In this document: piece by piece, positions 1 to 51,432 of the stretch
Position numbering within the stretch: position 1 is the first letter of the stretch
How the letters are laid out: each line of letters starts with the position of its first letter
Assembly (NCBI GenBank): GCA_028718225.1
Contig: JAQUMI010000005.1
Coordinates: 1 to 51,432 of the forward strand
DNA: 51,432 nucleotides
Reading direction: 5' to 3'
From: Candidatus Omnitrophota bacterium
GTDB taxonomy: Bacteria; Omnitrophota; Gorgyraeia; Gygaellales; Profunditerraquicolaceae
Notes under the pieces: generated by a model
The model's input: the letters and a program-made list of their open reading frames with translations, nothing else
What the model was told of the DNA's origin: nothing
The model's database searches: none
Made by a program: the position numbers and the translations under genes

Positions 1-2
1 AT

Positions 3-539
3 GCCTGCTCGAAACTGCTGGATGAATTTTTTGCTATCGGGTATTACCGCGAAAGGGCCTTGCCGGTGGTAATTATCAGGTTTTTTAATATAGTGGGGCC
101 CGGCCAAGTGGGCCGCTACGGAATGGTCATCCCGCGGTTTTTTAAAGCTGCCTTACAAAATCAGCCGATCTATGTATATGGCGATGGGAAACAAGCCCGG
201 TGTTTTACCTATATAGATGATGCTATAGATATAATGCTGAAACTTTCACAGAGCCAGAAGGCTGTCGGTGAGGTCATTAACCTGGGTTCCAAGAACCTGA
301 TTTCGATCAAGGACCTTGCTCGGGAGATCAAGCGCATTACCAGGAGTTCATCCAAAATAGTTTTTGAGCCCTATCAGAAATATTACGGGAGCAGGTTTCA
401 GGATGTAAAAAAAAGGGTTCCGAACTTGGCTAAGCTAAAGAAGATTTCCGGAGTTACGCCTCAGACTACGCTACCGGAGATACTCAAGAAGATGAAACGT
501 TATTTTGAGGAGAACCCTAAAGAGCTGGATAGAATATAA
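3..539 (+). CDS. NAD-dependent epimerase/dehydratase (nucleotide-sugar epimerase), 5' truncated by window edge
   Basis: Frame is open to the window start (…ACSKLLDEFFAIGYYRERALPVVIIRFFNIVGPGQ…); the Y..E/RFFNIVGP pattern is typical of extended SDR epimerases. Confidence 0.88.
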   Translation, partial: ACSKLLDEFFAIGYYRERALPVVIIRFFNIVGPGQVGRYGMVIPRFFKAALQNQPIYVYGDGKQARCFTYIDDAIDIMLKLSQSQKAVGEVINLGSKNLISIKDLAREIKRITRSSSKIVFEPYQKYYGSRFQDVKKRVPNLAKLKKISGVTPQTTLPEILKKMKRYFEENPKELDRI

Positions 540-556
540 GATAATACGGAGCCCTG

Positions 557-940
557 ATGGCGAAGAAGAAAATATTGCTGGTAGATGACGAGATAGACTT
601 TTTGCAGTTATTAAAGGCCAGATTAGAAGCCAATAATTATAACGTGGTTACCGCGATGAACGGTCGGGAGGCTTTGGAAAAATTCAAGCGGGAAAAGCCT
701 GACGCGCTTATTCTGGACGTAATGATGCCGGAAATAAACGGCCTGGAAGTTTTAAGAGAGATAAGAAAAGATGATCAGAAGATACCCATATTTATAATTA
801 CGGCATTCAGTAACGAAGAGCGGTTCAAAGCGGCTAACCAGTTTAATGCCTCCGGATTCATTATGAAGACCAGCGACTTGCAGTCCGAAATAGATAATAT
901 CAACGTTACCCTCGGAATAGCGGCAAAGTATAAAAAGTGA
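557..940 (+). CDS. Stand-alone response regulator receiver protein
   Basis: Receiver motifs VDDE, LILDVMMPEINGLEVL, ITAF, MKTSD; no output domain. Confidence 0.9.
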   Translation: MAKKKILLVDDEIDFLQLLKARLEANNYNVVTAMNGREALEKFKREKPDALILDVMMPEINGLEVLREIRKDDQKIPIFIITAFSNEERFKAANQFNASGFIMKTSDLQSEIDNINVTLGIAAKYKK

Positions 941-1770
941 AGAAAACATCCGTAATTATTTTTATATTGATAGTTATCCTGCCGGGGGTTATTTATGCGG
1001 CTGGCGAAGCGCAGACCGAACAGATGTTAAGGACAGTTGCTCCTCCTCCCAGGCTGGTAGAGGAGGAGCCTGAAGCCAAGGGCCAGATATATTTAGATTC
1101 TTATTATGAGCCAAGCTTTGTAGTGCAGGGGTCGCGTCCCGGCAGATGGAGAGAGATTACTAACCGGGTCGGCTACAAATACAAGAATATCCTGGGTTAC
1201 ATTACGCTCTCGCAATGGAACAGGTTTGACGTGAATAACTATACGGCGCATTTCGGGACCTATCTTACTTTTCCGAATTCCTACGCCCATGCCGAAGTAG
1301 GCTGGGGCTGGGATGTTACCTATATGTACAAATTCCAGTCGATCATTGAATACGGGCATCGTATTAAAAACGGCCTCTATTGGCAGGTAGGTTATAATTT
1401 CCGTAATTACGCCATTAACGATACTTATATGGTTTATCCCGGTTTGATCTACTATTTTGGCGATAATTATATCAGCGCGGATTACGGAATGACACTTACC
1501 GAGAGCCGGGGGGTTGCGCAGTTCGGCACGGTAAAAGGAAATTTCGCGTTGGGTAAACGTTTCTCTCTATTATTAGGGGTGGCGGCAGGAAGGCGGCTTT
1601 ACGATATTTTTGAGCTTCCGGCGCGGGAACAGTTTGGTTATATAATTTTTAGCGGGTTAAACTTCAATGTTTGCCCTTGGGCTATTGCCAGAATCGGTTA
1701 TTCCTACGGGACAGAAAAGCCTGACTTTATTAAGCGCAGTATCAGTACTTCGTTGTCACTTAAATTTTAA
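937..1770 (+). CDS. Putative YaiO-like outer-membrane beta-barrel protein
   Basis: GTG start overlapping the upstream stop (GTGA); signal peptide; repeated aromatic/Gly amphipathic strands (…YGHRIKNGLYWQVGYNFRNYAINDTYMVYPGLIYYFGDNY…), C-terminal strand ending SLKF. Confidence 0.65.
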   Translation: MKKTSVIIFILIVILPGVIYAAGEAQTEQMLRTVAPPPRLVEEEPEAKGQIYLDSYYEPSFVVQGSRPGRWREITNRVGYKYKNILGYITLSQWNRFDVNNYTAHFGTYLTFPNSYAHAEVGWGWDVTYMYKFQSIIEYGHRIKNGLYWQVGYNFRNYAINDTYMVYPGLIYYFGDNYISADYGMTLTESRGVAQFGTVKGNFALGKRFSLLLGVAAGRRLYDIFELPAREQFGYIIFSGLNFNVCPWAIARIGYSYGTEKPDFIKRSISTSLSLKF

Positions 1771-3057
1771 ATGTATAACTATCATACGGATTTAATCTGG
1801 AGAGTTGATAAAATACTCCTTTATCTTGTAATCTTGACGGGATTATTGACTATTTTCTATTCGTTAGTCAAAGAATACCGTTGGAAGAGGCGCAGCCGCG
1901 CGTTATTGAACATCAAGAAGAATATTTATGAATTGGCGCTTTCCGGAAAAAAGACAGATAATAACGTTTGCCTGTCGGCAGTTTCCGGAATTACCCCGCA
2001 GCAGTTTCTGGATGCAGCCACCAACAGGAACAGGGAAGTGGCTTTTTTTAACGAGTCGGAACAAAAAATCCTGAAAAGTTGTTTTATTTCATCCGAAAAG
2101 CTCTCCGGAATAGAAAGAACCGCGGTATCTTCCTGGAGTAAATGGCGCCGGATTGAAGCTATCCTGACTTTGGGGTATGCCCAGTCCGCGCTCTCTGTAA
2201 ATACCCTTAAAAAGACAATCAGCGATAAGGATTTTGATATCGCGTATTTTTCAATTATTGCGCTTGGCCAGATCAAAAGTGTTCTATCCGCTAGAATCCT
2301 CTTGGATTTTGTTAAAAAACGCTCTCTCTACCACTACAGGATATTTTCGCTCTTAGAATCATTTCCTCCTGAAGTAGCCGATGAGGTTATCGGGTTGGCC
2401 AGTAGCCCTGACCAGGAAGTCCGCGGCTGGGCCGTCAAGCTTATCTGCAGGCTTAGGGCCTTACAATATTGCCCAAGGATAGAGGAGCTCACCAGAGATA
2501 AATCTGCGGAAGTGCGCGCCTCTGCCTGCGTTTGTTTAGGTGAATTTGGCAGGAAAGGCTCGGCAGGCGCTATCGTAAAGTGCCTTACGGATGATTTCTG
2601 GATGGTCAGGGCCTCGGCGGTAAAGGCGCTTTTTAAGGTTTTAGGTAAAGAAGGCCTCCCTGAGATTATGGCTAGGATTAATGATGGCTCTCTTTCGGTC
2701 ATTGAAAGCGTAAAGGCCCTGATGACCGGGAATATTGAGATATTCCTTCCTTATGTGGAAGATTTTTTATACGGTGAAGATGAGATGGCCAGAAGAACCT
2801 CCGTTGAAGCCCTGGAGGCGTCAGGTTACATTATTAAGCTGTTCAGGGATATATTAACCGGCCGCCAGGAGGATAAAAATGCGGCTATGTACCTGCTGAA
2901 GGGCTTAATAGTTTCTTGCGCCTATGCGGGACTGGAAGTATCTTTGTTGAACCTTGCGCCGGATGAACGCAGAAGAATACTGGATATTATAAGAGATATA
3001 GACGAGCCCACAGCCGGTATTTTAGAAAAAAATATTGCCGGGCATTATAAGAATTGA
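1771..3057 (+). CDS. Membrane-anchored HEAT-repeat protein
   Basis: ATG directly after the upstream TAA; one N-terminal TM helix then HEAT-like repeats (e.g. SAEVRASACVCLGEFGRKGSAGAIVKCLTDDFWMVRASAVKALFKVLG). Confidence 0.75.
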   Translation: MYNYHTDLIWRVDKILLYLVILTGLLTIFYSLVKEYRWKRRSRALLNIKKNIYELALSGKKTDNNVCLSAVSGITPQQFLDAATNRNREVAFFNESEQKILKSCFISSEKLSGIERTAVSSWSKWRRIEAILTLGYAQSALSVNTLKKTISDKDFDIAYFSIIALGQIKSVLSARILLDFVKKRSLYHYRIFSLLESFPPEVADEVIGLASSPDQEVRGWAVKLICRLRALQYCPRIEELTRDKSAEVRASACVCLGEFGRKGSAGAIVKCLTDDFWMVRASAVKALFKVLGKEGLPEIMARINDGSLSVIESVKALMTGNIEIFLPYVEDFLYGEDEMARRTSVEALEASGYIIKLFRDILTGRQEDKNAAMYLLKGLIVSCAYAGLEVSLLNLAPDERRRILDIIRDIDEPTAGILEKNIAGHYKN

Positions 3058-4478
3058 TCACTATGGCTATACCTATCGCAAAGCTTATTTATTTTATTTT
3101 TATTTTTTTCTTTGGCTACTTCCTGTTTCTCAGCGTTTTTTACCTGTTTTTGGCGTTTCTTGGGTTCATCGAAGGGAGAAAGAGGTCGTGGGAGAGCCAG
3201 ACCGAAGATTATCCTTTGGCCTATCTTGCCAGTAACGCCATATCCGTGAGCATTATTATGCCGGCCAGAAATGAAGAGGGGTGGATAGCCGATGCGTTGT
3301 TATCCATTCTTAATCTTAATTATCCTAAATTCGAAGTTATTATTGTTGATGACGGTTCGCAGGATCAGACCCTGGAGATCGCGAATAAAATCCTGGAGTT
3401 AAAACCTCTGGATATGCCGTATGTAAAACACTATAAAGACGGTATTATACAGACGATATTCAAGAGCGCAAGATATCCCAATGTCACGGTAATAAGCAAA
3501 GATAAGGGATTGAAGAAGGCCGGAGCGGTTAATGCCGGGCTTAATTTCGCCAGGAATGAATATGTCTGCGTAGTTGATGCGGATACCGTTTTAGAGCAAA
3601 ACGCGCTGCTTAAAGTAATGGCGCATGTCGGCAGGAACCCGGATAAGATTATAGGCATAGGCAGTTACTTTGGCCTTTCTAATGACCTTAAAATAAAAGA
3701 AGGGAGGATCCTGGAGAGGCATTTTTCTCTTAATCCGTTAATAGCTTATCAGAATCTGGAGTATATCCGTTCTTTTATAGGTAACCGTATTGGTTTGAGC
3801 AAGTATAACGCCATGCCGGTCGTGGCAGGGGGTTTTAGTATGTGGCGCCGGGATGTTTTATATGAATTAGGCGGTTTCTCGGCTGACTTTACCTGCGAGG
3901 ATATTGAATTCACTTTCCGGGCCCACGATTATCTGGTAAGAAATAAGGATAAGGATTACCGGATCGTCATGTTGCCGTATTCGGTGGGTTGGACCGAAGG
4001 CCCGGCTAATGTTGTTTCTATTATTTCGCAGCGCAGCCGTTGGCAGAGGGTTACGAATGAGACCGTGGCGCGCTATAAATATATGATGTTTAATCCGCGC
4101 TTTGGCGCTTTCGCGTTCCTTACCCTCCCTTATTTTCTTCTTTATGAAGTCTTCGGGGTATTCTTTGAGATCTTCGGTATTTTATGCATAGGGCTGGGTT
4201 GGGTGTTTGGTTTGCTTAATTTGAAGATTTTTCTTTTATTTGTGTTACTCATGTCTTTGACACAGGCAATCACTTCAATTTTCTCCATTTTTTCGTTCGT
4301 GCGCGTGCAGAGGCTCTTTCCTTTGCGTTATATAGTATACCTGATATTTCTTAGCCTTAGCGAATACCTATGGTACCGGTGGGTAATCTCTGCGGCAAAA
4401 TTGCTGGGGACATATACTTTTTTAAGAGGGGTCAAGGAACATAACCAATACAAAAGGGCCAAAAGGAAAGAACAGTAA
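3054..4478 (+). CDS. Processive glycosyltransferase family 2 (polysaccharide synthase type)
   Basis: Motifs VDDGSQDQT, DADTVLE, EDIEFTFR, SQRSRWQR (QxxRW) with flanking TM helices; start TTG 3054 or ATG 3063. Confidence 0.87.
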   Translation: MITMAIPIAKLIYFIFIFFFGYFLFLSVFYLFLAFLGFIEGRKRSWESQTEDYPLAYLASNAISVSIIMPARNEEGWIADALLSILNLNYPKFEVIIVDDGSQDQTLEIANKILELKPLDMPYVKHYKDGIIQTIFKSARYPNVTVISKDKGLKKAGAVNAGLNFARNEYVCVVDADTVLEQNALLKVMAHVGRNPDKIIGIGSYFGLSNDLKIKEGRILERHFSLNPLIAYQNLEYIRSFIGNRIGLSKYNAMPVVAGGFSMWRRDVLYELGGFSADFTCEDIEFTFRAHDYLVRNKDKDYRIVMLPYSVGWTEGPANVVSIISQRSRWQRVTNETVARYKYMMFNPRFGAFAFLTLPYFLLYEVFGVFFEIFGILCIGLGWVFGLLNLKIFLLFVLLMSLTQAITSIFSIFSFVRVQRLFPLRYIVYLIFLSLSEYLWYRWVISAAKLLGTYTFLRGVKEHNQYKRAKRKEQ

Positions 4479-4506
4479 TTTCCCTCCGTATAAAATGTTC
4501 TTGCTT

Positions 4507-4540
4507 TAGCAGGGTACTGTATATATAATTTACTGGTAAA
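4507..4540 (+). promoter_or_regulatory. Putative sigma70-type promoter upstream of pilT
   Basis: TTGCTT - ~17 nt - TATAAT in the intergenic region (ttgctttagcagggtactgtatatataat). Confidence 0.5.
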
Positions 4541-4576
4541 TAATCAAAATGCGCAGCTATTTTAAGGAGAAAAAAT

Positions 4577-5635
4577 ATGACGAATATCGATATCTTGTTG
4601 CGCACCCTGGTAATTAAAAAATCCTCTGACCTGCATTTCCAGGCGGGTAGCCCTCCTATTTTTCGCGTTAATGGCGAGCTTTCCTTTTCTGACCTTAGCC
4701 CTTTGTCCTCCAAAGATATAGAGAAATATATCTATGCTATTATGACCAAGGAGCAGAGAGAAGAGTTTAACAGGAGCCATCATTCCGATTTCTCATATTC
4801 TGTGCCGGGAATAGCGCGTTTCAGGGTAAATGTTTATCAGCAGCGGGGGTGCGTAGGCGCGGTGATGCGCTGTATTCCTTTCGAAATCCCTACTTTGGAA
4901 GAATTGGGATTACCGCCGATTATCAAAGAGTTGGCTACAAAACCAAATGGGTTGATTTTAGTTACCGGGCCGACTGGAAGCGGGAAATCGAGTACCTTAG
5001 CGGCAATAATCGGGTATATAAACAGCAATATTAAAGGCCATATCATAACCATAGAGGATCCCCTGGAATTTATGCATCAAAACAAGCTCTGTGAAATCAA
5101 CCAGAGGGAGGTAGGCATAGATACTGATTCTTTCGCTACTGCCCTCAGGGATACGCTCAGGGAGGATCCCAACGTTATCCTGGTCGGCGAGATGCGGGAC
5201 CTGGAGACCATCTCCAATGCCATTACCGCCGCCGAAACCGGACATCTGGTATTTGCTACTCTGCATACAAACGATGCGACGCAAACAGTGGATAGGGTGA
5301 TCGATGTTTTTCCGTCCCACCAGCAGCCGCAGATCCGCACTCAATTAGCGTCTACCTTAAGAGCGGTCATTGCCCAGGCATTGCTGCGCAAAAAAGACGG
5401 TTCCGGCCGCCTCGCTGCCTTTGAAGTTATGATCGTTAACTCTGCAATAAGGCATTTGATCAAAGAAGGGAACACCCATCAGATATATTCGGCTATTCAG
5501 ACCGGGCGCCAGGATGGGATGCAGACCCTGGAACAATCTTTGAAGGATTTTTGTCAGGCCGGGTTAATTTCCATAGAAGAAGCCAAAAGCAAGGCTAATG
5601 ACCTCAAGTCTTTTGACCTGGCTTTTAAAGGTTAA
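4577..5635 (+). CDS. pilT: Type IV pilus retraction ATPase PilT
   Basis: Walker A GPTGSGKSSTLAA, Asp box EDPLEFMH, Walker B VILVGEMRDLETI, His box AAETGHLVFATLHTNDA. Confidence 0.93.
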   Translation: MTNIDILLRTLVIKKSSDLHFQAGSPPIFRVNGELSFSDLSPLSSKDIEKYIYAIMTKEQREEFNRSHHSDFSYSVPGIARFRVNVYQQRGCVGAVMRCIPFEIPTLEELGLPPIIKELATKPNGLILVTGPTGSGKSSTLAAIIGYINSNIKGHIITIEDPLEFMHQNKLCEINQREVGIDTDSFATALRDTLREDPNVILVGEMRDLETISNAITAAETGHLVFATLHTNDATQTVDRVIDVFPSHQQPQIRTQLASTLRAVIAQALLRKKDGSGRLAAFEVMIVNSAIRHLIKEGNTHQIYSAIQTGRQDGMQTLEQSLKDFCQAGLISIEEAKSKANDLKSFDLAFKG

Positions 5636-5676
5636 GCGGCTGGATTCTTGATAAATAAGGCAAAGGAGGATGCATT

Positions 5677-6054
5677 ATGGCGAAGATCTTAATCGTGGAT
5701 GATGACGAAAAAATGCGTTGGCTCTACCAGGATATCCTTTCGAGCGAGGGATTTGATGTCCTGACTGCCGGCAACGGCGAAGACGGCCTGAAACTCGCCA
5801 TTGAAAATAAACCCGATTTGATACTGCTTGATGTGATGATGCCGCATAAAAAAGGCGGCGATGTGTCCGAGGACTTATTGGACAATAACCGGACCAAGGA
5901 TATACCGGTAATGTATCTTACCAGTATAATTACCGAGGAAGAGGTCAAGGCGCAGCAGGGAAAAGTTTCCGGAAGGTTTATTATCTCCAAATCGTCTAAT
6001 CGGGCAGAGCTTGTGCGCAGGATAAACGAAGTTCTGCCCTCCGGCGGCAGATAG
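5677..6054 (+). CDS. Response regulator receiver protein
   Basis: ILIVDDDEKM, LILLDVMMP, YLTS, ISKSS. Confidence 0.9.
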   Translation: MAKILIVDDDEKMRWLYQDILSSEGFDVLTAGNGEDGLKLAIENKPDLILLDVMMPHKKGGDVSEDLLDNNRTKDIPVMYLTSIITEEEVKAQQGKVSGRFIISKSSNRAELVRRINEVLPSGGR

Positions 6055-6098
6055 CGCGGCAAGAGATGAAATAATTTAGGAAATGTGAGAGGGGAAAA

Positions 6099-7826
6099 AT
6101 GCGGGTACAAACAAAAATAATATTTTTACTCCTGGCGATTGTCGCGGTATTTACTTTTTCCATCCTCTTAGAGAGGGGATTTGAAAAGCAAAGGTTAGTT
6201 ACGTTATTCTCCAATGAAGAGAAACAGATTCAGCAGATTTTTGAAAAAATACTCGAGCTTAAGGGCAAGACCCTGAATACTTTAGCCTACGATTATACCT
6301 ATTGGGATGAGCTGACTGATTTTGTAGCCAGCGGCGATAAAACCTGGGCCGCTGAAAATCTCGATACCGCGTTATCCGCTTACAACGCGAATATAATATG
6401 GATATACGCAACCGATGGTTCGCTTATCTACTCTGTAGATAATCTGCCAGGTTTTGGCCTTAAAGAGCCGCCTTTTACCGGAAATAGAATAAGCAGCCTT
6501 TTTGCCGGCCAGCCTTTCTGCCATTTTTATATCAATACTTCAAAAGGTATTTTTGAAATCCGCGGCGCCAGCATTCACCCCAGCAAAGACGCGCAGAGAA
6601 AAACTCCTGCGCAAGGCTATTTTCTGGCCGGACGCCTTTGGAATAAAGCCTATATCGATGAAATTGCCAAGTTATGCGGGTACAACATAACCTTAATCGG
6701 GCTTTCGAAAAATAAAGAAGTCCCCGTTGTTTCAAACCCGCAGAAAGGTATAACCACTTTTAGCCGGGTTTTTAGGGGACCGGACGCCAAGCCGGCGTTT
6801 GAAGTAGTCGTCTGGAAGGAATCCCAGCTGATTAAGGATTTCAACCTCGGTTATAAAAACTTTTTCTTTATAATGACGGCGTTTCTGGGGATATTTTTAA
6901 TTATTTTCATCATTTTACTGACCAGATGGGTCAAGATCCCGCTGCAGTTAATATCCGGAGCTTTAAAAAATGAGAATACTGACGGTGCCTCTTCGCTAGA
7001 AAAAGATAAGACCGAATTCGGCGATATTATCCGCATAATCAGCCGTTTCTTTGAACAGAAGCACGAACTTGAAAAAGCAAAACTTCAGGCAGATTCCGCA
7101 AACCGGGCAAAATCCGATTTTCTGGCGAATATGTCTCACGAGTTAAGGACGCCTCTTAACGCCATCATTGGTTTTGCCGAGGTCCTGCAGGACCAATTTT
7201 TCGGCCAGCTAAATGAAAAACAGAAAAAATACGTGGATAACATTAATACCAGCGGCCGGCACCTTTTAAGCCTGATTAATGATATATTGGATCTTTCTAA
7301 AGTAGAAGCCGGCAAGATGGAGCTTGAGCCGGAAGAACTGTCTTTAAAAAAAGATGTCCTTGAGCCGTCGCTTACTCTGCTTCAGGAGAAGGCCCTCAAG
7401 CACAATATAAGTTTGTCTTTAGATGTCGAACCCCAGGCAGACCTGAACATACTGGCGGATGCCAAAAAACTTAAACAGATAATGTTTAATCTTTTAACTA
7501 ACGCCGTGAAATTCACGCCCGACGGCGGCAGCGTTGAGATAAGCGCAAAACGCTCCCAGGGCGCGCCAGCCGGCGGCCCGGAGGCAGGGGATTTTATAGA
7601 AATCTCCGTAAAAGACAGCGGTATCGGGATAAAGCCCGAAGACCTTACTAAGCTCTTTCAAACCTTTAGCCAGATTGAATCTACCTATTCCAAGACTGTT
7701 GAAGGCACGGGTTTAGGCCTGGCTTTAACCAAAAAACTAGTTGAGCTGCATGGAGGCGAAATCCGGGTAGAAAGTGAATTTGGTAAGGGCTCTAAGTTTA
7801 TATTCAGAATACCCGTGAATCGATAG
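6099..7826 (+). CDS. Sensor histidine kinase with CHASE4-like extracytoplasmic domain
   Basis: N-terminal [14 protein letters not shown] (CHASE4-like); second TM; H-box [24 protein letters not shown]-box [31 protein letters not shown]. Confidence 0.92.
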
Positions 7827-7830
7827 CGCA

Positions 7831-8202
7831 ATGGCCAAAAAAATACTCATCGTGGATGATAACGAGAATAACCGGTTATTGATGTCGGATATCCTGGAAT
7901 ACCGCGGCTATGAAATTCTCCAGGCAGAGGATGGAGCAAAGGGTATAAGTATGGCGGCCGAACTCCAACCGGACTTGATCCTTTTAGATATGCAGATGCC
8001 GGGGATAGATGGATTTGCCGCAGCAAAGATGCTTAAAAATGATCCCCTGACCAGGGATATAAAGGTGATTGTAGTAACGAGCCTGGCCATGAAAGGTGAC
8101 CGGGAGAAAATCATGGCCCTGGGCGTAGACGATTATATCGCAAAACCAATAGATACCCGGCAATTTCCTGTCCTAGTGGAAAAATATATCGGCAAGGCTT
8201 AG
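7831..8202 (+). CDS. Response regulator receiver protein
   Basis: ILIVDDNENNRLLM, LILLDMQMPGIDGF, VVTSLAM, YIAKPID. Confidence 0.92.
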   Translation: MAKKILIVDDNENNRLLMSDILEYRGYEILQAEDGAKGISMAAELQPDLILLDMQMPGIDGFAAAKMLKNDPLTRDIKVIVVTSLAMKGDREKIMALGVDDYIAKPIDTRQFPVLVEKYIGKA

Positions 8203-8229
8203 GGTTGTTATTTTTAAGCAGAAACAGAG

Positions 8230-8682
8230 GTGAAAATGGGAAAGGCAAAAATTTTAGTTGTTGATGATAACGAAAAAAACGTCGAACTTCTGGAAGCAAT
8301 CTTGCAGGCAGCGGGTTTTGATGCGCAGAAGGCCTATGACGGAAAGCAGGCCATCGAGATGGTCGCTAAAGAACGGCCGGATTTAATATTGTTAGATATT
8401 ATGATGCCGCAGTTAGACGGTTTCCAGGTCTGTGAGATCTTAAGGAAAGATCCCCAAAATGCCGGCCTGCCTGTTATTATGGTCACTGCTAAAGATAAGG
8501 AAAGCGACATTGTCCAGTCATTAGAAAAAGGGGCTGATGAGTATATTGTCAAGCCGATTAACCAAAAAGAATTATTAAGCAAAATAGGGGATCTGTTGGT
8601 TAAGGCAGGTAAGGATAGCCTCCCTAGCCAGTTTTATTTTAAGAAGCTGGAGTCGCAGCCGGACAAACCAGATGCGCCCTAG
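8230..8682 (+). CDS. Response regulator receiver protein
   Basis: ILVVDDNEKNVELL, LILLDIMMPQLDGFQV, MVTAKD, YIVKPIN. Actual start probably ATG 8236. Confidence 0.92.
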   Translation: MKMGKAKILVVDDNEKNVELLEAILQAAGFDAQKAYDGKQAIEMVAKERPDLILLDIMMPQLDGFQVCEILRKDPQNAGLPVIMVTAKDKESDIVQSLEKGADEYIVKPINQKELLSKIGDLLVKAGKDSLPSQFYFKKLESQPDKPDAP

Positions 8683-8697
8683 GGTGGATCTATCCTG

Positions 8698-9519
8698 TTG
8701 GATTATCTGGCTGGGCAGCTAGCTAAGGAGAAAAAAATTTATAAATTAGTCCTTTTAAGGCATGGTGAGAGTATCTGGAATAAGGAAAACCGGTTTACCG
8801 GATGGACAGACGTTGACCTTTCGGAGAAGGGAATAGAGGAGGCCAAAAAAGCCGGCCAGGAGCTTAAGAAAGAGGGTTTTATTTTTGATATAGCTTTTAC
8901 TTCAGTATTAAAAAGGGCTATCCGTACTCTTTGGATTGTCCTGGACGAAATGGACGCAATGTGGTTACCGGTTCGAAATTCCTGGAGGTTAAACGAAAGG
9001 CACTACGGCGCCCTGCAAGGATTGAATAAGTCGGAGATGGCCGCAAAATTCGGGGAAGAGCAGGTACTTATCTGGAGAAGGAGCTATGCTATGCCTCCGC
9101 CAGCGCTTGGGCCCGATGACCCGCGTTCTCCTAAAAATGACCCGCGTTATAAAAATATGGACCCTAAGGATATACCTTTAACCGAATGCCTTAAGGATAC
9201 GGTAGCGCGTTTTTTGCCTTATTGGCACGAAACAATTGCCCCGGCGATTAAATCCGGGGAAAGAGTTATTATTGCCGCCCACGGGAACAGCTTAAGGGCT
9301 TTGGTTAAATATCTGGATAATGTTTCGGATGCAGAAATCGTGAAATTAAATATTCCTACCGGCATACCTTTGGTCTATGATTTAAGCGCAGACTTGAAGC
9401 CGGTGAAGAGTTATTATTTAGGTGATTCCGAAGAAATAAAAATGGCAATAGAAGCGGTTGCCCAACAGGGAGTTAAATATGATGAGCAAAGGAGTTTTAG
9501 GCGTAAACAGCCATATTGA
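8698..9519 (+). CDS. gpmA: 2,3-bisphosphoglycerate-dependent phosphoglycerate mutase
   Basis: [58 protein letters not shown] start likely. Confidence 0.93.
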
Positions 9520-10396
9520 GCGTAAACAACTTGCCGCCAGCAGCCTTTCGGCCTGGGGTGCGGGAATAATATTTTTTATTTCTCTGGGGGTAGGCATAGC
9601 AGTGGATTCCGTAGCTCTGATTTTGGATGCCGCCGCTTCTTTGGTAATAATGGCCGGAGCTCTTCTTACCGGCTATTCACTCAAGAGGGTTAACCGTCCT
9701 GCGGATGAGGAGTATAACTTTGGATACCATAAATACGAGCCTTTTACCGGTTTATTGCAGGCCTGCCTGATTATTACTACTTGTGTTGTCAGTATAAAGT
9801 TTGCGGTCCAGGATATTATACACGCCGAAAGCGTACATAGTTATACCGCTCCGGTTATCGCTACTTTTTTCTCCGGAGTTTTGGGGCTGTTTATTTTCTT
9901 AAAGATTAAAAGCATTGCTAAACATACTAATTCAGGCATGCTGAAAGTGGCAAGCTTTCATTGGTTTGCGGATGCAGTATTGTCTTTTTGTTTAAGCTGC
10001 GGATTCTTTATCGGTTTGACATTGGAGCGGGTGGGTTATTCGCGCGCAGCCCCTTATATTGATCCGGTTATGGCGATAGCCCTGGCTATGTTCCTGATCA
10101 GGGTGCCTGTTAAGGTTTTGCTGCATGATGTGCGGGAGTTATTAGATAGTGTTCCGGGAGAACAAATCCAGGAAAAGATCAGGAAAGTAGTAGATATATA
10201 CAAGCCTAAATCTTTCGGAGTAAGCCGTATGCGCGTCCGCAAAGCCGGTCCGAAGATATTCCTCGATATATGTTATATCGTAAACAGCAACCTTACGATA
10301 GGCCAGGTAAGAGAATTAGCAAATAGCTTTGAGAGAGATCTTAAAACCCACATAGATAATTGCGACGTAGTGGTTTACTTTCATTCGGCCGCTTAA
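9479..10396 (+). CDS. Cation diffusion facilitator family transporter
   Basis: Six-TM pattern, [27 protein letters not shown]-terminal cytoplasmic domain; start ATG 9479 or 9482, overlapping gpmA. Confidence 0.85.
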
Positions 10397-10454
10397 AAAT
10401 GGGTTTTGCTAAAGGGGCCTTTAGCCCGGTAGCCAAAATAATTTACGATTAAGC

Positions 10455-10482
10455 TTGACAATAGACTTAATAGTGGTAAAAT
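10455..10482 (+). promoter_or_regulatory. Putative sigma70-type promoter of hflK leader
   Basis: TTGACA (10455-10460) - 16 nt - TAAAAT (10477-10482). Confidence 0.6.
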
Positions 10483-10517
10483 TATTTAAGTAGTTAAGGT
10501 TTATAGTAAAAAATAGG

Positions 10518-10597
10518 GGTTCAGGAAAATTTCCTGAAGGTTTGGATGGTCGGGCCGCCATCTGCGCAAGTGCAGCTGGTGGTTTTTGTTTTTTTAG
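10518..10597 (+). ncRNA. Candidate structured 5' leader with intrinsic terminator (upstream of hflK); shares GATGGTCGGGCCGCCATCT with the mscS leader
   Basis: Hairpin CAGGAAAATTTCCTG, hairpin GATGG/CCATC, overlapping terminator stem CCGCCA…TGGTGG with inner CTGC…GCAG followed by TTTTTGTTTTTTT. Confidence 0.6.
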
Positions 10598-10622
10598 AGG
10601 GTTAATTAAAAAAGGAGTCCTT

Positions 10623-11618
10623 ATGGATTGGCAGAATGTCCCCAGCCCGGAAGATATAATTGATGCAGGCAAGAAGAAATTTTTCGGTTATAGTAAATAT
10701 CTTCCCTGGATAATACTAGGACTGTTTGTCGTTATCGGCCTAAGAGGAGTTATTTATTCGATAGGCCCGGATGAAGTAGGGGTAATGCAGAGGTTTGGCA
10801 GGTATACTGACTTAAGTGCACCCGGGTTACACGCTAAAATTCCATTCGGCGTGGATAAGGTGACTCCGATTAAAGTAGAAAAAATCTTCAAGGAAGAGTT
10901 TGGGGGGTTAAGTTCAAGTGTAGGGAGTAGGCATTCTTACGGCTCGGATTTAGAACAGTCGTTGATGCTTACCGGAGATTTAAACATACTCGATGTCCGC
11001 TGGATTGTCCAGTTCAAGATTAAGGACCCGATAAAATTATTGTTCGTGGTGCGTAATCCGCGTAATGTTATCAGGGATGTCTCTGAAATAGTTATGCGCC
11101 GGTTTGTAGGAGACTATACAGTGGATGAGGTTTTGACTATTAAAAGGGAAGAAATAGACCATCTGGCTCAGGTTGAGATGCAAAGAATATTAGACGATTA
11201 TCAGACCGGTGTCCAGGTCATTACGGTTAAGCTCCTGGATGTAAATCCTCCGGATAAGGTAAAGCCGGCTTTTAATGAAGTTAATGAAGCCAAGCAGGAA
11301 AAGGAGAAGATGATTAACCAGGCTTGGGAGGCGTATAATAAAGCCATACCCAAGGCCAAAGGGGAAGCGGAGCGGACTATCCGCGAGGCAGAAGGATATT
11401 CCCTGGATAAGATCAATAGGGCTAAAGGCGAGTCAGAAAGGTTTTTGGTAACTTTAGGAGAATACAAGAAAGCCCCGGAGATTACCCGCAAGAGGCTCTA
11501 TCTTGAAACTCTTGCCGAGGTCTTGCCCAAGGCGAAAGAAAAATATATTATTGACCCAAGGCAATCTTCCATATTGCCGTTATTAGACCTAGGCAGGAAG
11601 GGAGGGCTTCAGCAATGA
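10623..11618 (+). CDS. hflK: SPFH/Band 7 protein, HflK-like
   Basis: MQRFGRY…APGLHAKIPFGVDKV; Band 7 domain; followed by hflC with ATGA overlap; start ATG 10623 after AAAGGAG. Confidence 0.88.
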   Translation: MDWQNVPSPEDIIDAGKKKFFGYSKYLPWIILGLFVVIGLRGVIYSIGPDEVGVMQRFGRYTDLSAPGLHAKIPFGVDKVTPIKVEKIFKEEFGGLSSSVGSRHSYGSDLEQSLMLTGDLNILDVRWIVQFKIKDPIKLLFVVRNPRNVIRDVSEIVMRRFVGDYTVDEVLTIKREEIDHLAQVEMQRILDDYQTGVQVITVKLLDVNPPDKVKPAFNEVNEAKQEKEKMINQAWEAYNKAIPKAKGEAERTIREAEGYSLDKINRAKGESERFLVTLGEYKKAPEITRKRLYLETLAEVLPKAKEKYIIDPRQSSILPLLDLGRKGGLQQ

Positions 11619-12574
11619 AAGAGGGCAGATTAGGGACGATCTTGGGTTTGATTTTTTTCCCGGTTGTAATTATTTTTCTTGCATTTGCCAGCGGGGCATT
11701 ATTTGTAGTAGATGAGACAAAGCAGGTAGTGATTACCCAGTTTGGCAAACCGGTGGGGAAAGCTATCGTTTCTGCCGGGCTGCATTTCAAGACTCCTTTT
11801 ATCCAGCAGGCACATTATTTTGAGAAGAGGCTTCTGGAGTGGGACGGAGACCCGAACCAGATACCCACAAAAGACAAAAAATATATCTGGGTAGACACTA
11901 CAGCGCGTTGGAAAATAGTGGACGCCTTGAAATTCCTGCAGTCTGTAGGTAATGAAATAAGCGCAAGCAGCAGGCTCAATGATATTATCAACTCGGCCAC
12001 CAGGGATGCGGTTACCGGGAATCTCCTGGTCGAAGCGGTAAGGAATTCGAACCGCATACTTGAGAGTAAGGATTTAGGGGAAGATGCCATAGTCAGCGAG
12101 GAGGCCCTTGAGCGTATAGCCATCGGAAGGCAGCAGTTGACCCGCTCCATCCTGGAAAAGGCCAAAGTGCTTGCTCCCCAATACGGCATTGAAATTTTAG
12201 ATGTGCGTATAAAGCGCATAAATTATGTAGAAGAGGTACGTAACAAAGTCTATGACAGGATGATTGCGGAGAGAAAGCGCGCTGCCGAGAAATACCGCTC
12301 GGAAGGATTCGGAAAAGCGGCCGAAATAGAAGGCCAGGTCGGTAAAGAGCTTAAATTAATAACTTCCGAGGCTTACAAGCAGGCGCAGGCTATTGTCGGT
12401 AAAGCCGATGCCGAAGCAATTAATATTTACGCTACTTCTTATGAGCAGAATCCCGGATTTTACTCTTTTCTCAAGACGCTGGAAACGTATAGGGGCACTA
12501 TCGACGCGAATTCAACGGTGATTCTGACTACCGATAGCGATTATTATAAATACCTTAAAGCCCTGGATAAATAG
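11615..12574 (+). CDS. hflC: SPFH/Band 7 protein, HflC-like
   Basis: VVDETKQVVITQFGKPVGKAIVSAGLHFKTPFIQ; RMIAERKRAAEKYRSEGFGKAAEI. Confidence 0.9.
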   Translation: MKEGRLGTILGLIFFPVVIIFLAFASGALFVVDETKQVVITQFGKPVGKAIVSAGLHFKTPFIQQAHYFEKRLLEWDGDPNQIPTKDKKYIWVDTTARWKIVDALKFLQSVGNEISASSRLNDIINSATRDAVTGNLLVEAVRNSNRILESKDLGEDAIVSEEALERIAIGRQQLTRSILEKAKVLAPQYGIEILDVRIKRINYVEEVRNKVYDRMIAERKRAAEKYRSEGFGKAAEIEGQVGKELKLITSEAYKQAQAIVGKADAEAINIYATSYEQNPGFYSFLKTLETYRGTIDANSTVILTTDSDYYKYLKALDK

Positions 12575-12585
12575 AACGGGACAAC

Positions 12586-12891
12586 ATGTTTGTGCTAGCT
12601 AATTTCTTAACTGCCTTAGCCCAAATTTTAGATGTAGGATTTTTCATACTCTATTGGCTGATTTTAATCCGCGCCTTGATCAGCTGGGTTAATCCCGATC
12701 CCTATAATTTTATAGTCCAGTTTTTATATAAGACTACTGAACCGATACTCTACCCGATAAGGAGGGTGCTGCCCCCGGGCTTAAAATTTGGCATAGATAT
12801 TTCACCAATTATTGCATTTTTTGCGATTATGTTTCTCAGGTCTTTTTTAATAAGGACATTGTTTGAATTGGCTATAAAATTAAAAGGATAA
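12586..12891 (+). CDS. YggT family membrane protein
   Basis: LIRALISWVNPDPYNFIVQFLYKTTEPILYPIRRVLPP (YggT signature). Confidence 0.88.
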   Translation: MFVLANFLTALAQILDVGFFILYWLILIRALISWVNPDPYNFIVQFLYKTTEPILYPIRRVLPPGLKFGIDISPIIAFFAIMFLRSFLIRTLFELAIKLKG

Positions 12892-13038
12892 ATTATTTTT
12901 TTGAAGTAATCCAGGCTAAGTAAGGGCATTGCCAATCCGCTTTTTTCTGCGATACCGGTTGCTTTCTTTCCTTTTATTTATCCATTTTAGCTGAAAAATA
13001 ACTTTATTAGCGTTTGTCGTCTTTTAGGAGGTTTTACG

Positions 13039-14166
13039 GTGAAGAAAATACTGCTTATTTCTTTCGAATATCCTACCGGCAGATCATACTGCGGCGGCGT
13101 AGGCCAGATTGTAGAACAGAGCAGGGATGCTCTTTTGGCCATGGGCTATGAAACTTATGTGCTGATAAGCTCCGGGTTTGCCAGAAAAGACCCCGTTAAG
13201 CTGCTCTTTGCGGACGGTTCCCTAAAGCGCTATCCCAGCCTGGGGGCATTCCTCAGGGATTATGACTGGTGTAATTTTGGCTATATAATCCATCATTTCG
13301 TGAATTGGACTACCGAACTTAAAAAGATTGCAGTACAAAAAAGAAGAAAACCTAAAATTATCTATCACTTTCACAGCATATTACGAAGGGAAAAAGAATC
13401 CGGATTCAGGACATTAAATCATTTTTTATATAATCAGGAGAAAATGATCGAATTGGCCGATAGGGTCGTGTGCCCTTCGGCCTACGAATATGATAACTTT
13501 ATCCGGTATTTCCCTTCATTTATAGACAAAGTGGTTGTTATCGAGAATACGATTGAAGCCTTTGGCGCAGATAAAAATAAGATAGAGGAAATAAGGGCCA
13601 GGCATAAGGTTAGGAACAATGATATAGTTTCTCTTTATGTGGGCAGGCTGGAGAGGATAAAGGGAGCGCATATTCTGCTGAAGGAGGCGCCCAAGATCCT
13701 CAAGGCGCATGCTCATCTTAAGCTCTTTTTTGTGGGGAGGTCGCTGGAGAAAGACCTGTATAAAAGACTATTACGGCTGTGCGGCCAATTCCCCAAGCAG
13801 TTTTTTTATAAAAAATATTTAGATAAAAATGAATTATTCCAGTATTACTATTTAAGCGACATCTATATTAACAGTTCTTTAAGCGAATCGTTTTCTTTGA
13901 GTACCCATGAAAGCGCGCTTTGCAATAGCGCCTTGCTTCTAAACCGGCTTCCGGCTTTGGAAAAGTTTAAGGATGCGGCATTGTTTTTCGACGCCAATAG
14001 CGGGGATTTTTCCGAAAAATACGAGGTTTTGATAAGAAACCATGTTTTAAGAAGCAAGCTTTCCGGAAAAGCCAGCGCGATTGCCAATAAATTCATCGAT
14101 AATAACAGATTCAGGGACAACCTGTATAAACTCCTTAATAGTTTTTCGGCGGAAGCCAAAATTTAG
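13039..14166 (+). CDS. Glycosyltransferase family 4
   Basis: GTG start with AGGAGG; FEYPTG…YCGGVGQIVE; SLYVGRLERIKGAHILLKEAPKIL; C-terminal ESFSLSTHESALC. Confidence 0.85.
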   Translation: MKKILLISFEYPTGRSYCGGVGQIVEQSRDALLAMGYETYVLISSGFARKDPVKLLFADGSLKRYPSLGAFLRDYDWCNFGYIIHHFVNWTTELKKIAVQKRRKPKIIYHFHSILRREKESGFRTLNHFLYNQEKMIELADRVVCPSAYEYDNFIRYFPSFIDKVVVIENTIEAFGADKNKIEEIRARHKVRNNDIVSLYVGRLERIKGAHILLKEAPKILKAHAHLKLFFVGRSLEKDLYKRLLRLCGQFPKQFFYKKYLDKNELFQYYYLSDIYINSSLSESFSLSTHESALCNSALLLNRLPALEKFKDAALFFDANSGDFSEKYEVLIRNHVLRSKLSGKASAIANKFIDNNRFRDNLYKLLNSFSAEAKI

Positions 14167-14182
14167 AATATACGCTTTCCTG

Positions 14183-14210
14183 TTGTATCTGTTATCCGGC
14201 ATGGTATAAT
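14183..14210 (+). promoter_or_regulatory. Putative sigma70-type promoter of mscS leader
   Basis: TTGTAT - 16 nt - TATAAT. Confidence 0.55.
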
Positions 14211-14241
14211 TGATTAAATGCGATAGTGGATAAGCAAGTGG

Positions 14242-14321
14242 GCCGGGAATAGGCGAGTATTTCCGGTGGATTTTTGATGGTCGGGCCGCCATCTCGCATG
14301 CGAACGCGGGGCGGCTTTTTT
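14242..14321 (+). ncRNA. Candidate structured 5' leader with intrinsic terminator (upstream of mscS); shares GATGGTCGGGCCGCCATCT with the hflK leader
   Basis: Hairpin CCGGGAATA…TATTTCCGG, hairpin GATGG/CCATC, overlapping terminator stem GCCGCC…GGCGGC + TTTTTT. Confidence 0.6.
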
Positions 14322-14334
14322 ATTGGAGGCGAAA

Positions 14335-15387
14335 ATGGACTTTAAGATATTAGAAGAAGTATTTTTCGGAAACCGTATTTTAGATTATATCGTCGCGGTT
14401 TCAGCATTGTTCCTGAGCTTGTTATTCGTCAAGCTGGTTATCCGCGTTTTTATAAAGCGCCTTAAAAAATTAGCGGAGAAAACCGTTACGACATTCGATG
14501 ACTTTCTGGTAAAAATCCTCGGGAAGATCGCTTTACCTGTTTTGTATCTTAGCTGTATTTATCTGAGCCTGAAAACATTAAAGATGCCCGCCGGTTCGGA
14601 AGGAATAATTAATGTGGTAGAGCTGGGTGTGGTTACCTTTTTTGCCGCGCGCATGGTTTTAATGTTCATAGGCTATGGCCTGGGACTATATTTATCCAGG
14701 ACGCAGGAAGATATTACGCTGGTGCACAGCCTTGAGGGAATGTCCCGCGTTATTAAATACCTGGTCTGGGCGATTGCCGTGATAATTTTTTTGGATAATA
14801 TCGGCTTTAAGGTTTCTACAATAATAGCGGGTTTGGGCATCGGAGGTATTGCGGTAGCCATAGCCGCGCAGGCATTGCTTAAAGATTTCTTTAGTTATTT
14901 TTCAATTGTATTTGACCGGCCTTTTAAGTTAGGAGATTTTATTATCATCGGCGATTTTATGGGCACGGTGGAGCACATCGGGATAAAAACCACGCGCATA
15001 CGCAGTTTGGGCGGAGAGCAGTTGATATTTTCTAATACTGACCTCACTGATTCGCGGGTGCGTAATTATAAACTTATGGAGAAAAGGCGCGTTGTTTTTC
15101 GCCTGGGCGTAACGTACCAGACTTCTCTTGGCCAATTAAAAGAAATCCCCAGGATTATCGAAAATGTTATAAAGAAAACCAAAGACGCAGATTTTGACCG
15201 CGCGCATTTTTTTAGTTACGGCGACTTTAGCCTGTTATTTGAAGTCGTGTATTTTGTTTTGAATTCCGACTACAACAAATATATGGATGTCCAGCAGGAG
15301 ATCAATTTCGCGGTCAAAGAAGAGTTTGAAAGACGGGGTATCGAGTTTGCCTATCCGACCCAGAAGCTGTACCTGAGTAAGGAATGA
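14335..15387 (+). CDS. Mechanosensitive ion channel MscS family
   Basis: GLGIGGIAVAIAAQALLKDFFSYFSIVFDRPFKLGDFIIIGDFMGTVEHIGIKTTRIRSLGGEQLIFSNTDL. Confidence 0.93.
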   Translation: MDFKILEEVFFGNRILDYIVAVSALFLSLLFVKLVIRVFIKRLKKLAEKTVTTFDDFLVKILGKIALPVLYLSCIYLSLKTLKMPAGSEGIINVVELGVVTFFAARMVLMFIGYGLGLYLSRTQEDITLVHSLEGMSRVIKYLVWAIAVIIFLDNIGFKVSTIIAGLGIGGIAVAIAAQALLKDFFSYFSIVFDRPFKLGDFIIIGDFMGTVEHIGIKTTRIRSLGGEQLIFSNTDLTDSRVRNYKLMEKRRVVFRLGVTYQTSLGQLKEIPRIIENVIKKTKDADFDRAHFFSYGDFSLLFEVVYFVLNSDYNKYMDVQQEINFAVKEEFERRGIEFAYPTQKLYLSKE

Positions 15388-15409
15388 TTAGAGCAGGAGC
15401 TGAGAACTT

Positions 15410-16084
15410 TTGAGATTTAGAACTCCCAAATTAAGGTTCATTATTGCAGGAATGGCCATCCTGGCCGCTATTGCTTATCTGCTTAAAAGCCAGATAGAGG
15501 GCTATCAGCTTAAGAGAATTATTGAGCGTCTCACTGCCGATTCGCGGGTTGCCGAGGTTATCGTGACCGATGCTAAGTATAATCCAAGAACGAAACAAAC
15601 CTCTACGACCATTAAATTTTTGGAATATGATACGAAGTTAAGGCCGCTTGAGCCGAAGTATTTTACTTTTTCGGGTAATATTATTCAGTTTCAGTCGATG
15701 GTAATAAGGTTTGACGATTTTTACGTTGAGAAAGGGCATCCCCTAAAAGGGAAAAGCGCGTATTTTTTTATGAAGGCATTTAGGCTAACGGACAATGGCG
15801 CAGAAGCGTTCGAAATTACTAAAATAAACGAAATCCCTTCCGGATACGAGGTCGCAGAGGTCAAGAATAATTTTGAGCGAAAACTCTGGAAAAAATTCTG
15901 GGAATACGCCCTTAATCCCGAAGAAGCAGGCAGGGCAGGCATTAAGAACGTCCAGATTGAGGCACCCGGCACAAAATTTATCCCCGGCATGATTTATACG
16001 ATAAAAATAGAGCATGACGGCGGTCTGCGCATTGACGCTCAGCCGGTAACTCCTATTCTGAGGAACGAAAAGATTAAGTTTTAG
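15410..16084 (+). CDS. Conserved hypothetical protein with N-terminal TM anchor
   Basis: Good ORF, N-terminal hydrophobic helix, no family recognised. Confidence 0.65.
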   Translation: MRFRTPKLRFIIAGMAILAAIAYLLKSQIEGYQLKRIIERLTADSRVAEVIVTDAKYNPRTKQTSTTIKFLEYDTKLRPLEPKYFTFSGNIIQFQSMVIRFDDFYVEKGHPLKGKSAYFFMKAFRLTDNGAEAFEITKINEIPSGYEVAEVKNNFERKLWKKFWEYALNPEEAGRAGIKNVQIEAPGTKFIPGMIYTIKIEHDGGLRIDAQPVTPILRNEKIKF

Positions 16085-16156
16085 GTTGCTACCGGAGACC
16101 CGCTTTATTTTATTGTGCTTGACTAATAAAAAAATTGTGGTAATATAAGGCGTAGT

Positions 16157-16213
16157 AAAAGATTAGAAGTCTTAGGCCGTAAGGAGTAGGAAACTAACCT
16201 TGCGGTTTTTTTA
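16157..16213 (+). ncRNA. Candidate structured csp 5' leader (copy 1) ending in an intrinsic terminator
   Basis: AAGATT…AGTCTT hairpin; CCGTAAGG…CCTTGCGG stem + TTTTTTT; near-identical arrangement at 21559-21616 upstream of the second csp. Confidence 0.65.
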
Positions 16214-16324
16214 TCGCTGTCATTGTTTGCCCGGTTAGAAGTTAGAGTATCTATTCAGGTAAAGGTGATGCAAGATTTCTGACAGGTTTTACTATAATTT
16301 TTTAAAAGAAGGAGGTAGTAAACA

Positions 16325-16525
16325 ATGGTAAAAGGATCAGTAAAGTGGTTCAGCGATCAGAAGGGTTATGGTTTTATCACGCCTGAGAATGGCAAGGACG
16401 TATTTGTCCACCATTCATCTATTCAGGGCGAGGGATACAAGTCTTTAGCTGAAGGCCAGCAAGTCGAGTTTGAAATCGAACAGGGCCCTAAAGGCGAACA
16501 GGCTGTTAAAGTCGTCAAGTTATAA
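16325..16525 (+). CDS. Cold-shock domain protein (CspA family)
   Basis: [33 protein letters not shown]. Confidence 0.97.
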
Positions 16526-16537
16526 CCTAAAGAACCG

Positions 16538-16577
16538 AATAGGGCCCGGCGCTATCTGTGCCGAGCCCTATTTTTTT
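16538..16577 (+). terminator. Intrinsic terminator after csp copy 1
   Basis: ATAGGGCccGGC…GCCgaGCCCTAT followed by TTTTTTT. Confidence 0.85.
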
Positions 16578-16601
16578 CACCGATGGAGGGATGGAGAATT
16601 G

Positions 16602-16952
16602 ATGAAGAAGATTGATTGCCAGAAATGCAAGAAACAGCATTCCTGTTGTGATTTCGGGGCCTGGGTAGATTTGGATGAAGCTAAAAAAATATTGTCGCTG
16701 GGGTTAAAGGGAGATTTTTACCATCTGGAGAAAGATAAGGATTACCCCTCCGGTTATCGGGTCGGCACGAGCGTTGAAGATAACCGCTGTTCTTTTCTTA
16801 CTCCGAAAGGATTATGCTCTATCCACCAGGTTGATTATAATTTGAAACCTACCCATTGTAAGGAATTTCCGTACGAAAAGGGAAAATTATCTTCGTTCGC
16901 GGACGTATTATGCCCGGTGGTTAAATCCAAAATAAAAAGGAAAAAGCAATAG
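16602..16952 (+). CDS. YkgJ-like cysteine-cluster protein (putative Zn/Fe-chelating)
   Basis: CQKCKKQHSCCDFGAWVDLDEAKKI … CSFLTPKGLCSIHQVDYNLKPTHCKEFPY; start ATG 16602. Confidence 0.75.
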   Translation: MKKIDCQKCKKQHSCCDFGAWVDLDEAKKILSLGLKGDFYHLEKDKDYPSGYRVGTSVEDNRCSFLTPKGLCSIHQVDYNLKPTHCKEFPYEKGKLSSFADVLCPVVKSKIKRKKQ

Positions 16953-16963
16953 GATAGATTAAG

Positions 16964-17557
16964 ATGAATATTTTTGTGGGTAACTTGCCGTTTGAAGCCA
17001 GCGAAAATGATGTCAAGAAGTTTTTTGAAGGTTTCGGGAATATTCTTTCTGTGGTGATTGTGATGGAGAAACAGAAAACCGCGCCCAAATCCAGGGGGTT
17101 TGGTTTTGTAGATATGCCTGATGACAGGCAGGCACTGGCTGCGATAGCCGCGCTTAACGGCAAGGAATTCATGGGCCGTCCTCTTAATGTAAATCCGGCG
17201 CGTTCTAAAGAAGAAGCCCGGGCCGCCCGCAGGTTAAAAGAAAATAGCAAGCCGCAAGCTAAACCGCCAATCCCGCAGAAAACCTGGTTTAGCCCGGTCT
17301 TTAGGCAACCAGGGAGATACAAGGGTGGCAGGCGTACGCGTAGCTATATGAAGCGTAAGGGTTTAACCGGGATGCAGGAAGAGGCTAAGCCGCGCAAAGG
17401 AAGCCAGGATAATCCTCTGCGTTGGCGGAGAAGGAAAGACCAGGTAAAGCCTTGGCCAAAAAGTTCGAGTGAGCAGAAACCCTGGAAAAAGAGTATCCGG
17501 CTTACGCAGAAATCCAAGTTTAAGGTTAGTAAAAACCGCCTAAGCCCTAAAAAATAG
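16964..17557 (+). CDS. RRM-type RNA-binding protein with long basic C-terminal tail
   Basis: RNP2 IFVGNLPF, RNP1 KSRGFGFVDM; Lys/Arg-rich tail. Confidence 0.92.
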   Translation: MNIFVGNLPFEASENDVKKFFEGFGNILSVVIVMEKQKTAPKSRGFGFVDMPDDRQALAAIAALNGKEFMGRPLNVNPARSKEEARAARRLKENSKPQAKPPIPQKTWFSPVFRQPGRYKGGRRTRSYMKRKGLTGMQEEAKPRKGSQDNPLRWRRRKDQVKPWPKSSSEQKPWKKSIRLTQKSKFKVSKNRLSPKK

Positions 17558-17594
17558 CGAGCGCTTTTAATTTCTGAAAATAAAAACCTCATTT

Positions 17595-18524
17595 ATGCTG
17601 AATAAAATTTTAGAAAGATTCGCCAGGTTATTGGTAGTCTGGGTGGTTTTGGCTGCAGCCGTAGGATATGTTTTTCCTCAGGTATTGGTTCCGCTTAAGC
17701 CTTTTATCGACTGGTTCTTTGGTTTTACCATGTTCGGTATCGGTTGCCTGCTTTCGGCCAAGGACTTTAAACCTATCCTTGAGAAACCAAAACTAATTTT
17801 TTTGGGTACGGCTGCGCAATTTGTCATCATGCCGTTTTTAGCTTTTATCATCATTAAAATTTTAGGCCTGGCTCCGGCTTTAGCCGTGGGGCTTATCCTG
17901 GCGGCGGCTGTTCCGGACGCGATGGCGGCGGGAGTAATGTCTTACCTGGCCGAAGCCGATGTAGCATTCTCTGTGGCTTTGACTACAGCCACCACGCTGG
18001 TAGCACCTTTAGTCACACCTGCTTTAACCTGGTTTTTGGGAAAAGAGTATATCCCGATACAATTCTGGCCGATGGTAAAGAGCATCTTAATAATGGTTAT
18101 CCTGCCTCTTATGTTCGGTTTATGGGTGCAGCACCGTTTCCATAAAATCACCTCCAGGATTAAGCCGGTATTCCCGGCGCTTTCAAGCCTGTTTATCGCT
18201 TTTATCTGCGGTCTGGTCGTGGCTTTAAATAAAGATGCTTTGGGAAAAGTCACCGGCATGATTTTTATCGCCGTAATGAGCCTGAATATCTTTGGACTAT
18301 TGCTGGGATATCTTACCGGTAAGGGGTTCCGGTTTAACCTCCAGCAGCGGCGCACACTGGCTATTAATGTCGGAATGCAGAATGCCGGAATGGGCGCGGT
18401 GCTGGCAATCAAGCATATTTCCGCGGAAGCAGCGATTCCCAACGCGCTTTTTGCGACTTGGTGCATTATCAGCGCAGCCGGTTTAGCCGGGATTTGGTCA
18501 AAAAAAGGTGAGAGGAGGGTTTGA
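17595..18524 (+). CDS. Bile acid:sodium symporter family transporter
   Basis: GFTMFGIGCLLSAKDF, AAAVPDAMAAGVMSYLAEADVAFSVALTTATTLVAPLVTP, NVGMQNAGMGAVLA. Confidence 0.88.
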   Translation: MLNKILERFARLLVVWVVLAAAVGYVFPQVLVPLKPFIDWFFGFTMFGIGCLLSAKDFKPILEKPKLIFLGTAAQFVIMPFLAFIIIKILGLAPALAVGLILAAAVPDAMAAGVMSYLAEADVAFSVALTTATTLVAPLVTPALTWFLGKEYIPIQFWPMVKSILIMVILPLMFGLWVQHRFHKITSRIKPVFPALSSLFIAFICGLVVALNKDALGKVTGMIFIAVMSLNIFGLLLGYLTGKGFRFNLQQRRTLAINVGMQNAGMGAVLAIKHISAEAAIPNALFATWCIISAAGLAGIWSKKGERRV

Positions 18525-18525
18525 G

Positions 18526-18873
18526 ATGGAATATTTTTTGGTAAGGTGGTTAATTAATGCACTGGCTATTTTTATTGTCGCCCACATTGTCAAAGGCATA
18601 GAAATATCCAGCACAGCGGTTGTGCTGGTGATTGCCTTAGTCTTAGGGGTTATTAATGCTTTTTTAAGGCCGTTAGTTATTCTGGTCACTCTGCCGATTA
18701 ATATTCTTACCTTAGGGCTGTTTACGCTTTTTATCAATGGCGCCCTTTTCTTTCTTATATCTAAAATTGTCAAAGGTTTTGTGATTACGGGTTTCTGGCC
18801 GGCTTTTTGGGGGTATATACTCTTTAGTATAATCAGTTTTCTCCTGAGTTTTTTAATTATCGAGACACTTTAG
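18526..18873 (+). CDS. Phage-holin-family/PF04020-type four-TM membrane protein
   Basis: VIALVLGVINAFLRPLVILVTLPINILTLGLFTLFINGALFFL signature; ATG 18526. Confidence 0.85.
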   Translation: MEYFLVRWLINALAIFIVAHIVKGIEISSTAVVLVIALVLGVINAFLRPLVILVTLPINILTLGLFTLFINGALFFLISKIVKGFVITGFWPAFWGYILFSIISFLLSFLIIETL

Positions 18874-18901
18874 TATCGGGAGCGGGGATAAGGAGGTAAA
18901 A

Positions 18902-19027
18902 ATGGGAGTTGAAAAGACAGGCGAAAAATACCGTTGCAACGTATGTGGAAATGAGGTAGTGGTAACAAAAGCAGGCGGAGGAGAGTTGGTTTGTTGCAAG
19001 AAGCCTATGGAGAAGATCGAAGGATAA
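18902..19027 (+). CDS. Desulforedoxin-like 41-aa protein (not in supplied ORF track)
   Basis: Translation MGVEKTGEKYRCNVCGNEVVVTKAGGGELVCCKKPMEKIEG; CxxC…CC rubredoxin-like iron site; RBS AGGAGG. Confidence 0.88.
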   Translation: MGVEKTGEKYRCNVCGNEVVVTKAGGGELVCCKKPMEKIEG

Positions 19028-19040
19028 GGAGGAAAGAGTA

Positions 19041-19619
19041 ATGGGTAAGTCAATCAAGGGCACCAAGACGGAGAAAAATCTTCTGGCGGCGTTTGCCGGG
19101 GAAGCGCAGGCGCGCAACCGGTATACGTATTTTTCCAGCGCCGCACGCAAAGAAGGCTTTGAGCAGATTGCCAATATCTTTATGGAAACCGCGGAGAATG
19201 AGAAAGAGCATGCTAAGGTATTTTTTAAGTATCTGGAAGGCGGAGATGTAGAGATTACCGCGGCCTATCCGGCAGGGGTGATCAAAGATACTGAAGCTAA
19301 CCTAAAAGAGGCCGCTGCCGGAGAACATCTGGAGTGGACGTCTCTTTATGCGGATTTCGGCAAGACGGCCAAAGATGAAGGGTTCTTTGAAGTAGCGCGT
19401 TCTTTTGAGCAGATATCCAAAGTAGAAAAATTTCATGAGACAAGGTACAGAAAATTGGTCGATAATATCGCTAACTCAGAGGTATTCAGGAAGAAAGTGC
19501 CGGTAAAATGGCACTGTCTTAACTGCGGCTATATCGCTGAAGGCAGCCAGGCCCCGGAAGAATGTCCTGCCTGCAGGCACCCGCAGTCATTTTACGAGCT
19601 ATTGGCAGAAAATTATTAA
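19041..19619 (+). CDS. Rubrerythrin
   Basis: TEKNLLAAFAGEAQARNRYTYF…ENEKEHAKVFF … WHCLNCGYIAEGSQAPEECPACRHPQSFY. Confidence 0.96.
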   Translation: MGKSIKGTKTEKNLLAAFAGEAQARNRYTYFSSAARKEGFEQIANIFMETAENEKEHAKVFFKYLEGGDVEITAAYPAGVIKDTEANLKEAAAGEHLEWTSLYADFGKTAKDEGFFEVARSFEQISKVEKFHETRYRKLVDNIANSEVFRKKVPVKWHCLNCGYIAEGSQAPEECPACRHPQSFYELLAENY

Positions 19620-19645
19620 GGCAGGATTTTTCCTGTATTTTCTTT
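19620..19645 (+). terminator. Weak intrinsic terminator after rubrerythrin
   Basis: GGCAGGATTTTTCCTGTATTTTCTTTT. Confidence 0.5.
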
Positions 19646-19711
19646 TGGATTTTGATATAATAAAAAACAGCAGTTAAAACAGAAGGCTTCTTAAAAAAGG
19701 AGGATGAAGTT

Positions 19712-20107
19712 ATGAAAAAACTGGTTTTGTTTTTTTGTGCGGTAGTTTTTTTAGCCGGATGCGCTTCCTTGACAATTTCGCAGGTAACTTCCAGGAATAG
19801 AGAAAACCTGGCGAAATTATATGTCGGCCTGCCTCGCTCTAATGCGCTGGAGATTATGGGGAAAAATCCGGTAACGCTTAATTGTCCGGATGTCTCCAGT
19901 AAACACGCAAAACAGGTTACTATAGCCAATCCTTATCGTACGGAAACCATACAGAATGCCGACAGGAAATTCGAAGTAGCCTATTATGCAATTGATATCA
20001 GTAATGATTGTGTGGTCAGCGAAGATGGCCTTATAGCGCTGGTGTTTGAAAACAATAAGCTTATCGGATGGGGAAAGGAATTTTTGCAGGGTATTAATAA
20101 AAAATAA
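19712..20107 (+). CDS. Putative lipoprotein, DUF3192-like
   Basis: Lipobox LAGC; KLYVGLPRSNALEIMG … LIALVFENNKLIGWGKEFL. Confidence 0.65.
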   Translation: MKKLVLFFCAVVFLAGCASLTISQVTSRNRENLAKLYVGLPRSNALEIMGKNPVTLNCPDVSSKHAKQVTIANPYRTETIQNADRKFEVAYYAIDISNDCVVSEDGLIALVFENNKLIGWGKEFLQGINKK

Positions 20108-20142
20108 TGCCGGATACCTGTTTGCGTATTGAATCAGTATAG

Positions 20143-20183
20143 AAGGGATAGCGCCTGGAGAGCCCGGGGGGCTGTCCCTTTTT
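20143..20183 (+). terminator. Intrinsic terminator/attenuator between two lipoprotein genes
   Basis: AAGGGATAGC…GCTGTCCCTT stem followed by TTT. Confidence 0.65.
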
Positions 20184-20200
20184 ACTTAAGGAGATATAAT

Positions 20201-20527
20201 ATGCTAAAATGGTTAGCAGTGGTTTTTATTCTGGTTTGCGCTGCGGGGTGCCGCCCTTATATCCCGCCTATTTCAGCTCAAACCAAAGATGACCTGTCCA
20301 GGCCCATTGATTGCAGCAGGGCCAGGGAGGATATTCAGGCCCTGGAGCAGGAAAAGGCCGAGGTCGCAGAACAGGCTAAGGCAGGAGTAAAAATGTTTGT
20401 ACCTGCTGCCGCAGCCCGGGCAATATTACACGGAGATTACCTGGACCGCGAGAAAGTAGCTAGCGGAGAATATAACCAGGACATTGATAACAAAATCCAG
20501 CAGATAAAAGAAAAGTGTAGTATATAA
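20201..20527 (+). CDS. Small putative lipoprotein
   Basis: ATG 20201 after AAGGAGAT; MLKWLAVVFILVCAAGCRP with lipobox AAGC. Confidence 0.65.
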   Translation: MLKWLAVVFILVCAAGCRPYIPPISAQTKDDLSRPIDCSRAREDIQALEQEKAEVAEQAKAGVKMFVPAAAARAILHGDYLDREKVASGEYNQDIDNKIQQIKEKCSI

Positions 20528-20538
20528 GGAAGGATGAA

Positions 20539-21486
20539 ATGCAGAGGAAAATGAAAGTTATTATTCTGGCAGTTATTCTCCTTTTGGGATTTTGCCTGGT
20601 AAGGGATTTTGCCCTTAAATCGTTAATCGGCACCGTAGCCACCAGCATTACCGGCGCACCCATCCATATAGGCAGTCTTTCATTGAGCTTAATAGGACAA
20701 TCCGCCAGAATATCCGACTTTAAGATATATAACCCCAGGGGTTTTGCGAAAGGGGTTCTCGCAGATATACCCAAGATAGACCTTAACTGTGATTTAAAAG
20801 CGTTTATGGCCAGCAGGATTCATCTGCGCTGGTTAGAATTAGAAGTTAAAGAGGTCAATATGGTTAAGAATAAAGAGGGAAGGTTAAATGTTGATTCCCT
20901 GAAAATAGCCGCAGCAAAACCCCGGGGGAAAAAGAACCCTGCTAAAGAACTGGCTATGCAGATAGACGTTGTGAGTTTAGGGATAGGGAGGGTGGTAAAT
21001 AAAGATTGCAGCGTTGAGGGCCGGACTCTGGTTAAGGTGTATGATATTAATTTGAAAAAAACTTATAAAAATATCACTAGTGCCCAGCAGCTGGCCGTTT
21101 TGATTATAACGGAGCCCTTGAAAGCAGCGGGTATCCAGGGGCTTAAGGTCTATGGAGTTTCTATGCTTGCTGGCGTAGCGGCTTTACCGGTTATGACCGC
21201 ATTTACCTTTGCCGCCAGGGATTACGCCCAGGAGACTTTTAAGATGGAGATAGAGAGGGTCTATAACGCGGGATTGCGGGCCGTAAAGATAGCCGGTAGG
21301 GTTAAAGAAGAGAATAGGGAGAGCGGTGTTATAAGCGGAGAGGTTGACGGAGCGTGGGTAACTTTGAAATTAAAGAAGCTTGCGGAAAAGTCAACGCAAG
21401 TTACTATTTCCGCGCGGAAGTTCGGCCTGCCCCATGCCGAGATAGCTTCGGGAATCATGTACCGCCTTAATGAGCAGCTTAAATAA
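20539..21486 (+). CDS. AsmA-like N-terminal repeats plus DUF3568-like C-terminus, membrane-anchored
   Basis: N-terminal TM; IHIGSLSLSLIGQSARISDFKIYNPRGF AsmA-type strand pattern; C-terminal TFKMEIERVYNAGLRAVKIAG…LKKLAEKSTQVTIS. Confidence 0.55.
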   Translation: MQRKMKVIILAVILLLGFCLVRDFALKSLIGTVATSITGAPIHIGSLSLSLIGQSARISDFKIYNPRGFAKGVLADIPKIDLNCDLKAFMASRIHLRWLELEVKEVNMVKNKEGRLNVDSLKIAAAKPRGKKNPAKELAMQIDVVSLGIGRVVNKDCSVEGRTLVKVYDINLKKTYKNITSAQQLAVLIITEPLKAAGIQGLKVYGVSMLAGVAALPVMTAFTFAARDYAQETFKMEIERVYNAGLRAVKIAGRVKEENRESGVISGEVDGAWVTLKLKKLAEKSTQVTISARKFGLPHAEIASGIMYRLNEQLK

Positions 21487-21513
21487 GATCTTTTTTAGTG
21501 TAAGTTTGTTTTG

Positions 21514-21541
21514 ACTATTCCTGATAAAGGAGTATAATACT
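21514..21541 (+). promoter_or_regulatory. Putative sigma70-type promoter of csp copy 2
   Basis: TTGACT - 16 nt - TATAAT; csp copy 1 has TTGACT - 16 nt - TAATAT. Confidence 0.6.
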
Positions 21542-21558
21542 ATTTAATACCGAATACC

Positions 21559-21616
21559 AAAGATTAGAAAATCTTAAGCCGTAAGGGGAGACTCTCTAAC
21601 CTTTACGGTTTTTTTA
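21559..21616 (+). ncRNA. Candidate structured csp 5' leader (copy 2) ending in an intrinsic terminator
   Basis: AAGATTAGAAAATCTT hairpin; CCGTAA…TTACGG stem + TTTTTTT; matches copy 1. Confidence 0.65.
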
Positions 21617-21650
21617 TTCATGGAGAGCAGTAAAGCCAAAGGAGGAAGTA

Positions 21651-21857
21651 ATGCATACCGGAAAAATCAAGAAAGTCGTACGCGAAAGAGGATTCGGTTT
21701 TATTAGTGATAACGACGGAAGGGAAGTATTTTTTCATCAGAGCGGCTTGGTAAACGCGCAGTTTGATTCTTTGAAGGAAGAAGATAAAGTAGAGTTTGAA
21801 ATCGAAGATTCCCCCAAGGGACCCCGCGCGGTGAGTATCTCTATCGCGAAAGAGTAA
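21651..21857 (+). CDS. Cold-shock domain protein
   Basis: MHTGKIKKVVRERGFGFISDNDGREVFFHQSGL. Confidence 0.95.
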   Translation: MHTGKIKKVVRERGFGFISDNDGREVFFHQSGLVNAQFDSLKEEDKVEFEIEDSPKGPRAVSISIAKE

Positions 21858-21868
21858 ACAAGCGCATC

Positions 21869-22015
21869 ATGAAAAAAATCAGGACTTCGCTTAAGGGGAG
21901 AAAATGCAAATTTCCTCATTGCAAGCATATACTAAGTATCTATAACCATGAGGCCTATTGTCATGTCCATCTTGGCCAGGTTGATGCGAAAGATAGGAAG
22001 GTAGTTCACAAATAA
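21869..22015 (+). CDS. Small 48-aa Cys/His-rich protein (not in supplied ORF track)
   Basis: Translation MKKIRTSLKGRKCKFPHCKHILSIYNHEAYCHVHLGQVDAKDRKVVHK; CxxxxC…CxxH Zn-site-like spacing; last base of TAA is the A of the helicase ATG. Confidence 0.7.
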   Translation: MKKIRTSLKGRKCKFPHCKHILSIYNHEAYCHVHLGQVDAKDRKVVHK

Positions 22016-23292
22016 TGCTGAGTCATAAAGCGTTTAATAAAATTGAGCCGGGTGAGAGTAAAAATGGCGCCAGCAGTTTTTACGGTTTAGGCATTGCCCC
22101 GAAGATATTGGATATCCTGGAGCGTATAAAATTTAAAACGCCCACGCCGATACAAACAAAGGCTATTCCTCTGGCAATACAAGGAAAGGATATTATCGGA
22201 GTCGCGCAGACCGGGACCGGCAAGACGCATTCATTTGCCATACCTATGGTCCAGATTCTTGAACAAAAAAAAGGCATAGGCCTGGTCCTTGCTCCTACCC
22301 GCGAGCTGGCTATTCAAATCGACGAGGCCTTTCAGGAGATAGCCCGTTCTTTCGGGATGAAGACAGCTTGTCTTATCGGCGGAGCGCCGATGCCGCCGCA
22401 GGTTACGGCTTTACGCAGGAATCCCCGGATAGTGGTGGCTACCCCCGGCAGGCTTATTGACCATATGGGACAGTGGAATTTTCTTCCGGAGCAGGTTGTA
22501 ATGCTTGTCTTGGATGAGGCAGACCGCATGCTGGATATGGGATTTAGCCCGCAAATCAATAAGATCCTGCGTTTTCTGCCACAGGCGCGGCAAACCATGT
22601 TATTTTCGGCGACTATCCCTAAAGAAATTATGGAAATAGCCGCCAAGTATATGAAACTTCCTGTTTCCGTAGAAATTGCCCCTTCCGGGACAACCGCAGA
22701 GCATGTTACCCAGGAGTTATTTATCGTGAAGAAAGAAGCAAAGTCGCGCCTTTTGAGCAAGCTGCTCAACCAATATAAAGGCGCGGTTCTTTTATTTTCG
22801 CGCACTAAGTTTAATGCCAGAAAGATTACGCGTTCAATTAAAGATATGGGTTATAGTGCAGCCGAAATTCATTCTAACCGGTCTTTGAGCCAGAGGAGAG
22901 AGGCTTTAGACGGTTTTAAATCCGGAAGGTATAAGGTGCTTGTCGCTACGGATATTGCCGCCAGAGGAATCGATGTGACCGGGATCGAGTTGGTTATTAA
23001 TTACGATCTTCCGGAAGACGCGGAAAACTATGTGCACCGTATCGGCCGCACAGCCCGGGCAGGAAAGTTGGGGCATGCGGTTTCTTTTGCTACGCCCGAT
23101 CAGAAAAGCGATGTCCGCGATATAGAAAAGATTATCCGGTCTACTCTTCCCGTATCCAAGCATCCCGAAGTCCCGCATGAGCAATTTATTGAATCCCGGG
23201 GGGCCTCTTTTCAGGCTAAGCCGCAACGCCAGAATACGGACCGGCATAAATTCAACCGGCCAAGGAACGCTAATAAGAAATTCTACCGCTAA
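22015..23292 (+). CDS. DEAD-box RNA helicase
   Basis: GVAQTGTGKTHSFAIP, PTRELAIQ, TPGRLIDH, VLDEADRMLDMGF, SATIP, RGIDVTGIELVINYDLPEDAENYVHRIGRTARAG. Confidence 0.96.
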   Translation: MLSHKAFNKIEPGESKNGASSFYGLGIAPKILDILERIKFKTPTPIQTKAIPLAIQGKDIIGVAQTGTGKTHSFAIPMVQILEQKKGIGLVLAPTRELAIQIDEAFQEIARSFGMKTACLIGGAPMPPQVTALRRNPRIVVATPGRLIDHMGQWNFLPEQVVMLVLDEADRMLDMGFSPQINKILRFLPQARQTMLFSATIPKEIMEIAAKYMKLPVSVEIAPSGTTAEHVTQELFIVKKEAKSRLLSKLLNQYKGAVLLFSRTKFNARKITRSIKDMGYSAAEIHSNRSLSQRREALDGFKSGRYKVLVATDIAARGIDVTGIELVINYDLPEDAENYVHRIGRTARAGKLGHAVSFATPDQKSDVRDIEKIIRSTLPVSKHPEVPHEQFIESRGASFQAKPQRQNTDRHKFNRPRNANKKFYR

Positions 23293-23299
23293 ATTAATC

Positions 23300-23328
23300 T
23301 TGACTTCTGCGGCTAATCCTAATAAAAT
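23300..23328 (+). promoter_or_regulatory. Putative promoter of the carB leader
   Basis: TTGACT - 17 nt - TAAAAT. Confidence 0.5.
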
Positions 23329-23367
23329 ACTTCGAATAATTTAAAACTGTTACCAGGGTGTAGTGTA

Positions 23368-23454
23368 ATGGGTTCGGGAGTAGAACAAAGTCGTTTTTCT
23401 CTTAAGCAACTCTCTAAAAAGAAGAGGGGTGCTTATTTTTTTAAGAAAGGTTAA
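23368..23454 (+). CDS. Putative 28-aa leader peptide spanning the carB attenuator
   Basis: ATG…TAA: MGSGVEQSRFSLKQLSKKKRGAYFFKKG, ending 3 nt before carB ATG and reading through the terminator hairpin. Confidence 0.4.
   Translation: MGSGVEQSRFSLKQLSKKKRGAYFFKKG
23404..23442 (+). terminator. Intrinsic terminator (candidate attenuator) upstream of carB
   Basis: AAGCAACTCTCT aaaaaga AGAGGGGTGCTT followed by ATTTTTTT. Confidence 0.7.
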
Positions 23455-23457
23455 AAT

Positions 23458-26691
<3,234 letters not shown>

Positions 26692-26709
26692 GAAGCTAGG
26701 GAGGTGTTT

Positions 26710-27678
26710 ATGCCGCAGGTAAAAGAAATAACCGCAGGTTCTTTAGATGCAAAAGAATTCATCCGGGAAAAAACTTCAGAGATCTCCGCGATTGTCGGCC
26801 AGGGCGTGGCGATTAATGCCCTTTCGGGAGGCGTGGACTCTGCGGCAGTAACGATGCTCGGGCACAGGGCCTTGGGAGAAAGGCTGAAGACCTATTTTGT
26901 TGATAATGGGATTATGCGCGAAGGCGAACCGCAGCAGATAGCTTCCGTGTTTAAAAAATTGGGAGTTAACGTTGAGATAATTGGCGCCCAGGATGAGTTT
27001 TTCAACGCCCTTAAAGGCGTTGAAGATCCCGAAGCTAAGCGAGAAGCGATTACCCAGACCTTTTATAAGAAAGTTTTCGGTAATTTAGTGAAGAGGAGCG
27101 GGGCGAAATATCTTTTACAGGGGACTATTCTTACGGATATTGACGAAACAGTTGCCGGGATCAAGCGCCAGCATAATGTCTTTGAACAGTTAGGTATTGA
27201 CCCGCAAGAAGCTTTCGGATATAAAATTCTTGAGCCGTTAGTGCAGCTGCGCAAAGACGGCGTGCGTAAGGTTGCCGAAGATCTAGGATTACCCGCTTTG
27301 ATTTTTAACCGTATGCCTTTTCCCGGGCCGGCGCTGGCCGCGCGCGTGATCGGGGAGGCAACTCAAGAGCGTATTTGCCTGGTGCGTAAAGCAACGGTAA
27401 TTCTCGAGCAAGAATTGGCGGCGGTAAAAGCATTTCAATATATGGCTATACTGCATAGTGACCGGGTTACCGGAATGCGCGATAATAAGAGAGAGTTCGG
27501 CCAGCAGATTGAGATCCGCTGCTGGGATAGCGTTGATGCGCGCAGGGCCAATCCAACCCGCCTGGATTTTGCTATCCTGGAAAAGTTAGCGGACCGGATC
27601 CTGGCGGAAGTCGCCGGCGTAGTCAGCGTTACCTACAATATCGCCAGTAAGCCGCCTTCAACTATGGAGGCAATATAG
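26710..27678 (+). CDS. Stand-alone GMP-synthase-like ATP-pyrophosphatase (no glutaminase domain)
   Basis: LSGGVDSAAVTMLGHRALGERLKTYFVDNGIMR, RMPFPGPALAARVIGE, KPPSTMEAI; start ATG 26710. Confidence 0.8.
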   Translation: MPQVKEITAGSLDAKEFIREKTSEISAIVGQGVAINALSGGVDSAAVTMLGHRALGERLKTYFVDNGIMREGEPQQIASVFKKLGVNVEIIGAQDEFFNALKGVEDPEAKREAITQTFYKKVFGNLVKRSGAKYLLQGTILTDIDETVAGIKRQHNVFEQLGIDPQEAFGYKILEPLVQLRKDGVRKVAEDLGLPALIFNRMPFPGPALAARVIGEATQERICLVRKATVILEQELAAVKAFQYMAILHSDRVTGMRDNKREFGQQIEIRCWDSVDARRANPTRLDFAILEKLADRILAEVAGVVSVTYNIASKPPSTMEAI

Positions 27679-27683
27679 CATAG

Positions 27684-27836
27684 ATGAAAATTCAACTATA
27701 TCAGGTCGTGGCGGTATTAGGGTCATTGCTGCTTATGGGAGCCGGGTTATTGAGGCTGGCGCATTCAGGCAACCCGAAAGAATTAATTATTGCTATCCTC
27801 TACTTCTTTGCCAATATTCTTATCTTTTGCTTCTAA
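27684..27836 (+). CDS. Small (50-aa) predicted membrane protein (not in supplied ORF track)
   Basis: MKIQLYQVVAVLGSLLLMGAGLLRLAHSGNPKELIIAILYFFANILIFCF; two hydrophobic segments. Confidence 0.55.
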   Translation: MKIQLYQVVAVLGSLLLMGAGLLRLAHSGNPKELIIAILYFFANILIFCF

Positions 27837-27910
27837 GGTACAATCAGCCAATGATTAATAGCAGGTAAAAAATAAGGTTCGGTATAATAAATTAACCAAG
27901 CGAGGAAAAG

Positions 27911-28936
27911 ATGATTCTTGTATGGTTGAAATTCATGGTTTGCGCCGCGATAATTGTTTACAGCGGCAAGCGGGTTGCCAGATACGGGGATGCCATTGCA
28001 GAAAAGACCGGCCTGGGGGGTCTATGGATCGGCGTAATACTGGTAGCACTTGCTACCAGCCTTCCCGAATTATTTACCGGCGTGGGAAGCACGGTTTTCA
28101 TTAATGCTCCGGACCTTACCGTAGGCAACCTATTCGGAGCAAATTCATATAATCTTTTGAATATCGCCGTATTGGACGGCGTAAGCAGGGGTACGCCTCT
28201 ATTAAGCTCGATTTCCATAGGACAGACTTTAACCGCCGGCTTGAGCCTTATTCCTTTGTCTATTGCCGCAGTCGGTCTATTCTTAAGTTCAAAATTACCG
28301 CAGGTTGCTTTCGCGAATATCAGCTTGTATAGTTTTTTGATTATTACCGCATATTTTATCTCGGTAAGGATAGTCTTCGGGTTTGAAAAGAAACAGCAGC
28401 AGATATTAAAGGAGATAAACAAAGAAGAAAAAGCCCTGTTTAAATATGATAATCTAACGTTAAAAACAGCTTGTATCCGTTACGGGATAGCGGCGTTGAT
28501 TATTGCGGCTGCCGGGATTTGGCTTGCTTATATCGGAGATGAATTAGCCGGTGGTTTAAATCTGGGACGAAGCTTTATCGGAAGTCTTTTTCTTGGCCTT
28601 GCCACTACCCTGCCGGAAATAACGGTTTCGCTTGCCGCTATCCGTCTAGGCGCAAAAGAACTGGCAGTAGCCAATATGCTCGGCTCAAACCTGTTTAATA
28701 TGACCATTATTTTTATTAACGACCTTCTTTACCGAAAAGCCCCGATTTTTAGCGCAATATCCGGCCAGCACATCTTTACTGCTTTTATAGTGATAATTAT
28801 GACCGCGATAGTTATCGCCGGTTTAATTTTAAAGCCAAAAAAGAAAACCCGGCTGGGTTTAAGCGCTTATGCTCTAGCCTTAATCATAGTTTTTGTCTTA
28901 GGCGCCTATATTAATTTCGCATTGGGTGGAAAATGA
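27911..28936 (+). CDS. Ca2+/Na+ antiporter (CaCA family)
   Basis: Duplicated alpha-repeats: ALATSLPELFTGVGS…NLFGANSYNLLNIA and GLATTLPEITVSLAAIRLGAKELAVANMLGSNLFNM. Confidence 0.92.
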   Translation: MILVWLKFMVCAAIIVYSGKRVARYGDAIAEKTGLGGLWIGVILVALATSLPELFTGVGSTVFINAPDLTVGNLFGANSYNLLNIAVLDGVSRGTPLLSSISIGQTLTAGLSLIPLSIAAVGLFLSSKLPQVAFANISLYSFLIITAYFISVRIVFGFEKKQQQILKEINKEEKALFKYDNLTLKTACIRYGIAALIIAAAGIWLAYIGDELAGGLNLGRSFIGSLFLGLATTLPEITVSLAAIRLGAKELAVANMLGSNLFNMTIIFINDLLYRKAPIFSAISGQHIFTAFIVIIMTAIVIAGLILKPKKKTRLGLSAYALALIIVFVLGAYINFALGGK

Positions 28937-31629
28937 GTGAAAATAAATTTTATAATTTAACCGCAGAGCAGGCCGGATTATCCTTGAATACGAGCCTGGA
29001 ATCCGGGCTGAGCCTGGTAGAGGCCAAGCAGCGCCTGGAGCAATCCGGGCTAAATCAGCTTTTGGCAAAGAAAGGTATTACGCCTTTAGATATTTTTCTG
29101 GGGCAGTTTAAGGATTTTATGATCTGGGTCCTAATCGGCGCGGCGTTAGTCTCCGGATTCCTGCAGGAGTGGGTGGATGCGCTGGCGATTATCGCGATTG
29201 TTATATTGAACGCGGTGATGGGATTTATCCAGGAATACCGGGCGGAAAAATCTCTGGCCGCTTTGAAGAAATTATCCAGCCCTGCCTCAAAAGTTATCCG
29301 TGAAGGCAAGCGTAGTATTATTCCTTCTTTAGAGCTGGTTTACGGCGATTTGATAGAGTTGGAGGCCGGGGACAGCATTCCTGCCGACAGCCGGCTTGTC
29401 TGGAGTACTTCCAATTTAACCGTTCAGGAGGCCAGCCTTACCGGAGAATCTACTCCGGTTGCTAAAACTATCCGGGCTTTAGGCGAAAAGGAAGTAGCGT
29501 TGGCTGACCGGGCGAATATGGTTTATCTGGGTACTTCCGTGGCTTCCGGAAAAGCCAGGGCATTAGTTGTGGATACCGGTATGCAGACAGAGCTTGGCAA
29601 GATCGCCGGGATGGTGCAGGATATCCGGCATGAGTCTACTCCTTTACAGAAGAAGTTAGAAGAATTCGGCAAATGGATTGTAGTCTTATGTTTTATACTG
29701 GTGGGATTAGTCTTTTTACTGGAATGGCTGCGCGGAGGGGAAATCGTAGATATATTTTTGACTGCGGTAAGCCTAGCGGTTGCCGCTATTCCCGAAGGGC
29801 TGCCGGCGGTAGTCACTATCGCTTTAGCTCTGGGAGTTCATCGAATGGTCAGGCGTCATGCGCTTATCCGCAAGCTTCCCTCAGTAGAAACCCTGGGGTG
29901 CGCGACGGTTATCTGCTCGGATAAAACCGGGACCCTGACTAAAAACGAGATGACTGTGCAAAAAGTTTTTACGGGGGCAGGGCTCTTTACGGTCAGCGGC
30001 ATCGGCTATGCTCCGCAAGGCGAATTTACGTTGGATAAAAACCGGATTAACCCTAACGCTTATCCTGAATTAGATAAGGCATTGCGTTGTTCCGTCTTAT
30101 GTAACGCTGCGCAGCTGGTCCAAGAGAACGCCGTTTATAAGATAATCGGCGATCCTACGGAAGGGGCTCTTTTGACTGCTGCCGCCAAAGCGGATATATG
30201 GAAAGAACGCCTGGAGCAGGAATTTTCTTTTATTGACGAGATACCCTTTGATTCGGAACGTAAGATAATGACGATAATCCGTAAGTCTAATACCGGCCCT
30301 ATTGCTTTCGTTAAGGGCGCTCCCGATATACTGATAGACCGCTGCGTAAGCATCGAAGAGAAGAGCGCCGTCAGGGGATTGACCGGTGAAGATAAGGAAA
30401 CTATCCAAAAGGCAAATGATAGCTTAGCTGCTCAAGCGATGCGTGTTTTAGCGGTCGCCTACAAGGTTTTAGATAATGAGCAGGATAAGTATGCACCCGA
30501 GAGTATCGAAAAAGGCCTTACCTTTGCCGGTCTGGTGGCGATGATCGACCCTCCCAGGGAGGAAGTTAAGCAGGCTATTCAGGAATGTAAGGCTTCCGGG
30601 ATAAAGACAGTAATGATTACCGGTGACCATAAAAATACGGCGGTCGCTATTGCGCGGGAACTCGGGTTTTTTGAAGAAAATTCCCTGGCTCTTAGCGGCG
30701 AGGAACTGGATACGCTCAGCGATGACGAGTTATACAGCAGGGTAGAAAAGATTTCAGTTTATGCCCGTGTCTCTCCGGAGCATAAATTACGGGTGGTGCG
30801 GGCCTGGCGCAGGCGCGGCGATGTCGTGGCGATGACCGGCGACGGGGTGAATGATGCCCCGGCAGTAAAAGAAGCCGATATTGGTGTAGCCATGGGCATC
30901 ACCGGAACAGATGTCACCAAGGAAGTTTCCGACATGGTAGTGACTGATGATAATTTCGCTTCGATTGTTTCTGCCGTGGAAGAGGGCAGGGGGATCTACG
31001 ATAATATAAGGAAATTTATACATTACCTTCTTTCCTGTAATGTCGGAGAAATATTAGTAATGTTTGTTTCTTCGTTAGTTGGCTTACCTATACCCTTGTT
31101 GCCGATTCATATCCTCTGGGTTAACCTGGTGACCGACGGACTGCCTGCGTTGGCCTTAGGAATTGACCCTGTTGATCCGCATATTATGCAGCGGCCTCCG
31201 CGCAAACCAAACGAAGCAGTGGTAACAAAAGAGAGGGCGTTATTAATGCTGGCCCAGGGAGCCTTTATCGCTTTCTGCAGTTTATTTGCTTTTATTTTCG
31301 TTTTGTTTGTAGAAAAGGAAGGAATAGGCCGCGCCAGGACGGCGGCATTTGTAGTGCTTGCCTGCAGCCAGTTATTCCACGCTTTTAACTGCCGGAATAT
31401 GTCCGTATCTTTATTCAAACTAGGTATATTTACTAACAAGAAACTGCTTTATGCTACCGGTATTTCTTTTGTTTTGCTGATGGGGGTAGTCTATCTGCCC
31501 TTTGTGCAGAAAGTGTTTAAGACCGAGGCGTTAGGCTTGTTGGATTGGATCCTGGTTATCGGGATTTCTTCGCTTCCGCTATGGGCGATGGAGGCGTGGA
31601 AAGCAGTTAAAAGCGCAAAAGAGAGGTGA
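28933..31629 (+). CDS. Cation-translocating P-type ATPase (Ca2+-ATPase-like, P2)
   Basis: [67 protein letters not shown]. Confidence 0.95.
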
Positions 31630-31634
31630 CCTTT

Positions 31635-32231
31635 ATGAAAAGATTAAAGCGCTATTTTGCCGCCGGGGTACTCGTAGGACTACCGGTTTTCCTCACTTTT
31701 TACCTGCTTTTTATTATTTTTAAATTTCTGGATAGCCTCTTTGGGGTAATCATCAATAAATATTTAAAGGAGGCGTTAGGCTTTACTCTTCCCGGAATGG
31801 GCCTTATTTTAGGAGTATTACTTATTCTGATAACCGGGTTTGTCGTTTCGCATTTATTGAGTAAGAAGGCATTGCCTGTAATCGAGGGATGGTTTTTAAA
31901 ATTACCCGCTATCCGCCAGGTATACCCCCCCATAAAAGAAATAGTAGGTTTTATTTTTTCCAGGGATAAGCCCGCATTTAAAAAGGTGGTTTTAGTAGAA
32001 TATCCTTCGGCCGGGATCTGGTCAGTAGGTTTTATGACCAATGATGGCTTTCGGGAGGCGCAGGAGAAGCTCGGCCAGGAACTCGTGCATGTTTTAATCG
32101 GTTCGACCCCCAGCCCCTGGAGCGGTTTTTTTATCTTAGTTCCCAAGACTAAGGTGAAATTCCTGGAGATGTCGGTTGAAGAAGGTATGAAGCTGATAAT
32201 CTCGGGAGGAATACTTAAACCATCCCAGTGA
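31635..32231 (+). CDS. DUF502 family membrane protein
   Basis: RYFAAGVLVGLPVFLTFYLLFIIF, PGMGLILGVLLILITGFV, RQVYPPIKEIVGF. Confidence 0.85.
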   Translation: MKRLKRYFAAGVLVGLPVFLTFYLLFIIFKFLDSLFGVIINKYLKEALGFTLPGMGLILGVLLILITGFVVSHLLSKKALPVIEGWFLKLPAIRQVYPPIKEIVGFIFSRDKPAFKKVVLVEYPSAGIWSVGFMTNDGFREAQEKLGQELVHVLIGSTPSPWSGFFILVPKTKVKFLEMSVEEGMKLIISGGILKPSQ

Positions 32232-32256
32232 GGAATTTTTTTAAAAGAGGATAAGG

Positions 32257-32721
32257 CTAGTTTTGTTTAAAGAGGGCTTTATCTTCTTGGGTTAATTCTC
32301 CGCAAAAAATCCACACCGAAATCTGCAGGCGTTCATCGAGCAGCCGGATAATTTTTCCGCTTTGCTGGATATTTTGGCCCTTATCAATATCCTTTACCTT
32401 GTCTTTATCTTTAAAGAGAAAGACTAGCTGGTAGGTAACGTTATTTTTTGTTTTCTGCGGGATTATGCTGACCTGATAGTAAGTGTTGCCGAGGTCATTA
32501 GCCGTATCAAAGAAATCATATTCTCCCGCATTACTGACTGTTCCGCCGCAAGAGATCTCCTTGCCCAGGCTGTCTTTTAAGACTTGCACCTTCTGCAAAT
32601 CAGTCGCCTTATAGAAATTGTTAACCAACCCTTCAATATCCATTGCCGCAGAATAGGAAGGGCCGCAAGCCCCTAAAAGAACGGCTAAAGAAAACGCGCA
32701 ACTCACCAATATTTTTTTCAT
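32257..32721 (-). CDS. Putative secreted/lipoprotein of unknown function
   Basis: Signal peptide with lipobox MKKILVSCAFSLAVLLGACGPSYS; RBS GGGGAGG on the minus strand. Confidence 0.65.
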   Translation of the reverse strand: MKKILVSCAFSLAVLLGACGPSYSAAMDIEGLVNNFYKATDLQKVQVLKDSLGKEISCGGTVSNAGEYDFFDTANDLGNTYYQVSIIPQKTKNNVTYQLVFLFKDKDKVKDIDKGQNIQQSGKIIRLLDERLQISVWIFCGELTQEDKALFKQN

Positions 32722-32801
32722 CTATTCCTCCCCTTGGCTATATTATACTTTTTTAAAAAAGTATTGCAAGTATTTTTGGGATTCCGGCCCCGAAAAAAGA
32801 C

Positions 32802-32830
32802 TTGACAAATATATGTAAAGTGAATATAAT
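32802..32830 (+). promoter_or_regulatory. Consensus sigma70 promoter upstream of HTH-TolC operon
   Basis: TTGACA (32802-32807) - 17 nt - TATAAT (32825-32830). Confidence 0.85.
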
Positions 32831-32870
32831 TATATGCAAATGAATATTATTATATGCAAAGTGTATATTA
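32810..32870 (+). repeat. Three tandem ~20-bp imperfect dyads (candidate operators)
   Basis: TATATGTAAAGTGAATATAAT / TATATGCAAATGAATATTAT / TATATGCAAAGTGTATATTA; each ATATgCA-N2/3-TGaATAT. Confidence 0.75.
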
Positions 32871-32880
32871 GGGGATCAAA

Positions 32881-34491
32881 ATGAGGCAGTTTTCCAAAAA
32901 TACCCTCAGGCTCCTTAAAGTTTTTTACAGCCATCCCAAGGAGCAGTATTATATCCAGGAACTGGGCAGGATCTTAAAAGCCAAACCCGGGGTCTTTCAG
33001 AGGACCCTTTATAATCTCCAGAAAGAAGGAGTTTTGCAAAGCTATTACCGGGCAAATGCCAGGTTCTTCAGCGTTAATAAAAATTACCCCTTTTATAAAG
33101 AATTTAAAAGCATTGTCCAAAAGTCGGCTAAGTTTGCGCTAAGCGCGGTCATTGCCAGCTTATTCTTATTGAACAGTTCAAGCGGTTTTTGTGCAGAGAA
33201 TAATCCAGAGACCCTGGTGCTTACTTCGCTGGAAGACGCGATTAAGATAGCGTTTAAAAATAATAAGGACATCCGGGTACAGGAATATGCGCTGAAAGTC
33301 GCTGATGCAGGGATACTGGATGCCAGGAGCGCGTTTTTGCCTAAGGTTGATTTCAATGCCGGTTATACGCGTAATGCCGCAGTGCTCAGCAGTTCAAGTA
33401 CTAGCGGCAAGAAAGACGTTGGTGTGTTTACCGGATATAAAAATAATAATCGTATGGGTGTAAGCTTGAATGATACTATTTACAGCGGCGGAGCCAATAT
33501 CGCTAGCCTAAGGCAGGCCGAGCTCTCCCTAAAGGAACAGGGCCAGACCCTGCGGGCAACCAAGCTTAATGTGGAATTGGAAGCCAAGAGGCTTTATCAC
33601 GGGCTCCTTCTGGCTTATGAAACAAAACGTATTGCCGAGGACCTCGTAGGGCAGGCAGAGAGCCATTATGAAGAAGTAAAAAACAAGTTTCAACAGGGGA
33701 CTGCCTCCAGGTTTGATGTTTTGCAGTCCAAGGTGCAGGTCTCGCTCCTAGAGCCACAGCTGATTAATGCCCAGAATGCGATAGACTTAATCATCGCGGA
33801 GATGAATAAGCTGCTTGGCTTGAAGATAAGCGACAGGATAATCATTAAGGATAAATTGCTCTATGAGCCCTTAGAGATAAAAGAAGAGGATTTCCTGAAA
33901 ACCGCCTACCTGAATGAGCCGGAGATGATTTTGAAGTCTCTGGGTATAGATATCAGCAAGTGGGCGATCAAACACGCCCGGGCAGGGTGGCTCCCGCAGC
34001 TGGAAACGAATGCCGAATATTATTATCAATCCAATAATCCGGGCAATATGTTTAACCGCAGGCATAATAATTGGAATATAGGTTTTACCGTGCGTCTGGC
34101 GATATTTGACGGATTTTCAACCAAGGCAAAAGTGGACAGCGCCCGCGCCAAACATATGCAGGCAATTATCAGTAAAGATAATACGGCTGACCAGGTGGCC
34201 GTTGACGTAAGGCAGGCTTGTCTAGACTTGAAACAGGCAGCCGCCGTAATAAAATCGCAGGAAGATAATTTGGAGGATGCCCGGGAAGCTTTGCAGATAT
34301 CTTATGTTCGTTATAATAACGGCGTAGGTATCAATCTGGATGTGTTGGATGCGCAGGTTTCTCTGGCTAACGTAGAAAAGAACCTGGCTGAAAGTACCTA
34401 CGATTATATTATGGCTAAGGCAAGATTAGATAGGATTATGGGTAATGGTTTTATAGAGCCTGCCTCGCCGGCAGTCAGGGAGGAAAAATGA
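32881..34491 (+). CDS. TolC-family outer-membrane efflux protein with N-terminal winged-helix DNA-binding domain
   Basis: N-term MRQFSKNTLRLLKVFYSHPKEQYYIQELGRILKAKPGVFQRTLYNLQKEGVLQSYYRANARFFSVNKNYPFYKEFKSIV (wHTH), then KSAKFALSAVIASLFLLNSSSGFCAEN (signal/TM), then OEP repeats. Confidence 0.85.
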   Translation: MRQFSKNTLRLLKVFYSHPKEQYYIQELGRILKAKPGVFQRTLYNLQKEGVLQSYYRANARFFSVNKNYPFYKEFKSIVQKSAKFALSAVIASLFLLNSSSGFCAENNPETLVLTSLEDAIKIAFKNNKDIRVQEYALKVADAGILDARSAFLPKVDFNAGYTRNAAVLSSSSTSGKKDVGVFTGYKNNNRMGVSLNDTIYSGGANIASLRQAELSLKEQGQTLRATKLNVELEAKRLYHGLLLAYETKRIAEDLVGQAESHYEEVKNKFQQGTASRFDVLQSKVQVSLLEPQLINAQNAIDLIIAEMNKLLGLKISDRIIIKDKLLYEPLEIKEEDFLKTAYLNEPEMILKSLGIDISKWAIKHARAGWLPQLETNAEYYYQSNNPGNMFNRRHNNWNIGFTVRLAIFDGFSTKAKVDSARAKHMQAIISKDNTADQVAVDVRQACLDLKQAAAVIKSQEDNLEDAREALQISYVRYNNGVGINLDVLDAQVSLANVEKNLAESTYDYIMAKARLDRIMGNGFIEPASPAVREEK

Positions 34492-35324
34492 AAAAGAAGG
34501 GAAAACTTATAATTACAGCTCTGATTTTGGCCATTGCCGCCTACACGGCGGTTGTTTTTCTCTTAAAAGAGAAGCAGGCCAATAATAAGGTTATCAAGGT
34601 TTCCGGAAACATTGAGGGTGATGATGTGCGCATATCCTTCAGAATAACCGGACAGATTATTGAGCTTTTGACGGATGAAGGTAAGGTCATCAGGAAGGGG
34701 GATATTGTCGCCCGGCTGAATAGAGATGAACTGAGTAAAGTTCAGGCTGAGGCAGAAGCAGCGCTAAAATTAGCAGAATACCAGTATAAACTGGATTATG
34801 ATGATTATGTGAGGGCTGAAAATCTGCTTAAGGCAGGCGCGATTTCCGCTCAACAGCGCGATACGGCGAAAACCAGAATGAACACTGATTCGGCAAACAT
34901 AAAACAATTACGCGCTTCCCTGGAGCTGGCTAATACAAAACTAGGCTGGGCAGATTTAGCCAGCCCGCTTGACGGTTATGTGCTGGTAAAAAGCGCCCTT
35001 CCCGGTGAAGTCGTGCAGCCTGGCTCTCCGGTTTTTACTGCCGTCAACCTGGATGACCTCTGGGTTACTGCTTATATAAATGAGACGGATTTAGGTAAAG
35101 TTAAATTAGGGCAAAAGGCGTACGTGGAGACAGATACTTACCGCGGAAAGAAATACAGCGGCCGGGTTTCGTTTATATCCAGCCAGACCGAGTTCACTCC
35201 TAAATACATCCAAACCAATGAAGAGAGGGTAAAGTACGTTTACCGGATCAAGGTGAGAGTTGACAATTCCAGTCTGGATTTAAAACCCGGGATGCCCGCG
35301 GACGCCTATATTATAATTGAATAA
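34488..35324 (+). CDS. HlyD/EmrA-type periplasmic adaptor
   Basis: Membrane anchor, ISFRITGQIIELLTDEGKVIRKGDIVARL, coiled coil, ATGA overlap. Confidence 0.92.
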   Translation: MKKKGKLIITALILAIAAYTAVVFLLKEKQANNKVIKVSGNIEGDDVRISFRITGQIIELLTDEGKVIRKGDIVARLNRDELSKVQAEAEAALKLAEYQYKLDYDDYVRAENLLKAGAISAQQRDTAKTRMNTDSANIKQLRASLELANTKLGWADLASPLDGYVLVKSALPGEVVQPGSPVFTAVNLDDLWVTAYINETDLGKVKLGQKAYVETDTYRGKKYSGRVSFISSQTEFTPKYIQTNEERVKYVYRIKVRVDNSSLDLKPGMPADAYIIIE

Positions 35325-35333
35325 ATTCAGGCC

Positions 35334-36074
35334 ATGGTTACGATAAAAACTGAGAACCTGACCCGTAAATTCGGGGTACTCACAGCCTTAGACCAGCTTA
35401 ACCTTGAGGTGCAGGAGGGTGAGATCTTTGGCCTGGTCGGCCCGGATGGAGCAGGTAAAACTACAACTATGCGTCTTTTAACCGGAATTCTCAATCCTAC
35501 GGAAGGCCAGGCCTGGACTTGCAATAAGCATACTGTAAAAGAAGCGGAAAGTCTCAAAGAGCATATTGCTTACATGTCCCAGCGTTTCGGGCTTTATGAA
35601 GAATTAAGCGTCCTGGAAAATATTAACTTTTACGCTGATGTTTACGGAGTAGCCAGAGATAAACGCCTAGAAGCTATTGAGCGCTTGCTGGGTTTTTCCG
35701 GACTTTTGCCCTTTAAACAGCGTTTTGCCGGTAAGCTCTCCGGAGGAATGAAACAAAAACTAGGCTTAGCTTGCGCTCTCATCCATACTCCGAAAGTCTT
35801 GTTTTTAGATGAGCCTACTAACGGCGTTGACCCGGTCTCCCGCAGGGACTTCTGGAATATACTTTATGACCTGCTTAAGGAAAAAGTCACCATATTTTGT
35901 TCTACCTGCTATCTGGATGAGGCTGAACGTTGCCACCGCGTCGGCCTGATGCACAAGGGGAAGCTCTTGCGTTGCGATTCTCCCGGCAGGATTAAGCAAG
36001 AATATAATACTAAAACTCTAGAGGAAGCATTTATCACGATAATCGGAGAATATGAAAGAGGCCAGCCCAAATAA
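35334..36074 (+). CDS. ABC transporter ATP-binding protein
   Basis: GPDGAGKTTTMRLLTG, LSGGMKQKLGLA, VLFLDEPTNGVDPVSR. Confidence 0.94.
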   Translation: MVTIKTENLTRKFGVLTALDQLNLEVQEGEIFGLVGPDGAGKTTTMRLLTGILNPTEGQAWTCNKHTVKEAESLKEHIAYMSQRFGLYEELSVLENINFYADVYGVARDKRLEAIERLLGFSGLLPFKQRFAGKLSGGMKQKLGLACALIHTPKVLFLDEPTNGVDPVSRRDFWNILYDLLKEKVTIFCSTCYLDEAERCHRVGLMHKGKLLRCDSPGRIKQEYNTKTLEEAFITIIGEYERGQPK

Positions 36075-37017
36075 CATTGCCGTAAGCGTCCAGGGTCTAG
36101 AAAAGAAATTCGGGAATTTCACCGCGGTCAACCGGATCAACTTTGAAGTCAAGCCCGGTGAGATCTTTGGATTCTTAGGGCCGAATGGCGCGGGTAAATC
36201 CACTACCATCAGGATGCTCTGCGGGATTATCAGCCCTACCTCAGGCTCGGGAAAGGTGGGCGGTTTTGATATTATCAAAGAGCAGCATAAAATCAAGGAA
36301 CATATCGGTTATATGTCCCAGAAGTTTTCTCTTTATAATGACTTGACCGTAAAGGAGAATATTGATTTTTACAGCGGGATATATAAGATCCCGCAAAAGG
36401 ATAAAAAAGAACGACTGGAAACAACTGTGCGGACCGCGGGTTTAGAGGGGATGGAAGGTAATCTTACTGCGACGCTTGCCGGGGGCTGGAAACAGCGCCT
36501 GGCCCTGGGGTGCGCGCTGATTCATAAGCCCAGGATTATCTTTCTTGATGAGCCGACCTCAGGCGTTGATCCGATAACCCGCGCCAATTTCTGGGGCATT
36601 ATCAAAGAATTAGCCGGCCAAGGAGTAACTGTTTTTGTTACCACGCATTATATGGATGAGGCGGAGAATTGCAACCGGATGGTTTTAATTTATCACGGCA
36701 CAATTATCGCCGCGGGTACGCCGCAAGAGATGAAGACTGAAGTCATGAAGAATGAGGTCCTCGAGATTGCAATAGCTGATGCCCAGGGCTGGCTAGAGAG
36801 GGTCGTTAAAATAGAAGGTGTTAAGGAAGCCGCGCTCTTCGGAGCGGATATTCACGCTGTTGTTTACGACAGTTCTAAGGCAATTCCGGCGATAAAGGAA
36901 TTCCTGCACGGCGCAGGCGGGAGGGAATTCAGCGTGAATAAAATCCTTCCCTCCCTGGAAGATGTATTCGTTTCCTCAATAGAAGAATATGATCGCACAG
37001 AGCTTAAGAAGAATTAA
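36052..37017 (+). CDS. ABC transporter ATP-binding protein
   Basis: GPNGAGKSTTIRMLCG, LAGGWKQRLALG, IIFLDEPTSGVDPITR. Confidence 0.94.
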   Translation: MKEASPNNIAVSVQGLEKKFGNFTAVNRINFEVKPGEIFGFLGPNGAGKSTTIRMLCGIISPTSGSGKVGGFDIIKEQHKIKEHIGYMSQKFSLYNDLTVKENIDFYSGIYKIPQKDKKERLETTVRTAGLEGMEGNLTATLAGGWKQRLALGCALIHKPRIIFLDEPTSGVDPITRANFWGIIKELAGQGVTVFVTTHYMDEAENCNRMVLIYHGTIIAAGTPQEMKTEVMKNEVLEIAIADAQGWLERVVKIEGVKEAALFGADIHAVVYDSSKAIPAIKEFLHGAGGREFSVNKILPSLEDVFVSSIEEYDRTELKKN

Positions 37018-38131
37018 ATCTATAGCCTGGAAGGAATTTATCCAGATTAAACGCGATCCGCGCTCTTTAGGGCTGGCCCTGGCGATCCCGATATTCCTGT
37101 TATTGATTTTTGGTTACGGGCTTAGCCTGGATATCGATAAAGTCCCGACCATTGTCTGGAATCAGGATGCTTCCAGTGAGCTAAGCCGGGATTTTATGCT
37201 CAATTTCAAAAATTCCAAATACTTTAAAATAATCGGCTATACGGATAACTACCGTCAGATCGAGCACCTGATCAATGCGGGAGAGGTCATGATGGCCTTG
37301 ATCATCCCCAAGGATTTTTCCCATTATCTTGAATCCGGCAAGGCAACGCCATTGCAACTTATCGTGGATGGAAGCGATGCCAATACCGCTACCATTGCCA
37401 TGGGTTATGTGCGGACAGTAGTTTCTAATTATAATGTGAATCTGTTGAGCAGTACGTTTGCCTCCCGGGGACTGCCAAGACCTCAGACAGTGGATGCCCG
37501 CTCCAGGGTCTGGTTTAATATGGGCCTGACCAGCACCTGGTTTATTGTCCCCGGGGTTATCGCGATGATTATTATGATTATTGCCGGGTTGCTCACTTCC
37601 ATTTGTATCGCCCGCGAATGGGAGAGGGGGACGATGGAACAGCTGATCTCTACACCCGTAAAAGCCCCGGAGCTAGTCATCGGTAAATTCATCCCCTATT
37701 TTACCATTGGGTTTTTTGACCTCATCGTGGGCATAATCATGGCCCAGTTTCTGTTTGGCGTGCCTTTTCGGGGGAGTTATCTATTGCTTATTTTACTAAG
37801 CTCGCTGTTTCTAACCGGTGCTCTGTCCCAGGGGATATTGATTTCCGTAGTTGCCAGGACACAATTAATGGCCAGCCAGCTGGCTACCCTTACTACTATG
37901 TTGCCGACTGTACTTCTTTCCGGGTTTATCTATCCGATCTTTAATATGCCTCAATTTATCCAGGCGATCACTTATCTTGTCCCGGCGCGCTATTATATTG
38001 TTGTCTTGAGGGAAATATTCTTGAAAGGCGGCACAATAACTGTTTTGTGGGATGAGACGCTTTTTCTCTTTTTATTTGCTCTGATAATGTTCGGTATTGC
38101 GGTAAAGAGATTCAAAAAAAAGGTGGCTTAG
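36989..38131 (+). CDS. ABC-2 family permease (YbhS-like)
   Basis: WKEFIQIKRDPRSLGLALAIPIFLLLIFGYGL; EWERGTMEQLISTPVKAPELVIGKFIPY; GFIYPIFNMP. Confidence 0.92.
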   Translation: MIAQSLRRIKSIAWKEFIQIKRDPRSLGLALAIPIFLLLIFGYGLSLDIDKVPTIVWNQDASSELSRDFMLNFKNSKYFKIIGYTDNYRQIEHLINAGEVMMALIIPKDFSHYLESGKATPLQLIVDGSDANTATIAMGYVRTVVSNYNVNLLSSTFASRGLPRPQTVDARSRVWFNMGLTSTWFIVPGVIAMIIMIIAGLLTSICIAREWERGTMEQLISTPVKAPELVIGKFIPYFTIGFFDLIVGIIMAQFLFGVPFRGSYLLLILLSSLFLTGALSQGILISVVARTQLMASQLATLTTMLPTVLLSGFIYPIFNMPQFIQAITYLVPARYYIVVLREIFLKGGTITVLWDETLFLFLFALIMFGIAVKRFKKKVA

Positions 38132-38132
38132 G

Positions 38133-39260
38133 ATGTTTGAGCGCTCAAGGGCGATCCTGATAAAAGAATTTAAACAAATCTTCCGCGACCCGCGGATGAA
38201 AACGGTTATCTTTATTACTCCGCTGATCCAGATACTTCTCTTCGGATACGCCGCGAATAAGGATATTAACTATGTTCCAACGGCTATTTTAGACCGGGAT
38301 AATACTATGGAGAGCCGTGAGCTTCTGCGCAGGTTTACTTATTCCAAATATTTTATCCCGGAATATTATATCTTTAGCGAAAAGGAGCAAAATTTCATTC
38401 TGGATAAGGGTTTAGCCAGCGTGGTTATTCATATTGACCGCGGCTTTGGCCGTGACCTTAACGCCGGAAAGGACGCCTCAATCCAGCTGGCTTTTGATGG
38501 CACAGATTCAAATACAGCGATGATCATTATGGGCTATGCCAATACCATTGTAAGCGATTATCAGTATGATTTGTTAAAAGAGGAGCTGGAAGCAAGCGGT
38601 TTAACCGGCAGCGCTCCCAGAGTTGACTTAAGGGACCGCGCCTGGTTTAACGGTAACTTAATTTCCCGGAATTATTATCTTCCGGGCGTGATCGCCATCA
38701 TTGTAACGATGATGTCGCTTTTATTGACCTCCATGGCAATAGTAAAAGAGAAGGAGATTGGCACGATGGAGCAGTTAATTGTCAGCCCTTTAAAGCCTCT
38801 TGACCTTATTATCGGTAAGCTCCTTCCGTTTGCAATAATCGCGCTGGTTCAGATTATCCTTATTACCATATTGGGCGTAGCCTGGTTTCATATACCCTTA
38901 AGAGGGAATCTATTCTTATTGCTCTTGTCTACCTGCGTATATTTATTTACTACTCTGGGGATAGGCTTATTTATCTCCACAATATCCTCAACCCAGCAGG
39001 AGGCGATGATGTCGGTTTTTCTTTTTTATATGCCGGCTATGCTTTTATCCGGCTTTGCCTATCCGATAGCCAATATGCCGCAATGGATCCAGTGGTTTAC
39101 CCTGGTCAATCCTTTACGTTATTTTATGGTTATTGTGCGGAGTTTGTTTTTAAAAGGAGTAGGATTAGAGGTTCTCTGGCCCCAGCTTATACCGTTAATT
39201 ATCATGGGTATTTTAGTAATTACCTTTAGCGCTTTTCGCTTCCGCAGGAGTCTAGGCTAG
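38133..39260 (+). CDS. ABC-2 family permease (YbhR-like)
   Basis: IKEFKQIFRDPRMKTVIFITPLIQILLFGYAA; EKEIGTMEQLIVSPLKPLDLIIGKLLPF. Confidence 0.92.
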   Translation: MFERSRAILIKEFKQIFRDPRMKTVIFITPLIQILLFGYAANKDINYVPTAILDRDNTMESRELLRRFTYSKYFIPEYYIFSEKEQNFILDKGLASVVIHIDRGFGRDLNAGKDASIQLAFDGTDSNTAMIIMGYANTIVSDYQYDLLKEELEASGLTGSAPRVDLRDRAWFNGNLISRNYYLPGVIAIIVTMMSLLLTSMAIVKEKEIGTMEQLIVSPLKPLDLIIGKLLPFAIIALVQIILITILGVAWFHIPLRGNLFLLLLSTCVYLFTTLGIGLFISTISSTQQEAMMSVFLFYMPAMLLSGFAYPIANMPQWIQWFTLVNPLRYFMVIVRSLFLKGVGLEVLWPQLIPLIIMGILVITFSAFRFRRSLG

Positions 39261-39293
39261 GGTTTTAAAGCATTTATTTTAATTAAAATATTC

Positions 39294-39322
39294 TTGCTAG
39301 ATCAAAGCATTATGTTTATAAT
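39294..39322 (+). promoter_or_regulatory. Putative promoter; -10 ends 6 nt before ATG of 39329 CDS
   Basis: TTGCTA - 17 nt - TATAAT then AAATAA ATG. Confidence 0.5.
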
Positions 39323-39328
39323 AAATAA

Positions 39329-40027
39329 ATGAGAACGAGAAACGCCGCATTTAAAGTAATCATTTTTTCTGCAGGGTTACTTTTCTGTATTTTTTATTTT
39401 TCCGGCCGTTGCTTTGCCCTGGAAGCGCTGGAAACAATTTCTTATAATATCAAGCCGGTAGGAAGCTGCGAGTATCAGGATTTTGGTCCTCTGGAATTCC
39501 GCGGGAAAAAAGCAAGATTAATAATTTTTAAAACAGTTGCGGCAGGGTTTAAGGATAAGGAAGTAATTTTTAGCGAAAGTACCCGGAACCTGCCGTTATT
39601 GGTCAAACGGGATATTTCTTTTTTGTTCCATAAGGAGAATATCACGGAAGAATATTTCCCTGCTGAAAATTCTTTCAAGCTGACTAAATTCAGGGGAGGC
39701 AAAAAGACCGAGGAATATTCCGTAAAAGGGAAAAGGCCCATACAAAACGCGATCCTCGTACCTTTTTCCCTGCGCGGGGAGGCTGATTTGAAAATCGGAA
39801 GTTCTTTTGAAATAACTTTGCCCGGAGAATTCACGGTGAGGCTAGCCTCTATTGAAGACGTTACTGTCCCCGCCGGTAAATTCAAGGCATATCATTTTAC
39901 CAGTGAGCCTAAGAAATTTGAAATCTGGATAAGCGCCGATAAATTAAGGATTCCGGTTAAAATCAAGGGATTGGGGGCCTTTTCTTATACTTTAGAGATG
40001 AAGAAGCGCCTCGCCAGGCAAGAATGA
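39329..40027 (+). CDS. DUF3108-like secreted protein
   Basis: Signal peptide; LETISYNIKPVGSCEYQDFG…EDVTVPAGKFKAYHFTSEPKKFEIWISADKLRIPVKI. Confidence 0.7.
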   Translation: MRTRNAAFKVIIFSAGLLFCIFYFSGRCFALEALETISYNIKPVGSCEYQDFGPLEFRGKKARLIIFKTVAAGFKDKEVIFSESTRNLPLLVKRDISFLFHKENITEEYFPAENSFKLTKFRGGKKTEEYSVKGKRPIQNAILVPFSLRGEADLKIGSSFEITLPGEFTVRLASIEDVTVPAGKFKAYHFTSEPKKFEIWISADKLRIPVKIKGLGAFSYTLEMKKRLARQE

Positions 40028-40089
40028 TCCAGAAATTAAAGCCCGGGGTTAGATTTTATTATAACTTATTATAGTAGAAGGAGGGTGCT

Positions 40090-40485
40090 ATGGCGGATTT
40101 GAGAGAATTGCTGCAAAGTGCAGATTGGAAAACGGAAAAACATGCCCCGGTAATCGAGTTGCCGGATAATGTTAAGAAGGGGGAATTGTTTAAGGTCACG
40201 GTGAGCGTAGGCAAAGAGATAGCGCATCCTAACAAGACCGAGCACCACATCTGCTGGATTGAAATTTACTTCCAGCCGCAAGCCGAGAAATTTCCTTATG
40301 CCGTGGCCCGGGCGGAATTTTCCGCGCACGGGGCTTCGGTGAACGGAGCGGACACAAGCACTATCTATACGCACCCCGAGGTAACTGCGAGCTTTAAAAC
40401 GGATAAATCCGGGATGCTTTATGCCGCAAGTTACTGCAATATCCACGGCCTCTGGCAAAGCAGCAAGGAATTGAAGATAGCCTGA
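40090..40485 (+). CDS. Superoxide reductase (neelaredoxin/desulfoferrodoxin family)
   Basis: TEKHAPVIELPDNVKKGELFKVTVSVGKEIAHPNKTEHHICWIEIYF … YAASYCNIHGLW. Confidence 0.94.
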   Translation: MADLRELLQSADWKTEKHAPVIELPDNVKKGELFKVTVSVGKEIAHPNKTEHHICWIEIYFQPQAEKFPYAVARAEFSAHGASVNGADTSTIYTHPEVTASFKTDKSGMLYAASYCNIHGLWQSSKELKIA

Positions 40486-40492
40486 TAAGGCG

Positions 40493-40521
40493 TTGACAAA
40501 ATTTAATTTGTATGTTTTAAT
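40493..40521 (+). promoter_or_regulatory. Putative promoter of the TPP-riboswitch transcript
   Basis: TTGACA - 17 nt - TTTAAT. Confidence 0.5.
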
Positions 40522-40537
40522 CAAGAAGCAGTGAAAA

Positions 40538-40632
40538 AACGGGGAGGTCGTTAAACGGCCTGAGAGTTTTGCTGGAGAGCAGATTACCCGAGAAACCTGA
40601 TCTGGATAATGCCAGCGGAGGGAAAGGACGGA
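40538..40632 (+). ncRNA. TPP riboswitch (THI element)
   Basis: …CTGAGAGTTTTGCTGGAGAGCAGATTACCCGAGAAACCTGATCTGGATAATGCCAGCGGAGGGAA; highly characteristic THI core. Confidence 0.96.
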
Positions 40633-40640
40633 ACATTTTA

Positions 40641-40670
40641 GCCCTTATGCATCTGGCATAGGGGTTTTTT
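40641..40670 (+). terminator. Intrinsic terminator, expression platform of TPP riboswitch
   Basis: GCCCTTATGCATCTGGCATAGGGGTTTTTT: CCCTTATGC/GCATAGGGG stem + T6. Confidence 0.8.
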
Positions 40671-40732
40671 GCTGCAGGGGACAATACGTCAATCTGCCAG
40701 ATAGGGTTAAGTGTATGAAAAAGGGAGGGGAT

Positions 40733-41506
40733 ATGCGGTTGGATGAAATCAAGATATCGCGGGCGATAATTGAATCTTACCAGCAAAAATTAATCAAAGC
40801 CTTGGATGTAGAGGTGGCGATCGTCGGCGCCGGGCCTAGCGGTATGGTCTGCGGGTATTACCTGGCTAAGGCCGGCAAAGAAGTGGTTTTATTTGAGAGA
40901 AAATTATCGGTGGGAGGCGGCATGTGGGGAGGCGGAATTATGTTTAATGAAATAGTGGTCCAGGAAGAAGCTAAGAAGATCTTTGAGGAATTCGGGGTCA
41001 GAACAAGGAGGTACGCGGAGGGTTATTATCTGGCTGATTCCATAGATAGCGTTTCAACGATATGCTCTAAAGCCGTACATGCGGGCTTGAGGATTTTTAA
41101 CCTGATCAGCGCTGAAGATGTAATGGTCCGGTCCAAGCGTGTGTGTGGTTTGGTCCTAAACTGGACTGCCGTGGAGATGGCTAATCTGCATGTTGATCCC
41201 CTAACCATGCGGGCCAAGTTCGTAGTGGATGCGACCGGCCATCCGGCGGAAGTCGCCCGTATTGTTGAGCGTAAGTCCGGTATAAAACTTAATACCAAAA
41301 CCGGCCGGACTATCGGAGAACAATCTATGCACGCGCAGGAAGGGGAGCAAATTATTGTCAAGAATTCTAAGGAGATATGCCCCGGGCTTTATGCCTGCGG
41401 CATGTGCGCTAACGCTGTATTCGGAGGAGCGCGTATGGGGCCGATTTTCGGCGGAATGCTGCTGGCCGGAAAAAAGGTAGCCAGAGACTTGCTTAAAAAA
41501 CTATAA
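40733..41506 (+). CDS. thi4: Thi4-family (sulfide-dependent) thiazole synthase
   Basis: [101 protein letters not shown] 40733 with GGGAGGGG RBS. Confidence 0.94.
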
Positions 41507-41546
41507 GTTATTGGTTAATTAGCTATCAGAATAAAAGAGGATGCAA

Positions 41547-41590
41547 GGGGCCGTTTCCCTTACCCTTAGAAGGAAACGGCCCCTTTTTCT
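41547..41590 (+). terminator. Strong intrinsic terminator
   Basis: GGGGCCGTTTCC…GGAAACGGCCCC perfect 12-bp stem + TTTTTCTTT. Confidence 0.93.
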
Positions 41591-41623
41591 TTATTACATT
41601 TTTAAAAGATGTTGAGATTTTGC

Positions 41624-41676
41624 TTGACAAAAAGTAAAAATGAATTTAATATACATAATATGAATACAAATTCATT
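41624..41676 (+). promoter_or_regulatory. Promoter and candidate TetR operator
   Basis: TTGACA-17-TAATAT; perfect inverted repeat AATGAATTT (41639-41647) / AAATTCATT (41668-41676) spanning -10 and start codon. Confidence 0.65.
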
Positions 41677-42325
41677 AATTGAGGAAATAATCAAAAATAC
41701 CCAAATTTCTGCCAGCTTAAGCCGGAAAGAAAGAGATAAGCAGCTGCGCAAAGCTGATATTATGGCTGCGGCAGAACGCGTTTTTGCCTTAAAAGGCTAT
41801 CATGGGGCGGTAATGCAGGATATTGCCCGCGAGGCCCAGTATGCCACCGGCACGGTTTATTTGTATTTCAGGGATAAAGAAATGCTTTATTTTTCCCTGG
41901 TAGAAGAGAAGATGATAAATTTAACAACTGGATTAAGGCAGAAGACAGCTCAGGTCGCTGACGCCGAAGATAAACTACGGATCTTTATGCAGGAGAGTTT
42001 GGATTTTTTTGAAAGGAATCAGGATTTTTTCAGGATATTCTTTTCAGAGGTATCCAAAGGCCCGATATTGAAAAAAGGGAAGTTCTCTAAGCCTTCCGGG
42101 ATGCTGCAGCACAAAGAATTTGTCGAAGAGCTTATCAGTACCGGACAAAAACAGAAAATAATAAGGAATGATTTTAGCGCAAAACAGATAGCCGATATTC
42201 TTGGATCGATTTTTATGGCTTTCATTTTTGATTGGTTGAAGGAAGGCCCAAAAGATAAGAAATTAAATACTGCGGCTGATTTTATCCTGGATATATTTTT
42301 AAGCGGAGCAGGCAGGAGAAGATGA
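41660..42325 (+). CDS. TetR/AcrR family transcriptional regulator
   Basis: KADIMAAAERVFALKGYHGAVMQDIAREAQYATGTVYLYFRDKEMLYFSLVEEK HTH; ATG 41660 likely. Confidence 0.92.
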   Translation: MNTNSLIEEIIKNTQISASLSRKERDKQLRKADIMAAAERVFALKGYHGAVMQDIAREAQYATGTVYLYFRDKEMLYFSLVEEKMINLTTGLRQKTAQVADAEDKLRIFMQESLDFFERNQDFFRIFFSEVSKGPILKKGKFSKPSGMLQHKEFVEELISTGQKQKIIRNDFSAKQIADILGSIFMAFIFDWLKEGPKDKKLNTAADFILDIFLSGAGRRR

Positions 42326-43605
42326 GGGCAAAGGATTCTCTAGTATTAATAATAATCTTATTCCCGTTGTTTTTTTTCAGCAAGGCGGCAGCCGAGGAAA
42401 CGCTGACCTGGCAGGATTGTATTAAAGAGGCAGCGAAAAACCATCCGGATTTAATCGCGGCAGTAGAGGAAACCAAGCAATCCCTGGCCGCTAAGAGAAT
42501 TACCGCCAGCGCCCTTTACCCCCAGGTAGACGCTAGTCTGGATGCCTCAACCTCCAGGATCGCCTCCGATAATAATCCCGCTTCTGTCGGCGATAGTTAT
42601 AGTTACGGAATAAGCGCGACCCAGTTGATCTTTGACGGCACTAAGACCATCCAGGATGTAAAAGCTGCTGCGGAGAATATAAAAGCCTCGCAACAGAATT
42701 ATAAATATACTTCTACTCAAGTCAGGTTAAATTTACGTACCGCATTCGTTAATTTATTAAGGGCCCAGGATTTAATCAAGGTAACCGAGGATATTGTGAG
42801 GATAAGAAAAGAGAATTACGAGCTGATAACTCTGCGTTATGTATCCGGATTAGAGCATAAAGGCGCGCTGCTTACTGCTGAAGCAAATTTAGCCCAGGCG
42901 TTATTCCAGGTTGCCCAGGCAAAAAGGGATGTTGTGCTGGCGCAAAGGCAGTTGACTAAGGAGATGGGCAGAAAAGGATTTATCCCGATGAGCGTAAAAG
43001 CAGATTTTAAAGTTACTGATTCAGCCAAGGATAAACCGGACCTGGAATCCCTGGTAAAAAATAATCCCTATTTGCAACAGCTTATCTCCCAGAAAAATGC
43101 GGCAGAATTCAGTTTAAAATCTGCCTACGCTAATTTTTCTCCCACACTAACCGGCGCGGCCGGCGCAAATAAAGCCGGTAAACATTGGCTACCCAAAGGC
43201 GATAACTGGAGCCTGGGGCTTAGCTTATCTATGCCTATATTTGAGGGAGGGTTAAGGACCGCTCAGGTATCCCAGGCCCAGGCTTATTTAAATCAACTTA
43301 AAGAGAATGAAAGAAGCACGCGGGACAGTCTGGTAGTTGCCTTAGAGAATACCTGGGTAGATTTACAGGATGCCCTTGAAACAGTAGGCGTTCAATACAA
43401 AACCCTGATTGCCACAGAGGAGCGCTCTAAAATAGCCGAGGCAGAATACGCGACAGGTTTTATTACTTATGATAACTGGACGATTATTGAAGATAATCTG
43501 GTGCAGGCCAAGACTGCTTATTTAAATTCCCAGGCCAATGCTTTATTGGCTGAGGCAAATTGGATCCAGGCGAAAGGAGAGACACTAGAATATGCGAAAA
43601 ACTAA
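42322..43605 (+). CDS. TolC family outer-membrane efflux protein
   Basis: Signal peptide then OEP pattern (LTWQDCIKEAAKNHPDLIAAVEE…); ATGA overlap. Confidence 0.92.
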   Translation: MRAKDSLVLIIILFPLFFFSKAAAEETLTWQDCIKEAAKNHPDLIAAVEETKQSLAAKRITASALYPQVDASLDASTSRIASDNNPASVGDSYSYGISATQLIFDGTKTIQDVKAAAENIKASQQNYKYTSTQVRLNLRTAFVNLLRAQDLIKVTEDIVRIRKENYELITLRYVSGLEHKGALLTAEANLAQALFQVAQAKRDVVLAQRQLTKEMGRKGFIPMSVKADFKVTDSAKDKPDLESLVKNNPYLQQLISQKNAAEFSLKSAYANFSPTLTGAAGANKAGKHWLPKGDNWSLGLSLSMPIFEGGLRTAQVSQAQAYLNQLKENERSTRDSLVVALENTWVDLQDALETVGVQYKTLIATEERSKIAEAEYATGFITYDNWTIIEDNLVQAKTAYLNSQANALLAEANWIQAKGETLEYAKN

Positions 43606-44560
43606 ATTAAAAATAATTTTCGGAATTTTAGTGCTATTGACGATTTGCGCATTTGTTATGTTTAAGATTAAAAGCAAAGGTTCAGACAGTGAGATAATCA
43701 AAGAGATTAAGCCGACTCTAGGTTCAATCCAGACTTTTATTTCTACTACCGGGACAGTCCTGCCTAAAAACCGGCTGGAAGTAAAGCCTCCGGTTAACGG
43801 CCGCATAGAAAGCATTTCCGTACAAGAGGGCGAAAAAGTAAAAGATGGCCAGGTTTTGGCCTGGATGAGTTCTACTGAAAGGGCTGCCCTTCTTGACGCT
43901 GCCCAGGGGCAGGGAGAGGTAGTATTGAAATACTGGGAGCAGGTATATAAGCCCATATCGCTTTTATCTCCGATTGACGGTGAAGTCATTGTCGCCACGA
44001 CCCAGCCGGGGCAGACCGTTACTACCAGTGATGCGATAGTTGTTTTATCGGACCACCTGATTATTCGCGCTCAGGTTGATGAGACTGATATCGGAAAAAT
44101 TAAGCTCGGCCAGCAGGCTTTTATTACCTTGGATGCGTATCTGGATATAAAAATAAAGGCGACTGTCGACCACATATATTATGAATCCGAGACAGTAAAT
44201 AATGTGACTATATATAAAGTTGACCTTATACCTGAAAAGGCCCCGGAATTTTTCCGTTCGGGGATGAACGCGACAGTAGATTTTAGGACCGAAAGCAAAG
44301 ATAGCGCCCTGCTTTTGCCGGTTGATGCAGTGCGTAAGGAAAAGGCCGAGAGTTATGTTTTGTTAAAAGAGGATGGTAGTAAAACTCCGGTCAAGCGCGT
44401 CGTTAAAATAGGCATTACTGATGATAAAAATTATGAAATTATTTCCGGTGTGACTGCCGCGAATACAGTGTTAGTTATGTCAAGGAAATATGTTTTGCCC
44501 AGCAGAGATATGGGGAGTAATCCGTTTATGCCTTTTGGGCAGAAGAAGAAAGCAAAATGA
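43592..44560 (+). CDS. RND/MacA-type periplasmic adaptor subunit
   Basis: IQTFISTTGTVLPKNRLEVKPPVNGRIESISVQEGEKVKDGQVLAWM. Confidence 0.92.
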   Translation: MRKTKLKIIFGILVLLTICAFVMFKIKSKGSDSEIIKEIKPTLGSIQTFISTTGTVLPKNRLEVKPPVNGRIESISVQEGEKVKDGQVLAWMSSTERAALLDAAQGQGEVVLKYWEQVYKPISLLSPIDGEVIVATTQPGQTVTTSDAIVVLSDHLIIRAQVDETDIGKIKLGQQAFITLDAYLDIKIKATVDHIYYESETVNNVTIYKVDLIPEKAPEFFRSGMNATVDFRTESKDSALLLPVDAVRKEKAESYVLLKEDGSKTPVKRVVKIGITDDKNYEIISGVTAANTVLVMSRKYVLPSRDMGSNPFMPFGQKKKAK

Positions 44561-46557
44561 ATTTTCTGGAGACGGATAAAACAGTGATAGAAGTAAGGAA
44601 TTTATATAAAACCTACCAGATGGGTAATATTAAGGTCCAGGCTTTAGCCGACGTATCCTTACGCATAGCTTCGGGAGAGTTTGTCGCGATTATGGGCGCT
44701 TCCGGCTCAGGAAAATCTACGCTTATGCACGTATTGGGTTTGTTGGATAGGCCGGATTCAGGCCAGTATTACCTGGGGGGGGAAGAAGTAACTAAGCTTT
44801 CAGATAAAGAATTAGCTCTTGTAAGGAATCAGCTGGTCGGTTTTGTCTTCCAGCAGTTTCATTTATTGCCTAGAATGACAGCTTTAGAGAACGCCGAGCT
44901 TCCTTTGATCTATGCCGGTAAAAGGCATTTAAAAGAAAGGGCGGCTAAGGAAATCGAAGGCGTTGGTCTAAGAGACAGGATGTTGCATCGGCCCAATGAA
45001 ATGTCCGGAGGCCAGCAACAGAGAGTGGCGATCGCCAGGAGCCTGGTAAATGATCCGCCGATAATCTTCGCGGATGAGCCAACGGGAAATCTTGATTCAA
45101 AAAGCAAGGAAGAAATAGTTGCAATATTAAAAGGGTTGAATGATAAAGGTAAAACAGTCGTAATCGTTACTCACGAAAATGAAATAGCGGTTTGCGCTAA
45201 GCGTATTATTCAAATGCGCGATGGCCTAATCATTTCGGATAAAAATAATTCCAGAGAAACAAAAACCTCCGGAGTTAAAATACCCGAAAATTTAATCAAA
45301 AATATTTTGTCAGATTCAAAGAGGGCGATTAAGGGCGGTATTGAATTTCTGGATTACCTACGCCAGGCAATTTCCGCTATGTTAGCGCATAAAATGCGGG
45401 CGTTTTTATCCATCCTGGGCATACTTATCGGCGTGGCCGCGGTCATTGCTATGATCGCTTTGGGCCAGGGAGCCCAGGAATCAATCGAAAAACAGCTGGC
45501 ATCATTAGGCTCTAACCTTTTGTTGATAAGGCCCGGTTCTCCTAAATTGCACGGCGTGGCTATGCAGAGCGGTTCATACACCAGGTTTGTCTTTACGGAT
45601 ATAGCGGCGATAGCTAAACTTACGGATTTAATAAAATATGTCAGTCCTTCAGTAAGCGGCAGGGCTCAGCTTGTTTATGGCAGTAAGAACTGGAATACGC
45701 AGGTTGAAGGCGTGGGTGTAGATTACGCGCCGTTACGCGCCGCGGTCCCGGAATTCGGGAGGTTTTTTGCCGAAGATGAGGTAAAGATGAGAAATAAAGT
45801 AGCCTTGCTGGGTACTACTGTGGTCAAGGAGCTTTTTGGAGACGCTAATCCTATCGGTGAAACTATCAAGATAAATTTAATTAATTTTAAAATAATCGGA
45901 ATTCTACCCCAGAAAGGCGCCGGAGGTTTCCACGACCAGGATGATACGGTGATCATCCCTATAACCACCGCGATGTACAGGCTTTTGGGGAAGCAGTATA
46001 TTGACCAAATCTACGCTGAAGCAGTTTCACCTGAGGTAATAGATGAAGCGCAGGAGACAATAACAAAGGTTATCTTAAAGCAGCACCACTTAAGCGCTAA
46101 AGACGCTGAGGACGCCTTTCAGGTACGCAATATGGCCGATATCAAGAAAGCGTTGGAGTCCAGCACTAAAACAATGAGTTTATTATTAGGCGCGATCGCG
46201 GCGATTTCCCTTTTAGTCGGAGGTATAGGGATTATGAATATTATGCTGGTCTCGGTAACTGAACGCACGCGTGAGATTGGCCTAAGAAAAGCGATCGGAG
46301 CAAGCAACAAGGATATTATGGTGCAGTTTCTTATCGAAGCGGCGTTAATGTCGCTTATCGGAGGCCTTTTGGGCATCTTTCTGGGTACGGGTATTTCTAT
46401 TCTCATTACTTTATTTACTGGTTGGACAGTAAAAATCGCTCTCTTCCCGATAATCCTCTCTACAACGTTTTCTTTAATTGTGGGAATAGTCTTCGGGATC
46501 TGGCCTGCTCAGAAAGCCGCTAAGCTGGATCCCATCGAAGCCTTAAGATATGAATAA
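44557..46557 (+). CDS. macB: MacB-type ABC transporter (fused ATPase-permease)
   Basis: GASGSGKSTLMHVLGLLDRPDSG, MSGGQQQRVAIARSL, FADEPTGNLDSKS; MacB_PCD + FtsX permease (GGIGIMNIMLVSVTERTREIGLRKAIGA). Confidence 0.95.
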   Translation: MNFLETDKTVIEVRNLYKTYQMGNIKVQALADVSLRIASGEFVAIMGASGSGKSTLMHVLGLLDRPDSGQYYLGGEEVTKLSDKELALVRNQLVGFVFQQFHLLPRMTALENAELPLIYAGKRHLKERAAKEIEGVGLRDRMLHRPNEMSGGQQQRVAIARSLVNDPPIIFADEPTGNLDSKSKEEIVAILKGLNDKGKTVVIVTHENEIAVCAKRIIQMRDGLIISDKNNSRETKTSGVKIPENLIKNILSDSKRAIKGGIEFLDYLRQAISAMLAHKMRAFLSILGILIGVAAVIAMIALGQGAQESIEKQLASLGSNLLLIRPGSPKLHGVAMQSGSYTRFVFTDIAAIAKLTDLIKYVSPSVSGRAQLVYGSKNWNTQVEGVGVDYAPLRAAVPEFGRFFAEDEVKMRNKVALLGTTVVKELFGDANPIGETIKINLINFKIIGILPQKGAGGFHDQDDTVIIPITTAMYRLLGKQYIDQIYAEAVSPEVIDEAQETITKVILKQHHLSAKDAEDAFQVRNMADIKKALESSTKTMSLLLGAIAAISLLVGGIGIMNIMLVSVTERTREIGLRKAIGASNKDIMVQFLIEAALMSLIGGLLGIFLGTGISILITLFTGWTVKIALFPIILSTTFSLIVGIVFGIWPAQKAAKLDPIEALRYE

Positions 46558-46564
46558 ACTTTAA

Positions 46565-47902
46565 ATGAAATCCGCTAAAAAAAATCCTAACGGTTTTACT
46601 AATCTTAAGCTTATATTGCGGGCACTCCGGCACAGGAATTACCGTCTATTTTTCGCCGGCCAGAGCATATCCCTGATCGGCACCTGGATGCAGCAGGTGG
46701 CGCTGGCCTGGTTAGTCTATCGTTTGACAAATTCTCCCTTTTTATTGGGGATAGTGGGGTTTGCCGGGCAGATCCCTACTTTTTTATTTTCGCCGTTCGC
46801 CGGAGTTTTCGCGGACAGGCATAACCGCAGGAATATGTTGGTCATAACCCAGGTTCTTTCACTGGTACAGGCGTTAATTTTATCCCTGCTTATCTTAACC
46901 GGAAATATCCAGGTCTGGCAGATTATAGCTTTAAGCTGCCTGCTGGGGGTTATCAATTCCTTTGATATCCAGATCCGCCAGGCATTTACCGTGGAGATGA
47001 TTGAAGACAGGGAGGATTTAGGAAATGCCATAGCCCTGAATTCTTCAATGGTTAATGCGGCCCGTTTAATCGGCCCTTCCCTGGCCGGCATACTGATTGC
47101 TTCAGTCGGCGAAGGTGTATGTTTTCTTCTGAACTCCGCCAGTTATATCCCGGTTATTGTGTCTCTGTTAGCGATGAAAGTCAATAAAAAGAAGGTGAGC
47201 CCGCAGCATAGGCATATCCTTCTGGAATTAAAAGAAGGCTATAATTATGCTTTCAATTTTCTTCCGATTAAGATAATCCTTTTGCTCCTGGCGCTGGTCA
47301 GTCTGATGGGTGTGCCTTATCAGTTATTGATGCCGGTTTTTGCCCGGGATATTTTTCACGGAGGCCCGCTTACTCTCGGTTTTCTCGTAGCAATGAGCGG
47401 AATCGGCGCGCTAGCCGGAGCGATTTATCTTGCTGCCAGGAGGAGTGTTCTGGGATTAAATAGAATTATTGCCTGGACAGCGGGGCTTTTTGGTTTGGGC
47501 ATTATTGCTTTTTCTTTTTCCCGCGTCCTCTGGGTATCTATGTTGATATTGTTAATCAGCGGTTTTGGAATGATGGTCCAGATGGCCTCAAGTAATACGA
47601 TTTTGCAGACAATCGTTGAAGAGGATAAGCGCGGGAGAGTAATGAGCTTTTACACAATGTCCTTTATGGGCATGGTGCCTTTTGGCAGTTTATTAGCGGG
47701 GAGCCTGGCTAGTTCAATAGGCGCACCCAATACCCTGTTATTGGGCGGCATTTGTTGTATTACCGGCGCAGGCATATTTGCCGTGAAACTCCCTTTGATT
47801 AGGGAAAAAGTCCGTCCGATTTACGCCAAGAAAGGTATTATTCCGGAAGTCGCCCAGGGAATTCAATCCGCAGCAGGATTCGCAAACTTCGCTAAAGATT
47901 AA
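46565..47902 (+). CDS. MFS transporter (EntS/DHA3-like)
   Basis: FAGQSISLIGTWMQQVALAWLVYRLT, GVFADRHNRRNMLV, 12-TM pattern. Confidence 0.92.
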   Translation: MKSAKKNPNGFTNLKLILRALRHRNYRLFFAGQSISLIGTWMQQVALAWLVYRLTNSPFLLGIVGFAGQIPTFLFSPFAGVFADRHNRRNMLVITQVLSLVQALILSLLILTGNIQVWQIIALSCLLGVINSFDIQIRQAFTVEMIEDREDLGNAIALNSSMVNAARLIGPSLAGILIASVGEGVCFLLNSASYIPVIVSLLAMKVNKKKVSPQHRHILLELKEGYNYAFNFLPIKIILLLLALVSLMGVPYQLLMPVFARDIFHGGPLTLGFLVAMSGIGALAGAIYLAARRSVLGLNRIIAWTAGLFGLGIIAFSFSRVLWVSMLILLISGFGMMVQMASSNTILQTIVEEDKRGRVMSFYTMSFMGMVPFGSLLAGSLASSIGAPNTLLLGGICCITGAGIFAVKLPLIREKVRPIYAKKGIIPEVAQGIQSAAGFANFAKD

Positions 47903-47960
47903 AAAATAATCCCTTGTAACTTTCAGTCATTGCGCATAGAATATATAAAATAAGGAAGCC

Positions 47961-48194
47961 ATGAAAAAAATATCCCTGGCACAAATTAAAACGAATCGTA
48001 AGGCTAAGGTCATCGAGATCCTGGGCGGCCATAATTTACAAAACAGACTGATGAATATAGGTGTGCATAAAGGCAGGGAGCTGCTTAAACTCAGCCATAT
48101 CGGTTTAAGGGGCCCGGTAGTAATTAAAGCCGGCAGGAGTATCCTGGCTTTGGGGCACGGCGTAGCGGCAAAAATCATCGTTGAGGCGGAATGA
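47961..48194 (+). CDS. feoA: FeoA domain protein
   Basis: 77 aa FeoA/SH3-like: RLMNIGVHKGRELLKLSHIGLRGPVVIKAGRSILALGHGVAAKIIV. Confidence 0.88.
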   Translation: MKKISLAQIKTNRKAKVIEILGGHNLQNRLMNIGVHKGRELLKLSHIGLRGPVVIKAGRSILALGHGVAAKIIVEAE

Positions 48195-49921
48195 TAAAAA
48201 AAATTTATCTTATCGGTAACCCGAACGTAGGTAAGAGCGTGGTATTTTCGCGGCTTACCGGGGTACAGGTAATCTCCTCGAATTATCCCGGTACGACTGT
48301 GGAGATAAGTAAGGGGTATTTACAGTTAGGCGGAGAGAGGATTGAAGTTGTGGATTTGCCGGGGACTTATTCGTTAGAGTCGACTTCCTCCGCAGAAGAG
48401 GTAGCTGTTTCTTTGTTGAAAGAATATAATAAAGACGAGATCGCGGTAATCAATATCCTGGATTCGACTAATCTGGAAAGGAATTTATTGCTTACCCTGC
48501 AATTGATTGAGGGAGGATTTCCGGTGATTGCCTGCTTGAATATGTGCGATGAGGCCGGGCATAGGGGGGTTCGTATAGATATTGGGAAGTTAGAAGATAT
48601 TTTACATATTCCGGTCATCTCAACCTGCGCAATAACCGGGGCGGGCATAAAATTGCTGATTGAAAGAATAAAAGAAGCAGCAGTTGTCTCCAGGGGTAAG
48701 CTCACCCATGAAGAGCGCTGGAAGGAGATCGGCCGGATTATCGAGCAGGCGCAGCATCTGGAGCACCGGCATCACAGTTTAAGGGAAATATTAGAGGATC
48801 TATCGGTGCGGCCGGTAAGCGGGTTGATTATGGCGGCAGGAGTTATCTATGCCGCATTCAAGTTTGTGCGCTTTATCGGAGAGGGGATAATTAATAAATT
48901 AACCGATCCGTTATTCATTAATTTTTTTCAGCCGCTATTGGAAAAATTAACCTTCCATTGGCAGGAGAAGGGGTTCTGGTTCCATCTGCTTATCGGCGAT
49001 TTGATTAACGGCAAGATTGATTTTAAACAGTCCCTCGGGCTCTTAACCACGGCCCCTTACATCGAATTCGGGATGGTTTTGCCTTATGTCATATCCTTTT
49101 ATTTTGTTTTAAGCCTCTTAGAAGATATAGGGTATTTGCCCCGCCTGGCGATATTATTGGATAATCTTTTACACCGGCTGGGCCTGCATGGTTATGCGAT
49201 AATCCCGGCGCTCCTGGGGCTGGGCTGTAATGTCCCGGGCATTTTAGCTACGCGCGTGCTGGAATCAAAGCGCGAAAGGTTCATCGCTTCTACATTGATC
49301 TCTATCGGCGTGCCCTGCGTGCCTTTACAGGCCATGATTTTCGGCCTATTGGGTAAATTTGGAGGAATTTATGTGGTCGGAGTTTATTTGGTATTGTTTT
49401 CTTTGATTTTAATATTAGGGACAATCCTGAACCGCATGTTATCCGGATATAGCCCGGAATTTTTATTAGAAATTCCTCCTTACAGGTTTCCTCCGCTAAC
49501 CATACTGGCCAGAAAACTTTTTTTCCGCATTAAAGGATTCGTCATTGAGGCAGTCCCGGTTGTTCTGTTAGGTGTTCTGGCGATAAATATTCTTTTATAC
49601 TTCAGATTATTTGATTTTGTAACCGGCATATTTGCGCCTTTAGTCAATGGTTTGTTTGGGCTGCCCAAACAAGCGGTAGCTGCCCTGGCTATCGGTTTTT
49701 TAAGAAAGGATGTTGCCGTAGGGATGTTAGCGCCGCTAGGGCTTTCAGTTAAGCAGCTATTTATCGCGGTAACGTTATTAGCAGTTTCTTTTCCCTGTAT
49801 TGCTACCTTTATTGTACTATGGAAAGAATTGGGTGTCGGAGACGTAATTAAAGCGACTCTATTGATGATTACTGTCAGCATTATTCTGGGAGGGGCGCTT
49901 AATTTATTAATATTAAGATAA
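48191..49921 (+). CDS. feoB: FeoB-family ferrous iron transporter (compact, divergent gate)
   Basis: GNPNVGKSVVFSRLTGVQVISSNYPGTTVE, VDLPGTYSL, CLNMCDEA; Gate domains; GCNVPGILATRVLESKRERF. Confidence 0.92.
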   Translation: MIKKIYLIGNPNVGKSVVFSRLTGVQVISSNYPGTTVEISKGYLQLGGERIEVVDLPGTYSLESTSSAEEVAVSLLKEYNKDEIAVINILDSTNLERNLLLTLQLIEGGFPVIACLNMCDEAGHRGVRIDIGKLEDILHIPVISTCAITGAGIKLLIERIKEAAVVSRGKLTHEERWKEIGRIIEQAQHLEHRHHSLREILEDLSVRPVSGLIMAAGVIYAAFKFVRFIGEGIINKLTDPLFINFFQPLLEKLTFHWQEKGFWFHLLIGDLINGKIDFKQSLGLLTTAPYIEFGMVLPYVISFYFVLSLLEDIGYLPRLAILLDNLLHRLGLHGYAIIPALLGLGCNVPGILATRVLESKRERFIASTLISIGVPCVPLQAMIFGLLGKFGGIYVVGVYLVLFSLILILGTILNRMLSGYSPEFLLEIPPYRFPPLTILARKLFFRIKGFVIEAVPVVLLGVLAINILLYFRLFDFVTGIFAPLVNGLFGLPKQAVAALAIGFLRKDVAVGMLAPLGLSVKQLFIAVTLLAVSFPCIATFIVLWKELGVGDVIKATLLMITVSIILGGALNLLILR

Positions 49922-49931
49922 GGTTTTTAAC

Positions 49932-50672
49932 ATGAAAAAAATTCTTAAGAAAATAGGTCTAATTTTTATATTTTTTATTATTTTAGCCGTTGTTTTTTTC
50001 GTTATCTCATTATTTTTTGATGAGGCGGTTCTGGTGCGCAAAGGGACCTTTTACCGCGCCCAGCGAACGGATAAAGTGGTGGCTCTGACTTTTGATGACG
50101 GGCCCAGCCCTATCTGGACCCCGCAGGTATTAGATGAGCTGAAAAAGGCAAAAGTAAAGGCTACCTTTTTTATGCTCGGGAGCCACGTAGAAAGATACCC
50201 GGAAATCGCCAGGCGTGTTTTAGCAGAGGGCCATGAAATTGGCAACCATACCTATGACCACCATGTCTTGATCTATTATAAGATGGAGGAATTGGAAAAA
50301 GAAATCCAGGAAGCGGAAGATGCGCTTAAGACCGTGACCGGCCAATCGCCCAGATATTTCAGGCCTCCCAAGGCCTGGCTTTCCTCCAGGGAGAAGAGAA
50401 AGATAGAAGAAATGGGGTATAAAATTGTATTATGGTCATTGAATTCCAAGGACTGGGTGACTTTTCACGATAAACAGATTACCGCCTACATTTTAAAACG
50501 TATTCAGCCCGGGGATATTATTCTTTTCCATGACAGCGGAGGGGTTTTTACCGCTGAAGGAGGAAACCGCGCTCAGACAATTAAAACCATCCCCCGACTA
50601 GCCAGAAAATTAAAGGAAAAAGGCTATAGGTTCGTGACCATCAGTGAATTGATGGGGCAGCCGCATTCATGA
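49932..50672 (+). CDS. Polysaccharide deacetylase (NodB/CE4)
   Basis: VVALTFDDGPSPIWTPQVLDELKKAKVKATFFMLGSHVERYPEIARRVLAEGHEIGNHTYDHH; RYFRPPK; ILFHDSGG. Confidence 0.95.
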   Translation: MKKILKKIGLIFIFFIILAVVFFVISLFFDEAVLVRKGTFYRAQRTDKVVALTFDDGPSPIWTPQVLDELKKAKVKATFFMLGSHVERYPEIARRVLAEGHEIGNHTYDHHVLIYYKMEELEKEIQEAEDALKTVTGQSPRYFRPPKAWLSSREKRKIEEMGYKIVLWSLNSKDWVTFHDKQITAYILKRIQPGDIILFHDSGGVFTAEGGNRAQTIKTIPRLARKLKEKGYRFVTISELMGQPHS

Positions 50673-51432
50673 AAAGAAAAATAATACTTTTAATGATTTC
50701 TTTTTCTTTTCTTAGCGCGGGCCTATTTTTTTCATATCAGGCATATAAGAACCATCAAGTAGCTAAAATATTAAAGAAAAGAAAGGTAGCCTGGCTGGCC
50801 TTAGAGAAAAAGCTGCAGGCTAAAACCCTGCGTTTTCCAGGCACGGTCAGTATAGTAATTAAAGACCTGGATACCGGCTGGGAGATAAAGCAAAATGACG
50901 AGGTTGCGATTCCCTCGGCAAGTTTAGTCAAAATTCCCATTATGTTTTCTTACTTTTATGCCCATCAGGAAGGCCGGGTAAGCTTCAAGGATACCTTAAT
51001 CCTTAGGGGAAGCGATAAGGTAGCCGGCTCAAAAGTATTGGCAGATTTTCCTGCCGGGAGCCGCTTTACGGTGGGAGAGTTACTGGTCCCCATGATTACT
51101 CAAAGCGATAATTCTGCCACTAACCTCCTTATAGGCTTCTTAGGTTTGGATAGTTTAAACGCGTATTTTAAGAAGATGGGGCTTAAAAACACGAACTTGG
51201 CGCGCAAGATGCTGGACTTTAAAGAAAGAAGAAGAGGCCGGGAAAATTATACTACTGCCCAAGATATGGCTTTTTTATTGGAAAAGCTTTATCATAAAGA
51301 ATTCTTAAATAAAGAAGTTTCCGAACAATGCCTGATGCTGCTTGGCGAACAGAAGATTAACGATCGTATCCCCAAAAAGCTCCCCAAAGACGGAACATTT
51401 ATCTGCCATAAGACCGGCTTAGAGAGGCATAT
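50669..51432 (+). CDS. Class A beta-lactamase-like/PBP-like serine hydrolase (3' truncated by window edge)
   Basis: N-terminal TM; IPSASLVKIPIM (SxxK), TQSDNSATN (SDN), HKTGLERH (KTG); open to the end of the window. Confidence 0.88.
   Translation, partial: MKRKIILLMISFSFLSAGLFFSYQAYKNHQVAKILKKRKVAWLALEKKLQAKTLRFPGTVSIVIKDLDTGWEIKQNDEVAIPSASLVKIPIMFSYFYAHQEGRVSFKDTLILRGSDKVAGSKVLADFPAGSRFTVGELLVPMITQSDNSATNLLIGFLGLDSLNAYFKKMGLKNTNLARKMLDFKERRRGRENYTTAQDMAFLLEKLYHKEFLNKEVSEQCLMLLGEQKINDRIPKKLPKDGTFICHKTGLERH

Follow-up and report, generated by a model that had tools for sequence, protein, structure and literature searches.

The window analysed here, a stretch of 51,432 nucleotides from a Candidatus Omnitrophota contig, contains two neighbouring transcription units on the forward strand, the operon hflK-hflC-yggT and the gene mscS, each preceded by a structured leader (Table 1). 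The presumed mscS promoter is accompanied by no -35 element above the threshold of the promoter scan. The third gene of the operon has a counterpart in E. coli YggT, for which a role in osmotic regulation is given (Ito et al. 2009, as cited in PMC6828654).

Table 1. Features of the hflK and mscS loci, in window coordinates
Feature	Position	Strand	Evidence
Sigma-70-like promoter TTGACA-N16-TAAAAT, TG before -10	10455..10482	+	11/12 matches; shuffles mean 0.4 sites
RF03057 (nhaA-I; Li+-I/Na+-II) aptamer, hflK leader	10517..10563	+	cmscan 46.7 bits, cutoff 37; fold
Intrinsic terminator using the P2 3' arm; stem 10554-10583, T-run 10583-10596	10554..10596	+	fold -17.2 kcal/mol, z -3.0
hflK (SPFH/Band_7), 331 aa	10623..11618	+	Pfam PF01145 4.6e-27; ORF
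hflC (SPFH/Band_7), 319 aa	11615..12574	+	Pfam PF01145 7.6e-27
yggT, 101 aa, third operon gene	12586..12891	+	Pfam PF02325 2.8e-23
Extended -10 TGGTATAAT, presumed mscS promoter	14202..14210	+	read by eye
Second RF03057 element, mscS leader	14240..14294	+	cmscan 33.1 bits, below cutoff 37; E 2.4e-5 (181-base search)
Intrinsic terminator using the P2 3' arm, second element; stem 14285-14315, T-run 14316-14321	14285..14321	+	fold -16.6 kcal/mol, z -2.3
mscS mechanosensitive channel, 350 aa	14335..15387	+	Pfam PF00924, PF21082, PF21088

Two leaders with a shared core

The aptamer of the hflK leader is complete, comprising the conserved GGGU element, the P1 hairpin (10520-10538), AGGU with its conserved AGG, and the P2 hairpin (10544-10563) with the loop CGGGCC. 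When the RNA is cut at 10563 it folds into P1 and P2, and when it is extended through the T-run the terminator replaces P2. These folds bear out the structural elements of a preliminary description of the leader: its upstream hairpin is P1, its GATGG/CCATC hairpin appears in the RNA folded to 10563, and the CCGCCA arm said to double as a terminator arm is placed exactly so once the downstream part is included. As a picture of the element that description was incomplete, since the full element also takes in P1 and the conserved GGGU and AGG flanks. It was right to see a switch-like leader with mutually exclusive hairpin and terminator associated with two genes, but a riboswitch of no recognised class it is not: in the Rfam check the hflK leader matched RF03057 with the score given in Table 1, and the proposal of a new class was dropped. 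The mscS leader, which shows the same switch as the hflK leader, did not figure as such in that description.

The 19-nucleotide motif GATGGTCGGGCCGCCATCT recurs as described, at 10545-10563 and 14276-14294 on the forward strand. A scan of the window returned no further match with up to three mismatches, none of 100 shuffles gave any, and throughout the 1.04-Mb genome the motif is confined to these two sites. Within the family, however, the 12-base P2 core GGTCGGGCCGCC is identical in 139 of 144 elements, so that the identity between the two leaders reflects a near-invariant RF03057 core, and the idea that it ties these two genes to each other in particular was rejected.

Membership of RF03057 with an antitermination architecture is near certain for the hflK leader and likely for the mscS leader. 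In the latter, G replaces U4 and U replaces A27, positions at which U and A are found in 137 of 139 elements, making a changed ion response possible. That this copy has decayed or been re-specified, and is deaf to the ion sensed by the hflK copy, would fit both its sub-cutoff Rfam score and the alteration of two such conserved bases at once; it nevertheless seems unlikely, given that P1, P2, the loop and the terminator are all kept, that G4 and U27 can still pair in the fold, and that canonical elements are common in the mscS leaders of relatives.

Published relatives and distribution

RNAs of the nhaA-I family were established by experiment as Li+-activated switches (Li+-I), with rare terminator-bearing variants, reported from Deltaproteobacteria only, forming the Na+-responsive Na+-II group, of which the Desulfobulbus propionicus representative was Na+-activated when tested (White et al. 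2022, PMC9646797). The same study noted tandem nhaA-I members in environmental sequences near genes for cation transport and osmotic stress, and occasional associations with trehalose-6-phosphate synthase genes, the ion in both cases not being determined there (PMC9646797). With the D. propionicus RNA the window leaders share the RF03057 architecture, a terminator whose formation undoes P2, and a predicted ON logic, and tandem copies occur here as well. Na+-II, however, was reported from Deltaproteobacteria only, before genes of unknown function, and its tested RNA has C54 where most members have U; the putative equivalent in the window, the base closing the P2 loop, is U. Likeness to Li+-I extends to the Rfam family, the P2 core GGUCGGGCCGCC and the GGGU and AGG elements, and ends at the targets, which are nhaA there and a set of osmotic-stress genes here. 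The Na+-I class (DUF1646 motif, RF03071) has a similar P1/P2 layout, a terminator competing with P2, ON logic and named targets, DUF1646, dapB and MgtA (PMC9337991), that overlap with those of relatives of the window elements (DUF1646, dapB, P-type ATPase). It is nonetheless a separate Rfam family, and membership was rejected: neither leader matched RF03071 at E values up to 1, and no match was found in 190 Omnitrophota genomes, nor in 197 from Desulfobacterota searched for the P1-foot comparison described below.

The class is thus already known, and in terms of the literature, as distinct from its supplementary tables, Omnitrophota are a new host phylum; a literature search found no account of riboswitches in this phylum. 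RF03057 is present in 100 of 386 Omnitrophota genomes and matches in 38 of 346 from Desulfobacterota. The pattern including the T-run occurs in at least 118 GTDB stretches, from Omnitrophota, Elusimicrobiota, Deltaproteobacteria, Nitrospirae, Verrucomicrobia, Spirochaetes, Margulisbacteria and others, which carries the terminator-type variant beyond Deltaproteobacteria into several other phyla; a search of plasmids with a terminator-type query gave no match. The check for further occurrences and covariation suggested at the outset thus came out positive, with more than 140 elements in Omnitrophota and strong covariation in P1, whose positions are 91-100% paired through exchanges among C-G, U-A, U-G, G-C and A-U (also G-U), and outer P2 pairs changing from G-C to A-U and from A-U to G-C. 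A terminator consuming the P2 3' arm is found in 135 of 142 Omnitrophota elements, compared with 130 of 685 controls in which the insert alone was shuffled, a comparison that addresses terminator design and not common descent. Tandem arrangements of two or three elements, nearly all with their own terminator downstream, were seen at loci L009 and L013 in Omnitrophota and L275, L284, L287, L289 and L292 in Desulfobacterota.

Among 134 downstream genes in Omnitrophota, clustered and named by the Pfam matches of representatives, trehalose-6-phosphate synthases (GT20) form a cluster of 42, followed by MscS (26) and HflK (24), with two-component proteins, P-II, Na/Ca and Na/H exchangers and citrate-transporter-type carriers among the other targets. 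In other phyla the genes downstream include DUF1646, dapB, NhaA, Na/H exchangers and a P-type ATPase. No description of hflK or mscS as targets was found in the literature, supplementary gene tables aside. The two genes adjoin in many relatives, and such neighbours each have their own element in the window and at L075, L086 and L017, and a single one at L079 and L099. A trehalose synthase was not found in the window's own genome, which is estimated to be 83% complete. The synthases under the switch (L078:311-2542 and about 40 similar loci) bear an N-terminal extension of some 270 residues, in which a Cache-like domain (sCache_3_2 match, L007) is flanked by what look like two membrane helices, and are apparently sensor-enzyme fusions. 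In a few genomes (L012, L013) the switch stands before the gene of a P-II nitrogen regulatory protein, which would be an unexpected target if the RNA senses sodium.

Ion choice and proposed mechanism

Bases at the P1 foot and in the P2 loop are conserved in Na+-I RNA and have been proposed as its binding site, and by analogy the identity of the P1 foot pair may bear on ion choice here. This pair is Y-R in all 139 well-parsed Omnitrophota elements (100 C-G, 24 U-A, 15 U-G), as it is in 37 of 38 from Desulfobacterota. The foot is U-A in the hflK copy, which is without the G-C pair of the GGGUG...CAGG arrangement seen in proteobacterial nhaA-type plasmid leaders; the latter, retrieved with a query that held GCAGG and was therefore biased towards G-C members, are in turn devoid of a T-run terminator. 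The Rfam consensus likewise reads GGGUGC...GCAGGU, although the use of a G-C foot as a mark of Li+-I is our own criterion, drawn from this comparison. In sum, proteobacterial Li+-I leaders of the nhaA type combine a G-C foot with no T-run terminator, as opposed to a Y-R foot and a terminator in the window. The P2-loop base points the other way. It is U, the usual Li+-I base, in 140 of 144 elements (GGTCGGG in the window copies), and taken alone it would indicate Li+-I and argue against a Na+-II reading, as does the presence of NhaA-linked members within the terminator subtype. From gene context, the terminator platform and the P1 foot we infer, with moderate confidence, that the ligand is Na+ rather than Li+.

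Two other specificities were weighed. Were the leaders true Li+-I riboswitches, sensing Li+ in defence against lithium toxicity, their Rfam family, their P2 core and a loop U matching that of most Li+-I RNAs would all be accounted for. Such a role is improbable, as the targets are osmotic-stress genes (trehalose-6-phosphate synthase, MscS, HflK) and not nhaA, the terminator platform is tied to the Na+ variant (PMC9646797), and the P1 foot is unlike that of nhaA-type leaders. We regard as similarly improbable a broader specificity for Na+, Li+ and NH4+, or one for NH4+. This possibility stems from the C54U mutant of the D. propionicus Na+-II RNA, whose response broadened to Li+, Na+ and NH4+ (PMC9646797): the probable equivalent of position 54 is the base that closes the P2 loop, a U in each of the window copies, and the loop U on a terminator platform would reproduce the make-up of that mutant. 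While the P-II regulators lend an NH4+-type response some support, they account for only 3 of 134 downstream genes, most targets being salt or osmotic genes, and the parallel with C54U leans on the inferred mapping.

On balance, both leaders are probably terminator-controlled cation switches of the nhaA-I family that turn their genes ON, with Na+ the most likely ligand, similar to Na+-II. The direction of control is the best reading of a layout that matches those of the tested Na+-I and Na+-II switches, in which the ion holds P2 and permits readthrough. Under the proposed mechanism, in the absence of ligand the P2 3' arm would pair with downstream sequence to form the intrinsic terminator, and transcription would stop before hflK-hflC-yggT or mscS. 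Binding of a monovalent cation in a pocket formed by the P1 foot and the P2 loop would hold P2, block the terminator and switch the genes on, such that a rise in cytoplasmic Na+ would induce the osmotic and salt-stress set. A plain terminator or protein-bound attenuator with an incidental resemblance to the aptamer is hardly credible for all the predicted strength of the hflK-leader terminator, for the Rfam score of that leader speaks against coincidence, and the GGGU and AGG elements and the P2 loop, which a terminator alone would not need, are kept over several phyla.

It is possible, though short of likely, that terminator-type RF03057 elements with a flipped P1 foot and a U loop constitute a large Na+-responsive subclass spanning Omnitrophota, Elusimicrobiota, Desulfobacterota and others, and place an osmotic-stress regulon of trehalose synthase, MscS and HflKC under direct ion control. 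If so, specificity would be set by the P1 foot pair and not by the loop base alone, and a mechanosensitive channel would be subject to direct control by an ion. The findings as a whole suggest that in uncultured Omnitrophota cytoplasmic salt acts directly on trehalose synthesis, on such a channel and on the HflKC complex. More than 100 natural sequences are available for working out how RNA discriminates Na+ from Li+.

Two further observations concern neighbouring subjects. At L283, L286 and L287 in Desulfobacterota the P2 core reads AGTCGGGCCGCT, or GGTCGGGCCGCC with CCACC outside it, and the switches precede small proteins of about 137 residues, the one tested (L283) containing pentapeptide repeats. 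Elsewhere in the window, a TPP riboswitch (RF00059, 57.7 bits) at 40530-40640 lies before an open reading frame of 263 codons (40715-41506) whose product resembles, by eye, a Thi4-type thiazole synthase.

Follow-up and report, generated by a model that had tools for sequence, protein, structure and literature searches.

Why should an outer-membrane efflux channel carry a DNA-binding domain ahead of its signal peptide, and what could that domain do there? The question is raised by a gene in the window, the whole 51,432-nucleotide stretch of Omnitrophota DNA analysed here, which is part of a 1.04 Mb genome assembly in 53 contigs. The ORF at 32881-34491 is a single intact frame with an ATG at 32881, a stop at 34491 and 536 aa. 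The original prediction of a winged helix-turn-helix (wHTH), a signal-like segment and a full outer-membrane efflux protein (OEP) in one frame is correct in both frame and coordinates.

Architecture of the fusion gene and its operon

The fusion is the first gene of a drug-type efflux operon that continues with an HlyD adaptor, two ABC ATPases and two ABC-2 permeases. The features of the locus, all on the + strand, are as follows.

32802..32830, +, sigma-70 type promoter TTGACA-17-TATAAT (12/12 consensus positions)
32810..32828, +, putative operator copy 1, TATATGTAAAGTGAATATA, within the promoter spacer and -10 (2 or fewer mismatches)
32831..32848, +, putative operator copy 2, TATATGCAAATGAATATT (4-base spacer in the window genome; register kept in relatives)
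32851..32869, +, putative operator copy 3, TATATGCAAAGTGTATATT (from a genome-wide palindrome scan)
32870..32880, +, Shine-Dalgarno-like AGGGGAT before ATG 32881 (duplex energy -6.4)
32881..34491, +, winged helix - signal peptide - TolC/OEP outer-membrane efflux channel fusion gene (recurs full-length in other genomes)
32881..33123, +, winged-helix DNA-binding domain, residues 1-81 (profile matches to ArsR/MarR/BlaI structures; 25 invariant columns; dN/dS 0.02-0.09)
33124..33192, +, signal peptide, residues about 82-104 (AXA-like site behind the hydrophobic core in 31/32 fused proteins)
33193..34488, +, mature OEP/TolC-family channel (PF02321, 2.1e-69; TIGR01844, 6.2e-51, below the TIGR01844 cut-off)
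34488..35324, +, HlyD-type periplasmic adaptor in the same operon as the fusion (PF16576, PF13437)
35334..37017, +, two ABC ATPase genes, 35334-36074 and 36052-37017 (PF00005)
36989..39260, +, two ABC-2 permease genes, 36989-38131 and 38133-39260 (PF12698)

The OEP part matches PF02321 over two repeats with 233.5 bits against a curated cut-off of 22 (E=2.1e-69). The signal peptide begins at residue 82 instead of at the N-terminus and was called by pattern, as a hydrophobic core with an AXA-like site, not by a trained predictor; signal peptidase I is predicted to cut the window fusion after GFC (residue 104). The predicted hydrophobic segment is conserved in relatives and is cleavable in form. 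The best NCBIfam resemblances of the ABC ATPases are to drrA and RbbA, below cut-off, and a second OEP gene is absent from the operon. The OEP should be a working outer-membrane channel because it is full length and heads an otherwise complete operon.

One-component regulators such as ToxR and CadC consist of a cytoplasmic winged helix, one membrane segment and an exported domain. The fusion has the same order of parts, an N-in winged helix, one hydrophobic segment and a large exported domain, and might likewise stay uncleaved in the inner membrane with its OEP part as a periplasmic sensor. That reading is very improbable. ToxR and CadC have an uncleaved anchor and an exported sensor, whereas the fusion has a cleavable-looking segment (31/32) and a transport component. 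The hydrophobic cores are signal-peptide-like, with a longest uncharged run of mostly 10-19, and the full-length OEP heads an otherwise complete ABC-efflux operon.

The original prediction contrasted this operon with a neighboring paralogous operon that has a separate TetR gene. The TetR gene is present (ORF 41609-42325, E=2.5e-14), but the pump beside it is MacB-type and is not a close paralog. On the other side of the fusion, a divergent gene (32257-32721, - strand) encodes a small exported protein with a weak tRNA_anti-like (OB-fold) resemblance. A homolog with 63% identity still adjoins a truncated fusion in another genome (G052), and the neighborhood is thus conserved.

Spread and conservation of the fusion

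A search of 59 related genomes found full-length matches to the fusion, with 58-93% identity, in 15 others. Within the order, 33 of 128 genomes contain strong matches to the winged-helix profile (E about 1e-38 or better), most of them located in open frames that measure about 518-565 aa. Outside the order, families f23 and f38 of the Omnitrophota also have the fusion. Altogether, more than 30 Omnitrophota genomes have it as an open frame; they span three families, and a fourth family has a truncated copy. The architecture proposed for a search in relatives is therefore found there, full-length, in three families. A fragmented assembly of 53 contigs would allow for a sequencing, assembly or frameshift artifact. 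Recurrence at 58-93% identity over the full length excludes a local frameshift or assembly error, and with more than 25 other assemblies in which this frame is open, the artifact has practically no likelihood left.

Pairwise dN/dS values are 0.02-0.09 for the winged helix, where dN is 0 in one near-identical pair, and 0.04-0.11 for the OEP. By this measure, the two domains are under similar purifying selection. The winged helix has 25 invariant columns in an alignment of 17 sequences. The signal peptide changes faster than both domains and retains its hydrophobicity and, in 31/32, its AXA-like site.

Within the order, no fusion partner of the winged helix other than OEP was found: the frames that contain it are OEP fusions, truncated or contig-cut copies of these, or ORFs of nucleotidyltransferase length (about 175-235 aa). 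In the OEP-domain tree, five close relatives that lack the fusion are interspersed with the fused proteins, which suggests losses of the winged helix, and several gains would also be compatible with this tree.

Several copies are altered. In L025 (G052, family f6) and L105/L129 (G089) the pump operon is gone, and the operator, winged helix, signal peptide and about 25-33 OEP residues persist in frame. The two truncated copies, from two families, end at nearly the same residue (NNKDIQ...), and this winged helix-signal stub may have a function of its own or may be a relic. The gene after the truncated fusion in G089 encodes a desulfoferrodoxin homolog. L095/L130 (G119), where winged helix and OEP fall into different frames at an A/T run in the linker, was considered as a split wHTH/OEP pair and rejected. 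It is probably decay, since only about 132 aa of the OEP are left and the remaining pump genes are gone. Internal deletions join the OEP to the end of the ABC ATPase in L092 (G087) and to HlyD in a 765-aa frame in L093 (G077); these may be natural or assembly misjoins.

Origin of the winged helix and its palindromic operators

Residues 1-80 alone matched no Pfam or NCBIfam model above cut-off. Profile A4, in which nucleotidyltransferase relatives are included, matches solved winged helices of the ArsR/MarR/BlaI type with E=3.8e-4 to 5e-3; the best match is Lmo1102 (E=3.8e-4), and 3r0a and HlyU are also matched. A fusion-only profile gives weaker matches to the same structures (E 0.06 to 0.25). 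AlphaFold models calculated from 5 alignment rows are of too low quality to rely on (mean pLDDT 57 and 47), although their helices 6-17, 23-34 and 36-48 fall at the HTH positions. The profile matches support the suspected wHTH as real, and its recognition helix comprises about residues 35-48 (KPGVFQRTLYNLQK).

The closest relatives of the domain are winged helices that head nucleotidyltransferases of ~190 aa (PF18765/PF01909), which are followed by HEPN-like genes. The fusion profile matches these winged helices with E 1e-31 to 1e-39. The nucleotidyltransferase weakly resembles the MntA antitoxin and the adjacent HEPN-like genes weakly match PF05168, both below cut-off; MNT/HEPN toxin-antitoxin pairs are described as a type elsewhere (PMC3710099). 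A domain-model search finds no NTP_transf_2/Polbeta match in the window fusion, where the signal peptide and OEP stand in place of the nucleotidyltransferase. The winged-helix tree places all 32 fused copies together, with 80% bootstrap support, and next to them the nucleotidyltransferase winged helices with a PGxFQ recognition helix. Judged by these similarities, the fused winged helix descends from wHTH-nucleotidyltransferase genes of the MNT/HEPN toxin-antitoxin type. The wide spread and the 80%-bootstrap grouping rule out a recent fusion of a standalone wHTH gene in the window genome only. This origin, the palindromic operators and the TetR or PadR-like genes near two of five unfused orthologous operons formed no part of the earlier reading.

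Three copies of a palindrome with the consensus TATATGC-N5-GCATATA lie over and just downstream of the fusion promoter. The window genome's copies are not perfect, with 2 of 14 positions mismatched, and the whole 1.04 Mb assembly contains two sites with 2 or fewer mismatches to the consensus, both at this promoter. The regions upstream of 36 fused genes contain 80 palindrome sites with at least 10/14 matches versus 12.6 expected in dinucleotide shuffles. The sites are spaced 21, 41-42 or 61 bp apart in all but two intervals; fused upstreams of family f23 have a 4-base spacer and a 20-bp array. At least one site with the relaxed core TATGC-N4/5-GCATA is present upstream of all fused genes (36/36). 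Palindromes are absent within 130 bp upstream of the unfused orthologous operons (0/5), two of which have another regulator gene, an adjacent TetR in G009 and a nearby PadR-like gene in G031 that was named from sequence only. The layout at the fusion is that expected of an autorepressor, with palindromes that overlap the gene's own promoter and are conserved with the gene. From the position of the array across -35/-10 we infer repression rather than activation. A perfect core palindrome at 40646-40660 was rejected as an operator. It is the stem of an intrinsic terminator (40642-40666) that precedes a Thi4-family gene and reads CCCTTATGC-ATCTG-GCATAGGGG then a T run, its stem equal to the TATGC-N5-GCATA core.

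The operators also bear on whether the winged helix is a functionless passenger of an accidental fusion. Some relatives lack the winged helix and others lack the pump, as a passive relic would allow. Purifying selection like that on the OEP, the 25 invariant positions and the operators in 36/36 all speak against a relic, which has very little probability left.

A match between recognition helix and operator extends across both gene families. TATGC palindromes lie near the start codon in 11/11 wHTH-nucleotidyltransferase genes with a PG[VIN]FQ recognition helix and in 0/42 with other recognition helices (Fisher p=1.3e-11, a value that ignores shared ancestry). The palindromes of the PGxFQ genes are typically located at -42 and -21 at their own promoter, which gives a 21-bp phasing. 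Phased operators are found at the PGxFQ loci L109-L114, L119-L122 and L039, all of MNT/HEPN type. Recognition helices in the other wHTH-nucleotidyltransferases include DPGNLSREL, DKRNLVRKI and PVSMLRKEL, and other operators are predicted for these. The fused winged helices have KPG[VA]FQ. The PGxFQ/palindrome match together with KPG[VA]FQ in the fusion means that the winged helix very probably recognizes TATGC palindromes in the nucleotidyltransferase and fusion settings alike, and this points to domain and operator having been captured together. The sequence correspondence strongly implies that the winged helix binds the operators of the fusion.

Translation, export and proposed repression

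The window fusion has in-frame ATG, GTG or TTG codons at residues 52 (in the winged helix), 97 (in the hydrophobic core) and 113, and none between the winged helix and the hydrophobic segment, as originally noted. The companion claim, that the OEP is normally made only as a fusion, gains support from the relatives: 14/32 fused genes, the window's included, have no ATG/GTG/TTG between reference residues 70 and 88. Internal initiation would instead yield a normal OEP precursor from a non-canonical ATT/ATC/ATA at Ile78, or from GTG/ATG in some relatives, with the long form as an occasional fusion or regulator. Residue 78 is Ile in nearly all fused genes and its codon is hence ATT, ATC or ATA; at least one ATG/GTG/TTG falls within residues 70-88 in 18/32 genes; and two f23 fusions have GTG/ATG codons at residues 79-80 (L116 and L118, the latter with a weak SD). 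The SD duplex energies of the ATG/GTG/TTG candidates in the fused genes reach -4.3 at best and are mostly above -3, compared with -3.7 to -7.4 at most true starts. The Ile78 helix is equally conserved in the wHTH-nucleotidyltransferases, where a start is unneeded. The 14/32 genes without a start codon and the weak SD energies elsewhere make internal initiation unlikely as a general rule, and as an explanation of the locus it is improbable.

A cytoplasmic DNA-binding domain on an exported protein had been called topologically odd. This is overstated: Sec export can accommodate an N-in folded domain ahead of the signal peptide, and there is a precedent in RsiV (PMC9044953). The genome encodes signal peptidase I (TIGR02227, E=2.4e-50) and an RseP-family site-2 protease (S2P; TIGR00054, E=1.2e-46), both over cut-off. 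N-in/C-out proteins become S2P substrates when they have lost their periplasmic part, and S2Ps also dispose of leftover signal peptides (PMC10470546). For RsiV, whose regulatory domain is cytoplasmic, the site-1 cut behind that domain is made by signal peptidase (PMC9044953).

These precedents, the N-in layout and the two encoded proteases favor a mechanism that we regard as reasonably probable, in which a captured antitoxin-type autorepressor is the N-terminal pro-part of the channel and the stub left by cleavage represses the operon. The winged helix would have been taken with its operator from wHTH-nucleotidyltransferase antitoxin-type genes to become the operon's own repressor. The entire chain would be translated from one start, the winged helix would fold in the cytoplasm, and the signal peptide that follows would send the OEP through Sec. 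Signal peptidase I would cut after about residue 104, and the inner membrane would retain an N-in fragment of ~104 residues that consists of the winged helix and the signal helix. This fragment would act at the membrane, or after trimming by the RseP-type site-2 protease, and would bind the phased palindromes over the TTGACA-TATAAT promoter to repress the efflux operon. One repressor would be left behind per exported channel. The earlier proposal that transcription is coupled to export is supported in part, and autorepression makes it specific: the operator array on the fusion's own promoter is consistent with coupling; cleavage, tethering or release, repression and the active form (precursor, anchored stub or released domain) are parts of the model that we infer. 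A more tentative extension is that the fragment exists in a 1:1 ratio with exported channels and that the cell counts its pumps by leftover signal-peptide stubs. The stub might simply be degraded, and the sequence gives no hint of an inducer of the operon.

The main rival uses the same parts as the stub mechanism with the opposite sign of coupling to export. Here the repressor would be the uncleaved precursor, which binds the operators before it is exported or while it is still being translated close to its own gene; the fragment would be destroyed once it is cut off. The winged helix is translated ahead of the signal peptide and might already be folded when the latter emerges from the ribosome, S2P normally clears remnant signal peptides (PMC10470546) and is encoded in the genome, and the same operators fit both mechanisms. 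Against this, palindromic operators call for a dimer, and a nascent chain that is exported rapidly would be poorly placed to dimerize; the precursor is the unlikely choice of the two. With the precursor as repressor, a backlog in Sec export or envelope assembly would switch the operon off.

Cleavage to a resident stub, the preferred mechanism, combines elements that are known separately. The MNT/HEPN antitoxin-type genes (type VII-like) have the same winged helix and the same 21-bp-phased palindromic operator at their own promoter; behind the winged helix they have a cytoplasmic nucleotidyltransferase and a HEPN-like gene, whereas the fusion has a signal peptide and an outer-membrane channel. 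TetR- and PadR-regulated ABC efflux operons, which include the unfused G009 and G031, have the same kind of pump genes with a regulator gene next to or near the OEP. Their regulators are separate ligand-binding proteins; the fusion regulator, by contrast, lacks a ligand domain and belongs to the channel precursor itself. The RsiV/sigma-V system, in which RasP is the site-2 protease, resembles the fusion in its cytoplasmic regulatory domain, signal-peptide-like segment with a signal peptidase site and exported domain (PMC9044953). RsiV is an anti-sigma factor that is cut only on lysozyme binding, while the fusion carries a DNA-binding domain and its cleavage should be constitutive; homology between them is not expected. 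AbiEi/Rv2827c shares with the proposal an N-terminal antitoxin DNA-binding domain and negative autoregulation through promoter inverted repeats (PMC7319586), but is of a different family and has no export component. No description of a repressor ahead of an OEP signal peptide was found in the open-licence literature searched, and the combination looks new.

Signal peptides are usually regarded as waste after export. In these bacteria a probable repressor sits on a signal peptide, with a dedicated operator at its own promoter, and the arrangement is conserved over several families. A toxin-antitoxin autoregulatory module, domain and operator together, would have been captured for pump control, and its recognition-helix/operator match (PGxFQ to TATGC-N5-GCATA) is testable. 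If cleavage occurs as proposed, the fusion would be a simple link between transcription of an envelope component and its successful export.
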